Shown here piece after piece: positions 1 to 64,000 of a stretch of DNA of 64,000 nt. A program made the position numbers and the translations under genes. This DNA comes from Nocardioides marmoribigeumensis (GTDB taxonomy: Bacteria > Actinomycetota > Actinomycetes > Propionibacteriales > Nocardioidaceae). Position 1 is the stretch's first letter, and each line of letters begins with the position of its first letter. The notes beneath the pieces were generated by a model. It saw only the letters and a program-made list of their open reading frames with translations, ran no database searches and was not told the origin of the DNA. Where the stretch lies: NCBI RefSeq assembly GCF_031458325.1, contig NZ_JAVDYG010000001.1, positions 3,596,001 to 3,660,000 of the forward strand, given 5' to 3'.

Positions 1-606
1 ATCCCGGGGTTGTTCGGGATGCAGGCGCGCGCGATCCTGGAGGCGGCCGCCATCCGGGTGAAGGCCGGGGGAGACCCGCGGCCCGAGATCATGATCCCGC
101 TCGTGGCGACCGTCCAGGAGCTCGAGCACATGAAGTCCGACGTCGACGCGGTCGCGCGCACGGTCGAGCAGGAGACCGGGACCTCGGTGCCTTACAAGGT
201 GGGGTCGATGATCGAGCTGCCGCGCGCCGCGGTGACCGCCGACCAGATCGCCGAGCAGGCGGAGTTCTTCTCCTTCGGCACCAACGACCTCACCCAGATG
301 ACCTGGGGCTTCTCCCGTGACGACGTCGAGGCGGCGTTCTTCAGCCAGTACCTCGAGCGCGGCATCTTCGGCGTCTCCCCGTTCGAGACCCTCGACCGCA
401 TCGGGGTCGGAGCGCTGATCCGCGAGGCGGTCGAGCGCGGGCGCCGCACCCGACCCGACCTGCACCTCGGCATCTGCGGCGAGCACGGCGGAGACCCCGA
501 CTCGATCCACTTCTTCGAGGAGGTCGGGCTCGACTACGTCTCCTGCTCGGCGTTCCGGGTCCCGGTCGCCCGGCTCGAGGCCGGCCGGGCGGTCGGCGAC
601 GCCTGA
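1..606 (+). CDS. ppdK: Pyruvate, phosphate dikinase, C-terminal fragment (5' end outside the window)
   Basis: The reading frame is open from base 1 and ends at TGA 604-606, so about 201 C-terminal residues are visible. They belong to the PEP/pyruvate-binding TIM-barrel domain of PPDK, which interconverts pyruvate, ATP and phosphate with PEP, AMP and pyrophosphate. Recognisable pieces are the PGLFGMQ segment at the left edge, MIPLVA, the GSMIELPRAA block, FFSFGTNDLTQM, and the terminal GICGEHGGDPDSIHF containing the conserved catalytic Cys. The gene ends SCSAFRVPVARLEAG, a normal PPDK terminus. The central phosphohistidine and ATP-grasp domains lie upstream of the window. The first in-frame start-like codon inside the window (TTG at 10) is not the true start. 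Confidence 0.95.
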   Translation: MPGLFGMQARAILEAAAIRVKAGGDPRPEIMIPLVATVQELEHMKSDVDAVARTVEQETGTSVPYKVGSMIELPRAAVTADQIAEQAEFFSFGTNDLTQMTWGFSRDDVEAAFFSQYLERGIFGVSPFETLDRIGVGALIREAVERGRRTRPDLHLGICGEHGGDPDSIHFFEEVGLDYVSCSAFRVPVARLEAGRAVGDA

Positions 607-753
607 CCTGCCGGGGCCCGGCCCACGCCGGTCCCGATTCGGTCAGGGACAACGACGGGACGGGTGTCAGGTGCGCCCGGGACGCGGGGCCCGGTTGTCT
701 CCTCCTCACCGAGGCGGTCCATCCCGGGCCGCCCTGACCGTGAGGACACCACG

Positions 754-1182
754 ATGCGCATCACCACCACCACCCGCCGTACCGCCACCGTCGTCGCCAC
801 CGCAGGGGCCGCCCTCGCGCTCGCCGCGGGTGCCGCGTCGGCGCACGACTGCTTCGTCCCGATGCAGAGCCTCAACGCGCCGGTGAGCGCCAACTGGGAG
901 GCGATCAACGCCGAGCAGATCGCCGGCTTCGGGTTCGGCTACGAGGCGCCCTGCGCCGGCGCCTCGAAGGCGGGGTACGCCGCCCTCAAGGCCGCGGGCC
1001 TGCCGGTCGGCGTGAAGATCTACGTCGGCAGCAACGCGGCCGGCGAGATGACCATCGGCGGCCACTCGGCCAACCCCAACCTGGCCGACGGTAAGGGCCT
1101 GGACAACTTCGAGGCCGGCAGCGAGCTGCCGTTCCAGATCGCCGGGGTGTGGTACGACGCCGCGTCGCACCACGTCTGCTGA
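754..1182 (+). CDS. Small secreted protein of unknown function
   Basis: The product is 142 residues. I chose ATG 754 because a purine-rich stretch (GTGAGGAC) lies just upstream and the protein then opens with a classical Sec signal peptide: MRITTTTRR, a hydrophobic Ala/Leu/Val core, and a probable cleavage after AASA before HDC, about residue 30. The frame is open to an upstream GTG, but that would bury the signal. The mature chain of about 112 residues has three cysteines (one right after the cleavage site, one in the middle at EAPCAG, one as the last residue), so a disulphide is possible. I recognise no domain. It stands alone between ppdK and an ABC-F gene. Secretion is well supported; the role is unknown. 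Confidence 0.75.
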   Translation: MRITTTTRRTATVVATAGAALALAAGAASAHDCFVPMQSLNAPVSANWEAINAEQIAGFGFGYEAPCAGASKAGYAALKAAGLPVGVKIYVGSNAAGEMTIGGHSANPNLADGKGLDNFEAGSELPFQIAGVWYDAASHHVC

Positions 1183-1237
1183 CCCCGGACGGATATCGGG
1201 TCGCCGCAGCAGCACCCGGCCGGGGAGAATCACGCTC

Positions 1238-2914
1238 ATGGGTCATGTCGACGTCTCCGGAGTGCGGTTCGAGCTCCCCGACGGCCGGGTGCTGCTCGAC
1301 GACGTGTCGTTCCGCGTCGGCGAGGGCGCCAAGGTCGCCCTCGTCGGCGCCAACGGCGCGGGGAAGACCACGCTGCTGCGCATCGTCACCGGCGACCTGG
1401 TGCCGCACGCGGGCGCCGTGACCCGCTCCGGCGGCCTCGGCGTCATGCGCCAGATGGTCGGCCGCGAGGACGAGACCGTCGGCGAGCTGCTGCTGTCCGT
1501 CGCTCCCGAGCGCGCGCGAGCGGCCGCGGCCGAGGTCGCGCGCCTCGAGCTGGCGCTGATGGAGACCGAGGACGAGCGCACCCAGATGTCCTACGCCTCG
1601 GCGCTGGCGGAGTGGGGCGACGCCGGCGGCTACGACCTCGAGGTCACCTGGGACGTCGTGTGCACCCAGGGGCTCGGGGTGTCCTACGAGCGCGCGAAGT
1701 ACCGCGACCTGCGCACCCTCTCCGGTGGCGAGCAGAAGCGGCTCGTGCTGGAGTACCTCCTCGCCGGTCCCGACGAGGTCCTGCTGCTCGACGAGCCGGA
1801 CAACTTCCTCGACGTCCCCGGCAAGCAGTGGCTCGAGCGACGCCTCCAGGAGTCGCCCAAGACGGTGCTGTTCGTCAGCCACGACCGCGAGCTGCTCAGC
1901 AACGTCGCGACGAGGGTGGTCACCGTCGAGCTCGGGGCAGCGGGCAACACGACCTGGACCCACCCGGGCGGCTTCGCGTCGTACCACGACGCCCGGAAGG
2001 CGCGCTTCGAGCGCTTCGAGGAGCTGCGGCGTCGCTGGGACGAGGAGCACGCCAAGCTCAAGGCCCTCGTGCTCCGCCTCAAGATCAAGGCGGAGTACAA
2101 CGACGGGATGTCCTCGCAGTACAGGGCGGCGCAGACGCGACTGCGCAAGTTCGAGGAGGCCGGACCGCCGACCGGCCAGCCTCGCGAGCAGCAGGTCACC
2201 ATGCGCCTCACGGGCGGGCGCACCGGCAAGCGAGCGGTGATCTGCGAGCAGCTGGAGCTGACCGGGCTGATGAGGCCGTTCGACCTCGAGGTCTGGTACG
2301 GCGAGCGCGTGGCCGTGCTGGGCTCCAACGGCTCGGGCAAGTCGCACTTCCTGCGGCTGCTCGCCGCCGGCGGGAGCGACCCGGACGTCGAGCACCAGCC
2401 CGTGGGTGAGACCGAGATCAAGCCCGTCGTCCACACCGGGCGCGCGCGCCTGGGCGCCCGCGTGCGGCCCGGCTGGTTCGTGCAGACCCACGCCCACCCC
2501 GAGCTCGTCGGGCGGACGCTGCTGGAGATCCTGCACCGCGGCGACGCCCACCGCGCCGGCATGCCGCGGGAGCAGGCCGCCCGGGCTCTCGACCGCTACG
2601 AGCTGGCCGCCTCCTCCGAGCAGCGCTTCGAGTCCTTGTCAGGAGGACAACAAGCCCGCTTCCAGATCCTGCTCCTGGAGCTCTCCGGGGCGACGCTGCT
2701 GCTGCTCGACGAGCCCACCGACAACCTCGACGTGGAGTCGGCCGAGGCGCTCGAGGACGGCCTCTCGGCGTTCGAGGGGACGGTCCTCGCGGTGACCCAC
2801 GACCGGTGGTTCGCCCGCGGCTTCGACCGGTTCCTGGTCTACGGCGCCGACGGCTCGGTCTACGAGTCGACCGAGCCGGTCTGGGACGAGACCCGTGTCC
2901 AGCGGAGCCGCTGA
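1238..2914 (+). CDS. ABC-F family ATP-binding protein (duplicated ATPase, no membrane domain)
   Basis: This 558-residue protein has two ABC ATPase domains in tandem and no membrane segments, the layout of ABC-F proteins that act on ribosomes or confer antibiotic protection. Domain 1 carries Walker A GANGAGKTT, signature LSGGEQKR and a Walker B box reading DEPDNFLD, a variant of the usual DEPTNHLD. Domain 2 carries GSNGSGKSH, LSGGQQAR and DEPTDNLD. The linker between them, about residues 245-315, is charged and predicted helical, as in ABC-F. ATG 1238 starts 55 bp after the preceding gene; a GAGAAT hexamer 7 nt before it would fit a leaderless transcript. The subfamily (EttA-like, Uup-like or resistance type) cannot be assigned by eye. 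Confidence 0.92.
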   Translation: MGHVDVSGVRFELPDGRVLLDDVSFRVGEGAKVALVGANGAGKTTLLRIVTGDLVPHAGAVTRSGGLGVMRQMVGREDETVGELLLSVAPERARAAAAEVARLELALMETEDERTQMSYASALAEWGDAGGYDLEVTWDVVCTQGLGVSYERAKYRDLRTLSGGEQKRLVLEYLLAGPDEVLLLDEPDNFLDVPGKQWLERRLQESPKTVLFVSHDRELLSNVATRVVTVELGAAGNTTWTHPGGFASYHDARKARFERFEELRRRWDEEHAKLKALVLRLKIKAEYNDGMSSQYRAAQTRLRKFEEAGPPTGQPREQQVTMRLTGGRTGKRAVICEQLELTGLMRPFDLEVWYGERVAVLGSNGSGKSHFLRLLAAGGSDPDVEHQPVGETEIKPVVHTGRARLGARVRPGWFVQTHAHPELVGRTLLEILHRGDAHRAGMPREQAARALDRYELAASSEQRFESLSGGQQARFQILLLELSGATLLLLDEPTDNLDVESAEALEDGLSAFEGTVLAVTHDRWFARGFDRFLVYGADGSVYESTEPVWDETRVQRSR

Positions 2915-3022
2915 CCCGCTTCCGCGGTGGTCGGGCGTGGTGTCGGACGACACACGTCGTCCCGGTGCTGAGGACGGCGTGGAGGAGGACGATAGAGGTA
3001 CCGACAACTCGAGGTGAACCCC

Positions 3023-3685
3023 ATGAGGACGCCCACAGCCCTGGTCCTCACCGCCGCGTCCGCGGCCCTGCTCACCAGCCTCTCCTTCTCCGCCGCCGCG
3101 AGCGGAGGTCTGCTGCGGGTCGGAGCTCGCAACGACGCCCGTGCCACGACCTCTCTGGTCAACCACGGGCCCGGCCCGGCACTCCGCCTGGCCAACCGTC
3201 CGGGGGCACCGCCCCTGCGGGTCTCCTCCAGCCGGCGCGTCGCCGGGCTCAACGCCGACCGCGTCGACGGCTGGGAGGCGAGCCGCCTGCGCACTCCGGT
3301 CATCGTCTACCGCGTCGGAGGGGACGACGACGAAGGGCCGTGGGTGGTCAAGACGTTTCCCGGCCTGCCGGCCGGCTGGTACGTGGCGACCTACCGGGTG
3401 CGGGTGACCTTCGAGGCCCCGGCCGACAGCCACGCCGACCTGAGCATCTGGTTCACCACGAGCACTCAGCCAGAGGTGGGCCGGGTCGACGGCTCGCAGG
3501 CCGGAGGCGTGCTGGTCCTGGAGGCGACGGCCCTGGTCGACGCACGGACGCCGGTCAGCCTTCGGCTGCACTCGCCGTGGGCGTTCAACACGCAGGGCTC
3601 CGCCGTCGACGCCCTGGACTCGCGGGTCACGTTCGTCCCGGCGACGGCGCTGCGCCAGGCCCGGACGACGTACTCGGCGGACTAG
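3023..3685 (+). CDS. Secreted protein with tail-fibre-head-like motif
   Basis: The product is 220 residues. ATG 3023 is preferred over GTG 3014 because GAGGTG at 3011-3016 gives a well-spaced ribosome-binding site. Residues 1-26 form a Sec signal peptide (MRTPTALVL, hydrophobic core, cleavage near SAAASG). The segment RVAGLNADRVDGWEASRL (about residues 73-90) resembles the LNADxxDG motif seen in many actinobacterial secreted proteins and in head domains of trimeric phage tail fibres. The C-terminal 120 residues look beta-rich. This is resemblance only and no enzymatic residues are evident. The gene ends 16 bp before a strong hairpin shared with the convergent neighbour. Confidence 0.7.
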   Translation: MRTPTALVLTAASAALLTSLSFSAAASGGLLRVGARNDARATTSLVNHGPGPALRLANRPGAPPLRVSSSRRVAGLNADRVDGWEASRLRTPVIVYRVGGDDDEGPWVVKTFPGLPAGWYVATYRVRVTFEAPADSHADLSIWFTTSTQPEVGRVDGSQAGGVLVLEATALVDARTPVSLRLHSPWAFNTQGSAVDALDSRVTFVPATALRQARTTYSAD

Positions 3686-3701
3686 CAGCCGGACGCGCCG
3701 A

Positions 3702-3727
3702 AGCCCGGCCCCCGAGGGGGACCGGGC
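3702..3727. terminator. Bidirectional terminator hairpin
   Basis: AGCCCGG pairs with CCGGGCT around an inner C-run/G-run (5 C, GA, 5 G). It lies between the stop of the plus-strand secreted protein and the 3' end of the minus-strand beta-propeller remnant, so it can serve both. There is no U-tract, as is common in high-GC actinobacteria. Confidence 0.6.
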
Positions 3728-3749
3728 TCCGGGTCTCGACAGGGACCGG

Positions 3750-4590
3750 TCAGGGGAGCGGGATGCTCGAGATGCCTCGACCGTGCGTCGCCGCGTAGAC
3801 GTTGCCGTCGTCGGCCAGCTCGACGTCCATCGCCGCGGTGAGCGGCAGGTTGCCACCGAGCTTCTTCCAGGTCGTCGACCTCGCTGGGCGGTAGAGCACA
3901 CCGAGGTCGGTGCCCAGGACCAGGGCGCCGTCACGGGTCTGCTTGATCGAGCTCGTCGGCACGTCCGGCAGGTTGCCGGAGATGTCGGTCCAGGTCGTGC
4001 CGCCGTCGGTGGTCTGGAAGACGTGACCGATCCCGGCCCCCGGTCCCTCGGTGAAGCGGCGGCTGAAGCCGTTCATCGCGAGGTAGGCGTGCTGGGGGTC
4101 GGTCGGGTCGACCGCCGCGCCACCGATGTAGCGGTTGGGCACCGCGTCGGGGAGCGTGATCGCCTTCCAGGTCTTGCCGTCACCGGCGTTGGTGGCCAGG
4201 CCACGGGTGAAGCCCGAGTTGTTGCAGGGGCCGCACCAGCCGACGTAGCCGATGCCCTTGTCCACCGCGATCGCCGTGGCGGAGTGGCCGGCGCCCAGGT
4301 CGAAGGCCTTGGTCCAGTCCGAGCCGGACCGGATCGACCAGCCCTTGGCCCAGGTCCAGACGTAGCGTCCACCGGCGGCCCACGAGTCGGGGTCGGACCG
4401 GTCGTACTCGAACGGCGCGATGAACCGCGGAGACGGGTCGGACGGACCGACCTTGCGGGACGACGCGGCCTCCTCGGTGAGGGCGCCGGGGTTGAGCGCG
4501 CAGTTCGGCGGTCACCGAGAGCGACAGGTTGAGGAGAATCTCAGCGCCGGGCGCCGCATCACAGGAGGCGTTGCCGGTCGGCCGCAGGTG
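3750..4590 (-). pseudogene. Decayed 3' end of a secreted beta-propeller glycosyl-hydrolase-like gene
   Basis: On the minus strand from 4511 to 3750 a frame encodes about 250 residues with BNR/Asp-box type repeats (TTDGGTTWTDISGNLPDV) and segments such as GWCGPCNNSGFTRG, GFSRRFTEGPGAGIGHVF and YAATHGRGI. These match the C-terminus of large actinobacterial secreted beta-propeller proteins, usually several hundred residues longer (family recognition from memory). The frame is stopped upstream at 4512-4514. Homology appears to continue in another frame ([11 protein letters not shown], minus strand about 4550-4507), separated by one extra base near 4506. The next gene, pgm, starts at 4622 on the other strand, so the N-terminal two thirds is missing. 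A 171-residue ORF from GTG 4265 exists but lacks a signal peptide and is unlikely to make a functional protein. Confidence 0.75.
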
Positions 4591-4609
4591 CCGAACGGCG
4601 ACGTCAGGG

Positions 4610-4615
4610 CAGGAT
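4610..4615 (+). promoter_or_regulatory. Putative -10 for leaderless pgm transcript
   Basis: CAGGAT lies 6 nt before the pgm ATG, the same geometry as many other genes in this window. No good -35 or Shine-Dalgarno sequence was seen. Confidence 0.4.
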
Positions 4616-4621
4616 GGGGCC

Positions 4622-6262
4622 ATGACCGACAGCCGCGCGGGGCAGCCCGCCCTCCCGGAAGACCTCGTCGACGTCGCCCACCTGGTGACGGCGTACTACA
4701 CCCTGGAGCCCGACCCCGACGACGTCGACCAGCAGGTCGCCTTCGGCACCAGCGGGCACCGGGGGAGCAGCCTGCGGACCTCGTTCAACGAGACCCACAT
4801 CGCGGCCACGACCCAGGCGATCTGCGACTACCGCCGCGAGCAGGGGTACGACGGCCCGCTGTTCATCGGGCGCGACACCCACGGCCTGTCGGAGCCGGCG
4901 TGGGCCACCGCGCTCGAGGTCCTCGTGGCCAACGACGTGACCGTCCTGGTCGACTCCCGCGACGGCTACACGCCGACCCCGGCCGTCTCGCACGCGATCC
5001 TGCGGGCCAACCAGGGGCGCACCACGGGCGGTGGCCTCGCCGACGGGATCGTCGTGACCCCGTCGCACAACCCGCCCTCCGACGGCGGCTTCAAGTACAA
5101 CCCGCCCCACGGCGGCCCCGCGGACAGCGACGCGACCAAGGTGATCGCCCAGGCGGCCAACGCCTACGTCAGGGCCGGTCTCGACGGCGTACGACGTGTG
5201 CCGTTCACGCGCGCACGCGCGGCCGTGTCGTCCTACGACTTCCTCGGGACCTACGTCGACGACCTGCCGCAGGTGCTCGACCTCGACGCGGTGCGTGAGG
5301 CGGGGCTGAGGATCGGCGCCGACCCGCTGGGGGGCGCGAGCGTGCACTACTGGGGCGAGATCGCCGAGCGCCACGGGCTCGACCTGACCGTGGTCAACCC
5401 GCTGGTCGATCCCACGTGGCGGTTCATGACGCTGGACTGGGACGGCAAGATCCGCATGGACTGCTCCTCACCCGACGCGATGGCGTCCCTGATCGACAAG
5501 CGCGACCGGTTCCAGCTCGCGACGGGCAACGACGCCGACGCCGACCGCCACGGCATCGTCACCCCCGACGCCGGGCTGATGAACCCCAACCACTACCTCG
5601 CGGTCGCGATCCGGCACCTGTTCGGCGGGGCCCGTCCCCACTGGCCCGACACGGCTCGCATCGGCAAGACGCTGGTCTCGTCCTCGATGATCGACCGCGT
5701 CGCCGAGGAGCTGGGCAAGCCGCTGGTCGAGGTGCCGGTCGGGTTCAAGTGGTTCGTCGGCGGGCTGGTCGACGGGTCGTTCGGCTTCGGCGGCGAGGAG
5801 TCGGCCGGCGCGTCCTTCCTGCGCAAGGACGGCACGGTGTGGACCACCGACAAGGACGGGATCCTCCTTGCCCTGCTGGCCTCCGAGATCCTCGCGACGA
5901 CCGGGCGGAGCCCGAGCGAGCACTACGCCGACCTGGTCGCGCGGCACGGCGACCCGGCCTACGCCCGCATCGACGCCCCCGCCGACCGCGCGCAGAAGGC
6001 CAAGCTCGCGGCGCTGTCGCCCGACGACGTGACCGCGACGACGCTGGCGGGGGAGGAGATCACCGGCAAGCTCACCGAGGCACCCGGCAACGGCGCAGCG
6101 ATCGGTGGTCTCAAGGTGACCACCGGGTCCGCGTGGTTCGCCGCCCGCCCGTCGGGGACCGAGGACGTCTACAAGATCTACGCCGAGTCGTTCCGCGGCG
6201 CCGACCACCTCGCCGAGGTGCAGGCCGAGGCCAAGGAGGTCGTCAGCGCCGCCCTGGGCTGA
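4622..6262 (+). CDS. pgm: Phosphoglucomutase (alpha-D-glucose phosphate-specific)
   Basis: The 546-residue protein is full length for bacterial Pgm, which interconverts glucose-1-phosphate and glucose-6-phosphate to link glycolysis with glycogen, trehalose and cell-wall sugars. It begins [18 protein letters not shown]. It has the FGTSGHRG motif near residue 41, the active-site phosphoserine loop TPSHNP (Ser about 148), the metal-binding [12 protein letters not shown], the sugar-binding GGEESAG segment, and the C-terminal phosphate-binding [15 protein letters not shown] 4622 is chosen because the family N-terminus begins there; the frame is open to 4529. The upstream neighbour on the opposite strand is a broken gene, so pgm is monocistronic and converges on gltA. 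Confidence 0.95.
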
Positions 6263-6290
6263 CCAACCGGGTCAGCCGGGGCCAGCCGTG

Positions 6291-6312
6291 CCGGCCGGCC
6301 GGGGCCGGCCGG
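6291..6312. terminator. GC-palindrome between convergent pgm and gltA
   Basis: CCGGCCGGCC is followed by GG and the pairing sequence GGCCGGCCGG, a self-complementary block in the 56-bp gap between the two convergent genes. It probably terminates both. Confidence 0.5.
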
Positions 6313-6318
6313 GTCCGG

Positions 6319-7617
<1,299 letters not shown>

Positions 7618-7744
7618 GTCGGCTCCTGATCTCGGATGCTGGTGAGCTGGAATTGAGGGGGTCGCCCGCCGCCCAACCTATTCCCCCGCCCAGGGACAGG
7701 AAACCGAGCCCCCGAGGCGTGAGAACGCGGGGGCGGGCCGCGTT

Positions 7745-7773
7745 TTGCCCCGCCCGTCGTACGTCGGTAGCAT
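7745..7773 (+). promoter_or_regulatory. Predicted rplM-rpsI promoter
   Basis: TTGCCC (7745-7750), a 17-bp spacer and TAGCAT (7768-7773) make a good housekeeping-type promoter. It sits in the 336-bp gltA-rplM gap (7618-7953), which otherwise holds only the divergent gltA start signals and a structured leader. Confidence 0.6.
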
Positions 7774-7779
7774 GGCTCG

Positions 7780-7953
7780 CTGCGGCTCGTGCCGCGTGGC
7801 GCCGGCTCCTCGCCGGACCACGCAGATCCGAGACCGGCCCGCCAGGCCGGATCCGGGCAGTGTTCGTCACAGTCGCAGGTCCACCACCAAGCCGCACGCC
7901 GCCTGATTCGTCCGAACAGCCGTGCGGTCACGAACGAAGGAGAGGGAGCGCCC
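7780..7953 (+). other. Structured 5' leader of the rplM-rpsI mRNA
   Basis: About 175 nt separate the predicted start of transcription from the rplM GTG. The stretch holds hairpins, the clearest being CCGGCC-CGCCA-GGCCGG at 7834-7850, flanked by GATCC (7825-7829) and GGATC (7849-7853) that could form an alternative pairing. The ribosome-binding site AAGGAGAGGG is at 7937-7946. Ribosomal-protein operons are often autoregulated through leaders; no known motif was recognised here, so this is a positional inference. Confidence 0.4.
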
Positions 7954-8397
7954 GTGCGCACCTACAGTCCCAAGCCCGCCGACATCCAGCGCGAGTGGCA
8001 CGTCATCGACGCCACCGACGTGGTCCTCGGCCGCCTGGCCACCACCACCGCGAACCTCCTGCGAGGCAAGCACAAGCCGACCTTCGCCCCGCACATGGAC
8101 GGCGGCGACTTCGTGATCATCGTCAACGCCGACAAGGTCGCGCTGTCGGGCAACAAGAAGAACACCAAGATCGCCTACCGCCACTCGGGCTACCCGGGCG
8201 GCCTCTCCGCCACCGCCTTCGGCGATCTGCTGGAGAAGGACCCGCGCAGGGCCATCGAGAAGGCCGTGTGGGGCATGCTCCCCAAGAACCGCCTCGGTCG
8301 TCAGGTGCTCAAGAAGCTCAAGGTCTACGCCGGGCCGAACCACCCGCACCAGGCCCAGAAGGCCCAGCCCTACGAGATCACCCAGATCTCCCAGTAA
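7954..8397 (+). CDS. rplM: 50S ribosomal protein L13
   Basis: The 147-residue product is the usual length for L13, an early-assembling large-subunit protein. It begins [20 protein letters not shown] and contains the conserved [30 protein letters not shown] and [19 protein letters not shown] blocks. The start is GTG 7954 with AAGGAGAGGG eight bases upstream; the frame is open further back but without family similarity. It forms the standard rplM-rpsI pair. Confidence 0.98.
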
Positions 8398-8445
8398 TCC
8401 CCGAGCACCCAGACTTTTTCGAGTAGCGAGAACAAGGACATCTTC

Positions 8446-8961
8446 GTGACCGACACGACCACCGAGCAGCCCACCGACCAGGCTGACGAGACCTTCGAGA
8501 CCAACTCCGAGGGCGTCGCCTACACCTCCGAGAGCGCCCCGTCCGCCGACGCCCCGCAGCGCCCGGCCACCATCGCCCCCTCCGCGGCCACCGGCCGTCG
8601 CAAGGAGGCCGTCGCCCGCGTCCGCCTGGTGCCCGGCACCGGCCAGTGGACCGTCAACGGCCGCACGCTCGACTCCTACTTCCCCAACAAGCTGCACCAG
8701 CAGGTCGTCAACGAGCCCTTCGTGACCACGGACCTGGTCGGCCGCTTCGACGTGATCGCCCGCATCCACGGTGGCGGCATCACCGGCCAGGCCGGCGCCC
8801 TGCGCCTGGGCGTGGCCCGTGCGCTCAACGCCGTCGACGTCGAGGCCAACCGCCCGTCGCTCAAGAAGGCCGGCCTGCTGACCCGCGACGCCCGCGTCAT
8901 CGAGCGCAAGAAGGCCGGTCTCAAGAAGGCCCGCAAGGCGCCGCAGTACAGCAAGCGCTGA
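8446..8961 (+). CDS. rpsI: 30S ribosomal protein S9
   Basis: The 171-residue protein carries the acidic N-terminal extension of about 40 residues common in actinobacterial S9. The core begins [19 protein letters not shown], followed by [19 protein letters not shown] and the C-terminal [12 protein letters not shown] tail that reaches the ribosomal P site. The GTG start lies 48 bp after rplM with a weak AAGGAC signal. It is co-transcribed with rplM and followed 14 bp later by glmM. Confidence 0.98.
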
Positions 8962-8975
8962 TCTTGGCCGGCACG

Positions 8976-10340
8976 ATGGCCGAGCGAGCCGAGCGCAAGC
9001 GGGTCTTCGGCACCGATGGTGTCCGAGGGCTCGCCAACGGCCTGCTCACCGCCGAGCTCGCGCTCGACCTGTCCGTCGCTGCCGCCCACGTGCTGGGCGA
9101 GGCCGGTGCCTTCAAGGGGCACCGGCCTCGTGCCGTCGTGGGCCGCGACACCCGGCTGTCCGGCGAGTTCCTCGAGGCCGCGGTCGTCGCGGGCCTGGCC
9201 TCGGCGGGCGTCGACGTCCTGCGCGTCGGGGTCCTCCCGACGCCGGGGGTCGCCTTCCTCACCGGGCACCTCGACGTCGACCTCGGCGTGATGATCTCGG
9301 CGAGCCACAACCCGATGCCCGACAACGGGATCAAGTTCCTCAAGCGGGGCGGCGTCAAGCTCGACGACGAGGTCGAGGAGCTGATCGAGCAGCGGCTGCG
9401 CGAGCCGTGGGACCGGCCCACCGGCGCCCAGATCGGTCGGGTCAAGTACCACTACCAGGGCATGCACCAGTACGTCGCCCACCTGGTCGGCGCACTGCCC
9501 AACGGCCTCGAGGGGCTCAAGGTGATCGTGGACTGCGCCCACGGGGCGGCCCACGCCTCCGCGCCCGCCGCGCTGCGCACCGCCGGTGCCGAGGTGATCG
9601 CGATCAACGCCGCGCCCGACGGGCGCAACATCAACGACGGGTGCGGCTCGACGCACCTGGGCCCGCTGCAGCAGGCCGTCGTGGACCGCGGCGCCCACGT
9701 GGGCTTCGCGCTCGACGGCGACGCCGACCGGTGCCTGGCCGTGGACGCGGCCGGCAACGTGGTCGACGGCGACCAGATCCTCGCGATCCTGGCCCTCACC
9801 CTGCGCGACCGCGGCCGCCTGGCGCACGACACCGTGGTCGCCACGGTGATGAGCAACCTCGGCTTCGTCCACGCCATGGAGCGCGCCGACATCACGGTCA
9901 CGCAGACCAAGGTGGGCGACCGCTACGTGCTCGAGGAGATGCAGCGTGGCGGCTTCAGCCTGGGCGGCGAGCAGTCCGGCCACGTGATCCTCAGCGACCA
10001 CGCCACCACCGGCGACGGCACCTTGACGGCGCTGACGGTCCTGAGCCGCATGGCGCAGACCGGTCAGGACCTGGCCACGCTGGCCTCGGTGATGAAGCAC
10101 CTGCCGCAGGTGCTGGTCAACGTCGGCGGGGTGGACAAGGAGCGCGCCGGCACCGACGAGGAGCTGCGCGCCGCCGTGGCCCGCGAGGAGGAGCGCCTGG
10201 CGGGTTCCGGGCGGGTGCTGCTGCGTCCCTCCGGCACCGAGCCCCTGGTGCGGGTGATGGTCGAGGCCGCGACCCCCGAGGACGCGCGCGAGACCGCCGA
10301 CCGGCTGGCCGCCGTGGTCAAGGAGCGTCTGGCGCTCTGA
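8976..10340 (+). CDS. glmM: Phosphoglucosamine mutase
   Basis: The 454-residue enzyme converts glucosamine-6-phosphate to glucosamine-1-phosphate for UDP-GlcNAc and peptidoglycan synthesis, complementing glmS 3.3 kb away. It shows the start [13 protein letters not shown], the phosphoserine loop [16 protein letters not shown] (Ser about 110), the Mg site [16 protein letters not shown] and the phosphate loop [15 protein letters not shown] 8976 is 14 bp after rpsI and lacks a strong Shine-Dalgarno sequence; an in-frame TTG at 8964 is an alternative. The last 23 bp overlap the 3' end of the convergent membrane-protein gene. Confidence 0.96.
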
Positions 10341-11163
10341 CCCCGCCGGGGCCGCCGTCGGGGCCGCCGTCGGGGCCGCCGTCGGGTCTGTCGGGATCGT
10401 CGTCGGTCGCCTGCTTGCGGCGCAGCCACAGCGTGGACGCCAGGAGCGCGGCGACCACGTAGGTGAGCACCTGGGCGGCCCGCAGGGCGACGACGTGGCG
10501 CACCTCCACCCCGTCGCGCTGGATCCCGAGCATGAGCAGCCAGTCGGGCGACCGCGAGCCTTCGTACGGCGACTGGGCGGCCCAGGTGCCCAACGCCGCC
10601 CAGGGCACGAGGCACAGCAGGAGCACGAGGAAGACCGCGGCCCTGGCATGGCGCCGCAGGCCCCGGCCACGGACGATGCGGAACAGGCCCAGCGGCGGGA
10701 GGACCGCGAGGGGCCCGAGCCCGACGACCACGAGCAGCACCAGCACGTGGCCCGCGACGGTCACCGGGGTCGCGAAGAGCGCGTCGGCCGGGACGTCGAC
10801 CAGGCACAGCACCAGCATCGACAGGAGCATCGGGGTGAGGTAGCCCAGCCCGACCAGGCGCCACGGGTGCGGCAGCCGCGGCAGGTGGGTCTCACCCTTC
10901 GTCTCGCGCCGAAGGTCGGCCTCGAGCACCTCGACGTCCTCCCCGAGGGTGCGCCGCGCCCAGACCACGACGTAGACGAGAGCGGCGAGGCCCGCGAGGA
11001 CGCCCTGCGCCGTGAGCAGCACCTCGAGCGGCACCCCGCCGTCGTACGACGGGTCGTCGGTGACGTGGGGCACCAGGCCCAGGTTGAGCCCGGCTCCGCC
11101 GATCCCCAGCAGCGAGACCGCCGCGGTGAGCAGGCGCTCCTCGGACCGGTCCCTCGTGGTCAG
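10318..11163 (-). CDS. Polytopic membrane protein of unknown function
   Basis: The product is about 281 residues with roughly six hydrophobic helices and a charged loop after the second one ([17 protein letters not shown]). No family was recognised. The C-terminus is a short repeat of Asp-Gly-Gly-Pro units from a 12-bp tandem repeat. The start is unclear. No ATG or GTG precedes the first helix. A CTG at 11163-11161 is placed six bases after GGAGGAGGT and overlaps the TGA of the upstream SRPBCC gene, so a coupled CTG start fits best. The next candidate, GTG in LGLVPHVT, would remove the first helix. The 3' end overlaps glmM by 23 bp, tail to tail. Confidence 0.65.
10348..10383 (+). repeat. 12-bp tandem repeat, three copies
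   Basis: GGGGCCGCCGTC is repeated three times in register, followed by a degenerate fourth copy. It encodes the Gly-Pro-Asp-Gly repeat at the C-terminus of the minus-strand membrane protein and starts eight bases after the glmM stop. Confidence 0.85.
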
Positions 11164-11636
11164 GCGGCGACCTCCTCCGCGTCGAGCTCGGCCAGCATGC
11201 GCTTGGCGAACCGGTCGCCCATCTGGTTCATCACCTGGGACATCACGCCCTGGACCATGCCGCCGGCGACCTTGGGCAGGGGGAGGGCCACGCAGATCTC
11301 GAGGTAGATGCCGAGCCGGACGCCCTTGGGGTGGTCCTCGAGGGAGTACCACCCCTTGACCGCGGCGGGCTCCTTGCCGCCGCGCGGGGCGTGCTCGTAC
11401 TCGATGCGCTCCTTGGGGGTCTCCTTCATGCGCTCGGTGAACGTCGGCGCGAACTTCACCGGCAGGCCGGGGATCGAGCCCATGTGCCAGATCCACAGGT
11501 CGCCGTCGACCTCGATCCGCTGCAGCAGCGGGGTGAGCCGCGCGACGGTGTCGGGGTCGGTGAGCATCTCCCAGACCCGGTCGCGGTCGGCGGTGATGAC
11601 GGCCTCGCTCTGCGTGCTGGAGGTGAATCGAGTCAT
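11160..11636 (-). CDS. SRPBCC (START-like/polyketide cyclase fold) protein
   Basis: The 158-residue protein starts MTRFTSSTQSEAVITADRD and shows the SRPBCC pattern: a beta-strand ending VITADRDRVWEMLTDPD, then a lipid- or ligand-binding cavity fold with GWYSLEDHPKGVRLGIYLEI and a long C-terminal helix. Such proteins bind hydrophobic ligands; no catalytic residue can be named. It starts 9 bp after the DUF389 gene and its stop overlaps the proposed CTG start of the membrane protein, so the three form one minus-strand unit. Confidence 0.8.
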   Translation of the reverse strand: MTRFTSSTQSEAVITADRDRVWEMLTDPDTVARLTPLLQRIEVDGDLWIWHMGSIPGLPVKFAPTFTERMKETPKERIEYEHAPRGGKEPAAVKGWYSLEDHPKGVRLGIYLEICVALPLPKVAGGMVQGVMSQVMNQMGDRFAKRMLAELDAEEVAA

Positions 11637-11645
11637 GGCGGGGTC

Positions 11646-12608
11646 CTACCCGCCCACTCCCGCCCGCACACCGTGACGCAGACCGCGGCGGGCGACGCGG
11701 CGCCAGACGAGCTTCTGCACCCACAGGGTGGTGACGCCGGCGACGACGATGCCCAGCACGTTGACGCCGAGCTGGGCCAGGCAGCCCCCGACCTCGCTCC
11801 AGAGCCCGGAGGCCAGCGCGACGGCCAGGGTCCCGATCGCGGGCACGGTCGTCACGGAGATGAAGACCCCCACGAGCGGCCCGGACTTGGAGGTGGTGAG
11901 GGACAGCACGCCGGCCGACCCGGCCACGAGCGCGACGAGGAACGACCAGATGTCGGGCCGGATGATGAAGTCGGTCTGGGGACCGGTCGAGGCCTCCTCG
12001 GGGGTGAACAGCCCGAAGCCGTGGTAGCCCACCGCCCAGCAGAGCGTCGCGAGGCCCAGTGCCATGACGAAGCCGACCGCCAAGGTGGCCAGGGCGCGCG
12101 GCACCATGTGCGGCCGGGGTCGCGCCAGCGCGAAGCAGATCGCGGCCATCGGGGTGAACTCCGGGCCCACGACCATCGCGCCCACGATGAGGATCGGTTG
12201 GTCGAGGATGCGGCCGGCGCCCGCGATGAGCGTGGCCAGGGTGAGGAAGGCGACGAACGCCCAGGACAGGCGTGACTCCGCACGGAGCCGGTCCTCGATC
12301 GCCACCCACACCACGCCGTCGTCGGGCGCTCCCGGGGCGGCCTTCTCGGCTCGGGTCGCGTCGTCGGACAGGACCGTGGAGAGGTCCTCGACGGTGATCG
12401 AGCCCTGGTGGTGCAGCCCGAGGTCGCGCAGGGAGCCGATCACCCCGCTGGCGTTCTCCCGCGCGACGTCGGCGAGGACGAGGTCGCCTTCGGGCTTGCG
12501 GAAGGCGCCCTCGTGGACCGCCACGTTGGTGACCGTCTCGTCGTCGCAGAGCAGCTCGGTCACCTGCTCCCGGAGGTCGGCGGGCACCCGCAGCCGCAGG
12601 TGGATCAT
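11646..12608 (-). CDS. DUF389 family membrane protein
   Basis: The protein is 320 residues. The N-terminal 85 residues (MIHLRLRVPADLREQVTELL) form a soluble ferredoxin-like domain. From about residue 115 there are at least six membrane segments, including ILIVGAMVVGPEFTPMAAI, the hallmark of DUF389 proteins, plus a late SGPLVGVFISVTTVPA segment. The biochemical role of the family is not established. The gene starts 7 bp after coaA and is followed at 9 bp by the SRPBCC gene, indicating an operon. Confidence 0.85.
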   Translation of the reverse strand: MIHLRLRVPADLREQVTELLCDDETVTNVAVHEGAFRKPEGDLVLADVARENASGVIGSLRDLGLHHQGSITVEDLSTVLSDDATRAEKAAPGAPDDGVVWVAIEDRLRAESRLSWAFVAFLTLATLIAGAGRILDQPILIVGAMVVGPEFTPMAAICFALARPRPHMVPRALATLAVGFVMALGLATLCWAVGYHGFGLFTPEEASTGPQTDFIIRPDIWSFLVALVAGSAGVLSLTTSKSGPLVGVFISVTTVPAIGTLAVALASGLWSEVGGCLAQLGVNVLGIVVAGVTTLWVQKLVWRRVARRGLRHGVRAGVGG

Positions 12609-12615
12609 GCTCGTC

Positions 12616-13617
12616 TCACAGCTTGCGCAGCCTGACCCAGGAGACCGAGTGGTCGGCGTTCTTGCGCAGCACGAGGCTCGCCCGCGCCCGGGTGGGCAGG
12701 ATGTTGCGCTCCAGGTTGGGGCCGTTGATCTCGTCCCAGATGCGGTTGGCCTCGGTCTCCGCCTCGGTGACGGTGAGGTCGGCGTACTTCGAGAAGTACG
12801 ACGTCGGGTCGCGGAACGCGGTCTCGCGCAGCCGCTGGAACCGCTCGACGTACCACCGGCGGATGTCGCTGGTCGCCGCGTCGACGTAGACCGAGAAGTC
12901 GAAGAAGTCGCTCACCGCGAGGCCCGTGCGGCCGTCGGCGCGCACCCGCGCGGGCTGGAGGACGTTGAGCCCCTCGACCACGACGATGTCGGGGCCCTTG
13001 ACGGTCACCGGGTTGTCGGGGACGACGTCGTAGACCAGGTGGGAGTAGGACGGCGCCGCCACCTCGTCCTTGCCGGACTTGATGTCGATGACGAACCTGA
13101 GCAGCGCCTTGCGGTCGTAGGACTCCGGGAACCCCTTGCGGTGCAGGAGCCCGCGGCGCTCGAGCTCGGCGTTGGGCAGCAGGAACCCGTCGGTGGTGAC
13201 CAGCGCGACCGAGGGGTGGGCCGGCCAGTGGGCGAGCATCTGCTGGAGGACGCGCGCGGTCGTCGACTTGCCCACCGCCACCGAGCCGGCCACCCCGATG
13301 ACGAACGGGGTGCGCGGCGGCTGGGGCTGGTCGAGGAACGACTCCTGGGCGCGGTGCAGCTGGCCCGCGGCCTCGACGTAGAGGCTGAGCAGGCGGGACA
13401 GGGGCAGGTAGACCTGCACGACCTCGTCGAGGTCGAGCTCGTCGCCGAGCCCCCGCACGCGCTCGATCTCCTCGGAGGTCAGCGGCTGCTCGGTCGCCGC
13501 GCCGAGGGCCGCCCAGGCACTGCGGTCGAGCTCGACGAAGGGCGAGTGGTCCCGCTCTCGCGCGTGGTCGCGGTCCGCCGAGGCGGCGGACTGCTGGGCC
13601 GAGGTCATGCGGAGCAT
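12616..13617 (-). CDS. coaA: Type I pantothenate kinase
   Basis: The 333-residue kinase phosphorylates pantothenate, the first step of CoA synthesis. It has the P-loop [26 protein letters not shown], the KGFPESYD segment, the substrate-binding [11 protein letters not shown] region and the terminal [19 protein letters not shown] block. The annotated ATG (13617) could be replaced by an in-frame ATG at 13610-13608 (MTSAQQ); the first 30 residues are poorly conserved. The gene diverges from glmS with only 31 bp between start codons. CoA supply also fits with acpS nearby. Confidence 0.95.
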
Positions 13618-13636
13618 TCTTGCCCACGGGCGTCGC

Positions 13637-13642
13637 TAGGCT
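13637..13642 (+). promoter_or_regulatory. -10 box of leaderless glmS promoter
   Basis: TAGGCT stands exactly 6 nt before the glmS ATG (13649), so transcription should begin at or next to the start codon. No Shine-Dalgarno sequence is present. Confidence 0.55.
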
Positions 13643-13648
13643 GACCCC

Positions 13649-15493
13649 ATGTGCGGAATCGTGGGGTACGTCGGCCCGAAGTCGGCCGAGCGCGTCATCG
13701 TGGAGGGCCTGCGGAGGCTGGAGTACCGCGGCTACGACTCCGCCGGGGTGGCGCTGGTCCACGAGGGGGGCCTGGTCGGTGACAAGCGTGCCGGCAAGCT
13801 GACCAACCTGGACAAGGCGCTCGAGGAGCACCCGCTCCCGGAGTCGACGATCGGCATCGGGCACACCCGCTGGGCCACCCACGGCCCGCCCACCGACCGC
13901 AACGCCCACCCGCACCGCGGGCAGAAGGAGCGCGTGGCGGTCGTCCACAACGGGATCATCGAGAACTTCGCCTCGCTGCGGCACGAGCTCGAGGCCGCCG
14001 GGCACGACCTGCGCTCCGACACCGACACCGAGGTCGCCGCGCACCTGCTGGAGATCGCCGTCGCCGAGGGCGCCGACCTCACCACCGCGATGCAGGACGT
14101 GTGCCGCCGGCTGCGCGGTGCCTTCACCCTGGTCGCCGTCGACGCCCAGGACCCCGACCGGGTGGTCGCGGCGCGCCGCAACTCCCCGCTGGTCGTCGGC
14201 GTCGGCGAGGGCGAGAACTTCCTGGGCTCCGACGTCGCGGCGTTCATCGAGCACACCCGTCACGCGCTCGAGCTCGGCCAGGACCAGGTCGTGACGATCA
14301 CCCGCGACGCGGTGGAGGTGACCGACTTCGAGGGCAACCCGGCGCAGGCCCGTGCCTACGAGATCGACTGGGACCTCACCGCAGCCGAGAAGGACGGCTA
14401 CGACTGGTTCATGCGCAAGGAGATCTTCGAGCAGCCGCGGGCGATCGCGGACTCGCTGCTGGGTCGCCACGACGACAGCGGCAAGCTCCAGCTCGACGAG
14501 ATCCGTATGAGCGAGGACGAGCTGCGCGACGTCGACAAGATCATCATCACCGCGTGCGGGACCGCGTTCTACGCCGGCCTGGTGGCGAAGTACGCCATCG
14601 AGCACTGGACCCGGATCCCGTGCGAGGTCGAGCTGGCCCACGAGTTCCGCTACCGCGACCCGATCCTGACCCGCGACACGCTCGTGGTCGCGATCAGCCA
14701 GTCGGGCGAGACCGCCGACACCCTGATGGCGATCCGCCACGCGCGCGAGCAGCGCGCCAAGGTGCTGGCGATCTGCAACACCAACGGCTCGACGATCCCG
14801 CGCGAGTCCGACGCGGTGATCTACACCCACGCCGGCCCGGAGATCGGCGTCGCGTCGACCAAGGGCTTCATGACCCAGCTCATCGCCTGCTACCTGCTCG
14901 GGCTCTACCTCGCCCAGGTCCGCGGGACGCGCTTCGGTGACGAGATCGCGTCGGTCGTCGACGAGCTCGCCGGGCTGCCGGCCAAGGTCGAGCAGGTGCT
15001 GGGCCAGGCCGACCAGATCTACGCCCTCGCGCAGGACCTGCAGGACGCCCGCTCGGTGCTGTTCCTGGGGCGTCACGCCGGCTTCCCGGTCGCGCTCGAG
15101 GGGGCGCTCAAGCTCAAGGAGCTGGCCTACATCCACGCCGAAGGCTTCGCCGCCGGCGAGCTCAAGCACGGCCCGATCGCGCTGATCGAGGAGGGGCTTC
15201 CGGTCTTCTGCGTCGTGCCCCCGCCCGGTCGCGACCTGCTGCACGACAAGATGATCAGCGGCATGCAGGAGGTGCGCGCCCGCGGTGCCCGCATGATCGT
15301 GCTGGCCGAGGAGGGCGACGACGCGGTCGACGACTACGCCGACGTGATCTTCCGGCTGCCCAAGGCCTCGACGCTGCTCCAGCCGGTCGCCGCGGTCGTG
15401 CCGCTGCAGCTGTTCGCCTGCGAGCTCGCGACCCTCATGGGCCACGACGTGGACCAGCCGCGCAACCTGGCCAAGTCCGTCACCGTCGAGTAG
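13649..15493 (+). CDS. glmS: Glutamine--fructose-6-phosphate aminotransferase (isomerizing)
   Basis: The 614-residue enzyme makes glucosamine-6-phosphate from fructose-6-phosphate and glutamine, the first committed step to UDP-GlcNAc. The class II glutaminase domain starts MCGIVGYVG with nucleophile Cys2 and contains [16 protein letters not shown] and [10 protein letters not shown]. Two SIS isomerase domains follow, with [33 protein letters not shown] and the terminal LAKSVTVE. No ribozyme-like leader is visible. acpS follows 14 bp downstream, so glmS probably heads the run to alr. Confidence 0.97.
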
Positions 15494-15507
15494 CCCCGGG
15501 AGGTCCG

Positions 15508-15864
15508 GTGATCGTCGGGATCGGGGTCGACGTGTGCGACACCGCACGGTTCGCGGAGTCGCTGCGGCGCACGCCCACGCTCGCGGACCGGCTGTTCACC
15601 GACGCCGAGCGCGTGCTGACCGGCGAGTCCCTGGCGGGGCGCTTCGCCGCCAAGGAGGCGATCGCCAAGGCGCTGGGCTGCCCGGCCGGGCTGGACTGGC
15701 ACCACGCCGAGGTCGTGCGGGAGCCCGACGGCCGGCCCACCTGGCGCCTGAGCGGCACCGTGGCGGCCGCGGCCGACGGCCTCGGCGCCACCTCCGCGCA
15801 CCTCTCGCTGAGCCACGACGGCGGCATCGTCACGGCCTTCGTGGTGCTGGAGCGCGACTCGTGA
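15508..15864 (+). CDS. acpS: Holo-[acyl-carrier-protein] synthase
   Basis: The 118-residue protein is the normal AcpS length. It transfers 4'-phosphopantetheine from CoA to acyl carrier protein. The motif [18 protein letters not shown] contains the Mg-binding Asp, and [13 protein letters not shown] contains the catalytic Glu/Lys; [16 protein letters not shown] closes the fold. GTG 15508 follows a GGGAGG signal. Its stop overlaps the next start as GTGA. Confidence 0.94.
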
Positions 15865-17279
15865 GACGCGCCCACACCGTCGAGCAGGTCCGCACGGCCG
15901 AGGAGGCGGCCTTCGCGGTCACCCCCGACGGCGCGCTCATGCAGCGCGCGGCCGCAGGGCTCGCGACCGCCCTGGCCGACCTGCTCGGTCACGTCTACGG
16001 CGCCCGTGTCCTGCTCGTGGTCGGGGCCGGCAACAACGGCGGCGACACGCTCCACGCCGGCGCGCGCCTGGCCCGGCGCGGCGCCGCGGTGGACTGCGTG
16101 CTGCTGTCGCCCGACCGGACCCATCACGGCGGCCTCGCCGCTCTCCGGGCAGCGGGCGGCCGCGTCGTGCAGACCCCCGGGCCGTCGTACGACGTGGCGG
16201 TGGACGGCATCGTCGGCATCGGCGGCTCGGGACCGCTGCGCCCCGAGGCCGCCGCGCTCGTCGGGTCGCTGAGCCACCTCACCTGGGTCGCGGTCGACAC
16301 GCCCTCCGGGGTCGGGGTCGACGGCGGCCTGGTCGACGGGCCGCACGTGGCGGCCGACCTCACCGTGACGTTCGGGACGCACAAGCCCGTGCACCTGGTG
16401 GACCCCGGCGCGCGGGCGTGCGGGGTCGTGCACCTGGTCGACCTCGGGCTCGACCTGCCGCCCGCCCCGGTGGAGGCGCTGCAGGAGCACGACGTCGCGG
16501 CGCTGCTGCCGCAGCCGGCGCCGGCGGCGCACAAGTACACCCGCGGCGTCGTCGGGGTCCGGGCCGGGTCCGCCGACTACCGCGGCGCGGGCGTCCTCTC
16601 GGTCTCCGGCGCGGCCTGCGGGCTCGCCGGGATGGTGCGGTTCGTGCCCGCCGGCTCGCTGGAGGAGGCCGCGCCGGTCATCGCCCTGGTGCAGGCGGCC
16701 CACCCCGAGGCGGTCGTCGGCACGGGACGCGTCCAGGCCTGGGTCGTCGGCTCGGGCGGCGGCGACTCGTCCGCCGAGCAGCTGCGGGCGGCCCTGGCCG
16801 ACGACGTCCCGGTCGTGGTCGACGCCGACGCGCTGTCCGTGCTCGAGGAGTGCGGGGGAGTCGCGGGCCGGCCCGCGGTCCTCACCCCCCACGCCGGCGA
16901 GCTGGCGCGGATGACCGGCGTGCCGCGCGAGGAGGTCGAGGCCGACCAGCTCGGGTCGGCACGCCGGGCCGCGGCGAGGTTCGGCTGCGTGGTGATGCTC
17001 AAGAGCCGCCACACGGTCGTCGCCCACCCCGACGGCCGGGTCCGGGTCACCACCGTCGGGCCGCCGTGGCTCGCGACCGCCGGGGCGGGTGACGTCCTGG
17101 GCGGTCTCGTCGGCGCGCTGCTCGCCGCCGGCCTCTCGGCGTACGACGCCGCGAGCGTGGGCTCGTGGGTGCACGGCGCCGCGGCCGCCCTGGCCCGGCC
17201 CGAGGGACCCGTGAGCGCCGCCGAGGTGGCGCGCGCGATCCCCGAGCTGTGCGCGCGGCTGCTGCGGGAGGGGCCGTGA
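15861..17279 (+). CDS. nnr: Bifunctional NAD(P)H-hydrate epimerase / ADP-dependent NAD(P)H-hydrate dehydratase
   Basis: The 472-residue fusion repairs hydrated NADH and NADPH. The N-terminal epimerase domain (about 1-205) has [19 protein letters not shown]. The C-terminal ribokinase-like dehydratase domain (about 220-472) has [13 protein letters not shown], the [10 protein letters not shown] segment, [13 protein letters not shown], and the ATP/ADP site [21 protein letters not shown]. The GTG start overlaps the acpS stop by four bases and its stop overlaps the alr start the same way. This acpS-nnr-alr order is common in actinobacteria. Confidence 0.93.
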
Positions 17280-18427
17280 GCCCTGTCGTGAGGGCCGAGC
17301 TGGTGGTCGACCTCGACGCGGTCCGGGCCAACGTGGCCCACCTGCGCGAGGTCGTCGCGCCGGCCGAGGTGATGGTGGTGGTCAAGGCCGACGGCTACGG
17401 CCACGGCATGGTCGAGGTCGCGCGGGCCGCCCGCGCGGCGGGCGCGAGCTGGCTCGGCGTGGCGGTCGCGGAGGAGGCGCTGGCCCTGCGTGCGGCCGGC
17501 GACACCGGGCCGCTGCTGTGCTGGCTGGCGGTGCCGGGCGAGGACTACGCCCCGGCGCTCGCCGCCGACGTCGTCGTGACCGCCTCCACGGTCGACCAGG
17601 TGGCGGCGGTCGCGTCGGCCGCGCGCTCGCTCGGACGCACCGCCGGGCTCCAGCTCAAGGTCGACACCGGGCTCTCCAGGAGCGGCGCCACCGCCGCGGA
17701 CTGGCCCGGGCTGGTCGCCGCGGCCCGCGCCGCCGAGGAGGCCGGCGACGTCGAGGTCGTGGGCGTCTGGTCGCACTTCGCGTGCAGCGACGAGCCCGAG
17801 CACCCGGCCAACGACGCCCAGGAAGCGGCCTTCCGGGCCGCGCTCGAGGTCGCCACCGCGGCCGGGCTGAGGCCGCGCTGGCGGCACCTGGCCAACTCGG
17901 CCGCCGCGCTGCTGCGTCCGTCCTCGCGCTTCGACCTCGTGCGGTGCGGCCTGGCGTCGTACGGCCTCTCCCCGGCGCCCGAGGTGCGCGACGCCGCCGG
18001 CTTCGGCCTGCGCCCGGCGATGACCGCCCGGGCGACGCTCGCGCTGGTCAAGGACGTGCCGGCCGGCGCCGGGGTGTCCTACGGCCACACCTGGACCGCG
18101 CGCGAGGACACCCGGGTCGGCCTCGTGCCGGTGGGGTACGGCGACGGCGTGCCTCGCGCGGCCTCCTCGCGGGCAGAGGTCCTCGCAGGAGGGGTCCGCG
18201 CCCGGGTCGCCGGCCGGATCTGCATGGACCAGCTGGTCGTCGACCTCGGGGCCGGCACCGCGGCCACAGCGGGGGACGAGGTCCTGCTGTGGGGCGACGG
18301 GTCCCACGGCGAGCCCACGGCGCAGGACTGGGCCGAGGCGTGCGGCACGATCTCCTACGAGATCGTGACCAGGGTGGGCGGCCGGTTCGCCCGTCGTCAC
18401 CGGGGAGGTGGAGATGCCGAGCACTAG
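17276..18427 (+). CDS. alr: Alanine racemase
   Basis: The 383-residue PLP enzyme supplies D-alanine for peptidoglycan. The PLP lysine sits in VVVKADGYGHG (Lys about 37), and the catalytic Tyr in GVSYGHTW of the C-terminal domain, followed by VPVGYGDGVPR and GRICMDQLVVDLG. GTG 17276 overlaps the previous stop (GTGA); a second in-frame GTG at 17288 would also keep the domain. The last 14 bp overlap the start of the alpha/beta hydrolase gene. Confidence 0.96.
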   Translation: MSPVVRAELVVDLDAVRANVAHLREVVAPAEVMVVVKADGYGHGMVEVARAARAAGASWLGVAVAEEALALRAAGDTGPLLCWLAVPGEDYAPALAADVVVTASTVDQVAAVASAARSLGRTAGLQLKVDTGLSRSGATAADWPGLVAAARAAEEAGDVEVVGVWSHFACSDEPEHPANDAQEAAFRAALEVATAAGLRPRWRHLANSAAALLRPSSRFDLVRCGLASYGLSPAPEVRDAAGFGLRPAMTARATLALVKDVPAGAGVSYGHTWTAREDTRVGLVPVGYGDGVPRAASSRAEVLAGGVRARVAGRICMDQLVVDLGAGTAATAGDEVLLWGDGSHGEPTAQDWAEACGTISYEIVTRVGGRFARRHRGGGDAEH

Positions 18428-19541
18428 GCAGGTGGCCCGGCTCGTGGGCACGGTCGCAGGGGTCGGCGCGACCGGCTACCTCGCCGACCAGACCCTCGGG
18501 CGGCGGCAGCGCAGGCGCGCGCGCCGCGAGGACCCGGACGGCCTCGGCAGCCTGCGCGGCGAGGTCCACCAGGTGCTCACCGACGACGGGATCCGCCTGC
18601 ACGCCGAGGTCGACGAGGTCTCGCCGTACTCCACCGGACAGGCCGCGCGCCGCCGCACCGACGCCACGGTGGTGCTCGTGCACGGCTTCGCGATGACCCA
18701 GGACTGCTGGCACTACCAGCGGGCCGCGCTGCGCGGGCGCCGGCGCATCGTGCTCTACGACCAGCGGTCCCACGGTCGCAGCGAACGCTCGCCCGACGGC
18801 CACGCCACGATCGAGCAGCTCGGGCGCGACCTCTTCGCGGTCCTCACCCAGCTGACCGGTGACGAGCCCGTCGTGCTGGTCGGCCACTCGATGGGCGGCA
18901 TGTCGATCGTCGCCCTCGCCGAGGAGCACCCCGAGCTGTTCGGCGACAAGGTCGTCGGCACCGCGCTCGTCTCGACGACCGCCGGCAGCCTGCACACGCA
19001 CCGCATGCTGTCGCGCTGGATCCCCGACGCGCTCGGCCGCCGCGTCGTGGAGCGCGGGCTGGTGATGGCCTCGCAGCGCGAGCGGCTGCTGGAGCTGGTC
19101 CGCAAGCGCGGCTCGGCGGTCGCCTTCGCGGTGATCCGCGAGTTCGCCTTCGGCGACGGCGCCGTCCCGGCCGCATGGGTGGAGTTCCTCGACCGCGAGA
19201 TCGCCGAGGTGCCGCTCAACGTGCTCGTGGAGTTCATCCCGCAGTTCGACTCGCTCGACAAGTTCCACGTCGTCGAGGCCTTCGCCCAGGTCCCGACCTG
19301 GATCATGTGCGGCACCAAGGACAAGCTCACCTCGATCAGCCACGCGCGCAAGCTGCACTCGCGCATCCCGGGCTCCCGGCTCGTCGAGCTGCGCGGCGGC
19401 GGCCACATGTCGCTCTTCGAGTTCAAGGACCGGGTCAACCGCGAGCTCGACGACCTCCTCCTCGCCGCCGACCAGCACGTGCACGCCGCGGAGGCCGCGG
19501 CGCTCGGGCCGGGCCGGGCGACCTCGGGAGGCGCGTCGTGA
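18414..19541 (+). CDS. Alpha/beta-fold hydrolase
   Basis: The 375-residue protein has a short N-terminal hydrophobic stretch (VARLVGTVAGVGATGYLA), an Arg-rich linker and an alpha/beta hydrolase domain from about residue 75. Key features are the oxyanion strand LVHGFAMTQDCWHYQ, the nucleophile elbow VGHSMGGMS (Ser), and the late RGGGHMSLFE with the probable catalytic His. The substrate is unknown. ATG 18414 was chosen for the GGGGAGGTGG ribosome-binding site just upstream, inside the end of alr. Its stop overlaps the tsaE start, so it belongs to the alr-tsaD operon. Confidence 0.87.
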   Translation: MPSTRQVARLVGTVAGVGATGYLADQTLGRRQRRRARREDPDGLGSLRGEVHQVLTDDGIRLHAEVDEVSPYSTGQAARRRTDATVVLVHGFAMTQDCWHYQRAALRGRRRIVLYDQRSHGRSERSPDGHATIEQLGRDLFAVLTQLTGDEPVVLVGHSMGGMSIVALAEEHPELFGDKVVGTALVSTTAGSLHTHRMLSRWIPDALGRRVVERGLVMASQRERLLELVRKRGSAVAFAVIREFAFGDGAVPAAWVEFLDREIAEVPLNVLVEFIPQFDSLDKFHVVEAFAQVPTWIMCGTKDKLTSISHARKLHSRIPGSRLVELRGGGHMSLFEFKDRVNRELDDLLLAADQHVHAAEAAALGPGRATSGGAS

Positions 19542-20500
19542 CCGGCTCGTCCGGCACCGCCGACATGGCCCGCATCCAGGTCGGCGAGGCCGCGCCCGAC
19601 CAGGCCGCGGAGGTGGCCGCGGTGATCCACGAGGCCTTCGCCGGCCGCCCCGCGCTCGACCCTCCGGCCCCGGCCCTCACCGAGACCCCGGAGAGCGTCG
19701 CCGAGCAGCTGGGCGACGAGGGCGGTCTCCTGGCGTCGGTCGGCGGTGAGCCGGTGGGCGCACTGCTGATGCACCACGAGACGACGGACTGGGGCGAGTC
19801 GCTGCTCCTGACCCGGGTCAGCGTGCGTCCCGCGGCCCAGCACCTCGGCGTCGCGCGCACGCTCGCCGCGACCGCCGAGGACATCGCAGCGCGTCGCGGG
19901 CTGCCGCGGGTGCACCTGCACGCGCGCGCCGAGCTGCCCGCCACCGTCGACTTCTGGCTGCGGCAGGGCTACCGGGAGGTGTCCCGTGAGGGCACGCTGC
20001 TCACCCTGGCCAAGGAGCTCCCGGTCGCCGTCACCGTGCCGACCGGCGACGACATGCAGGCGCTCGGGCGCCGGCTCGCGGCCCTGCTCCGCCCCGGCGA
20101 CCTCTTGCTGCTGACCGGCGACCTCGGCGCCGGCAAGACCACCCTGACCCAGGGCCTCGGAGAGGGCCTCGGCGTCCGCGGCGCCGTCACCTCGCCGACC
20201 TTCGTCATCTCCCGCATCCACCCCGGCCCGCTGCCGCTGGTCCACGTCGACGCCTACCGCCTGGGCGGCCTGGAGGAGCTCGACGACCTCGACCTCGACG
20301 TCTCCCTCGCCGACTCGGTCACGGTCGTCGAGTGGGGCGGCGGCATCGCCGAGGCACTCGCCGAGGACCGGCTCGAGCTGTCCCTGCTGCGCTCCGGCAC
20401 CGAGGACGACGAGACCCGTGTGGTCCGGGTGAGCCCGGTGGGTGTCCGCTGGCTGGGCACCGATCCGGCCGCTGCGGTCGCGCCGGGTCCCGTCGCATAG
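19538..20500 (+). CDS. tsaE: GNAT acetyltransferase domain fused to t6A ATPase TsaE
   Basis: The 320-residue product is about twice the length of ordinary TsaE. Residues about 12-160 form a GNAT-like domain (VSVRPAAQHLGVARTLAATA resembles the acetyl-CoA pyrophosphate loop; VDFWLRQGYREV is the typical late strand). Residues about 165-320 are TsaE, with Walker A LLTGDLGAGKTTLTQGLGEG, SPTFVISRIH and VHVDAYRLGGLEEL. TsaE drives the TsaBD complex that makes N6-threonylcarbamoyl-adenosine at tRNA position 37. The GTG start overlaps the upstream stop. A stand-alone RimI also lies in the operon, so this GNAT is additional. Its substrate is unknown. Confidence 0.92.
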   Translation: MTGSSGTADMARIQVGEAAPDQAAEVAAVIHEAFAGRPALDPPAPALTETPESVAEQLGDEGGLLASVGGEPVGALLMHHETTDWGESLLLTRVSVRPAAQHLGVARTLAATAEDIAARRGLPRVHLHARAELPATVDFWLRQGYREVSREGTLLTLAKELPVAVTVPTGDDMQALGRRLAALLRPGDLLLLTGDLGAGKTTLTQGLGEGLGVRGAVTSPTFVISRIHPGPLPLVHVDAYRLGGLEELDDLDLDVSLADSVTVVEWGGGIAEALAEDRLELSLLRSGTEDDETRVVRVSPVGVRWLGTDPAAAVAPGPVA

Positions 20501-20510
20501 CCTCGTCCGC

Positions 20511-21158
20511 GTGCTGCTCGCCCTCGACACCTCGACCCCGCTGGTCAGCGTGGCGGTGTACGACGACACCGCGGGCCACGAGGGCACCGTGCTCGCCTCC
20601 CTGACCAGCGACCGGCCGATGAAGCACGGCGAGTCGGTGGCGCCCCTGGTCGAGCAGGCGCTGGCCGGCGCGGGTGTGGCTCGCGGCGACCTGACCGGCA
20701 TCGTCGCCGGCACCGGCCCCGGCCCCTTCACCGGTCTTCGCGTCGGGCTCGTCTCGGCCCGCGTGTTCGGGCTCGCGCTCGGCGTCCCGGTCCGCGGCGT
20801 GTGCTCGCTCGACGCGGTCGCGGCGGCGGTCTCCTCCTCCGAGTCGTTCGTCGTGGTGACCGACGCCCGGCGCAAGGAGCTGTTCCACGCGTCGTACTCC
20901 TCCGACGGGCGGCGCCTGACCGACCCCGCCGTCTCCCGCCCGGCCGACGTGCTGGCCGGCCTCCCCGAGGACACGCTGGTCGTCGGTCCCGGCGTCCTGG
21001 TCTACCCCGACGCGTTCGCCCGCACCGGCGGCCCGACGACGGTCGACGCCGCGGTGCTCGCCCGCCTGGCCGCGACCGGGGCCACGACCGAGCCCGAGCC
21101 GATCTACCTCCGCCGCCCCGACGCGGTCGCGCCCGGACCGCCCAAGAAGGTGTCGTGA
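20511..21158 (+). CDS. tsaB: tRNA threonylcarbamoyladenosine biosynthesis protein TsaB
   Basis: The 215-residue ASKHA-fold protein pairs with TsaD in t6A synthesis. It begins MLLALDTSTPLVSVAVYDD and has the family segments GTGPGPFTGLRVGL and VTDARRKELFHASY. GTG 20511 is preferred because the fold begins here; the frame is open upstream. A TAGCCT hexamer (20498-20503), overlapping the tsaE stop, lies 7 nt before the start and could add a leaderless internal promoter. The stop overlaps rimI as GTGA. Confidence 0.94.
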   Translation: MLLALDTSTPLVSVAVYDDTAGHEGTVLASLTSDRPMKHGESVAPLVEQALAGAGVARGDLTGIVAGTGPGPFTGLRVGLVSARVFGLALGVPVRGVCSLDAVAAAVSSSESFVVVTDARRKELFHASYSSDGRRLTDPAVSRPADVLAGLPEDTLVVGPGVLVYPDAFARTGGPTTVDAAVLARLAATGATTEPEPIYLRRPDAVAPGPPKKVS

Positions 21159-21589
21159 TCCGCGTGGCCACGATCGAGGACGTCCCCGCCGTGACCGCGC
21201 TGGAGGCCGCCGTGTTCGGTCCCGACGCGTGGTCGGCCGCCTCGGTGACCGAGGAGCTGACCGGGCCGCGCCGCCGGGCCTGGGTCGACGGCGACCCCGT
21301 GTCGGCGTACGCCGTGACCGCGACCGCGGGCGACGTCGCGGACCTGCAGCGCATCGCCGTCGACCCCTCCCGCCGGGGGACCGGGGTCGCCTCCGCGCTC
21401 ATGACCACGCTGCTCGACGCGGCCCGCTCGGACGGCGCGGCCCGGGTGCTGCTCGAGGTGGCGGCCGACAACGAGGCGGCCCTCGGCCTCTACGCCCGGC
21501 ACGGCTTCGCCGAGATCGACCGGCGGGCGGCCTACTACCGCGACGGGCGTGACGCGCTCGTCCTGTCCCTGGAGCTGACCCGTGAGTGA
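21155..21589 (+). CDS. rimI: Ribosomal protein S18-alanine N-acetyltransferase RimI-type GNAT
   Basis: The 144-residue GNAT enzyme has the acetyl-CoA loop [19 protein letters not shown] and the C-terminal strands [19 protein letters not shown] with the RimI-typical [13 protein letters not shown]. The position between tsaB and tsaD supports RimI, which acetylates S18. Its start overlaps tsaB and its end overlaps tsaD by eight bases. Confidence 0.9.
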
Positions 21590-22625
21590 ACCGCTGGTCC
21601 TCGGCATCGAGACCTCCTGCGACGAGACCGGCGTCGGCATCGTGCGGGGGCAGACCCTGCTCGCCGACGCGGTCGCGTCGTCGGTCGACGAGCACGCCCG
21701 GTTCGGCGGCGTCGTGCCCGAGGTCGCCTCGCGGGCGCACCTGGAGGCGATGGTGCCGACGATCGAGCGGGCCTGCGAGACGGCCGGGATCCGGCTCGAC
21801 GACGTCGACGCGATCTCGGTGACCAGCGGTCCCGGCCTCGTCGGCGCGCTGCTCGTCGGGGTCGCGGCGGCGAAGTCGCTGGCGCTGGGCCTGGGCAAGC
21901 CGCTCTACGCCGTCAACCACCTCGCCGCCCACGTCGCCGTCGACCAGCTCGAGCACGGCCCGCTGCCCGAGCCCTGCCTGGCGATGCTGGTCAGCGGCGG
22001 CCACTCGTCGCTGCTGCTGGTCGAGGACGTCACCGGCGAGATCGACCCGCTCGGCTCGACGATCGACGACGCCGCGGGGGAGGCGTTCGACAAGGTCGCC
22101 CGGCTGCTCGGGCTACCGTTCCCGGGCGGCCCGCACATCGACCGCGCCGCCCGCTCCGGGTCGTCGGTCGCGATCGACTTCCCGCGCGGGCTCACCACCC
22201 GGCGCGACCTGGAGCGCCACCGCTTCGACTTCTCGTTCTCCGGCCTCAAGACGGCCGTCGCCCGCTGGGTCGAGGCCCGTGAGCGGTCGGGGGAGCCGGT
22301 CCCGGTCGAGGACGTCGCCGCCTCCTTCCAGGAGGCCGTCTGCGACGTGCTCGTGCGCAAGGCCCTCGACGCCGCGGGGGACCGCGGGGTCGAGCACCTG
22401 CTGATCGGCGGTGGCGTCGCCGCCAACTCCCGCCTGCGCGCGATGGCCGAGGAGCGCGCCGCTGCGAAGGGGATCCGGGTCCGCGTCCCGCGCCCCGGCC
22501 TGTGCACCGACAACGGCGCGATGGTCGCCGCCCTCGGGAGCGAGATGGTCTCCCGCGGCCGGGCTCCCTCGGGCCTCGACGTGCCGGCGGACTCCTCGCT
22601 GCCCGTGACGGTGGTGCAGCAGTAG
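21582..22625 (+). CDS. tsaD: tRNA N6-adenosine threonylcarbamoyltransferase
   Basis: The 347-residue protein is the catalytic subunit of the t6A complex. It starts [20 protein letters not shown] and holds the metal-binding His pair in NHLAAHV, the ATP-binding [30 protein letters not shown] and the C-terminal [12 protein letters not shown] and [13 protein letters not shown] 21582 is set by the family start. The gene ends this plus-strand operon and is followed by a palindromic element between it and a convergent gene. Confidence 0.97.
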
Positions 22626-22631
22626 GGGCTC

Positions 22632-22714
22632 AGTTTCACTAGGTACCTAGTGACTTTGGTGCTTCCCGAGCGAAGTTTCGCTCGGGAAGCACCAGCTCTG
22701 CCGCTGGTGTACGG
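22632..22714. repeat. Palindromic intergenic element, copy A
   Basis: The perfect 16-bp palindrome CACTAGGTACCTAGTG (22637-22652) is followed by a hairpin whose arms 22658-22674 and 22677-22693 match over 17 bp (GGTGCTTCCCGAGCGAA and its complement). A tail with CTCTGCCGC follows (to 22714), shared with copy C. The element fills the gap between convergent tsaD and the beta-propeller gene. It is related to copies B and C. Confidence 0.85.
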
Positions 22715-22720
22715 CGGCCC

Positions 22721-23986
22721 TCAGGCCCCCGCGTCCAGCCGGAGCGGGACCTCGCCGACGTCGCCGCTGGGCATCGGGCCCGCGTCGGCCAGCTCGGCGG
22801 AGCCGTCGAGGCCGATCCGGACGAGGCGCCACGCCTTGCCGTCGAACACCGAGGCGAGCAGGTGGGAGTCGTCCTCCCACCCCAGCTGAGGGATGTACGA
22901 CGGGACGCCGGGCTCGCCCGCCGCGGAGATGGTCAGCAGCGACTTGCCCGTCGCGGCGTCGAGGACGTCGACCGACGCGGGCCCCAGCCCGTCGCCGTAC
23001 GCCGGGCCGCCGGTCACGTAGAGCCCGTCGGGGCTGAACGTCTCGAGCAGGAAGTCGCAGGTCCTGAGCAGCGACGTGGTCCCCATCGACCTGCGGATCT
23101 CCGAGCAGGAGCCCGCGGGCAGCGACTCGGTCTGGCCGGCGAGCCGCTCCTCGTGGGCGCTGTTGACCATGACGAACCCCGGGACCTGGTCGTCGATGCC
23201 GTGCGAGGTGGCGTAGCGGGCGTGCCCGTCGGCGGTGCTGTAGAACACCGTGCAGCCGCCGCCCTCGGGCGCCTGCTCCTTGCAGCTGCCGCCGGACCCG
23301 AGGAGCGGGCCGAGCTGGACGTGCTTCAGCGGTGCGGAGAAGGTCAGGTCACCGTCGGCCTCGCTCCAGGTGTGGATGCGCCCGTCGGTGCCGACGTACG
23401 CCGCGGCCGTGCGGTCGGGCGTCACGGACAGGGCGCCGTCGATGTCGGCCGGCTCCTGGACCTCGACGGACCCGCTCGTGTCGCGGACGACGAACGTGCC
23501 GTTGCCGTCACCGTCCCGCTCGAGCGTCACGACGCGCCCGTCGACCAGCGCGGAGTGGACCGCGTCGCTGCCGACCTTGACCCGTGTGCCGTCGGGCAGG
23601 AGGACCTGGGAGCCGATCCGCACGAGGATCTTCGGTGCGGCGCCGGTCGGCAGGTCACCGAGGACCGAGACGTCCTGATGCCTGCCGGTGGGGGTGACCG
23701 GGTCGGTGGGGCTGGGGTCCAGGGTGACGTCCTGGGTGACCGCCGGGGTCGGGGTGTTGGTCGCGAAGCCCGGGTCGCTGCGGTCGGTGCTGCCCGTCGC
23801 GACCATCGCGGTCGGGACGACCACGGCCACGACGGCCGCGGCGGCGACGACCCCGGTGGCGATCCGGCGACGTCGGATGCTGCCGGCGCGGGACGTGACG
23901 TCGTCGAAGGAGAGCAGGTGGGGCTCGGTGGAGTCGGCCCGGCGACGCAGCGCGTCGCCCAGCCGCTGCTCGTCGTGGCTGGTCAT
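22721..23986 (-). CDS. Membrane-anchored extracytoplasmic beta-propeller-like protein, putative sigma-factor partner
   Basis: The protein is 421 residues. About 40 cytoplasmic residues (MTSHDEQRLGDALRRRADS) precede a single membrane helix (about 42-64). A Thr/Pro/Asp-rich linker then leads to an extracellular domain of about 300 residues with repeated strand patterns (VLLPDGTRVKVGSD, LLTISAAGEPG) suggestive of a propeller. Its ATG overlaps the TGA of the upstream ECF sigma gene (ATGA) and AGGAGGACC precedes it, so the two are coupled. The topology fits a sigma-factor regulator or sensor, but no zinc-binding anti-sigma motif (HxxxCxxC) is visible. This role is inferred. Confidence 0.75.
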   Translation of the reverse strand: MTSHDEQRLGDALRRRADSTEPHLLSFDDVTSRAGSIRRRRIATGVVAAAAVVAVVVPTAMVATGSTDRSDPGFATNTPTPAVTQDVTLDPSPTDPVTPTGRHQDVSVLGDLPTGAAPKILVRIGSQVLLPDGTRVKVGSDAVHSALVDGRVVTLERDGDGNGTFVVRDTSGSVEVQEPADIDGALSVTPDRTAAAYVGTDGRIHTWSEADGDLTFSAPLKHVQLGPLLGSGGSCKEQAPEGGGCTVFYSTADGHARYATSHGIDDQVPGFVMVNSAHEERLAGQTESLPAGSCSEIRRSMGTTSLLRTCDFLLETFSPDGLYVTGGPAYGDGLGPASVDVLDAATGKSLLTISAAGEPGVPSYIPQLGWEDDSHLLASVFDGKAWRLVRIGLDGSAELADAGPMPSGDVGEVPLRLDAGA

Positions 23987-24516
23987 CGGTCCTCCTGGGT
24001 GGTGCCGGCGGTGTCGAACAGGTCGCCGGAGCGGCTGCGGAGCGCGGCGAGCGCGCGGCTGGTCTGGGACTTCACGGTGCCGACGCTGACGCCGAGCACC
24101 TCGGCGGTCTCGGCCTCGGAGAGCTCCTCGTAGTAGCGCAGCACGACGGCGGCGCGTTGCTTGCGGGGGAGCGTCTGCACCAGGTCCCACAGCTCCTCGT
24201 CGCGGCCACCGGCCGACGACGACGGGGTGGGGGCGGCCTGCTCGGGCACCTGGTCGGTGGCGTGCTCGCGGCGCTTGAACGGCCGCCGCCACAAGGAGTT
24301 GTGCTCGTTGACGATCACGCGTCGGACGTAGCCGTCGAGCGACCCGCGGTCCTCGACGCGGTCCCACGCGAGGTAGAGCTTGGCCAGGGCCGTCTGGACG
24401 AGGTCCTCGGCCGTGTGCCGGTCTCCGCTGATCAGGTAGGCGGTGCGGAGCAGGCTGGCCTGCCGCGCCTCCATGTACGCGGAGAACTCGGCGTCGCGCT
24501 GCGCGCGGTCACCCAT
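23983..24516 (-). CDS. ECF RNA polymerase sigma factor (SigE-family type)
   Basis: The 177-residue protein contains sigma region 2 (SLLRTAYLISGDRHTAEDLVQTALAKLYLAW) split across a helix pair, a Ser/Pro-rich linker (about 100-120), and sigma region 4 with the helix-turn-helix AETAEVLGVSVGTVKSQTSR. The start ATG 24516 follows GAGGAGGGGG at good spacing; the longer frame to 24636 has no family support. It is translationally coupled to the membrane protein downstream. A promoter resembling ECF targets (AAC-N17-CGTC) lies upstream, which would allow autoregulation. Group 4 assignment is secure; the stimulus is unknown. Confidence 0.9.
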   Translation of the reverse strand: MGDRAQRDAEFSAYMEARQASLLRTAYLISGDRHTAEDLVQTALAKLYLAWDRVEDRGSLDGYVRRVIVNEHNSLWRRPFKRREHATDQVPEQAAPTPSSSAGGRDEELWDLVQTLPRKQRAAVVLRYYEELSEAETAEVLGVSVGTVKSQTSRALAALRSRSGDLFDTAGTTQEDR

Positions 24517-24639
24517 CGTCCCCCTCCTCTGCGCGGGTAGGTGCGTGCGCGGCACGGCGACGTGTGTGGTGTCCACGCTCATCGGCGTCTCCGCTCGTGT
24601 CCCTCGAAGCCTCCCGCGAGGTGCGGGAGACATCACCAG

Positions 24640-24665
24640 GACGCGCCGCGGAGGGGAAAGGTTGC
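24640..24665 (-). promoter_or_regulatory. Putative autoregulated ECF promoter
   Basis: On the minus strand GCAAC (24665-24661) and CGTC (24643-24640) are separated by 17 bp, matching the AAC / CGTC pattern of ECF sigma promoters. The leader also contains a CTCCCGC-GAGGT-GCGGGAG hairpin (24611-24629). Confidence 0.4.
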
Positions 24666-24684
24666 ATCCGCGCCGGAACGTCTC

Positions 24685-25326
24685 CTACTCGGGTCGGCCG
24701 GTCGCGGCGAGGGCGATCCCGAGCCCGATGATCGAGGTGCCCCCGACCAGGCTGAGGCGGCGCCCGTGCCGCGGGGAGGAGGCGAACCACTCCCGCAACC
24801 GCGAGGCGATGACGGCCCACAGCCCGTCGCTGAGGAGGCCGATCGTCACCGCGATCGCGCCGAGGACGAGCATCTGCACGGTCGCGTCGCCGGTCTCCCG
24901 CGAGACGAACTGGGGGAGGACGGCAGCCGCCATCGCGAACGCCTTGGGGTTGGTCGCCCCGACCGCGAAGCCCTGGCGGAGCACGGTCCGCCGCGACAGC
25001 GCAGGGGCGCCGACACCGCCGGTCTCGTCGGCGAACCGGCCGTGGCGGATGGCCTGGACCCCGAGCCAGACGAGGTACGCCGCGCCGGCCAGCTTGAGCA
25101 CGGTGAACACGGTGACCGACTCGGCCACGAGGGCCCCGAGCCCGAACGCCACGAGCGTCATCACGACCGCCAGGCCGGCGGTGTTGCCGGCGACGGTCAG
25201 CAGGGCGACCCCGCGGCCGTAGGACAGGGCGCGCCCGACGATGAACAGCACGCTCGGCCCGGGGATCGCGATGATCACCAGCGCCGCGAGGGCGAAGCCG
25301 AGGAGGTGCTCGGTGGTCACGGGCAT
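24685..25326 (-). CDS. LysE/RhtB family amino-acid exporter
   Basis: The 213-residue protein has six membrane segments and the LysE signature IPGPSVLFIVGRALSYGRG near the N-terminus, followed by GATNPKAFAMAAAVLPQF. Such proteins export amino acids or related compounds; the substrate cannot be told. ATG 25326 has a GAGACT hexamer exactly 6 nt upstream, consistent with a leaderless promoter. It lies downstream of a methyltransferase gene and upstream of the sigma operon, all on the minus strand. Confidence 0.9.
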   Translation of the reverse strand: MPVTTEHLLGFALAALVIIAIPGPSVLFIVGRALSYGRGVALLTVAGNTAGLAVVMTLVAFGLGALVAESVTVFTVLKLAGAAYLVWLGVQAIRHGRFADETGGVGAPALSRRTVLRQGFAVGATNPKAFAMAAAVLPQFVSRETGDATVQMLVLGAIAVTIGLLSDGLWAVIASRLREWFASSPRHGRRLSLVGGTSIIGLGIALAATGRPE

Positions 25327-25424
25327 GGGTCGAGTCTCCCAGCGCGCCCTCGGGACCGGCCAGCGACTTTCGGCCCGGTCGGCGTCGCCGTCGTACGCCG
25401 CGAGCACGGTCGTGCGGCCTCGGG

Positions 25425-26618
25425 TCACGGCCGCAGCGGCCGGACGCTGAGGACCGTCGCCTTGCCGGCGACGCGGGTGACCACGATGGTCGCCTCCTGG
25501 TCGCCGGAGAGCGCGAGCCTCTTGCGCAGCTGCTCGGGGACGATCCCGACGCCGCGCTTCTTGATCGTGAGCCGGCCGACGTGACGCTCGCGGAGCGCGG
25601 CGCGCAGCCGCTTCTCGGCGAAGGGCAGCTCCTCGAGGACCTCGTAGCCCACGGCGTACGGCGTGTGGCCGGCCGTGGGCGCGGTGACGTAGGCGATCTG
25701 CGGGTCGACCAGCGTGCCGCCGAGGCTGGCCGCGACCGCGGTGACCAGACCGGCCCGGATGACCGCGCCGTCGGGCTCGAAGAGGTAGTCCGACACCGGG
25801 CCGGTGCCCACCGCAGCCGGGCCCGGGTCGTCCTCGGCGGTGAGCGTCGCGAGCCCACCGGGCTGGATCACGGTGGCCCGACGGGCCGTGGTGGCCAGGT
25901 GGGAGGACCACAGCGCCGCCTCCTTGACCTCGCCCCGGAAGCTCACCCACTCGGCCTCGACGCCGGCGGGCACGCGGTCGTGCGGGATCCCGGGCGCGAC
26001 CTTGACGACGCTGGGGCGCTGCAGGAGCTGCTCGACCCAGGACCACGGGGGGACGTAGGCGTCGGGGTCGAACGTGCGACCCCGCCCGGTGCGCCGCGCG
26101 GGGTCGGCGACGACGAGGCCGAACGGCGCGAGGTCGAGCGTCGTGGCGTCACCGGTCATGACGGCTGCGGACAGGCCGAGCGCCGCGAGGTTGGCCTGCG
26201 CCATGGCCGCGCGCACCGGGTCGAGCTCGACCCCGGCCACGGGGGTGCCGGACGGGGCGAGCCTGCGGGCGACGGCGATCAGGTCGCCCCCGATGCCGCA
26301 GCCGAGGTCGACCACCGATGACGGCGAGGCGAACGAGATCCGGGCCGCGCGATGGGCCGCCACCTCGGCGCGCGTGCACTGCTCCAGCGCGTCGGGGGTG
26401 AACCACAGCCGGTCGGCGTTCTCACCGAGCTTGGCCCGGGCCGCGGCCCGCAGCGCCGCCTGGCTCATCGCCGCCGCGGCGAGCTCGGGGTCGGTCTCGC
26501 GCCGCAGCGCGGCACCGGCGCGCACGGGGTCCGCGCCGCCGGCGTACAGCGCCACCGCGCGGGCGGTCACGCGCAGCCCCTCGGGGGAGCGGAGCCGCTC
26601 GAAGGTGGCCAGGTCCAT
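25425..26618 (-). CDS. Class I SAM methyltransferase with C-terminal THUMP-like domain
   Basis: The 397-residue protein has a helical N-terminal region (about 1-85), a Rossmann methyltransferase domain with VVDLGCGIGGDLIAVARRLA as the SAM loop and VVADPARRTGRGRTFDPD as motif IV, and a C-terminal THUMP-like region ending GRLTIKKRGVGIVPEQLRK. Related proteins are annotated as possible RNA methyltransferases, but the target is unknown. ATG 26618 is set by the family start; GAGGAT is 6 nt upstream. The gene diverges from groES. Confidence 0.85.
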   Translation of the reverse strand: MDLATFERLRSPEGLRVTARAVALYAGGADPVRAGAALRRETDPELAAAAMSQAALRAAARAKLGENADRLWFTPDALEQCTRAEVAAHRAARISFASPSSVVDLGCGIGGDLIAVARRLAPSGTPVAGVELDPVRAAMAQANLAALGLSAAVMTGDATTLDLAPFGLVVADPARRTGRGRTFDPDAYVPPWSWVEQLLQRPSVVKVAPGIPHDRVPAGVEAEWVSFRGEVKEAALWSSHLATTARRATVIQPGGLATLTAEDDPGPAAVGTGPVSDYLFEPDGAVIRAGLVTAVAASLGGTLVDPQIAYVTAPTAGHTPYAVGYEVLEELPFAEKRLRAALRERHVGRLTIKKRGVGIVPEQLRKRLALSGDQEATIVVTRVAGKATVLSVRPLRP

Positions 26619-26644
26619 GGGGGGATCCTCGCAGGGCAGACACG

Positions 26645-26671
26645 TTGGCACTCGACTTGACCGAGTGCTAG
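26645..26671 (+). promoter_or_regulatory. CIRCE operator 1
   Basis: TTGGCACTC, 9-bp spacer, GAGTGCTAG. This matches the HrcA-binding CIRCE consensus (TTAGCACTC-N9-GAGTGCTAA). It covers the -35 box of the groES promoter. Confidence 0.95.
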
Positions 26672-26685
26672 TCGCGGGCTAGTTT
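26657..26685 (+). promoter_or_regulatory. groES-groEL vegetative promoter
   Basis: TTGACC (26657-26662), exactly 17 bp, TAGTTT (26680-26685). The -35 is embedded in CIRCE 1, and CIRCE 2 begins just downstream of the -10. Confidence 0.75.
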
Positions 26686-26690
26686 CGGAG

Positions 26691-26717
26691 TTGGCACTCT
26701 CACCCTGAGAGTGCTGA
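26691..26717 (+). promoter_or_regulatory. CIRCE operator 2
   Basis: TTGGCACTC, 9-bp spacer, GAGTGCTGA, overlapping the expected transcription start of groES. Confidence 0.93.
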
Positions 26718-28853
<2,136 letters not shown>

Positions 28854-28873
28854 GGCTCGTCCCACAGCGATCA

Positions 28874-28905
28874 CAGCCCCTCGACCCTCCTGGGTCGGGG
28901 GGCTG
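28874..28905 (+). terminator. Terminator of the groES-groEL operon
   Basis: A 14-bp stem (28874-28887 with 28892-28905, one G-U pair) with loop TCCT lies 20 bp after groEL. Confidence 0.75.
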
Positions 28906-28948
28906 CGTGGTCTCGACGAGCTCGACCACCTCGGGCACACTCGGGCGG

Positions 28949-29845
28949 GTGACCTCCCGTGCCCACTGGCTGTCCCGCATCGCCGAGCTCGACCCGGTCG
29001 AGGACCACGAGGAGATCTACCGGATCTCGTTCCTCCACGAGTTCCCGTGGGACCTCAACCAGGCGCTGAGCTTCGCGCTGTTCCGCACCTACGCCGTCCC
29101 GTCGATCGGCCGCCTGCTCTTCGAGACCGGTGAGTTCACCGAGCGCACCCAGCGCAGGTACGACGACACGGTGCTGCTGCTCGAGGACGCGCTGGTCCAG
29201 GGCCTCGGCAGCGAGGCCGGCCGGGTCGCCGTACGCCGGGTCAACCAGATGCACGCGATGTACGCGATCAGCAACGACGACATGCGCTACGTGCTCTGCA
29301 CCTTCGTGGTCGTGCCGATCCGGTGGATGGACGAGCTCGCGTGGCGGCCGTTCTGCGAGGCGGAGAAGGTCGCGTCCGCGGAGTACTACCGGTCGCTGGG
29401 CCGACTCATGGGCATCAAGGGCATCCCCGAGACCTGGCAGGACTTCGCCGAGGCGATGGACGCCTACGAGGCCAGGAGGTTCGCGTACGACGAGGGGGCG
29501 CGCCGGGTGGCCGACGCGACGCTCGACCTGCTCTGCACCTTCCCGCCCAACCACCTGCTGCCGGCCGCGGCGGTGAAGCGCTTCTCCTACGCGCTGATGG
29601 ACGACGCGCTGCTCGAGGCGTTCGGCTACCCGCACCCCTCGGCCGCGATGCGCTGGGCCGCGAGGGCCGGCCTGCGGGCCCGCGGGCTCGGGCTGCGTCT
29701 CTCACGCCCGCGGCTCGAGCCGTTCTACGCCGCGGACCTGCCGCAGGTCCGCAGCCACCCCGACGGCCACGACGCCGCCCGGCTCGGCACCTTCGAGCCG
29801 CCGCCCGGCTGTCCGGCGCACGTGCTGCGGGGTGCGCCGGTGTGA
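28949..29845 (+). CDS. MpaB/DUF2236 family oxygenase-like protein
   Basis: The 298-residue protein begins MTSRAHWLSRIAELDPVEDHEE and shows the DUF2236 (MpaB, rubber oxygenase/latex clearing protein-like) pattern: LNQALSFALFRTYAVPSIGRLL, then RRVNQMHAMYAISNDDMRYVLCTF with the conserved His and Asp residues that in relatives help bind haem, then DELAWRPFCEAEK. GTG 28949 was chosen because CACACT lies 7 nt before it, the leaderless promoter pattern seen often here; the frame is open to 28907. The substrate is unknown. Confidence 0.82.
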   Translation: MTSRAHWLSRIAELDPVEDHEEIYRISFLHEFPWDLNQALSFALFRTYAVPSIGRLLFETGEFTERTQRRYDDTVLLLEDALVQGLGSEAGRVAVRRVNQMHAMYAISNDDMRYVLCTFVVVPIRWMDELAWRPFCEAEKVASAEYYRSLGRLMGIKGIPETWQDFAEAMDAYEARRFAYDEGARRVADATLDLLCTFPPNHLLPAAAVKRFSYALMDDALLEAFGYPHPSAAMRWAARAGLRARGLGLRLSRPRLEPFYAADLPQVRSHPDGHDAARLGTFEPPPGCPAHVLRGAPV

Positions 29846-29867
29846 CCCCGCCCGACCGCTCGCCGGG

Positions 29868-29885
29868 TCACCGCCGTCGGTGACG
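29868..29885. terminator. Terminator hairpin between convergent genes
   Basis: GTCACCG-CCGT-CGGTGAC, a perfect 7-bp stem with a 4-nt loop, in the 41-bp gap between the MpaB-like gene and the secreted hydrolase. Confidence 0.65.
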
Positions 29886-29886
29886 G

Positions 29887-31461
29887 TCAGCCGACCGTCG
29901 GGAGCTGCAGCCTGGCCCCGCTCACCTGGACCACGCCGGGCACGCGGCTGCCGTGGCTGGCGAACATGTCGCTGACCGGGCTGACCACGAGGTAGAGGTT
30001 CTGCCCTTGGGGGACGTCGACGGCGACCGAGGGGAGCTCGATGCGGCGCTTCGCGCCGGTGACCGCGGTGGGCTCGTTGATCGGCATCATGTTGTTCTGC
30101 ACGATCCTGGCGTCAGCGGGGGAGGTGCCGACCGCGAGGGCGAGGAAGGCCCGCGCGTCAGGGGTGTAGGTGGTCACCTTGCCGTCGAGGAACGAGCGGC
30201 CGGCGATGCGGATCGGGCCGGCGGCGACCTGGGTGGGCAGCGGCGCGCCGACCGCGGTCGTGGACACCAGGTCGGGGAGCGCGACCGTGCGGTCGGGGGC
30301 GACCGAGGAGACCGTGGTGCACGTCCCGTCGGCCGTCGCGAGGTGGAAGCGGCCGAAGCCGGTCAGGCCGCGGTCCTTGCCCTGCAGCTTCTCCTGGAGG
30401 AAGCGGAGGGCCAGGTCGCCGAACGAGGCGCTGCCGAGCTCGGTGCTGCACGGGTCGCCGGCGACGCCGACCCCGGCGGGGAACACCGAGGGCAGGGTGT
30501 GGCCGCCGTTGTAGCCGACGAAGATGCTGCGGGAGCGGGCGCGGTCGGTGAGGGCACCCGCCCAGTTCTTCAGGCCCTGCGTGAGCGGGAAGAGGTTGTC
30601 GGTCTCGCCCTGGCCGAACAGCACCGGGATGTCGAGGCGCCGTCCCTGCGAGAGGTGCCACCTCGGGCCGTTCTTCTCGAAGAACCTGTCGAGGTCGGTG
30701 GTGCCCGGGGTCGAGCCGTCGGGCCAGTTGCCGCGGGCCGCGCCCTCGGCGACCGAGGCGATGATCTCCTGCGGCAGCGCGTCGCTGGGCAGGCTGGCCG
30801 CGGTCAGCGCCGAGACCCACTCGGTGCGCACGACCTCGTCGGGGGCGAGGCTGTCCTTGAGGTCCCACCAGGTGATCTCGGGGGCGAGGGCGTCGAAGAC
30901 CGGCTTGCCGTGGACCCGCAGCTCCTCGAAGGCGCCGAGGAACTGGTAGCCGCCGCCGTAGGACCCGCCGATCGCGCCGAGGCGCGGGTCGCCGGGGGCG
31001 TCCTTCTTCACCCAGCCCTGGCTCGCGATGAACGCGACCAGGTTGCGGACGTCCTTGCCCTCGAACGCGGGGTTCTCGACGTGGGCCTTGCCGCCGCTCT
31101 CGCCGAAGCCGCGCTGGTCGAACGACAGGACGCCGAAGCCGGCGTCGAGGTACTTCTGGAACGCGGCAGGGTCGGTGGTGCGGCTGCCGCCCCACCCGTG
31201 GCTGTGGATCACGAACGGCACCCGGTGGCTGCTGCTCGCGCCCGCCGGCTTGAACATCGTCCAGCAGATGTCGACCTTGGCCGTGGTGCCCGGCTCCGGG
31301 GCGCTCTTGAGGCAGCCGTCGGTCACCGTCGGCGCCGCGGCGGAGGCGGCGGGCGCGGTGAGGACGGCGGTGGTGCCGGCGGCGGCGAGCGTCAGCGCGG
31401 CCAGGGCGGCTGCCCCACGGCGGCCGCGGCGAGCAGGGCGGGTCACGGGCAACGGGTTCAT
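29887..31461 (-). CDS. Secreted alpha/beta hydrolase (CocE/X-Pro dipeptidyl-peptidase-like)
   Basis: The 524-residue protein has a Sec signal peptide (Arg-rich start, Ala/Leu core, cleavage near APAASAAAP, about residue 42). The hydrolase domain shows PFVIHSHGWGGSRTTD, FDQRGFGESGG and the nucleophile elbow IGGSYGGGYQ (Ser), with a likely catalytic Asp at GQGETDNLFP and His at NGGHTLPS. A C-terminal beta-rich region (about 400-524) resembles the jelly-roll domain of CocE-type peptidases and esterases. The substrate is unknown. It diverges from marR over a 120-bp region. Confidence 0.87.
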   Translation of the reverse strand: MNPLPVTRPARRGRRGAAALAALTLAAAGTTAVLTAPAASAAAPTVTDGCLKSAPEPGTTAKVDICWTMFKPAGASSSHRVPFVIHSHGWGGSRTTDPAAFQKYLDAGFGVLSFDQRGFGESGGKAHVENPAFEGKDVRNLVAFIASQGWVKKDAPGDPRLGAIGGSYGGGYQFLGAFEELRVHGKPVFDALAPEITWWDLKDSLAPDEVVRTEWVSALTAASLPSDALPQEIIASVAEGAARGNWPDGSTPGTTDLDRFFEKNGPRWHLSQGRRLDIPVLFGQGETDNLFPLTQGLKNWAGALTDRARSRSIFVGYNGGHTLPSVFPAGVGVAGDPCSTELGSASFGDLALRFLQEKLQGKDRGLTGFGRFHLATADGTCTTVSSVAPDRTVALPDLVSTTAVGAPLPTQVAAGPIRIAGRSFLDGKVTTYTPDARAFLALAVGTSPADARIVQNNMMPINEPTAVTGAKRRIELPSVAVDVPQGQNLYLVVSPVSDMFASHGSRVPGVVQVSGARLQLPTVG

Positions 31462-31569
31462 GCCTGCCCAACGAGGGCGCGTGGGCCCGGGTCACGGCCT
31501 GACCAGGACAAACCGAACATCCCTCGTGTTCTGGGAGGTGAGGAGCGCCACACGCGGTCGGGTGGTGTG

Positions 31570-31584
31570 CATAGGGAACCTATG
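31570..31584. promoter_or_regulatory. Putative MarR operator covering the marR start codon
   Basis: CATAGG-GAA-CCTATG is a perfect 6-3-6 inverted repeat whose last three bases are the marR ATG. A second imperfect site, GAACA-N7-TGTTC, is at 31515-31531. Confidence 0.55.
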
Positions 31585-32037
31585 GAAACATTGGTGGACG
31601 TGGTCAACCAGTTCGCCGACCGGGTCGAGGAGCTCAGCAACGAGCTCGTCGTCCTGAGCGCCCGCCTCGTCCGGGAGGTGCGCCGCCGCCACCGCGACGA
31701 CGCGCCCGCCGCCATCCGGGTGATGAGCCTGGTCGACGAGCTCGGTCCGAGCACCGTGTCGGTCCTCGCCGAGGCCGACCGGTGCAGCCAGCCGACGATG
31801 ACCGGCCTGGTCAACGGGCTCGGCGACAAGGGCTGGCTCGAGCGCCTGCCCCATCCCGACGACGCGCGGTCGAGCCTGGTCTCGATGACCACGCGGGGAC
31901 GCGCCGCGCTGGACGACGTACGCCGGCGAAACGCCGCGATGGTCGCCGAGCGGGTCACCGCGGCCGGCCGCACCCCCGAGGAGCTGGCCACGGCGGTGGC
32001 CGTCCTCTCCGACGTCCTCACACCCGCACCTCAGTAA
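31582..32037 (+). CDS. MarR family transcriptional regulator
   Basis: The 151-residue protein has a winged helix-turn-helix: STVSVLAEADRCSQPTMTGLVNGLGDKGWLERLPHP followed by DDARSSLVSMTTRGRAAL, the wing with the conserved Asp-Asp-Ala-Arg. The start ATG 31582 lies inside a perfect inverted repeat, suggesting autorepression with a leaderless transcript. The MFS gene follows 14 bp downstream, so the regulator probably controls an efflux pump, a frequent MarR arrangement. The inducer is unknown. Confidence 0.9.
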   Translation: METLVDVVNQFADRVEELSNELVVLSARLVREVRRRHRDDAPAAIRVMSLVDELGPSTVSVLAEADRCSQPTMTGLVNGLGDKGWLERLPHPDDARSSLVSMTTRGRAALDDVRRRNAAMVAERVTAAGRTPEELATAVAVLSDVLTPAPQ

Positions 32038-32051
32038 CGAAAAGGATCCCC

Positions 32052-33281
32052 GTGCTCAAGCAACCCCGTGCCGTCTGGGCGGTCGCGTTCGCCTGCGTGA
32101 TCGCCTTCATGGGCATCGGCCTGGTCGACCCGATCCTCAAGTCGATCGCCGAGCAGCTCGACGCGACGCCGAGCCAGGTCTCGCTGATGTTCACCAGCTA
32201 CATGGCGATCATGGGCGTCGCGATGCTGGTCACCGGCGTCGTGTCCAGCCGCATCGGCCCCAAGCGCACGCTGCTCTCCGGCCTCGTGCTGATCATCGTG
32301 TTCGCCGCGCTCGCGGGCTCGTCGGACAGCGTCGGCGCCGTCGTCGGCTTCCGCGCCGGCTGGGGCCTGGGCAACGCGCTGTTCGTCGCCACCGCGCTCG
32401 CCACGATCGTGATGTCGGCACGCGGGTCGACCGCGCAGGCGATCATCCTCTTCGAGGCCGCGCTGGGCATCGGCATCGCCTCCGGCCCGCTCATCGGCGG
32501 TCTGCTCGGTGAGCAGTCGTGGCGCGCGCCGTTCTTCGGCGTCTCGGTGCTCATGCTCGTCGCGCTCGTGGCGACCGCGGTCTTCCTGCCGTCCACCCCG
32601 CCGACCGGCCGCCGCACCTCGCTGGCCGACCCGTTCCGTGCGCTGCGGCACAAGCCGCTGCTGCTGCTCGCGATCACCGCGATCTTCTACAACATCGGGT
32701 TCTTCACGATCCTCGCCGCCGGGCCGTTCGCGCTGCCGGGGGCCGGGATCATCGAGATCGGCTGGATCTACTTCGGCTGGGGCGTCCTGGTCGCGCTCGT
32801 CTCGGTGGTCGTCGCCCCGCTCGTGCAGCGCGCGATCGGCACCACCCAGGCCATCCTGGTGACCCTCGCGCTGTTCACCGCCGACCTCGCGGTGATGGCC
32901 GTCTGGGCCGACCACCCCACCGTCGTCGCGGTCGGGATCATCGCCTCGGGTGCCTTCATCGGCAACAACAACACGTTGATCACCGAGGCCGTGATGGGGG
33001 CCGCGCCGGTCGAGCGGCCGGTCGCCTCCGCGGCGTACTCCTTCGTCCGCTTCTGCGGCGGCGCGGTCGGCCCCTACGTCGCGCTCAAGCTGTTCGGCCT
33101 CCCGCCGCACGAGCACGTGCACGCGCCGTTCGTCTTCGGTGCGGCCAGCGTGCTGGTCGGCGTGGTCGTCCTGGCCCTCGGCTTCCGGCCGGTCGCCGCG
33201 GCTCTGGCGGCGCACCACGCGGCCCAGGGCCACGAGCGGGAGGACGAGGCCGAGGCCGTCCTCGTAGGCGATCTGGACTGA
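32052..33281 (+). CDS. MFS drug/metabolite exporter
   Basis: The 409-residue protein has about 12 membrane segments. The first half holds FMGIGLVDPILKSIAEQL and the loop GVVSSRIGPKRTLLSG (MFS motif A region); the second half follows an internal cytoplasmic loop RRTSLADPFRALRHKPLL. It looks like a drug:proton antiporter of the DHA1 type. GTG 32052 has AAAGGA upstream. It is co-transcribed with marR. Confidence 0.9.
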   Translation: MLKQPRAVWAVAFACVIAFMGIGLVDPILKSIAEQLDATPSQVSLMFTSYMAIMGVAMLVTGVVSSRIGPKRTLLSGLVLIIVFAALAGSSDSVGAVVGFRAGWGLGNALFVATALATIVMSARGSTAQAIILFEAALGIGIASGPLIGGLLGEQSWRAPFFGVSVLMLVALVATAVFLPSTPPTGRRTSLADPFRALRHKPLLLLAITAIFYNIGFFTILAAGPFALPGAGIIEIGWIYFGWGVLVALVSVVVAPLVQRAIGTTQAILVTLALFTADLAVMAVWADHPTVVAVGIIASGAFIGNNNTLITEAVMGAAPVERPVASAAYSFVRFCGGAVGPYVALKLFGLPPHEHVHAPFVFGAASVLVGVVVLALGFRPVAAALAAHHAAQGHEREDEAEAVLVGDLD

Positions 33282-33294
33282 GGCACGCTGCCGA

Positions 33295-33333
33295 GCCCAC
33301 CCTTTCGGCCCGTTTACGGCGGGAAGGGTGGGC
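33295..33333 (+). terminator. Terminator after the MFS gene
   Basis: GCCCACCCTT (33295-33304) pairs with AAGGGTGGGC (33324-33333), a perfect 10-bp stem. Confidence 0.6.
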
Positions 33334-33349
33334 ACTAGCGTCGCTGACC

Positions 33350-33724
33350 ATGAGGCGCCCGCACGAGAACGTCGCGACCGTCCTGGTCGATCCGGCGGTG
33401 CTGCGCGACCTCGAGCTCGAGCTGATGAGCCACGACCTGTGGGTGTGGCCCGTCGCCACCGCCCCGATCTGCCTCGACGGCGAGCGCCAGGCCTTCCAGA
33501 TCCGGCGCCGCCTGGTCGAGCAGCACCGCGGCGACTGGGACGACGCCGCCGGGTGGACCCCGGTCTGGGTCTCCTTCGGCGACACCTGGCGGCACGGTGA
33601 CGACCCGCTGCCGTGGTCGGCGCACCAGGCGCTGTGGCACACGCTCGGGGCGTACGACGGCCACGTGCGCTACCGCCTCGGCCTCGGCGGGGTGCCGCGG
33701 CTGTCGATCCGCCAGGAGAGCTGA
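33350..33724 (+). CDS. Hypothetical protein
   Basis: The 124-residue protein begins MRRPHENVATVLVDPAVLRD and is rich in Trp (ten), with segments WVWPVATAPICLDGERQAF and WVSFGDTWRHGDDPLPWSAHQALWHTLG. No signal peptide, membrane helix or known domain was recognised. ATG 33350 lies 8 nt after TAGCGT, so it may be leaderless. It is flanked by a terminator upstream and converges on the EamA gene 10 bp downstream. Confidence 0.65.
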   Translation: MRRPHENVATVLVDPAVLRDLELELMSHDLWVWPVATAPICLDGERQAFQIRRRLVEQHRGDWDDAAGWTPVWVSFGDTWRHGDDPLPWSAHQALWHTLGAYDGHVRYRLGLGGVPRLSIRQES

Positions 33725-33734
33725 GGCCCGCCGC

Positions 33735-34676
33735 TCAGGCGGCCTCGGCCGGCACCGGGCCAGCGGGCCGGGCGCGCGGGCGGCGACGTGCGAGCGCGAC
33801 GCCGAGCAGGGTCAGCGCGCCTCCGGCGTAGGCCAGCGGGGCGGGCGCCTCGGAGAGCAGCACCCACGCGAGCCCGATCGTCACGACCGGCACGAGGTAG
33901 GTGGTCACGCCGAGCTGGGAGGCGCTCATGCGGTTGAGGGCGAAGGCATAGGTGGTGAAGCCGATCGCGGTGGGGAACGCGCCGAGGTAGACCACCCACG
34001 CCACGGACGAGGCCGGTGCCGCGCGCACGTCGTGCACCAGCTCGCCGGCCCACGGCAGACAGGCGATCGCCCCGATCGTGCACGCCAGCCAGGTGACCTG
34101 GATCGCGGGCACGCGGGTCATCAGGGGCTTCTGCACGACCACGCTGACGGAGTAGACCAGCGCCGAGACCAGGCACAGGGCCGCGCCCAGCACCGGACGC
34201 GTGCCGGCCCCGGTGGAGTCGCCCGAGAACGCGATCGCCGACACCCCGACCAGGGCCACGACCAGGCCGATCGCCAGCTCGCGGGAGAACGACTCGCCCA
34301 GCACCACCGCGGCGAGCACTGCGAGGATCAGCGGGGAGAACTGCAGCAGCAGCGCCGCCGTGCCGGCGTCGACGTGGCGCTCGCCCTCGTTGAGCGCGAG
34401 GTTGTAGACGGCGTACCACAGCACGCCGATCACCACGAACCTCCACCCGTCACGCCGCTGCACCGGGGTGAGCCCGCGACTCAGCGCGAGCCCGCCGAGC
34501 AGCACGGCCGCCACCAGGCAGCGACCCAGGGACAGCGAGCCCGCGCCGAAGTCGTCGCCCAGGTGGCGGATCGCGACGAACGCCGAGGCCCAGAGCACCA
34601 GGGTCACGCCGATCGCCGCGATCGCGGCCCAGTCGCGGGTGGGGGCTGCGGTGGCGGGGTCGGGCGTCGCGGTCAC
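33735..34676 (-). CDS. EamA/DMT family transporter
   Basis: The 313-residue protein has ten predicted membrane segments arranged as two EamA repeats: VLWASAFVAIRHLGDDFGAGS opens the first, and AWVVYLGAFPTAIGFTTYAF lies in the second. DMT proteins export amino acids or other metabolites. The GTG start (34676) has TAGCGT exactly 6 nt upstream on the minus strand (34688-34683) and no Shine-Dalgarno, so it is probably leaderless. Confidence 0.9.
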   Translation of the reverse strand: MTATPDPATAAPTRDWAAIAAIGVTLVLWASAFVAIRHLGDDFGAGSLSLGRCLVAAVLLGGLALSRGLTPVQRRDGWRFVVIGVLWYAVYNLALNEGERHVDAGTAALLLQFSPLILAVLAAVVLGESFSRELAIGLVVALVGVSAIAFSGDSTGAGTRPVLGAALCLVSALVYSVSVVVQKPLMTRVPAIQVTWLACTIGAIACLPWAGELVHDVRAAPASSVAWVVYLGAFPTAIGFTTYAFALNRMSASQLGVTTYLVPVVTIGLAWVLLSEAPAPLAYAGGALTLLGVALARRRPRARPAGPVPAEAA

Positions 34677-34719
34677 GGGGCGACGCTAGTCCGCGGCACC
34701 GACAGCCCCCGACGGGTGG

Positions 34720-37260
34720 TCAGTCGCAGGCCCGGTCGGCGCGCCAGCGGCTGAGGTTCCACGACCAGAACCCGTCGGTGTGCCGGCCGGTCCGCTCGGC
34801 GAAGGAGGTGCCGCGGTCCGCGCAGGCCGTGCGCCGCAACGAGGCGGGCAGGCTCGGGAGGGCGTCCTCCGAGAGCCCCAGGAGGTAGGAGGTGTCGGTC
34901 GGCACGCGGCCCTCGCGGGCCAGGTTGTGCTCGGCGATCCGCGCGTCGGGGTCGACCGCCGCGAGGAGGAGCAGCGTCGCGGCCCCGGTCGCGAGGACGG
35001 TTCGGGGGAGCCAGGCGGCCCGGGCGAGCACCCCGGCCACGACCACGAGCAGGACCACCAGGCCCAGCCAGGCCTCGAAGAACGCCACCAGCACCCGCAG
35101 GCGGGTCCAGCCGTAGGCGTCGTCGTACAGCCCGATGCGCATGAGCGCCGAGGCGACCACGGCCAGGGAGAGCGCGCACAGGACCCCGACCGCGGCACGG
35201 ACGCGCCAGAGGTCGGCCTCCCGGTCCGCCACGCGCCAGGCGGTGGCCGCGACCGCCAGCGTCAGGACGGTGACCACGCAGAGCTGGCCGAAGCCCTGGT
35301 GGACGTACTCGGCGTAGGTGATGCCGACGGTGCGCTCGAGGTAGGACTCCCCGCCGAACATCGCGGTCGCCTGAGCCACGACGAACCCGGCGAGGAGGAC
35401 GTCGACGAGGGCGACCGGCACCAGCCACTCCCACCCGTGGCGCGTGTGGTGCTGCTCGACCGGCACGAGGTCGACGCGCGGGGGGTTGAGGGCGACGTAG
35501 AGCGCGGCGAGCGTCACGCCACCGACGAAGAAGGTGGAGAAGCCGCGGGCGAAGAGGGTGTCGACGCGCAGGTCGGGCACGAGCGAGCCCAGCCAGGAGC
35601 CGTAGAGGGCGTCCGCGGAGCCGAGGAGGGTGCCGAAGACCAGCACGAGCGCGAGCGAGACGACCGCGGTGCGGGCGACCCGCCACGACACCGCGCCCCC
35701 GCCGGTCTCGAGGCTGCGACCGAGCCAGGGGAGGCCGCGCAGCGCGGCCAGGGGTACGGCGAGCGGTGCGGCCGCGAAGCCGACCAGGGTCCCTGCCCCG
35801 GTGAGGGCGACGGCGACGAGCAGCCCGGCGGCGAGGACGCAGAGCGTGACGATCCAGCCGGCGTCGAGGAGGAGCACCGGGAGGGTGAGGGCGAGGGACA
35901 GCGCGACCAGGGCCCAGCCGTAGCGGTCGAGACGGTCACGGGCGGTCCAGGCGACCGACCCGACCATCGCGACGACCACCAGCCACCAGCCCAGGCCGAC
36001 GTCGTGGAAGGGGACCATCAGCCCGGCGAGGACCCCGACCCCGAGGGCGCCGAGGACCACCGACGGGCGGCCCTCGGGCCGCGGCTCGGGCCAGACGTTC
36101 CCGAACGCGGCGTCCATCGCGCCGGGCCTCTCGGCCCTGGCGGTCGGCGGGCCTGTCGGGGCCGGGCGAGCTGGGGTCGAGGTCACGGGAGCCTCCTGGG
36201 TCGGGGCGGGACGGGACGGTGGGGAGTGCGGGAGCTCGACCCGCACCAGGCACCCGGTGGGGTCGTCGACGACGTGGATGCGGCCGCCGTGCAGGACGGT
36301 GACCCAGTGGGCGACGGCCAGGCCCAGGCCGGTGCCGCCGCCCTCGCCGGCGAGGCCGGTGGTGAAGCGGCGGAAGGCCGCCTCGCGGTGCTCGGGCGGG
36401 ATGCCCGGACCCTGGTCGTGGACCTCGAGCACGGGGCCGGTCGGTCCCGCGCGCGCCGCGAGGGTGACGGTCCCGCCGTCGGGGGAGTGCCGGACCGCGT
36501 TGTCGACGAGGTTGGCCAGCAGCTGGTGCAGCCGGCGCGTGTCCCCGGCGAGCGCGAGGGCCGGCTCGGCCTCGGTCCGCACCGTGACGTGGCGGCGGGT
36601 GGCCAGCCGGGCCTCGTCGGCGACACGTCCGAGCAGCGCGCCGGCGTCCACGGGGGCCACGTCGAGGGCGACGAGCCCGGCGTCGAGACGGCTGAGGTCC
36701 AGCAGGTCCGAGACCACGTCGGAGAGGCGCTCGGCCTGGCGCAGGGGCGCCCCGAGGCTGTCCGCGGTGGGCTCGACCACGCCGTCGGCGAGGTTCTCCA
36801 GCGTGGCGCGCAGCGCCGCGACCGGCGTCCGCAGCTCGTGGGAGACCGTGGCGACCAGCTCGCGCCGGCGGCGGTCCTCGCTCTGCAGCTCCTCGGCCAT
36901 CGCGTTGAACGCCCGGGCCAGGTCACCGATCTCGTCCGCGGCCGCCACCGACACGCGCGTGGAGTAGTCGCCCCTCGCCATCGCGGTCGCGGCGGCGGTC
37001 ATCTCGCGCACGGGCACGGTCATGCCGCGGGCCAGCGTGTGGGTGAGCACGAGCGCGACCAGCACCGAGACCGTCACCACCGCGTAGGCCGGGGTGCCGG
37101 CCGCGGACGCGGCGGTCGTCAGCACCGCCACGACCAGCACGATCACCCCGACCACGGCGGCGAGCCGCACCTTGAACGAGGTCCACAGCGCGCTGGGCCC
37201 CGCCGGCCCTGCGGGCCCTTCGCCGCTGGTCCGGACGCCGCCGCCGGGGTCCTGGCTCAC
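34720..37260 (-). CDS. Sensor histidine kinase fused in frame to a DUF4153/DUF4173-type membrane protein
   Basis: One uninterrupted frame of 846 residues. Residues 1-358 are a complete kinase: two membrane helices (about 31-75), a HAMP linker (MTVPVREMTAAATAMARGDY), HisKA with VATVSHELRTP (phospho-His about 141), and an HATPase with NLVDNAVRHSPDGG, DQGPGIPPEH and GGGTGLGLAVAHWV. A Pro-rich joint follows, then about 490 residues with roughly ten helices and the VGITYAEYVHQGFGQL motif of DUF4153/DUF4173 proteins. GTG 37260 overlaps the response-regulator stop (GTGA). At the joint an internal GTG (36186) keeps its own AGGAGG site. The second half may therefore also be made separately, and the fusion may come from a 1-nt indel. 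Confidence 0.8.
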   Translation of the reverse strand: MSQDPGGGVRTSGEGPAGPAGPSALWTSFKVRLAAVVGVIVLVVAVLTTAASAAGTPAYAVVTVSVLVALVLTHTLARGMTVPVREMTAAATAMARGDYSTRVSVAAADEIGDLARAFNAMAEELQSEDRRRRELVATVSHELRTPVAALRATLENLADGVVEPTADSLGAPLRQAERLSDVVSDLLDLSRLDAGLVALDVAPVDAGALLGRVADEARLATRRHVTVRTEAEPALALAGDTRRLHQLLANLVDNAVRHSPDGGTVTLAARAGPTGPVLEVHDQGPGIPPEHREAAFRRFTTGLAGEGGGTGLGLAVAHWVTVLHGGRIHVVDDPTGCLVRVELPHSPPSRPAPTQEAPVTSTPARPAPTGPPTARAERPGAMDAAFGNVWPEPRPEGRPSVVLGALGVGVLAGLMVPFHDVGLGWWLVVVAMVGSVAWTARDRLDRYGWALVALSLALTLPVLLLDAGWIVTLCVLAAGLLVAVALTGAGTLVGFAAAPLAVPLAALRGLPWLGRSLETGGGAVSWRVARTAVVSLALVLVFGTLLGSADALYGSWLGSLVPDLRVDTLFARGFSTFFVGGVTLAALYVALNPPRVDLVPVEQHHTRHGWEWLVPVALVDVLLAGFVVAQATAMFGGESYLERTVGITYAEYVHQGFGQLCVVTVLTLAVAATAWRVADREADLWRVRAAVGVLCALSLAVVASALMRIGLYDDAYGWTRLRVLVAFFEAWLGLVVLLVVVAGVLARAAWLPRTVLATGAATLLLLAAVDPDARIAEHNLAREGRVPTDTSYLLGLSEDALPSLPASLRRTACADRGTSFAERTGRHTDGFWSWNLSRWRADRACD
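36184..36197 (-). promoter_or_regulatory. Internal ribosome-binding site and GTG start inside the fusion
   Basis: AGGAGG (36197-36192), 5 nt, GTG (36186-36184) in the fusion frame at codon 359. In the adjacent frame the same bases read TGA (36185-36183), i.e. a GTGA overlap identical to the coupled starts elsewhere in the window. Free DUF4153/DUF4173-type product: 488 residues. Confidence 0.6.
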
Positions 37261-37949
37261 GAGGTCTCCCACGCGTAGCCGACGCCGTGGACCGTCCGGA
37301 TCCGCCCGGCCCCGACCTTGGCGCGCAGCGCCTTGACGTGGCTGTCGACGGTGCGGGTCGAGGCGTCGGGCCAGCCCCAGACCTGCTCGAGCAGGCGGCT
37401 GCGGGAGAGCACGGTGCCGGGCTGCTCGGTCAGGCACACGAGCAGGTCGAACTCGGTGCGGGTCAGCGCCACCTCCGCGCCGTCGACGGTGACGCGGCGG
37501 GCGGCGACGTCGACCACCACGGGGCCGAGACGGCGGGGGCCGTCCGTACGCCGGGCCAGCTCGCCGGCCCGCTCCACCCGCCGCAGCAGCGCCTGGGCCC
37601 GCGCGACCAGCTCGCGCATCGAGAACGGCTTGGTGAGGTAGTCGTCGGCACCCACCCCCAGTCCCACGAGCACGTCGGTCTCGTCGTCCCTCGCGGTGAG
37701 CATGAGGACCGGGGTCGGGGTCCGGGCCTGGATCCGCCGGCACACCTCGTGCCCGTCGAACCCCGGCAGCATGACGTCGAGGACCACCAGGTCCGGCTCG
37801 TGCTCCTGCGCGGCACTGACCGCGGCGGGGCCGTCGTACGCCTGGGTGACGCGCCAGCCCTCCGCGCGGAAGCGCAGGCTGACCGCCTCGTTGATCTCCG
37901 GCTCGTCCTCGACGACGAGCACGTGCGGTGGTGGCTGTCCCGGACCCAT
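37257..37949 (-). CDS. OmpR/PhoB-family response regulator
   Basis: The 230-residue protein has a receiver domain (VLVVEDEPEINEAV; phospho-acceptor Asp about 58 in LVVLDVMLPG; LTKPF with the conserved Lys) and a winged-helix DNA-binding domain (LTRTEFDLLVCLTEQPGTVLSR, DSHVKALRAKVG, VHGVGYAWE). ATG 37949 is set by the receiver start, and on the minus strand TACTGT stands 6 nt before it, indicating a leaderless transcript. It is coupled to the fused kinase. Paired TGTGAAG repeats upstream could be its binding site. Confidence 0.93.
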   Translation of the reverse strand: MGPGQPPPHVLVVEDEPEINEAVSLRFRAEGWRVTQAYDGPAAVSAAQEHEPDLVVLDVMLPGFDGHEVCRRIQARTPTPVLMLTARDDETDVLVGLGVGADDYLTKPFSMRELVARAQALLRRVERAGELARRTDGPRRLGPVVVDVAARRVTVDGAEVALTRTEFDLLVCLTEQPGTVLSRSRLLEQVWGWPDASTRTVDSHVKALRAKVGAGRIRTVHGVGYAWETS

Positions 37950-37955
37950 GCCAGG

Positions 37956-37961
37956 ACAGTA
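37956..37961 (-). promoter_or_regulatory. -10 box of leaderless response-regulator promoter
   Basis: TACTGT on the minus strand, 6 nt before the ATG at 37949. Confidence 0.5.
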
Positions 37962-37993
37962 GGACCCGCGCCGCGCAGGACCGGCGCGCTCGC

Positions 37994-38011
37994 TGTGAAG
38001 GTCCTGTGAAG
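37994..38011 (+). promoter_or_regulatory. TGTGAAG direct repeat, possible response-regulator site
   Basis: Two TGTGAAG heptamers at 37994 and 38005, 11 bp apart start to start, on one DNA face as OmpR-family dimers prefer. They lie in the divergent gap between the response regulator and the gene at 38081. Confidence 0.45.
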
Positions 38012-38080
38012 AACTCCGGTCGCCCTCCGAGGACTGTCGGCCACCGCTCCTAGCGTCCCCCACGTCGAGAGGAGCAAGGC

Positions 38081-38488
38081 ATGAAGGTGCTGGTGACGAC
38101 GAGGCGGACCAACGGGCTCGTCGAGGGGGACTACGACTGGACGGTCCCGGGTGAGCTGGCGTGGATCACGATGGTGTGCGACACCGACCTGAGGGATCCC
38201 GAGGGAGGCTGCGGGTGCGGGCGGGGGTTCGGCGGCATGACCTCGCACCGCGCGACGACCACGGTGGAGTTCGTGGACCTGCCGATGACGTGGGAGGAGC
38301 TCGAGGTGGCCGCGCGGACGAGCCTCACCGACCAGGGGTGGATCAACGAGCGGCAGCCCGAGCAGCTCAACCGCGAGATCCTCGACGAGACCGTGAGCAA
38401 CATCCGCGAGCTGGCCGACATGTTCGAGGTCGGGGACGTGCTCCGGCGTCGACTCGATCACTTCGTGCCCGCGAGGCGGCCGACCTGA
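38081..38488 (+). CDS. Conserved hypothetical protein with Cys-rich loop (possibly DUF7715-like)
   Basis: The 135-residue protein begins MKVLVTTRRTNGLVEGDYDW. The centre has CDTDLRDPEGGCGCGRGFGGM, followed by SHRATTTVEFVD, a pattern I recall from an uncharacterised actinobacterial family; three cysteines close together could bind metal. ATG 38081 has GAGAGGAG upstream and TAGCGT at 38051-38056 as a possible -10. It is divergent from the two-component system and precedes guaB by 78 bp. Confidence 0.75.
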   Translation: MKVLVTTRRTNGLVEGDYDWTVPGELAWITMVCDTDLRDPEGGCGCGRGFGGMTSHRATTTVEFVDLPMTWEELEVAARTSLTDQGWINERQPEQLNREILDETVSNIRELADMFEVGDVLRRRLDHFVPARRPT

Positions 38489-38527
38489 AGGTGGCACCGG
38501 GAAGGGACGGACCCCTTCGCTCGTTAG

Positions 38528-40081
<1,554 letters not shown>

Positions 40082-40094
40082 GCCGCTGGGGTGC

Positions 40095-40182
40095 GGTTTC
40101 ACTAGGTACCTAGTGAACCTGTCACTCCCCAAGCGAAACTTCGCTCGGGGAGTGACAACATCACTAGGTACCTAGTGAAACC
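40095..40182. repeat. Palindromic intergenic element, copy B (complete, 88 bp)
   Basis: The whole element is an inverted repeat. Perfect 22-bp terminal arms (40095-40116 and 40161-40182) each contain CACTAGGTACCTAGTG. Between them a 17-bp hairpin (40121-40137 and 40140-40156, GTCACTCCCC(A/G)AGCGAA, one mismatch) sits in the centre. It lies between convergent guaB and a methyltransferase gene. Confidence 0.9.
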
Positions 40183-40194
40183 GAAGCGGCCCCG

Positions 40195-40959
40195 TCAGGC
40201 GCGGGCGGTCACCAGCCGCGCGCGGACGGGTACGTCGACCGGGCCGTCGCCGGTGACTCCGAGCCGCTCGCCGCAGCGCCGCATCAGCGCCTCGCGGTGG
40301 GCCTCGTCGAGCGAGGCGACGTAGACCCCCGCCGGCCCGACGCCGAGGGTGAACGGGTGCCACCACTCCTCGAGCGAGGGGAACCCGACGCTCAGGTCGA
40401 CCGCCTCCTCGGTCACGTCGGCGAGCCCGGCGTCGCGGAACAGCTGGACGAGCTGGCCGGGGCGGGCGCCCGGGAGGTGGTCCTCGTGCGGGCCCTGCGG
40501 GTCGAGGTCGTGGACGGCGGCGAAGAAGAAGCCCAGCGGGCCGTGCTCCGGCGCGAGGTTCCACAGCGTCGCGGCCACGGTCCCGCCGCGGGTCACACGG
40601 GCCATCTCGCGCAGCCCGGCCACGGGGTCGGCCATGAAGTTGACGACCAGGTTGGCCGTCGCCAGGTCGAACGACGCGTCGGGCCAGGGCAGCGACTCGG
40701 CCCCGCCGCGGCGTACGTCGACCCCGGGCAGCCGCGAGCCGAGCGCCTCGACGAACGAGGTGGACGGGTCGACCGCCGCCACGGACGCGGCGCCGAGCCG
40801 CTCGACCAGCAGCGAGGTCAGCGCCCCCGGGCCACAGCCGACGTCCACGGCCCGCTGCCCCGGGCCGATCGGCAGGCGCTCGACGAGGGCCCGGGAGAGG
40901 GGCCCGGAGAAGCGCCCCATGAACGCGTCGTACGCCGACGCGGCGACCGCGAAGCTCAT
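40195..40959 (-). CDS. Class I SAM-dependent methyltransferase
   Basis: The 254-residue protein begins MSFAVAASAYDAFMGRFSGP and has the SAM-binding motif VDVGCGPGALTSLLVERLG, the acidic post-I residue in AAVDPS, and FDLATANLVVNFMADP as motif IV. It belongs to the UbiE/Methyltransf_11 type; substrate unknown. ATG 40959 follows GAGGAGGAG at good spacing. It is divergent from guaB3 over about 117 bp. Confidence 0.87.
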   Translation of the reverse strand: MSFAVAASAYDAFMGRFSGPLSRALVERLPIGPGQRAVDVGCGPGALTSLLVERLGAASVAAVDPSTSFVEALGSRLPGVDVRRGGAESLPWPDASFDLATANLVVNFMADPVAGLREMARVTRGGTVAATLWNLAPEHGPLGFFFAAVHDLDPQGPHEDHLPGARPGQLVQLFRDAGLADVTEEAVDLSVGFPSLEEWWHPFTLGVGPAGVYVASLDEAHREALMRRCGERLGVTGDGPVDVPVRARLVTARA

Positions 40960-41064
40960 CGACTCCTCCTCGTGACGCGAGGGTCGCCGCCGGACGGGCG
41001 GGCCACCTGCGCACATGGTCGAGCCCCGGGCGTGCGCGGTCAAGGTGCCGTCCGTCCCGCCCGA

Positions 41065-41070
41065 TAGGCT
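41065..41070 (+). promoter_or_regulatory. -10 box of leaderless guaB3 promoter
   Basis: TAGGCT, identical to the glmS hexamer, exactly 6 nt before GTG 41077. Confidence 0.5.
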
Positions 41071-41076
41071 CGGCCC

Positions 41077-42186
41077 GTGCAGGAGATCGAGATCGGCCGT
41101 GCCAAGCGGGCCCGTCGGGCCTGGTCCTTCGACGACGTCGCCATCGTGCCGTCGCGCCGTACGCGTGACCCCGAGGAGGTCTCGACCGCCTGGCAGATCG
41201 ATGCCTACCGCTTCGAGATCCCGGTCGTCGCGGCGCCGATGGACTCGGTGATGTCGCCGGCCACGGCCGTGCAGTTCGGCAAGATGGGCGGGCTCGGCGT
41301 CCTCGACCTCGAAGGCCTCTGGACGAGGTACGACGACCCGAGCGACCTGCTCGCCGAGGTCGCCTCGCTCGACGAGGGACGCGCGACCCGGCGCCTGCAG
41401 GAGATCTACGCCGAGCCGATCCGGCCCGAGCTGATCGGGCAGCGGCTCCAGGAGATGCGCACGGCCGGCGTGACCGTCGCGGGCAGCCTGTCGCCGCAGC
41501 GCACCAAGGAGTTCGCCAAGGCCGTCGTCGACGCCGGCGTCGAGATGTTCGTCATCCGCGGCACGACCGTGTCCGCGGAGCACGTCTCGAGCCAGGCCGA
41601 GCCGCTCAACCTCAAGGAGTTCATCTACGAGCTCGACGTGCCGGTGATCGTGGGCGGGTGCGCGACCTACCAGGCCGCGCTCCACCTCATGCGCACCGGC
41701 GCGGCCGGGGTGCTCGTCGGGTTCGGCGGCGGCGCCGCCCACACCACCCGCACGGTGCTCGGCCTCTCGGTCCCGATGGCGTCGGCCGTGGCCGACGTCG
41801 CCGCGGCGCGTCGCGACTACATGGACGAGTCCGGTGGTCGCTACGTCCACGTCATCGCCGACGGCTCGATCGGCAAGTCGGGCGACCTGGCCAAGGCGGT
41901 CGCCTGCGGCGCCGACGCGGTCATGATCGGCTCGCCGCTGGCGCGCGCGACCGAGGCCCCCGGCCGCGGCTTCCACTGGGGCAGCGAGGCGTGGCACCCG
42001 CACCTGCCGCGCGGCGAGCGCATCCACATCGGCACGTCCGGCTCGCTCGAGGAGGTGCTGTTCGGCCCCTCGACGACCCCCGACGGCACGATGAACCTCG
42101 TGGGCGCGCTGCGCCGCGCGATGGCGACCACGGGCTACACCGAGCTCAAGGAGTTCCAGCGCGTCGAGGTCGTCCTCCACGGATGA
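41077..42186 (+). CDS. guaB3: GuaB3-family IMP dehydrogenase-related protein
   Basis: The 369-residue protein is an IMPDH/GMP reductase-fold TIM barrel without CBS domains, shorter than GuaB. It begins MQEIEIGRAKRARRAWSFDDV and retains VVAAPMDSVMSPATAVQFG and HVIADGSIGKSGDLAKAVACG. Where GuaB has the nucleophile Cys (GPGSICTTR) this protein reads VGFGGGAAHTTRTVLG, with no Cys in the loop. Its reaction may therefore differ or be lost; this is read from the sequence, and annotation of the family is unsettled. GTG 41077 is the family start. Confidence 0.9.
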   Translation: MQEIEIGRAKRARRAWSFDDVAIVPSRRTRDPEEVSTAWQIDAYRFEIPVVAAPMDSVMSPATAVQFGKMGGLGVLDLEGLWTRYDDPSDLLAEVASLDEGRATRRLQEIYAEPIRPELIGQRLQEMRTAGVTVAGSLSPQRTKEFAKAVVDAGVEMFVIRGTTVSAEHVSSQAEPLNLKEFIYELDVPVIVGGCATYQAALHLMRTGAAGVLVGFGGGAAHTTRTVLGLSVPMASAVADVAAARRDYMDESGGRYVHVIADGSIGKSGDLAKAVACGADAVMIGSPLARATEAPGRGFHWGSEAWHPHLPRGERIHIGTSGSLEEVLFGPSTTPDGTMNLVGALRRAMATTGYTELKEFQRVEVVLHG

Positions 42187-42193
42187 CCGGCCC

Positions 42194-42613
42194 GTGAACG
42201 ACTGGGAGCCGTGGCTCGTCGCCACCGCCGCGCTGCACCTCGGGTTCCAGCTCACCGTCACCGCCGTGGTCTACCCGGCGCTGGCCGACGTACCGCCCGC
42301 GGACTGGTCCGCTGCGCACGCGGCGCACTCGCGCCGCATCTCCTACGTCGTGGCCGCGGCCTACCTGCCCCTGCTCGGCGTCGGCCTCTGGGCGTTGGTC
42401 GACGGTCCGGTCGACGTGGGGCTCGTCGTCGCGGCCGTCGGGGCCGCGGTCTCGTTCCTCACCACCGCCGCTGTCGCCGCCCCGACCCACGGGCGGCTCG
42501 GCTCCGGCCGCACCGACGCGCTGGTCGCCCGGCTCCTCGTCGCCGACCGGGTCCGCCTCCTCGGCGCGGTCGTGTGCCTGGCCGGAGCGCTGGTCGCCGT
42601 GCTCGCAGGCTGA
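42194..42613 (+). CDS. Small four-helix membrane protein
   Basis: The 139-residue protein has four predicted membrane helices (PWLVATAALHLGFQLTVTAV, YVVAAAYLPLLGVGLWALV, GLVVAAVGAAVSFLTTAAVA, VRLLGAVVCLAGALVAVLAG). Its length and pattern resemble DUF1772-like proteins, but I cannot assign a family firmly. The GTG start is 7 bp after the guaB3 stop, so it is likely co-transcribed. Confidence 0.7.
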   Translation: MNDWEPWLVATAALHLGFQLTVTAVVYPALADVPPADWSAAHAAHSRRISYVVAAAYLPLLGVGLWALVDGPVDVGLVVAAVGAAVSFLTTAAVAAPTHGRLGSGRTDALVARLLVADRVRLLGAVVCLAGALVAVLAG

Positions 42614-42672
42614 GCGCCCGGATCGGCCGACCGGCGGGGGAGGCCGGCGAGCGACGGTGTCATCATCTGCCC

Positions 42673-43860
42673 ATGAAGGTCGACCTCACCGTCCTGGCGA
42701 TCCCGGTGTTCTTCGGCTCGATGGGTGCGGAGTACGCCTGGCAGCGGGCCCACCCGGTCGAGCCGGGCACGCGCGCCGGGGACTACCAGCTCGCCGACAC
42801 CCTGGCCAGCCTCAGCATGGGCGTGGGGAGCCTGGCGGCGCCGTACGTCGCCAAGAAGCTGCTCGACCCGGTGACGCCCGGTGTCGGGAGGTACGGCAAG
42901 GCGTTCCTGGGCCTCGGCCTCGCGGCCGCGGTCGCCACGACCGTCGGCGACGTGGTCCGCAAGCGGCTGCGCGACGGCAGGCTGCCCGAGCCGCAGACAC
43001 TGCCCGACGACGTACGCGCGGTGCAGGACGAGCTCGCCGAGCTGCGGCAGGCCAAGGCCACCCCGCGCGCCGAGCGTCCCCGCCGCACGCGCACGCTGAC
43101 GAAGGCGCACGGGGCACTCGCGGCCAGCGCGGTCCTCAGCACCGCGCTCACGACGAGCACGGTCTGGGCCGCGCACACGACCGGGCGGGGGCTGTTCGGC
43201 CGCGGCCTGAAGGACCTCGGCACCGGCAAGGTGGCCTGGGCGACCGCGATCCTGGGCTGGGACTTCATCTACTACTGGAACCACCGCCTCGACCACGAGT
43301 CGCGCTGGCTCTGGGCGATGCACGTCGCGCATCACTCGAGCGAGCGCTACAACCTCTCGACGGCACTGCGGCAGCCGGTGGCCGAGAGCCTCGTGCTGTC
43401 GGTGCCCTACGGCCTGCTGGCGTTCCTCGGCGTCCGCCCCGAGCTGATCGAGCAGGCGCGCGGGATCAACCTGATCTACCAGTTCTGGATCCACACCGAG
43501 GCGGTGCGCTCGATCGGGCCGCTGGAGAAGGTCCTCAACACCCCGAGCCACCACCGGGTGCACCACGGCTCCAACCGGCGCTACCTCGACCGCAACCACG
43601 GCAGCATCCTCATCGTCTGGGACAAGGTTTTCGGCACCTTCCAGGAGGAGGACGAGCCGGTCGTCTACGGGCTGACCAAGAACATCGACTCCTACAACCC
43701 GGCGGTGATCGCGACCCACGAGTGGCGCGACATCGCCGAGGACGTCGCCACCGCCGAGACCTGGCACGACCGCTGGTCGTTCCTGCTGCGCGGCCCGGGC
43801 TGGGCCTACGAGCGCCGCGACCGCACGGCCCGCGAGGTCGAGGCACTCGTCGCCTCCTGA
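42673..43860 (+). CDS. Sterol desaturase / fatty-acid hydroxylase superfamily protein
   Basis: The 395-residue membrane protein carries the three di-iron histidine clusters of the superfamily: NHRLDH, HVAHHSS and HHRVHHG, in the C-terminal half. The N-terminal half has several helices and a charged cytosolic insert (about 105-140). The family hydroxylates or desaturates lipids; the substrate here is unknown. ATG 42673 has CATCAT 6 nt upstream, the leaderless pattern; the frame is open to 42211 in the previous gene but without similarity. A large stem-loop follows. Confidence 0.88.
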   Translation: MKVDLTVLAIPVFFGSMGAEYAWQRAHPVEPGTRAGDYQLADTLASLSMGVGSLAAPYVAKKLLDPVTPGVGRYGKAFLGLGLAAAVATTVGDVVRKRLRDGRLPEPQTLPDDVRAVQDELAELRQAKATPRAERPRRTRTLTKAHGALAASAVLSTALTTSTVWAAHTTGRGLFGRGLKDLGTGKVAWATAILGWDFIYYWNHRLDHESRWLWAMHVAHHSSERYNLSTALRQPVAESLVLSVPYGLLAFLGVRPELIEQARGINLIYQFWIHTEAVRSIGPLEKVLNTPSHHRVHHGSNRRYLDRNHGSILIVWDKVFGTFQEEDEPVVYGLTKNIDSYNPAVIATHEWRDIAEDVATAETWHDRWSFLLRGPGWAYERRDRTAREVEALVAS

Positions 43861-43869
43861 CCACGACCG

Positions 43870-43949
43870 CCCGGACCGGCACAACCGCGGCGACCCGGGT
43901 CCCCTCGCGCCGCGGGGGCGCCCGGCGGCTTGCAGTGTGCCGGTCCGGG
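43870..43949 (+). terminator. Large nested stem-loop after the sterol-desaturase gene
   Basis: Perfect 14-bp outer arms (43870-43883 and 43936-43949, CCCGGACCGGCACA and its complement) enclose a second stem, CCGCGGCG with CGCCGCGG. It starts 10 bp after the stop codon and probably terminates transcription before the pirin gene. Confidence 0.65.
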
Positions 43950-43967
43950 AGACCACCCAGGAAATAG

Positions 43968-43997
43968 TTGACGTGTCACGGTGGTTGCACCGACACT
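43968..43997 (+). promoter_or_regulatory. Putative pirin promoter
   Basis: TTGACG (43968-43973), 18 bp, GACACT (43992-43997). The -35 overlaps a small inverted repeat TGAC-GT-GTCA that might bind a regulator. Confidence 0.4.
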
Positions 43998-44017
43998 GAC
44001 CAAGAGAGGTGATCCGC

Positions 44018-44992
44018 ATGCCTGCTGTGACCGTCCCCGACTTCACCGTCCTGCCGCGTGTCGACCGTCCGGGCCTCGACGCCCGCCCGCGCGACGTCGT
44101 CCAGGTGACGACCGCGCCCCGCGGCTTCGAGGGCGAGGGCTTCCCGGTGCGCCGCGCGTTCGCCGGCGTCGACCTCGCCCGTCTCGACCCGTTCATCCAC
44201 ATGGACCAGATGGGCGAGGTGGAGTACGCGCCCGGCGAGCCCAAGGGCACGCCCTGGCACCCGCACCGCGGCTTCGAGACCGTGACCTACATGATCGACG
44301 GGGTCATGCAGCACCAGGACTCCCACGGCGGCGGCGGCCTGATCACCAACGGCGACACCCAGTGGATGACGGCCGGCAGCGGCCTGCTCCACATCGAGAC
44401 CCCGCCCGAGGAGCTCGTGACGAGCGGCGGGCTGTTCCACGGCGTCCAGCTGTGGGTCAACCTGCCGCGCACCCTCAAGATGGCCGCTCCCCGCTACCAG
44501 GACATCCGCGGCGGGCAGGTCGCCCTCCTCTCGTCGTACGACGGGGCGTCGCTGCTGCGCGTCATCGCCGGTTCCCTGGCCGGCCACGAGGGGCCGGGCT
44601 CGACCCACACGCCGATCACGCTCGTGCACGCCACCGTGCAGCCGGGCGGGCGGCTCGAGCTGCCGTGGCCCACGGAGTTCAACGCGCTCGCCTACGTGCT
44701 GGCGGGCCGTGGCACGGTCGGCGCCGAGCGGCGGCCCCTGGTCAGCGGCCAGCTTGCGGTCTTCGGCTCCGGTGACGCGATCGAGCTGACCGGCGACCCT
44801 CGCGACACAGGCGCGCAGAGCCCGGCGCTCGAGGTGCTGCTGCTCGGCGGGCGGCCGATCCGCGAGCCCGTCGCGGCCTACGGCCCGTTCGTGATGAACA
44901 CCCGCGCCGAGCTGATGCAGGCCTTCGAGGACTTCCAGGCCGGCCGGCTCGGCACGATCCCGAGCGAGCCGCACCCAGGTCACCTGTCCTGA
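44018..44992 (+). CDS. Pirin family protein
   Basis: The 324-residue bicupin shows the pirin metal-binding N-terminal motif: PWHPHRGFETVTYMIDG with two His, then His and Glu in LLHIETPPEE, plus LWVNLPRTLKMAAPRYQD. Pirins have been described as quercetinases or redox-sensing regulators; the role here is not determined. ATG 44018 is chosen over GTG 44009 because AGAGAGGTGA sits at the right distance. It precedes glpD but has its own spacing of 34 bp. Confidence 0.92.
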   Translation: MPAVTVPDFTVLPRVDRPGLDARPRDVVQVTTAPRGFEGEGFPVRRAFAGVDLARLDPFIHMDQMGEVEYAPGEPKGTPWHPHRGFETVTYMIDGVMQHQDSHGGGGLITNGDTQWMTAGSGLLHIETPPEELVTSGGLFHGVQLWVNLPRTLKMAAPRYQDIRGGQVALLSSYDGASLLRVIAGSLAGHEGPGSTHTPITLVHATVQPGGRLELPWPTEFNALAYVLAGRGTVGAERRPLVSGQLAVFGSGDAIELTGDPRDTGAQSPALEVLLLGGRPIREPVAAYGPFVMNTRAELMQAFEDFQAGRLGTIPSEPHPGHLS

Positions 44993-45026
44993 CCCGCTCA
45001 CTCGGGCGCCGGGGCACACTGGCGGC

Positions 45027-46733
45027 ATGACCGCCCTGAGCCCGGACCAGCGCGCCACCGCCCTCGAGACGATGGCGGCCCCGCCGGGCGGGGAACTGGA
45101 CGTGCTGGTGGTCGGCGGGGGAGTGACCGGTGCGGGCATCGCGCTCGACGCGGTCACGCGCGGCCTCTCGGTGGGCCTGGTCGAGCAGCGTGACCTCGCC
45201 TCCGGCACGAGCAGCCGCAGCAGCAAGCTGATCCACGGCGGGCTGCGCTACCTCGAGATGTACGACTTCACCCTCGTGCGTGAGGCGCTGGCCGAGCGCG
45301 GCCTGCTCATCACGCGGCTGGCCCCGCACCTGGTGCGACCGGTGCCCTTCGTCTACCCGCTGACCTCCCACCTCGAGCGGCCCTACGTCGGGGCCGGGCT
45401 GGCGCTCTACGACTCGCTGGCCGCGGCGTCGCCATATCCCCGGGGCGTGCCGCTGCACCGCCACCTCTCCAAGCGCAAGGCGCTGCGCGTCGTGCCCGAC
45501 CTCAAGCCGGAGGCGCTCACCGGCGCGGTGCAGTACTGGGACGCCCAGGTCGACGACGCCCGCCACACGATGATGGTCGCCCGCACCGCGGCCACCCACG
45601 GCGCCCACGTGGCCACGCGCGCCAAGGTGACCGGCTTCCTGCGCGAGGGCGAGCGGGTCACCGGCGTGACCGCCCGTGACCTCGAGGCGGGCAGCGACCT
45701 CGAGATCCGCGCACGCGTCGTGGTCAACGCCGCCGGCGTCTGGACCGACGACATCCAGGAGCTCGTCGGTGGTCGGGGCGTGATGCACGTCCAGGCCAGC
45801 AAGGGCATCCACCTCGTGGTGCCGCGTGACCGCATCCGTTCGCGCAGCGGGCTGATCCTGCGCACCGAGAAGTCGGTGCTCTTCGTCATCCCGTGGGGCC
45901 GCCACTGGATCATCGGCACCACCGACACCGCCTGGGACCTCGACAAGGCCCACCCCGCGGCCTCGCGCGCCGACATCGACTACCTTCTCGAGCGCGTCAA
46001 CGCGGTCTTCCGCGAGCCACTGCGCCACGAGGACGTCGAGGGCGTCTACGCCGGCCTCCGGCCGCTGCTGTCCGGCGAGTCCGAGCCGACCAGCCGGATC
46101 AGCCGCGAGCACACGGTCGCCACGCCCGTGCCGGGCCTCGTGCTGATCGCCGGCGGGAAGTACACCACCTACCGCGTGATGGCCAAGGACGCCGTCGACG
46201 CGGCCGCCCACTCGCTCGGCGGCGGCGTCCCGCGCAGTATCACCGAGCGGGTGCCGCTGGTCGGGGCCGAGGGCTATGCCGTGCGCTGCAACCAGGTCGA
46301 CACCCTCGCGCGGCGTGCGGGCATCCACCCCGCTCGCGTGGAGCACCTGCTCGGCCGGTTCGGCGACCTCGTCGACGAGGTCCTCGAGCTCATCGTCGGC
46401 GACCACGGGCTCGGCCGGCCGCTCGAGGGCGCGGAGGACTACCTGCGCGCCGAGGTGGTGTACGCCGTCACGCACGAGGGCGCGCGCCACCTCGACGACG
46501 TGCTGTGCCGGCGCACGCGCATCTCGATCGAGACCTTCGACCGCGGCATCGCCTGCGCCCGGCCGGCCGCGGAGCTGATGGCCGGCCCGCTGCGCTGGTC
46601 GGCCGAGCAGCTGGACGAGGAGGTCGACCACTACCTGCGCCGGGTCGCTGCCGAGCGCGCCAGCCAGGAGAAGCTCACCGACCAGGAGGCCGACGAGGCC
46701 CGGGTCACCGCGAGGGACGTCCTGGGGCTCTGA
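45027..46733 (+). CDS. glpD: Glycerol-3-phosphate dehydrogenase (FAD-dependent, aerobic type)
   Basis: The 568-residue enzyme oxidises glycerol-3-phosphate to DHAP at the membrane. It has the FAD loop VLVVGGGVTGAGIALDAVTRG, SGTSSRSSKLIHGGLRYLE, IIGTTDTAWD and the helical C-terminal domain with RAEVVYAVTHEGARHLDDVL. ATG 45027 is the family start and has CACACT 6 nt upstream, a leaderless pattern. No glpF or glpK is adjacent. Confidence 0.95.
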   Translation: MTALSPDQRATALETMAAPPGGELDVLVVGGGVTGAGIALDAVTRGLSVGLVEQRDLASGTSSRSSKLIHGGLRYLEMYDFTLVREALAERGLLITRLAPHLVRPVPFVYPLTSHLERPYVGAGLALYDSLAAASPYPRGVPLHRHLSKRKALRVVPDLKPEALTGAVQYWDAQVDDARHTMMVARTAATHGAHVATRAKVTGFLREGERVTGVTARDLEAGSDLEIRARVVVNAAGVWTDDIQELVGGRGVMHVQASKGIHLVVPRDRIRSRSGLILRTEKSVLFVIPWGRHWIIGTTDTAWDLDKAHPAASRADIDYLLERVNAVFREPLRHEDVEGVYAGLRPLLSGESEPTSRISREHTVATPVPGLVLIAGGKYTTYRVMAKDAVDAAAHSLGGGVPRSITERVPLVGAEGYAVRCNQVDTLARRAGIHPARVEHLLGRFGDLVDEVLELIVGDHGLGRPLEGAEDYLRAEVVYAVTHEGARHLDDVLCRRTRISIETFDRGIACARPAAELMAGPLRWSAEQLDEEVDHYLRRVAAERASQEKLTDQEADEARVTARDVLGL

Positions 46734-46814
46734 CCCGGGCCGTCACGGGATCGTCGTCCGCGCGTTGCCCGGAGTTCGGCGTACGACGGGGCCGTCAGGG
46801 CGCATAGTGAGCCC

Positions 46815-48083
46815 GTGATCAGTCGCAGAACCTTCCTCGGTGCGTCGGCCGGCGGCGCGGCCGCTCTCGGAGCGGGACACCTGCTGGGTGGCGAGGCCCT
46901 CGCGGCCACCGGGCTGCCGTCGCCCGCGGCGTCCGGCATCGAGCACGTCGTCGTCGTGATGATGGAGAACCGCTCCTTCGACCACTTCCTGGGCTGGCTT
47001 CCCGGCGCCGAGGGCAAGCAGTCCGGGCTGCGGTTCCAGGACCGCTACGGCAGCTGGCACTCGACCTATCACTCGACGAAGTTCTCCACCTGCGGCTTCA
47101 ACGACCCCGACCACTCCTTCGAGGGCGGCCGCGTGCAGCTCAACGGCGGCCGCAACGACGGCTGGCTGCGCTCGGGGGTCAGCGACCGGGCGGCGATCTC
47201 CTACTTCACCAAGCCGGACCTGCCGTTCATCGGCCAGGCCGCCGCGGAGTGGACGACGTGCGACCGCTACTTCTCCGCGATCATGGCCGAGACCTATCCC
47301 AACCGGTTCTACCTGCACGCCGCGCAGACCGACCGCCTGCACAACAACACCGACCAGTGCCACCTGCCGACGATCTGGGACCGGTTGAAGGCCAAGGGTG
47401 TGAGCGGCACCTACTTCTTCAGCGACATCCCCTTCACTGCACTCTGGTATGACCACCTGCTCGACATCTCCAAGCCCTTCGGCGCGTTCCTCACCCAGGC
47501 TGCGACCGGCACGCTGCCGAACTTCTCGATCGTCGACCCGCGCTTCGAGGACGAGGGCTCGGGCACCTCCAACGACGACCACCCGCATGCCGACATCCGC
47601 GCCGGCGAGGCGTTCCTCAACCAGGTGTACGACGCCGTCCGCACCAGCCCCGCGTGGGACAAGACCGTGCTGGTCGTGACCTTCGACGAGTGGGGCGGGT
47701 TCTTCGACCACGTGGTGCCGCCGCGCGCGGCCGACTCGGTGCCCAACCACCGGCTGCGCGGGTTCCGCGTGCCGACGATCGTGATCAGCCCTCGCGCCCG
47801 GCGCCGCCACGTCGCCCACAACACCTACGACCACGCCTCGATCCTCAAGCTGGTCGAGTGGCGCTGGGGGCTCGCGCCGCTGTCGCAGCGCGACAAGTAC
47901 GCCCGCAACCTGGCCGAGGTGCTCGACTTCTCGTCCCCACCGCGGCTCGCCTCACCGACGTTCTCGGTCCCGCCGTTCGTGTCGGCGGGCTGCCCGACCG
48001 AGGACGCGCAGGGCTCGGAGTACGCCGAGTGGCCGGCGTTGAAGAAGCTCGCCCTGAAGCTCGGATGGGAGCTCCCGGCATGA
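46815..48083 (+). CDS. Tat-exported phosphoesterase / phospholipase C-like protein
   Basis: The 422-residue protein has a twin-arginine signal (MISRRTFLGASAGGAAALGA; cleavage near EALAA). The phosphoesterase domain begins HVVVVMMENRSFDHFLGWLPG, where Glu-Asn are metal ligands in phospholipase C/acid phosphatase relatives. It includes FDEWGGFFDHV (metal Asp/His), RVPTIVISP and YDHASILKLVEWRWGL. It resembles actinobacterial non-specific phospholipases C; the exact substrate is unknown. GTG 46815 lies 6 nt after CATAGT. It is coupled to a second phosphoesterase. Confidence 0.9.
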   Translation: MISRRTFLGASAGGAAALGAGHLLGGEALAATGLPSPAASGIEHVVVVMMENRSFDHFLGWLPGAEGKQSGLRFQDRYGSWHSTYHSTKFSTCGFNDPDHSFEGGRVQLNGGRNDGWLRSGVSDRAAISYFTKPDLPFIGQAAAEWTTCDRYFSAIMAETYPNRFYLHAAQTDRLHNNTDQCHLPTIWDRLKAKGVSGTYFFSDIPFTALWYDHLLDISKPFGAFLTQAATGTLPNFSIVDPRFEDEGSGTSNDDHPHADIRAGEAFLNQVYDAVRTSPAWDKTVLVVTFDEWGGFFDHVVPPRAADSVPNHRLRGFRVPTIVISPRARRRHVAHNTYDHASILKLVEWRWGLAPLSQRDKYARNLAEVLDFSSPPRLASPTFSVPPFVSAGCPTEDAQGSEYAEWPALKKLALKLGWELPA

Positions 48084-49270
48084 CGCGCACGCTCCGCCCC
48101 GTCGTCCTCCTGCTCTCCCTGGCCATCGCGGCTGCCGCCGTGCTCGTGCTGGTCGTGACGCCCAGTCGCTCGCAGGCCTCGGTCCGGCCGCTCGGCGTGG
48201 CCGCGCGGATGCGCTCCGCCGCCCGGGCGAGCGCGCCCTCGATCAGCCGCTACGTCCCGCCGGTCCGGCACGTCTTCGTGATCAACCTCGAGAACAAGGG
48301 CTACGACAAGACCTGGGGGCCGGGCTCCAAGGCGCCGTACCTCGCCACGACCCTGCGTCGCAAGGGCGTGCTGCTCAACGCCTACCACGGCACCGCGCAC
48401 AACTCGCAGCCCAACTACGTCGCGCAGGTCAGCGGCCAGGGCCCCAATCCCGACATGCAGGCCGACTGCCAGGTCTTCTCCCCGTTCCAGGGCAGCGGCA
48501 CCGAGGCGCCGGGGCAGTACCGCGGCGTCGGCTGCGTCTTCCCCCGCACGGTCCGCAACATCGGCCGCCAGCTCACCGCCCACTCGCTGAGCTGGAAGGG
48601 CTACATGGAGGGCATGAGCCGCGCCTGCCAGCACCCGGCAGTCGGCTCGCAGGACCCGACCCAGAAGGCCACGGCCACGCACGCCTACGCGGTGCGGCAC
48701 AACCCGTTCATGTACTTCCGCAGCATCATCGACCACCCGGCGTACTGCCGGCGCCACGTCGTCCCACTGGCGCGGCTGCGGACCGACCTCGAGCGGGTGC
48801 GCACCACGCCCCACCTGACCTACATCACCCCCGACCTGTGCCACGACGGCCACGACGCGCCCTGCGCCAACGGCGAGCCCGGCGGCCTGGTCTCGGTCAA
48901 CCGGTTCATGCGGCGGTGGGTGCCGCGGATCCTGCAGTCGCCCGCCTACCGGCGCAACGGCATGCTCGTGATCACCGCCGACGAGGCCGACTCCCCGCAG
49001 AGCGACGCCTCGGCCTGCTGCGGCGACGACGGGCCGACGACCAACTCCCCGCTGCCCGGCATCTCGGGCTTCGGCGGCGGCACCATCGGCGCGCTGGTGA
49101 TCTCCCGCTGGACGCGTGCCAACACCTGGAGCAGCACGCCCTACAACCACTACTCGCTGCTCGCCTCGCTCGAGGAGGTCTTCCGCCTGCCCAAGCTCGG
49201 CTACGCCGCCCGCGCCGGCCGCGACCGGTTCGGGCTCGACGTCTACAACAACGGCTGGCAGCTGCGCTGA
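48080..49270 (+). CDS. Secreted or membrane-anchored phosphoesterase family protein
   Basis: The 396-residue protein has an N-terminal hydrophobic helix (LRPVVLLLSLAIAAAAVLVL) that serves as signal or anchor. The phosphoesterase domain has HVFVINLENKGYDKTWGPGS, the NYVAQVSGQGPNPD segment, LVITADEADSPQSD and NHYSLLASLEEVFRLP, matching the metal-ligand pattern of the same superfamily as the upstream gene but clearly diverged. ATG 48080 overlaps the upstream TGA (ATGA). Two different secreted phosphoesterases in one operon suggest phosphate or phospholipid scavenging. Confidence 0.85.
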   Translation: MTRTLRPVVLLLSLAIAAAAVLVLVVTPSRSQASVRPLGVAARMRSAARASAPSISRYVPPVRHVFVINLENKGYDKTWGPGSKAPYLATTLRRKGVLLNAYHGTAHNSQPNYVAQVSGQGPNPDMQADCQVFSPFQGSGTEAPGQYRGVGCVFPRTVRNIGRQLTAHSLSWKGYMEGMSRACQHPAVGSQDPTQKATATHAYAVRHNPFMYFRSIIDHPAYCRRHVVPLARLRTDLERVRTTPHLTYITPDLCHDGHDAPCANGEPGGLVSVNRFMRRWVPRILQSPAYRRNGMLVITADEADSPQSDASACCGDDGPTTNSPLPGISGFGGGTIGALVISRWTRANTWSSTPYNHYSLLASLEEVFRLPKLGYAARAGRDRFGLDVYNNGWQLR

Positions 49271-49281
49271 CGCCGGGCCCC

Positions 49282-49342
49282 GCGTACTCCGACGTACGCG
49301 CTGGACAAATCGGACATCAGCAGCAGGTACGTCGGGGTACGC
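49282..49342. terminator. Bidirectional terminator stem-loop
   Basis: GCGTACTCCGACGTAC (49282-49297) pairs with GTACGTCGGGGTACGC (49327-49342), 16 bp with one non-Watson-Crick position and a 29-nt loop, between convergent genes. Confidence 0.65.
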
Positions 49343-49354
49343 CGGGCGGCGGGG

Positions 49355-50884
<1,530 letters not shown>

Positions 50885-50995
50885 GGGAACCTCCGGGAAG
50901 GACGGGGATACGCTGAGGCGCGGTGTGACGGGCGTCTCGCCCCGACCTTAGTCACGAGGTGATGGGCGCCTCTAGGCGTCCTGCCGGATCCCAGA

Positions 50996-51001
50996 TACCC
51001 T
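50996..51001 (+). promoter_or_regulatory. -10 box of leaderless gabD2-type promoter
   Basis: TACCCT, 6 nt before ATG 51008. Confidence 0.5.
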
Positions 51002-51007
51002 CGGTAT

Positions 51008-52621
51008 ATGAACGCTCCGGACCCGAACGACGGCACCACGACCGAGCTGCGCGACCCCGACCACGACCCCAGCGCGTCGCTGGCCCTCGAGCCGCAGCAC
51101 GTACGCCGCCTGACCGGCCTCCTGCTCGCCACCAGCGGCGAGACCAAGCCGGCGATCTCCCCGATCAACGGCCAGCCGCTGGGCGACATCCCGCAGTCGA
51201 CCGAGGCCGACGTGGCGGAGGCGTTCAAGCGCGCGCGCAAGGCGCAGGCCACGTGGGCCCGCACCACGCTCGAGGAGCGCGCCGAGATCTTCCTTCGCCT
51301 GCACGACATCGTGCTCGAGCGCCAGGACGAGATCATGGACCTGATCTGCTGGGAGTCCGGCAAGGCCCGCAAGCACGCCTTCGACGAGCCGCTGCACATC
51401 GCGCTGACCGCCCGCTACTACGCCCGCACCGCTCAGCAGCACCTCGGCACCACGCGCGTGGCGGGCGTCGTGCCCGGCCTGACGCGGGTCGAGGTCAACC
51501 GCATCCCCAAGGGCGTCGTCGGCATCATCAGCCCCTGGAACTACCCCTTCACGATGGCGCTGTGCGACGGACTCCCGGCCGTGATGGCGGGCAACGCCGT
51601 CGTCGCCAAGCCCGACGCCCAGACCATGCTGAGCGCGCTGATCGGCCTGGAGATCATGGAGCAGGCGGGCTTCCCCAAGGACCTGTTCCAGATGGTCGCC
51701 GGCCCCGGCCGCGTGATCGGCACCGAGATCATCAACCGCGCCGACTACATCTGCTTCACCGGCTCGACCGCCACCGGCAAGCTGATCGCCAAGCAGTGCG
51801 CCGAGCGGCTGATCGGCTGCTCGCTCGAGCTCGGCGGCAAGAACCCCATCCTGGTGCTGCGCGACGCCGACCTCGACCGCGCGGCCGAGGGGGCCGTGCG
51901 TGCGGCGTTCTCCAACGCGGGACAGCTCTGCGTCTCGATGGAGCGGATGTACGTCGCCGACCAGGTCTACGACAAGTTCGTCCAGAAGTTCGTCGACCGG
52001 GTCAACGCGATGAGCCTCGGCGCGAGCACCGACTGGGGCGTCGACATGGGCTCGCTGATCAGCCAGGACCAGCTCGACACGGTCGTCGCCCACGTCGAGG
52101 ACGCGCGCAGCAAGGGCGTGCGCATCCTCACCGGCGGCAAGGCGCGACCGGACCTCTCGCCGTACTTCTACGAGCCGACCGTCCTCGAGGGCACCACCCC
52201 CGACGTGACCTGCTTCGGGGAGGAGACGTTCGGACCGGTGATCTCGATCTACCGGTTCTCCGACGAGGACGACGCGGTCGAGCGGGCCAACGACGGCGAC
52301 TACGGCCTCAACGCCTCGATCTACAGCCAGGACGGGCAGCGGGCGCGCGAGATCGCCCGGCGGATCAAGTGCGGCACGGTCAACATCAACGAGGCGTTCG
52401 GCGCGACCTTCGCCAGCATCGACTCCCCGATGGGCGGCATGCGCGAGTCCGGCATGGGCCGTCGCCAGGGCGCCGAGGGCATCCTGCGCTACACCGAGCC
52501 GCAGGCCGTCGGGACCCAGCGCCTGCTGCGGTTCGCCCCCATGTTCGGCATGAGCGACCAGGCCTACGCCAAGTTCATGACCGCCAACGTCAAGCTCATG
52601 ACCAAGCTCGGCCGCAAGTGA
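51008..52621 (+). CDS. gabD2: Succinate-semialdehyde dehydrogenase-type aldehyde dehydrogenase
   Basis: The 537-residue NAD(P)-dependent enzyme has GIISPWNYPFTMALCDGLPA, FTGSTATGKLIAKQCAERL, the general-base Glu in SLELGGKNPILVL and the catalytic Cys in FSNAGQLCVSMER. Sequence and length fit actinobacterial GabD2 (succinate-semialdehyde to succinate), but other aldehydes are possible. ATG 51008 is probably leaderless. The GMC oxidoreductase gene follows 13 bp later, so oxidase and dehydrogenase may act in one catabolic route. Confidence 0.87.
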   Translation: MNAPDPNDGTTTELRDPDHDPSASLALEPQHVRRLTGLLLATSGETKPAISPINGQPLGDIPQSTEADVAEAFKRARKAQATWARTTLEERAEIFLRLHDIVLERQDEIMDLICWESGKARKHAFDEPLHIALTARYYARTAQQHLGTTRVAGVVPGLTRVEVNRIPKGVVGIISPWNYPFTMALCDGLPAVMAGNAVVAKPDAQTMLSALIGLEIMEQAGFPKDLFQMVAGPGRVIGTEIINRADYICFTGSTATGKLIAKQCAERLIGCSLELGGKNPILVLRDADLDRAAEGAVRAAFSNAGQLCVSMERMYVADQVYDKFVQKFVDRVNAMSLGASTDWGVDMGSLISQDQLDTVVAHVEDARSKGVRILTGGKARPDLSPYFYEPTVLEGTTPDVTCFGEETFGPVISIYRFSDEDDAVERANDGDYGLNASIYSQDGQRAREIARRIKCGTVNINEAFGATFASIDSPMGGMRESGMGRRQGAEGILRYTEPQAVGTQRLLRFAPMFGMSDQAYAKFMTANVKLMTKLGRK

Positions 52622-52634
52622 GAGGCTCCACCCT

Positions 52635-54362
52635 GTGACCACCAGCACGACCTTCGACTTCGACGTCCTCGTCATCGGCTCCGGCTTCGGAGGGTCCGTC
52701 TCGGCGCTGCGGCTGACCGAGAAGGGCTACTCCGTCGGCGTGATCGAGGCGGGCGCGCGCTTCACCGACGAGGACTTCGCCAAGACGTCCTTCGACCTCA
52801 AGCGCTACCTCTTCCGCCCCGAGATCGGGTGCTACGGCATCCAGCGCATCGAGGCCGTGCGCGACTCGCTGATCATGGCCGGCGCGGGGGTCGGCGGCGG
52901 CTCCCTGGTCTACGCCAACACGCTCTACGAGCCCCTCGAGCAGTTCTACAAGGACCCGCAGTGGGCCGACATCACCGACTGGAAGTCCGAGCTCGCGCCC
53001 TACTACGACCAGGCCAAGCGCATGCTCGGTGTCGTCGAGAACCCGCTGCGCACCCCGGCCGACGAGGTGATGGAGAAGGTCGCCAACGACCTCGGCGTGG
53101 GGGACACCTTCCACCCGACCCCGGTCGGCGTCTTCTTCGGCGGTCCGGAGGCCCAGCAGGGCGAGGAGGTCGAGGACCCCTACTTCGGTGGCGCCGGCCC
53201 CAAGCGCAACGTGTGCATCCAGTGCGGTGACTGCATGACCGGGTGCAAGTACAACGCCAAGAACACCCTGGTGAAGAACTACCTCTACCTCGCCGAGCAG
53301 AAGGGCGCCGTGGTGATGCCGCTGACCACGGTCACCCGGATCACCCCGCTCGAGGGCGGCGGCTACGAGCTCAAGGTGAAGTACACCAAGGCCAAGCTGC
53401 GCAACGGCAGGTCGGTGACCCGCACCCTCACCTGCGAGCAGCTGGTGATGGCGGCCGCCGCGATCGGCACGCAGAAGCTGCTGCACAAGATGAAGGCGCA
53501 GGGCCACCTGCCCGAGCTGTCGGACCGGCTGGGCTACCTCTCGCGCACCAACTCCGAGGCGATCCTCGGCGCGATCGCCCCCGACACCAAGATCGACTAC
53601 AGCCAGGGCATCGCGATCACGTCGAGCTTCCACCCCGACGCCGACACCCACGTCGAGCCGTGCCGCTACGGCAAGGGCAGCAACGCGATGTCGCTGATGC
53701 AGACCGTGCTCACCGACGGCGACGGCCCGGTGCCGCGCTGGCGCACCTGGCTCAAGGAGCTGTGGCTGCAGAAGGGCAGCATGTTCGACCTGTACGACGT
53801 CCGGCACTGGTCCGAGCGCACCGTCATCGCGCTGGTCATGCAGACGCTGGACAACTCGATCACGACCTACGCCAAGCCCATCCCCGGCACCAAGAAGTGG
53901 CGCCTGACCTCCAAGCAGGGGCACGGCGAGCCCAACCCGACGTGGATCCCGGTGGCCAACCAGGTCGTGCGCAAGATGGCCGACATCATGGGCGGCACGC
54001 CCGGAGGTGCGATCGGCGACCCGTTCAACATGCCGATGACCGCGCACTTCATCGGCGGCGCCACGATCGGCCGCTCGCCCGAGGACGGCGTGGTCGACGC
54101 CTACCAGCGGGTGTTCAACTACCCCGGCCTGCACATCGCCGACGGCTCGGCGATCTCGGCCAACCTGGGCGTCAACCCGTCGCTGACGATCACCGCCCAG
54201 GCCGAGCGCGCGATGTCGTTCTGGCCCAACAAGGGCGAGGCCGACCCCCGCCCGGCCCTCGGCTCGACGTACGAGCGGATCGACCCGGTCGAGCCGGCCC
54301 ACCCCGCCGTCCCGGCCTCCGCGCCGGCCGCCCTGCGGCTCCCGATCGTCGCAGTCAGCTGA
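52635..54362 (+). CDS. GMC-family oxidoreductase, cholesterol-oxidase (ChoD)-like
   Basis: The 575-residue flavoprotein has the FAD motif VLVIGSGFGGSVSALRLTEKG, the GAGVGGGSLVYANTLYEP segment and the C-terminal HFIGGATIGRSPEDGVVD and NPSLTITAQAERA. A four-cysteine cluster, CIQCGDCMTGCKYNAKNTL (about residues 194-212), is reminiscent of a ferredoxin-like iron-sulphur site. Relatives are often called ChoD, but true sterol oxidase activity is uncertain. There is no signal peptide. GTG 52635 follows GAGAGG. The downstream gap carries palindromic element copy C. Confidence 0.87.
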   Translation: MTTSTTFDFDVLVIGSGFGGSVSALRLTEKGYSVGVIEAGARFTDEDFAKTSFDLKRYLFRPEIGCYGIQRIEAVRDSLIMAGAGVGGGSLVYANTLYEPLEQFYKDPQWADITDWKSELAPYYDQAKRMLGVVENPLRTPADEVMEKVANDLGVGDTFHPTPVGVFFGGPEAQQGEEVEDPYFGGAGPKRNVCIQCGDCMTGCKYNAKNTLVKNYLYLAEQKGAVVMPLTTVTRITPLEGGGYELKVKYTKAKLRNGRSVTRTLTCEQLVMAAAAIGTQKLLHKMKAQGHLPELSDRLGYLSRTNSEAILGAIAPDTKIDYSQGIAITSSFHPDADTHVEPCRYGKGSNAMSLMQTVLTDGDGPVPRWRTWLKELWLQKGSMFDLYDVRHWSERTVIALVMQTLDNSITTYAKPIPGTKKWRLTSKQGHGEPNPTWIPVANQVVRKMADIMGGTPGGAIGDPFNMPMTAHFIGGATIGRSPEDGVVDAYQRVFNYPGLHIADGSAISANLGVNPSLTITAQAERAMSFWPNKGEADPRPALGSTYERIDPVEPAHPAVPASAPAALRLPIVAVS

Positions 54363-54375
54363 GGGGCGCTGGGTC

Positions 54376-54458
54376 CAGTTTCACTGGGTACCTAGTGATG
54401 TTGTCACTCCCCGAGCGAAGTTTCGCTCGGGGAGTGCCAGTTCTGCCGCACGAGTACG
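54376..54458. repeat. Palindromic intergenic element, copy C
   Basis: CACTGGGTACCTAGTG (54382-54397, one change from the palindrome) is followed by GATGTT, as in the reverse complement of copy B, and a hairpin GTCACTCCCCGAGCGAA / TTCGCTCGGGGAGTGCC (54403-54419 and 54422-54438). The tail TTCTGCCGC corresponds to that of copy A. It lies between the convergent GMC gene and the MTHFR-like gene. Confidence 0.85.
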
Positions 54459-54496
54459 CCGCGCCAGCGGCCCGGGCGGCGTACGGCGAGGGCGGG

Positions 54497-55417
54497 CTAC
54501 GCCCGCACGTGCTCGACCAGCCTCCGCGCGAGCTCGACCGAGGCCTCGATCTCGACCCGGCGGATCGACACGCTCTCGACGTTGACCCCGACGGGCACCC
54601 CGAGCCCTCGGCAGAACGCGACGAGGTCCACCGCGGCGGCGTAGGCCTGCTCCATCGAGGTGGCGAGCGTGTCGGCGGAGTGGCGCAGGTCGTTCTCGAT
54701 CCACCGCGGCACCTCGACGCCGAGCCACCGCAGGAACTCCAGGGTCCGCATCGACCCGCAGACCGAGAGGGTGAGGACGACCGGCGCCGGGTCGCCCCCG
54801 CGGGCCCGGCACTCGTAGGCGTAGTCCGAGACCAGGTTCTTGGCCGCGTTGGTGTCGAAGACGATCTGGGTCACGAAGAACGCGCAACCGGCCTCCTGCT
54901 TGGCGATCAGCCGCAGGTGCTCGTCGCCGCGCCGGTCGTGGCGCTCGGGGATCGTCACCCCGCCGAGCAGCAGGTCCGGGTTGAGGTCGCGGCGCAGCCC
55001 GTGCGCCTGGGTGAGCGACAAGGGCGCCACCGCGTCGGCGCTCGCGGCCCCCACCAGAACGGTGGCGACGCGGGAGGGGTCCTGCGACGACAGCCACGAG
55101 CCGAGCGAGCCGGCGTCGTACTTCCCGACGGCGCGGTAGACGACCACCGGCGTCGGCCAGTCCCCCAGGTGCGCGGCGAGGTAGTCGGCCGGGTCGATCG
55201 TCGGGCTGAACGGGAACGGCCGGTCCACCTCGGTGCGGGAGCTCTCGTCGTCGATGTCGTAGAGCACGAGCCCGTCGAGGTCGAGCGGGCGCAGGCGGTC
55301 CATCGTCGCGGCCGCGACCTCGGCCACGCGCGCGGGATCGGTCGAGAGCCGCGGGGGAGTGATCGCGAACAGCACGAACCCGCCCTGCTGCTCCCGAAGG
55401 CGCGCCAGCACGTCCAC
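54497..55417 (-). CDS. Methylenetetrahydrofolate reductase-like flavoprotein
   Basis: The 306-residue protein begins MDVLARLREQQGGFVLFAITPPR and shows a TIM-barrel MTHFR pattern: LYDIDDESSRTEVDRPFPFS, AKQEAGCAFFVTQIVFD (the flavin/folate-binding segment) and ALTLSVCGS-like VVLTLSVCGSMRTLEF. Substrate recognition differs somewhat from MetF, so it may be a paralogue. GTG 55417 was chosen because TACGGT lies 7 nt upstream on the minus strand; the frame is open to 55498 without similarity. It follows the serine hydrolase gene on the same strand. Confidence 0.8.
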   Translation of the reverse strand: MDVLARLREQQGGFVLFAITPPRLSTDPARVAEVAAATMDRLRPLDLDGLVLYDIDDESSRTEVDRPFPFSPTIDPADYLAAHLGDWPTPVVVYRAVGKYDAGSLGSWLSSQDPSRVATVLVGAASADAVAPLSLTQAHGLRRDLNPDLLLGGVTIPERHDRRGDEHLRLIAKQEAGCAFFVTQIVFDTNAAKNLVSDYAYECRARGGDPAPVVLTLSVCGSMRTLEFLRWLGVEVPRWIENDLRHSADTLATSMEQAYAAAVDLVAFCRGLGVPVGVNVESVSIRRVEIEASVELARRLVEHVRA

Positions 55418-55460
55418 GCCCCCGACCGTAGTGCCCGCGGGCGCACCCGGCAGGCGAGGG

Positions 55461-56783
55461 TCAGCCGAGGGTCGAGACCACGTCCCGCACGAGCGCACCG
55501 AACCGGTCGTCCAGGTCGGGGTCGGGGGTGAACCCCATCCGCAGGACGACCAGCCCCTCGGAGGGGATCACGGCCATGCTCTGGCCGTCATGGCCCAGCG
55601 CCTCGAAGGTGTCGAGCGGCATGCGGTCGTCGTACGCCGTCCCGTCGGCCTTGCGGTTGAGCCACCACCCGGCGCCGTACGGCTGGTCCTCCTCGGTCTC
55701 CTCGGCCCTCGTCGCGGTCGTCGCCTGACGCATCCAGCCTGCGGGCAGCAGGCGGCGGGGACCGACCTTGCCGTCGTCGAGCGCGAGCTGGCCGATCGCG
55801 GCCCAGTCGCGCGGCGTCGCCCAGCCGTACGACGAGCACACCGGTGTGCCCGAGGCGTCCGGCTCGACCACGAAGGAGGAGAGCCCGAGCGGGCCGAAGA
55901 GCTGCTGGTGGAGCAGGGAGGCGTCCGAGCCGGTGCGGTCGAGCAGGATGTCGCAGAGGAGGGTCGTGGAGCCGGAGGAGTACTGCAGGTGCTCGCCGGG
56001 CGGGTGGGCGAGCGGCTGGGAGGCGACGTAGCCGCCCATGTCGTTCTCGACGTAGAGCATCCGCGTGATCGGGGTGCCGAGCGCGTAGGTCTCGTCCCAC
56101 GCCAGGCCGCTGGTCATCCGCATCAGCTCGTCGACGGTGATCCTCGACCGGCCGTCGGTCCACTCCTTGCGCAGGTCGTCGTCGTCGACGGAGACGCGGC
56201 CCTCGGCGACCAGGCGGCCGACGAGCAGGTTGGTGACCGACTTGGTCATCGACCAGCCGAGCTGGCGGGTGTCGGCGCTGAACCCGTCGGCGTAGCGCTC
56301 GGCCACGACGCGGCCGTCCTTCACCACGACCACCGCGCGGGTGCCCAGCGCGGCGCGGTCCCCGGCCGACAGGTCGGACCCGAAGGCCCGGTCGATCGCC
56401 GTGTCCAGCTCGGGGGCGGGCGGGCCGTCGGTCACCGGCGAGGCGCCGGTGACGACCGGAACCTCCGGGACGCGGGGCGTGCCGCCGAGCGTGCAGCCGT
56501 AGCCGGAGGTGAAGTGGGCCGTCTGCTTGGCCAGGAGCCCCAGCAGCGACCCCGTGACCTTGCCCTTCGACGAGGAGGTCCTCAGGAACGGGACGAGCGG
56601 GTTGGGCGGCAGGTCGTCCTGGGGGTCGTCCCGGCCGGCGAGCAGCTCGACCGCGCAGGCGTTGTGGGCGGCGTACCCGGTGCCGGTGAGCAGCAGCGGA
56701 CGGGCGTAGAGGTAGCCCCCGACCAGCGCCACGACCAGCAGCAGCACCAGCACGAGGAGCACGCGACGGACGACTCGGACCAT
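55461..56783 (-). CDS. Beta-lactamase-fold serine hydrolase (class C / esterase type)
   Basis: The 440-residue protein has an N-terminal signal anchor (VLLVLVLLLVVALVGGYLY). The catalytic motif is SMTK (LGWSMTKSVTNLL), with YSSGSTTLLCD providing the Tyr and GHDGQSMAVIP as the third box, the pattern of class C beta-lactamase-related esterases and peptidases rather than of true resistance enzymes. The substrate is unknown. ATG 56783 has TAGATT 6 nt upstream on the minus strand (56795-56790), so it is probably leaderless. Confidence 0.88.
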   Translation of the reverse strand: MVRVVRRVLLVLVLLLVVALVGGYLYARPLLLTGTGYAAHNACAVELLAGRDDPQDDLPPNPLVPFLRTSSSKGKVTGSLLGLLAKQTAHFTSGYGCTLGGTPRVPEVPVVTGASPVTDGPPAPELDTAIDRAFGSDLSAGDRAALGTRAVVVVKDGRVVAERYADGFSADTRQLGWSMTKSVTNLLVGRLVAEGRVSVDDDDLRKEWTDGRSRITVDELMRMTSGLAWDETYALGTPITRMLYVENDMGGYVASQPLAHPPGEHLQYSSGSTTLLCDILLDRTGSDASLLHQQLFGPLGLSSFVVEPDASGTPVCSSYGWATPRDWAAIGQLALDDGKVGPRRLLPAGWMRQATTATRAEETEEDQPYGAGWWLNRKADGTAYDDRMPLDTFEALGHDGQSMAVIPSEGLVVLRMGFTPDPDLDDRFGALVRDVVSTLG

Positions 56784-56789
56784 GGCGGC

Positions 56790-56795
56790 AATCTA
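56790..56795 (-). promoter_or_regulatory. -10 box of leaderless serine-hydrolase promoter
   Basis: TAGATT on the minus strand, 6 nt before ATG 56783. Confidence 0.5.
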
Positions 56796-56825
56796 GGCCC
56801 GGCGGTCGAGCCCCGGCGGGACCCC

Positions 56826-56955
56826 AAAACGTGTGTCAGGGCCCGGCGAGAAAGGGAGGGAGAGAGCGCCAGGCCCTGACATGTCCACGCAGCTGCCTGG
56901 ACCATGACCAGTCCTCGGCCTGGGAGGGAGAGAAACGCCGAGTCTGGTCACTGGC
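56826..56955 (-). ncRNA. Candidate small RNA with two C-rich hairpin loops (6C-like)
   Basis: On the minus strand, three hairpins follow each other. The first (56950-56905) has a 13-bp stem and a loop containing TCTCTCCCTCCC. The second (about 56904-56882) is GTCCA/TGGAC around GCAGCTGC. The third (56881-56834) has a 15-bp stem, again with TCTCTCCCTCCC in the loop, and is followed by CACGTTTT, a terminator-like end. In the third stem all 15 pairs form only in the minus-strand RNA (one G-U); the plus strand would have an A-C mismatch. Paired C-rich loops recall the actinobacterial 6C RNA class. The loop sequence is complementary to purine-rich ribosome-binding sites. No clear promoter was found. 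Confidence 0.55.
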
Positions 56956-57019
56956 GCAACGACCCGGGCCGGGAAGCGTTACGGGCGGTCACGAAGTTTT
57001 TTCGCCGGCGTCCGGGCGC

Positions 57020-57025
57020 TAGACT
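57020..57025 (+). promoter_or_regulatory. Putative -10 box of guaA
   Basis: TAGACT gives a leader of about 40 nt before GTG 57071; no convincing -35. Together with the candidate small RNA it accounts for the 287-bp gap 56784-57070. Confidence 0.4.
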
Positions 57026-57070
57026 CCAAGCCCCCTCCACCGGCCCTGCCCCGGCCACGAAAGGTTGCGT

Positions 57071-58639
57071 GTGAGCACCTCTCACGACCTGGTCCTCGTC
57101 GTCGACTTCGGCGCGCAGTACGCCCAGCTGATCGCCCGCCGGGTGCGCGAGGCGCGCGTCTACTCCGAGATCGTCCCGCACACCATGCCGGTCGCCGAGA
57201 TGCTCGCCAAGGGTCCCCGCGCCATCGTCCTGAGCGGCGGGCCGTCGTCGGTGTACGCCGAGGGCGCGCCAGGCATCGACCCGGCCCTGTTCACGGCCGG
57301 GGTCCCGGTGTTCGGCATGTGCTACGGCTTCCAGCTCATGGCGCAGGCCTGCGGCGGCGAGGTCGCTCCCAACGGTGTCCGGGAGTACGGCCGCACGCCG
57401 GTCCGGGTGACCGAGCCCGGCACCCTGCTCGCCGAGATCCCCACCGAGCACCGCGTCTGGATGAGCCACGGCGACTCCGTCGTCGCCGCTCCGGAGGGGT
57501 TCTCCGTGCTGGCGACCACCGGCGGCTCGCCCGTGGCGGCCTTCGAGGACCTCGAGCGGCGTCTCGCCGGGGTGCAGTGGCACCCGGAGGTGATGCACTC
57601 CGAGCACGGCCAGGCCGTGCTGACCCACTTCCTGCACAAGATCGCGGGGTGCCGGCCCACCTGGACGATGGTCAACATCGTCGAGGAGCAGATCGAGGCG
57701 ATCCAGAAGCAGGTGGGCGACGGCCGGGCGATCTGCGGCCTGTCCGGCGGGGTCGACTCCGCGGTCGCCGCCGCGCTCGTCCAGCGAGCGATCGGCGACC
57801 GTCTGACCTGCGTGTTCGTCGACCACGGCCTGCTCCGCAAGGGCGAGGCCGAGCAGGTCGAGCGCGACTTCGTCGCCTCCACCGGCGTCTCCCTGCACGT
57901 GGTCGACGCCCAGCAGCGCTTCCTCGAGGCGCTGGCCGGGGTCAGCGACCCCGAGGAGAAGCGCAAGATCATCGGCCGGGAGTTCATCCGCGTCTTCGAG
58001 GCTGCCGAGGCCGAGGTCGTCGGCGAGGCCGCCGAGCAGGGCGACAAGGTCCAGTTCCTGGTCCAGGGCACGCTCTACCCCGACGTGGTCGAGTCCGGCG
58101 GCGGCGCCGGCACCGCCAACATCAAGTCCCACCACAACGTCGGCGGCCTGCCCGAGGACCTCGAGTTCCACCTCGTCGAGCCGCTGCGCACCCTGTTCAA
58201 GGACGAGGTCCGGCTGGTCGGCGAACAGCTGGGCCTGCCGGCCGAGATCGTCTGGCGGCACCCGTTCCCGGGCCCGGGGCTCGGCATCCGCATCATCGGG
58301 TCGGTCACCAAGGAGCGGCTCGACATCCTCCGCGACGCCGACGCGATCGCCCGCGAGGAGCTCACCAGGGCGGGGCTCGACCGCGACATCTGGCAGTTCC
58401 CGGTCGTCCTGCTGGCCGACGTACGCTCCGTGGGCGTGCAGGGCGACGGCCGCACCTACGGCCACCCGGTCGTCCTGCGCCCGGTCACCTCCGAGGACGC
58501 GATGACCGCCGACTGGGCGCGTCTGCCCTACGACGTGATCGAGACGATCTCGACCCGCATCACCAACGAGGTGCGCGAGGTCAACCGGGTCACGATCGAC
58601 GTCACGTCCAAGCCCCCGGGCACCATCGAGTGGGAGTAG
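57071..58639 (+). CDS. guaA: GMP synthase (glutamine-hydrolysing)
   Basis: The 522-residue enzyme converts XMP to GMP, the step after GuaB. The class I glutaminase domain has [12 protein letters not shown] with the nucleophile Cys and the [12 protein letters not shown] His-Glu pair. The ATP pyrophosphatase domain has the P-loop [14 protein letters not shown] and the C-terminal dimerisation domain ends [19 protein letters not shown] 57071 is chosen over TTG 57065 because GAAAGG then stands six bases upstream. Confidence 0.97.
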
Positions 58640-58649
58640 CTTTCGCGGT

Positions 58650-59467
58650 GTGAGTGACGTCGTCTCGCACTACACCGGCGAGGGCGACCTGGGCAGCGCG
58701 ATCCGCGACGCGCTGGCCGCGGCCGGCACCGACACCGACGGCATCTCCACGACCGCGCTGGCTCCGGTCGACGAGTTCCACATCCGCGGCCGCGCGGCGA
58801 GGCTGGCGATCATCGCCGCGCTCGCGGTCGACGAGGACGCGGCCGTCCTCGACGTCGGCAGCGGTCTCGGTGGTCCGGCGCGCACCGTCGCGGAGGTCGT
58901 CGGCTGCCACGTCACCGGCGTCGACCTGACCCCCGAGCTCTCTGCCTGACCGCGACCGAGCTGTCGGAGTGGACGGGCCTGGGCGATCGCACGAGTTTCG
59001 TCACCGGCGACGCCACGGCGCTGCCGTTCGCGGACGATGCGTTCGACGCCGCGATGACGATCCACGTGTCGATGAACATCGCCGACAAGGCCGGCATGCT
59101 GCGCGAGGCGCGGCGGGTGCTGAGGCCCGGCGGGCGCTTCGTCGTGTACGACGTGCTGCAGGGTCCGGACGGGGAGATCCACTTCCCGGTGCCGTGGGCA
59201 CGCGACCCGTCGACCAGTCACCTGGTGACCCCCGACGAGATGCGGGCGCTCCTCGGTGACGCAGGCTTCTCGGTGGTCGAGGAGACCGACTCCTCGGCCG
59301 CGAGCCGGGACTGGTTCAGCGCGATGGCGGCGCGCATCGCGGCGTCCGGCCCGCCGCCGGTGACCTTCGCGGCCTTCCTGGGGAACGACTTCGCCGAGAT
59401 GGCCCGCAACCAGGTGGCCAACCTCGCCGAGGAGCGCATCCGGACCGTGACCTTCGTCTGCACCTGA
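58650..59467 (+). pseudogene. SAM-dependent methyltransferase gene with a +2 frameshift
   Basis: GTG 58650 opens a 99-residue frame with the SAM motif VLDVGSGLGGPARTVAEVVG and GVDLTPEL, then stops at 58947-58949. The rest of the protein continues in another frame to TGA 59467: LTATELSEWTGLGDR, GDATALPFADDAFDAAM, RRVLRPGGRFVVYDVL. The break lies at CTCTCT (58938-58943); removing one CT restores a single 272-residue frame reading TPELCLTATELSEW, a natural sequence for the family. This indicates a slippage insertion: decay, a sequencing error or a phase-variable site. TAGCTT 7 nt before the start suggests a leaderless promoter. It follows guaA by 10 bp. Confidence 0.8.
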
Positions 59468-59589
59468 CCGCGCACCAGGGTCGGCTCGTGGCGGCGGAGC
59501 GGCTCCCCCTTCGGGGAACGACCGTGACCTGCGGTGCTCCCGGTGGTTCCTGCCGCGCCACGGTGGGGTCCGTGCCACACGCCCGCCCG

Positions 59590-59614
59590 GTTTCCTTGCA
59601 GGGCACACGGGTAC
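59590..59614 (+). promoter_or_regulatory. Stress-sigma (SigB/SigF-like) promoter of dps
   Basis: GTTT (59590-59593), 15 bp, GGGTAC (59609-59614) fits the GNNT-N14-16-GGGTAC pattern of actinobacterial SigB-type promoters (also GGTTT...GGGTAC for SigF). The start codon is 9 nt after the -10. Confidence 0.6.
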
Positions 59615-59623
59615 CGACAGGAC

Positions 59624-60175
59624 ATGGCTATCAAATACACGACCCCCGGACTCGACCAAGCCGACGCCGAGCGCATCATCGCGCTGCTCCAGTCGCGCCT
59701 GCACGCCGCCAACGACCTCCACCTGACCCTCAAGCACGTGCACTGGAACGTCGTGGGCCCCCACTTCATCTCCGTGCACGAGATGATCGACCCGCAGGTC
59801 GAGGAGGTCCGCGGCTTCGCCGACGACATCGCCGAGCGCATCGCGACCCTGGGCGGCTCGCCCAAGGGCACGCCGGGCGCGCTGGTGCAGGAGCGCACCT
59901 GGGACGAGTACTCCATCGGCCGCGCCTCCACCCAGCAGCACCTCGGGGCGCTGGATGTCGTCTACCAAGGCGTCATCACCTCCTACCGCGAGGCGATCGA
60001 GGAGGTCGGCAAGCTCGACCCGATCACCGAGGACATGCTCATCGGCCAGACCGACAAGCTCGAGCTGTTCCACTGGTTCATCCGCGCCCACCTCGAGGAC
60101 CAGGGCGGCGCGCTCGTCACCGAGGGGGCGAGCTCGGAGGTCGAGGGCGCCGCGGCAGGCGCCGAGACGGAGTAG
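59624..60175 (+). CDS. dps: Dps family DNA-binding ferritin-like protein
   Basis: The 183-residue protein stores iron and protects DNA during oxidative or stationary stress. The dinuclear ferroxidase residues lie in LKHVHWNVVGPHFISVHEMIDPQ, followed by ADDIAERIATLGGSPKG. The tail is Glu/Ala/Gly-rich and acidic rather than lysine-rich, so direct DNA binding through the C-terminus is less likely. ATG 59624 is the family start. A stress-type promoter is directly upstream and a strong terminator follows. Confidence 0.94.
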   Translation: MAIKYTTPGLDQADAERIIALLQSRLHAANDLHLTLKHVHWNVVGPHFISVHEMIDPQVEEVRGFADDIAERIATLGGSPKGTPGALVQERTWDEYSIGRASTQQHLGALDVVYQGVITSYREAIEEVGKLDPITEDMLIGQTDKLELFHWFIRAHLEDQGGALVTEGASSEVEGAAAGAETE

Positions 60176-60219
60176 CACCAGCAGCACAGCACCACCAGAG
60201 GTCGGGCACACGAGCCACT

Positions 60220-60254
60220 CGAGGCCGTCGCGGGCAGGTCCCGCGGCGGCCTCG
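60220..60254 (+). terminator. Terminator of dps
   Basis: A 15-bp stem (60220-60234 with 60240-60254, one mismatch) with loop CAGGT lies 45 bp after dps. The rest of the 231-bp gap to the P450 gene holds TAGACT (60370-60375) as a likely -10. Confidence 0.65.
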
Positions 60255-60406
60255 TCGCGCGTCCAGGTGGTCTGCAGGTGCCCGGGGGCAGCATGGGGCA
60301 GGGCCGGGGTCGCCCCGGGTCCTTCCCGGGCTTCGGGCGGGGCGCACGTCCTCGGGCGCGTCCCGTCCCTAGACTGGGTCGACACCGGAGCGGACAGGAG
60401 GGCGAG

Positions 60407-61696
60407 ATGGTCGGGCTGCTGGACTCCTTCGTCGGTCGTGCCCGCGGCACGGTCACGGACTTCCTGGTCAGACGCACGGGCGGGGTCGACCTCACCCGGG
60501 TGGACAAGGTCCCCGAGCGGCTGTCGTGGCCGCTCGTCCGCCACGGGTTCGACCCCGTGCCCCGACTCGACGCCCTGCGGGAGCGCGAGCCGCTGGCCAA
60601 GCTGACCTCGTTCCTCGGCATCACGGTCTGGGTCGTCACCGGCGATGCCGAGTGCCGAGAGGTGCTGGCGCACACCACGGCGTACTCCAACGACATCAGG
60701 CCCTACGTCGGCAAGGCCGGCGACGCGACCAGCGGCGACATCGGGGGCCTCGGCTTCACCGATCCGCCCGAGCACTCGCGGCTGCGCCGGCTGCTGACCC
60801 CCGAGTTCACGATGCGCCGCCTCGAGCGGCTGCGTCCCCGCATCGCCGACCTGGTCGAGGCCCAGCTCGCGGCCACCCGCGCCGGCGTCGGTGAGGACGG
60901 CGTGGTCGACCTCGCCGAGCACTTCGCGTTCCCCGTGCCGTTCCTGGTGATCTGCGAGCTCCTCGGCCTGCCCGACGAGGAGCGCGCCCGGGTGCGCGAG
61001 CTGACCACCGCGCGCTTCGACGTGACCTCCGGCGGCACGGGCGTCTTCGGCGCCGTGGCCGGCTCCCGCGAGTACCTCCTCGACTTCACCCGTCGCCAGC
61101 GCCAGGACCCGGGCGACGGCCTCATCGGCCAGATCATCCGCGAGCACGGCGACGAGATCAGCGACTTCGACCTCGCCGGCCTCGCCGACGGCGCCTTCAC
61201 CGGGGGCCTGGAGACGAGCGCGTCGATGCTCGCGCTCGGCACCGCACTGCTGCTGGAGCACCCGGAGTGGTTCTCCCGGCTCGCCGACGAGCCCGGCATC
61301 GTCGAGCCCGTGGTGGAGGAGCTGCTGCGCTACCTCTCGGTCGTGCAGATCGCGTTCCCGCGCTTCGCCAAGCAGGACATCGAGGTGGCCGGCAAGCGGA
61401 TCAAGAAGGGCGACGTGGTGATCGCCCACCTCACCGGCGCCTCGCGCGACACCCGCGCCGGCCACGACGGGTCCTTCGACCCGACCCGCGACCACCCCGG
61501 CCGGCACCTGGCCTTCGGGCACGGCTTCCACCGGTGCGTCGGGGCCGAGCTGGCGCGCCTCGAGCTGCGCATCGCGTTCCCCGCGCTGGCCCGCACGTTC
61601 CCCGACCTGCGCCTGGCCACCGACGTGGGCGAGCTGCCGTTCCGCGAGCGGTCCATCGTCTACGGCGTCGACGCGCTACCCGTCCGCCTGTCCTGA
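60407..61696 (+). CDS. Cytochrome P450
   Basis: The 429-residue soluble P450 has the haem loop FGHGFHRCVGAELARLEL with the thiolate Cys, the K-helix ExxR in VVEELLRYLS, and the I-helix oxygen-binding segment DGAFTGGLETSASML. PPEHSRLRRLLTPEFTMRRL is the C-helix region. The substrate is unknown; no ferredoxin or reductase gene is adjacent. ATG 60407 follows AGGAGGG. It converges on fbiC with a 13-bp gap. Confidence 0.93.
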   Translation: MVGLLDSFVGRARGTVTDFLVRRTGGVDLTRVDKVPERLSWPLVRHGFDPVPRLDALREREPLAKLTSFLGITVWVVTGDAECREVLAHTTAYSNDIRPYVGKAGDATSGDIGGLGFTDPPEHSRLRRLLTPEFTMRRLERLRPRIADLVEAQLAATRAGVGEDGVVDLAEHFAFPVPFLVICELLGLPDEERARVRELTTARFDVTSGGTGVFGAVAGSREYLLDFTRRQRQDPGDGLIGQIIREHGDEISDFDLAGLADGAFTGGLETSASMLALGTALLLEHPEWFSRLADEPGIVEPVVEELLRYLSVVQIAFPRFAKQDIEVAGKRIKKGDVVIAHLTGASRDTRAGHDGSFDPTRDHPGRHLAFGHGFHRCVGAELARLELRIAFPALARTFPDLRLATDVGELPFRERSIVYGVDALPVRLS

Positions 61697-61709
61697 GGCA
61701 GGGGTCCCG

Positions 61710-64000
61710 TCAGGCGCGGGCCGGGACCTCGCCGTACGTCGTGGTGCGCTGGCGCAGGGGGCGCCCGATGCCCGCGGCGATCTCGGCCAGCTCGGCGACC
61801 GTCTTGGCCGAGCCGTGCTCGGAGCCGGCCATGCGGGAGATGGTCTCCTCCATCAGGGTGCCGCCGAGGTCGTCGCAGCCGGACTGCAGCATCAGCCGCG
61901 TGCCCTCGACGCCGAGCTTGACCCACGACGTCTGCACGTGGTCGATGCGGCCGTGGAGCAGGATCCGTGCGGCGGCGTGGACCGCCAGGTTGTCGCGCAG
62001 GGACGGCCCCGGGCGGGCGACGCCGGCGAGGTAAATCGGCGCGCTGGTGTGCACGAACGGCAGCGGCACGAACTCGGTGAACCCGCCGGTCTCGTCCTGG
62101 ATCCGTTGCAGGACCCGCAGGTGGGTCACCCAGTGGTCGGGGCGGTCGACGTGGCCGTACATCATCGTCGCGCTCGAGCGGATGCCCAGCCGGTGCGCGG
62201 AGGTGACGACCTCGACCCACGCGCTGGTGGGCAGCTTGCCCTTGGTGAGGATCCACCGGACGTCGTCGTCGAGGATCTCCGCGGCGGTGCCGGGGATCGT
62301 GTCGAGACCGGACTCCTTGGCCTTGAGCAGCCAGTCGTGGATCGTCAGGCCGGTGCGCGCGGCGCCGTTGACGACCTCCATCGGGGAGTAGGCGTGCACG
62401 TGCATCTCGGGCACGCGACGCTTCACCGCGGCGGCGATGTCGAAGTACGCCGTGCCGGGCATCTCCGGGTCGATGCCGCCCTGCATGCAGACCTCGGTCG
62501 CGCCGAGGCGCCAGGCCTCCTCGGCCCGGTCGGCGACCTGGTCCAGCGAGAGCGAGTAGGCGTCGGCGTCGGTGCGCCGCTGGGCGAACGCGCAGAAGCG
62601 GCAGCCCGTGTAGCAGACGTTGGTGAAGTTGATGTTGCGGTTGAGCACGTAGGTCACGTCGTCGCCGTTGACCTCGCGGCGCATCGCGTCGGCCAGGCGG
62701 CGGACCTCGTCGAGGTCGGTGCCGTCGGCGGTGAACAGCGCTAGCGCGTGCGCGTCGGTCAGCCCGCGCGGGTCGCGCTCGGCCTGGGCCAGGGCGGCGC
62801 GGACGTCGGAGCTGAGCCGCTCGGGAGCGGTCGCTGACGCGACCTCCTCGCGCAGGAGCGCCCAGTCGCCGTACACGTCGGAGAAGTCGCCCCGCCGGTC
62901 AGCGGTGCGGCCGGTGGTGTCGATCGTCTCGTGGAGGTCGGTGCGCCCCCAGGCGCCGGCGTCCGCCCCGAGGTCAGGCTCCTGCCAGGGCAGCCCGACG
63001 GGGCGTACGCCGTCGCGCAGCAGCCCGGTCTCGTCGGCGAGCGCGGCCACGTGGGGGCGGACGCGGGGGTCGATCCAGGGCTCGCCGGCGCGGGCGTACT
63101 CGGGGTGGACGGTCAGGCGCGGCGTCAACGAGAAGCCGGCCTCGGCGGTGACCTCACGGAGGGTGTCGAGGGAGGGCCAGGGGCGCTCGGGGTTGACGTG
63201 GTCCGGCGTCAGTGGCGAGACGCCGCCCCAGTCGTCGACGCCGGCGGCGAGGAGGTCGCGGCACTCCGACAGGTCGACCAGGTTGGGCGGGGCTTGGATG
63301 CGCATGCGGGGGCCGAGCACGAGGCGGGCGACCGCGACGGCGGCGAGGTAGTCCTCCAGCCCGAGGTCGTCGACGCCACGCATCGCGGTGTCGGGCTTGG
63401 CCCGGAAGTTCTGGATGATCACCTCCTGGACGTGGCCGTACTGGCGCGCCACCCTGCGCAGGGTGAACAGCGACTCGGCGCGCTCGGCCACGGTCTCGCC
63501 GATGCCGACGAGCAGGCCTGTGGTGAACGGGACCGAGAGGCGACCCGCGTCCTCGAGCACGCGGAGCCGGACGGCAGGATTCTTGTCAGGGGAACCAAAA
63601 TGCGGTTGGCCCTTCTCGGTGAAGAGCCGCTCGGACGTGGTCTCGAGCATCATGCCCATCGACGGGGAGACGGGCTTGAGCCGGTTGATCTCCTCCCACG
63701 ACATGACGCCGGGGTTGAGGTGCGGCAGCAGGCCGGTCTCCTCGAGCACGCGCACGGCCATCGCGCGGACGTAGTCGAGGGTCGAGTCGTAGCCCTTCTC
63801 GTCCAGCCATTGCCGGGCCTCGGGCCACCTGTCCTCGGGCCGGTCGCCGAGGGTGAACAGCGCCTCGGCGCACCCGAGCGCGGCGCCCTGGGTCGCGATC
63901 GCGATCACCTCGTCGGGCGAGAGGTAGGGCTCGCGTCCCTCGCGCGCCGCCTGGGCCGGCGTCTCCACGAACGTGCAGTAGTGGCAGCGGTCGCGGCACA
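61710..64000 (-). CDS. fbiC: FO synthase FbiC (CofG-CofH fusion), 5' end outside the window
   Basis: About 763 C-terminal residues are visible and the frame runs off the right edge. FbiC makes the 7,8-didemethyl-8-hydroxy-5-deazariboflavin chromophore of coenzyme F420 from tyrosine and a riboflavin precursor. It contains two radical-SAM modules. The CofG half shows the cluster [10 protein letters not shown] at the window edge, then [13 protein letters not shown] and [16 protein letters not shown]. The CofH half shows [16 protein letters not shown] (near 62615-62580), [14 protein letters not shown] and [13 protein letters not shown]. It ends [21 protein letters not shown] 63968 is not the true start because the Cys motif lies upstream of it. 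Confidence 0.95.

Follow-up and report, generated by a model that had tools for sequence, protein, structure and literature searches.

To our knowledge, RAYT is the one kind of enzyme with which REP-like repeats have been associated. In REP/RAYT systems a nuclease gene lies between two inverted palindromes, gene and palindromes coevolve, and the repeats are species-specific and present in more than 100 copies (PMC2817692). The palindromes carry a GTAG or CGTC tag, and a word search of the text describing it found no actinobacterial terms (PMC3733652). Binding to inverted repeats of their own promoter has been reported for AbiEi antitoxins (PMC7319586).

The palindromic elements studied here resemble REP, BIME and REPIN sequences with RAYT in being short extragenic palindromes that occur singly, in pairs and in composite forms (PMC2817692). 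They were found in a window of 64,000 nucleotides (bases 3596001-3660000) of Nocardioides marmoribigeumensis (G000), whose 4.44-Mb genome is on a single contig. The palindromes of the window are probably non-autonomous derivatives of a mobile palindromic element, the autonomous form of which would be a gene unit of about 1.25 kb (333957-335207), organised like REP/RAYT with a different enzyme.

Palindromic elements in the window

The elements consist of a palindrome (P) and a hairpin (H), and are designated full (P-H-P) or half elements (P-H-tail). The initial annotation had placed three palindromic copies at 22632, 40095 and 54376, and direct reading of the sequence located all of them there. 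Copy A (22632..22720, + strand) is a half element with its palindrome side facing the tsaD stop; its palindrome (TCACTAGGTACCTAGTGA) lies at 22636..22653 and its hairpin at 22656..22695. Copy B (40095..40182) is a full element and, as had been described, a complete 88-bp inverted repeat with perfect 22-bp ends, the left (40095..40116) and right (40161..40182) palindromes being arranged around a central hairpin of 38 nt (40120..40157). Copy C (54376..54465, + strand) has a palindrome with one mismatch in the core (54381..54398) and a hairpin at 54401..54440; like copy A it proved to be the half element that had been proposed, i.e., palindrome, hairpin and a different tail. Elements were delimited by sequence, BLAST and folding, palindromes by sequence, pattern match and folding, and hairpins by folding.

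With at most one mismatch, CTAGGTACCTAG had four sites in the window and none in 100 shuffles. The RNA folding energy of copy B was -70 kcal/mol on one strand and -75.9 kcal/mol on the other (z about -15.6). A known RNA family was ruled out for the palindromes, Rfam giving no match within the window at the gathering threshold. All three copies are flanked by convergent genes, at tsaD, guaB and a cholesterol-oxidase-like GMC gene, respectively. As to the half-element tails (e.g., 22696-22720 of the window), an apparent degenerate third copy of the hairpin arm was seen in the sister species G002, and tails in both G000 and G002 often hold a GTACGNCGG-like stretch.

Copy number and placement in the genome

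In the whole genome of G000, 62 sites were at most three mismatches from CACTAGGTACCTAGTG, versus seven for the reversed control. BLAST of copy B gave 40 separate elements, 22 full and 18 half, with the two palindromes of full elements 62 bp apart. The genome-wide search for the motif, which the annotation had proposed, was also carried out in G002, where 44 elements with a hairpin variant of their own were found (one, at 696729, is a palindrome without hairpin). Both counts are BLAST rows merged by hand; a single G000 match of 15 bases (E 1.63) was omitted, and 40 of the 41 first-look candidates were scored. A first pattern scan across genome contigs returned no match, and the genome itself was possibly outside that scan.

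All 40 elements of G000 are intergenic. They occupy 21 convergent, 16 tandem and 3 divergent gaps, and the element-free gaps of the same fetched DNA comprise 53 convergent, 280 tandem and 64 divergent ones; genes were called by a custom codon-based caller trained on G000 DNA and applied also to the other genomes. With only 21 of 40 elements convergent genome-wide, what the window copies show is a tendency rather than a rule. The statement that each copy lies between convergent genes accordingly held for the three window copies, but a placement always between convergent genes was ruled out once the orientation of the flanking genes had been tabulated for the genome. The start of the palindrome core is separated by 6-19 nt from the stop codon of an adjacent gene in 31 elements; in the remaining nine it lies farther off, overlaps a called gene or has no such stop nearby.

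A stretch of 1.04 Mb of the G000 chromosome (about 2.45-3.49 Mb) holds no elements; when 40 points were placed uniformly 10,000 times, an equally large gap appeared in 0.14% of the draws.

Gene units with inverted ends

Inverted pairs of half elements occur four times in G000 and seven times in G002. The G000 pair at 333957-335207, which is outside the window, and the G002 pair at 999477-1000755 enclose homologous genes that are 64% identical and lie at different chromosomal places. At the locus of the G002 gene unit, G000 has both ends with about 200 bp between them and no gene, its own gene being elsewhere. In G001, a relative of the gene lies at the same place as the G002 unit, as read from the flanks, and has a different palindrome.

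Two further pairs surround other genes, which were named by eye from their translations: a sigma-factor-like gene and a second gene in G000 (2091928-2093436), and a methyltransferase-like gene in G002 (736488-737585). Cargo capture is a possible explanation of the sigma-factor-like and methyltransferase-like genes inside these pairs.

For each relative of the gene, 420 bp of upstream sequence was compared with 420 bp of downstream sequence in reverse complement, at a threshold score of 60. Inverted flanks reached this score in 69 of 79 relatives from genome contigs, mostly Nocardioides and Marmoricola; among the controls, none of 110 neighbouring genes reached it, and 3 of 234 mismatched pairs of flanks did. 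All 79 loci were counted, including L222 and L229 with only about 110 bp downstream, and two of the ten relatives below the threshold were ended by a contig edge. In direct orientation 19 of the 79 also scored at least 60, because the ends are palindromic. A second set had inverted flanks in 55 of 61 close and 7 of 9 weaker relatives; the 79- and 61-locus sets are reported apart since they partly overlap (L276 and L297 are one gene). In a third set (30 loci from 22 genomes) inverted flanks were found at 20 loci. Below the threshold were one locus each in G002, G003, G004, G153, G471, G530, G363 and G342 (score 54), as well as one of the two loci of G366 and one of the two of G196 (score 58). 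Two of these ten, the G003 and G004 loci (L384, L385), are cut by contig ends, as is L366 elsewhere in these sets, and the flank test is invalid for all three. As sequence comparison of the flanks shows, close relatives of the gene are nearly always bounded by inverted ends.

Other types of ends were also observed. Weaker relatives (L215, L216, L358-L365) show a second type of inverted ends, beginning TGTAACGCG or similar, and in some relatives outside Nocardioidaceae (L287, L288, L291, L377 and L379) the inverted ends are composed of repeats of a short unit, e.g., CGCCAGCCTTCC or CGCCTGCCTT. In G002, the nuclease-gene relative at 3805423-3806309 (L213, L217) is in two pieces and has degenerate ends, which looks like a decaying unit.

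The gene units were situated between convergent genes in 49 of 69 cases, versus 31 of 285 neighbouring gene pairs. A converging gene was present downstream in 64 of the 69, and the unit edges were mostly at most 25 bp from a stop codon. Sequence comparison thus places the insertion sites right behind stop codons, and most gene units between convergent genes. Among tandem settings in the 69 units, the unit gene was oriented mostly against its neighbours (15 '--' vs 2 '++'), which is an orientation bias.

Correspondence of dispersed palindromes and resident genes

A clear palindrome was recognised in 42 of the 69 gene units, and 40 of these palindromes differ. Their halves paired at 0.93 when taken from the same unit and at 0.60 when swapped, i.e., covariation of the palindrome between genomes is strong. 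Inside G000 covariation of the hairpin arm is weak, the T/C-versus-A/G pair being Watson-Crick in 27 of the 40 copies, wobble in 8 and mismatched in 5. Selection on structure had been suggested from arms that differ between copies and still pair; the arm changes inside G000 bear this out only weakly, and the comparison between genomes does so.

Twenty-five genomes with dispersed palindromes, taken from the looser pattern search described below, were compared: the commonest dispersed palindrome was at most 2 of 24 nt from the flank of a resident gene in 16 of them (permutation mean 2.9, maximum 8; 2000 permutations). At most 4 nt separated them in 21 of 25 genomes (permutation mean 9.1, maximum 17), and both flanks matched in 11 of 25 (permutation mean 2.2). 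Copies beside a tested gene were excluded from this comparison, and 12 of the 25 genomes are represented by a single dispersed copy. The comparison omits G176, whose sole listed palindrome is the gene flank, and G085, G089, G091 and G242, whose genes were searched but for which the table holds no palindrome. Where a genome had several tested paralogues, usually one fitted the dispersed palindrome and the others did not. In G112, G162, G163 and G211 (4 of 25), the dispersed palindrome was more than 4 nt away from that of every gene tested; these genes were restricted to matches with E below about 1e-70, with G162 as the exception (best 4.5e-22), and weaker relatives were left out. The palindrome differs between genomes and, in most of those tested, matches the dispersed palindromes of its own genome.

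Palindrome distance was correlated with the distance of the winged helix-turn-helix (wHTH) part of the protein (rho 0.174, reached by 5 of 1000 permutations) and of the middle AbiEi part (rho 0.219, 4 of 1000). With the nuclease part the correlation was not significant (rho 0.080, 144 of 1000). Of 142 items, 76 were kept after 54 without a clear palindrome, 8 without an inverted flank and 4 with stops had been dropped, and dereplication left 67 genes; a stricter dereplication gave the same picture. Small as the effect is (rho 0.17-0.22), these distances fit the AbiEi part as the one that recognises the palindrome. The earlier proposal of a binding site for a dimeric protein gains support, since the same palindromes flank a gene whose product is a DNA-binding, nuclease-like protein.

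The encoded protein

The element-rich genomes examined carry a gene whose product combines an AbiEi-antitoxin-like DNA-binding part with a Vsr / I-Bth0305I-like nuclease fold. AbiEi_4 matched 41 of 53 members, the nuclease-like MTES_1575 matched 3 and DUF559 matched 2. In three members tested, PADLOC AbiEi models matched mainly the N-terminal half and NCBIfam had no model. A PDB sequence-profile search yielded only two chance-level matches, and comparison of folds was more informative. In Foldseek, the AlphaFold2 model (mean pLDDT 92.4) was similar to the AbiEi antitoxin 6y8q (E 2.8e-5) and Rv2827c 1zel (E 1.6e-4), as well as to the catalytic domain of I-Bth0305I, 3r3p (TM 0.77 on the target, probability 1.00), and to Vsr 1cw0 (probability 0.97, E 0.069); the I-Bth0305I match has a modest E (0.025) and ranks below three mitoribosomal chains. 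In an alignment of the 53 members of the family itself, E206 and E249 are invariant and D238, D251 and K255 are conserved in at least 90%. The protein probably cuts DNA.

A phage-borne gene was ruled out, the G000 protein having no match among 50,697 phage records at E 1e-5. There were two weak matches among plasmids.

Distribution and mobility

In G002, an element is found at the matching place for 6 of the 40 G000 copies, at five loci, and 34 copies have no counterpart at the same place, as determined by blastn of flanks and gene matching, in which further shared copies could hide behind very diverged flanks. The sites of copies A, B and C behind tsaD, guaB and the GMC gene carry no element in G001, which belongs to the same genus-level group as G000, or in G002 (about 180 bp read per gene). 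The same is true of G003 behind tsaD and guaB (about 180 bp read), and a GMC relative is absent from the fetched DNA of G003. The tsaD gap of G001 holds an unrelated GC hairpin and the GMC gap of G002 another unrelated hairpin. Since few places are shared with G002 and sites A-C are empty in the relatives, the family moves. The suggestion of a REP/MITE-like mobile palindrome was therefore strengthened, most copies being at different places in G002 and a gene for a DNA-binding, nuclease-like protein lying between such palindromes. As regards empty sites in relatives, they were recovered at the level of gaps lacking an element; a base-exact empty site was not found at the available divergence.

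Of the 341 genomes of the family, 10 had the exact palindrome type, in some cases at one site alone. A looser pattern matched 50 of 391 genomes sampled from a larger group, the order, and 46 of the 50 belong to Nocardioidaceae; the reversed control matched eight genomes with one or two sites each. Many of the genomes with the looser pattern carry a perfect palindrome of their own. Within the genus, gene and repeats are both present in G000 and G002. In G003 and G004 there are distant relatives of the gene only (best E 3.7e-38 and 3e-30), and the repeats were not found by the patterns used.

Traces of insertion were also sought. Scanning of offsets and lengths of 2-9 in 22 and 15 full elements revealed no clear excess of target-site duplications, and this expectation of the annotation was not borne out. 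A classical U-tract terminator was ruled out around copy B, a terminator scan of both strands of 39900-40400 being empty. The elements sit right behind stop codons, a placement compatible with the domesticated bidirectional terminator suggested in the annotation, and the strong inserted hairpins may have a secondary role in ending transcription in both directions.

Alternative explanations

Half-element pairs also flank other genes, and the AbiEi-nuclease gene could therefore be passive cargo, its ends being mobilised by some other transposase not linked to them or through recombination in the host. The pairs around sigma-factor genes in G000 and a methyltransferase in G002 speak for this, as does the fact that the transposase search covered PF01797 alone. 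However, it is unlikely, because the same gene family lies between inverted ends at 69 of 79 loci with many different palindromes, the dispersed palindromes match the flanks of the resident gene, and palindrome divergence tracks the AbiEi part of the protein. A role of the elements mainly as immobile bidirectional terminators, kept alike by gene conversion within the genome, would account for strong hairpins that are intergenic in 40 of 40 cases, convergent in 21 of 40 and, at the palindrome core, 6-19 nt away from a stop in 31, and for the unrelated hairpins in two of the same gaps in relatives. It is nevertheless very unlikely given that 34 of 40 copies lack a same-place counterpart in G002, that sites A-C are empty in relatives, that the distribution is patchy (10 of 341 family genomes), that whole gene units with inverted ends exist and that three copies are in divergent gaps.

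The binding of AbiEi antitoxins to inverted repeats of their own promoter (PMC7319586) also raises the idea that the palindromes are autoregulatory operators of an AbiEi type, copied by chance. This would leave unexplained both the inverted copy downstream of the gene and 40 copies near stop codons, and is highly improbable. Ordinary REP elements moved by RAYT, a Y1 HUH transposase, would have the same architecture, with a gene between inverted palindromes, coevolution and species-specific repeats (PMC2817692). Nevertheless, Y1_Tnp (PF01797) had no match in any of 13 genomes, including element-rich ones, versus matches in 5 of the 14 controls; to the extent that RAYTs are captured by PF01797, REP elements with RAYT were ruled out and this explanation is hardly tenable.

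Relationship to known systems

The architecture is that of REP/RAYT, but RAYT is absent from the 13 genomes and the fold is different; the elements are therefore regarded as working like REP/RAYT and not as a member of it. As in REP/RAYT, a cognate nuclease gene lies between inverted palindromes (69 of 79 loci), though the enzyme is another, and the genome-specific palindrome matches the resident gene (to within 2 nt in 16 of the 25, against an average of 2.9 in permutations). Unlike REP/RAYT, no Y1/HUH transposase was found in the 13 genomes searched, the enzyme here being AbiEi-like plus Vsr-like; there are about 40 copies compared with more than 100 for REPs (PMC2817692); a hairpin is present besides the palindrome; and GTAG and CGTC are absent from both strands of copy B, the copy read for these tags.

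Other described systems share single features. The predicted model has the catalytic-domain fold of I-Bth0305I / Vsr-like homing endonucleases, whereas the gene here is bounded by inverted palindromic ends, has multi-copy non-autonomous derivatives and, in G000, encodes a protein unmatched in the phage records (50,697; E 1e-5). The N-terminal AbiEi fold and the PADLOC and Pfam matches recall the AbiE type IV toxin-antitoxin, of which AbiEi binds inverted repeats (PMC7319586); in contrast, the protein here has a fused nuclease domain, and there is no room for a toxin gene with inverted ends at most 420 bp away on each side at 69 of 79 loci. Short non-autonomous copies share terminal inverted repeats with a longer gene-carrying unit as in MITEs, but no target-site duplication was found and no known transposase was identified.

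We infer that the AbiEi-nuclease enzyme brings about the movement. The AbiEi-like module would bind the palindrome and the nuclease would cut either the element ends or a target hairpin located after a stop codon; repair or single-strand processing could then insert the gene unit or the short P-H-P form. In searches of open-licence PMC texts for such terms, no title or abstract connected DUF559 or AbiEi-nuclease proteins to palindromic repeats. Nor was a described link of the enzyme family to mobility found, although the way in which the system would work is like that of a known kind. With some hesitation, we lean towards a new class of mobile element, in which an AbiEi fold would act as palindrome reader of a homing-type nuclease and spread its own gene and short palindromic derivatives into hairpin regions behind stops, with many palindrome 'dialects' across Nocardioidaceae, as a REP-like invention independent of RAYT.

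The analysis connects a protein family, seen by Pfam mostly as an AbiEi-like domain, with palindromes that are specific to each genome in dozens of Nocardioidaceae. If the proposed interpretation is true, it would represent a second, unrelated way of making REP-like elements, would suggest a function for an orphan protein family and would offer many natural protein-palindrome pairs for studies of DNA recognition. The elements also illustrate the colonisation of regions behind stop codons.
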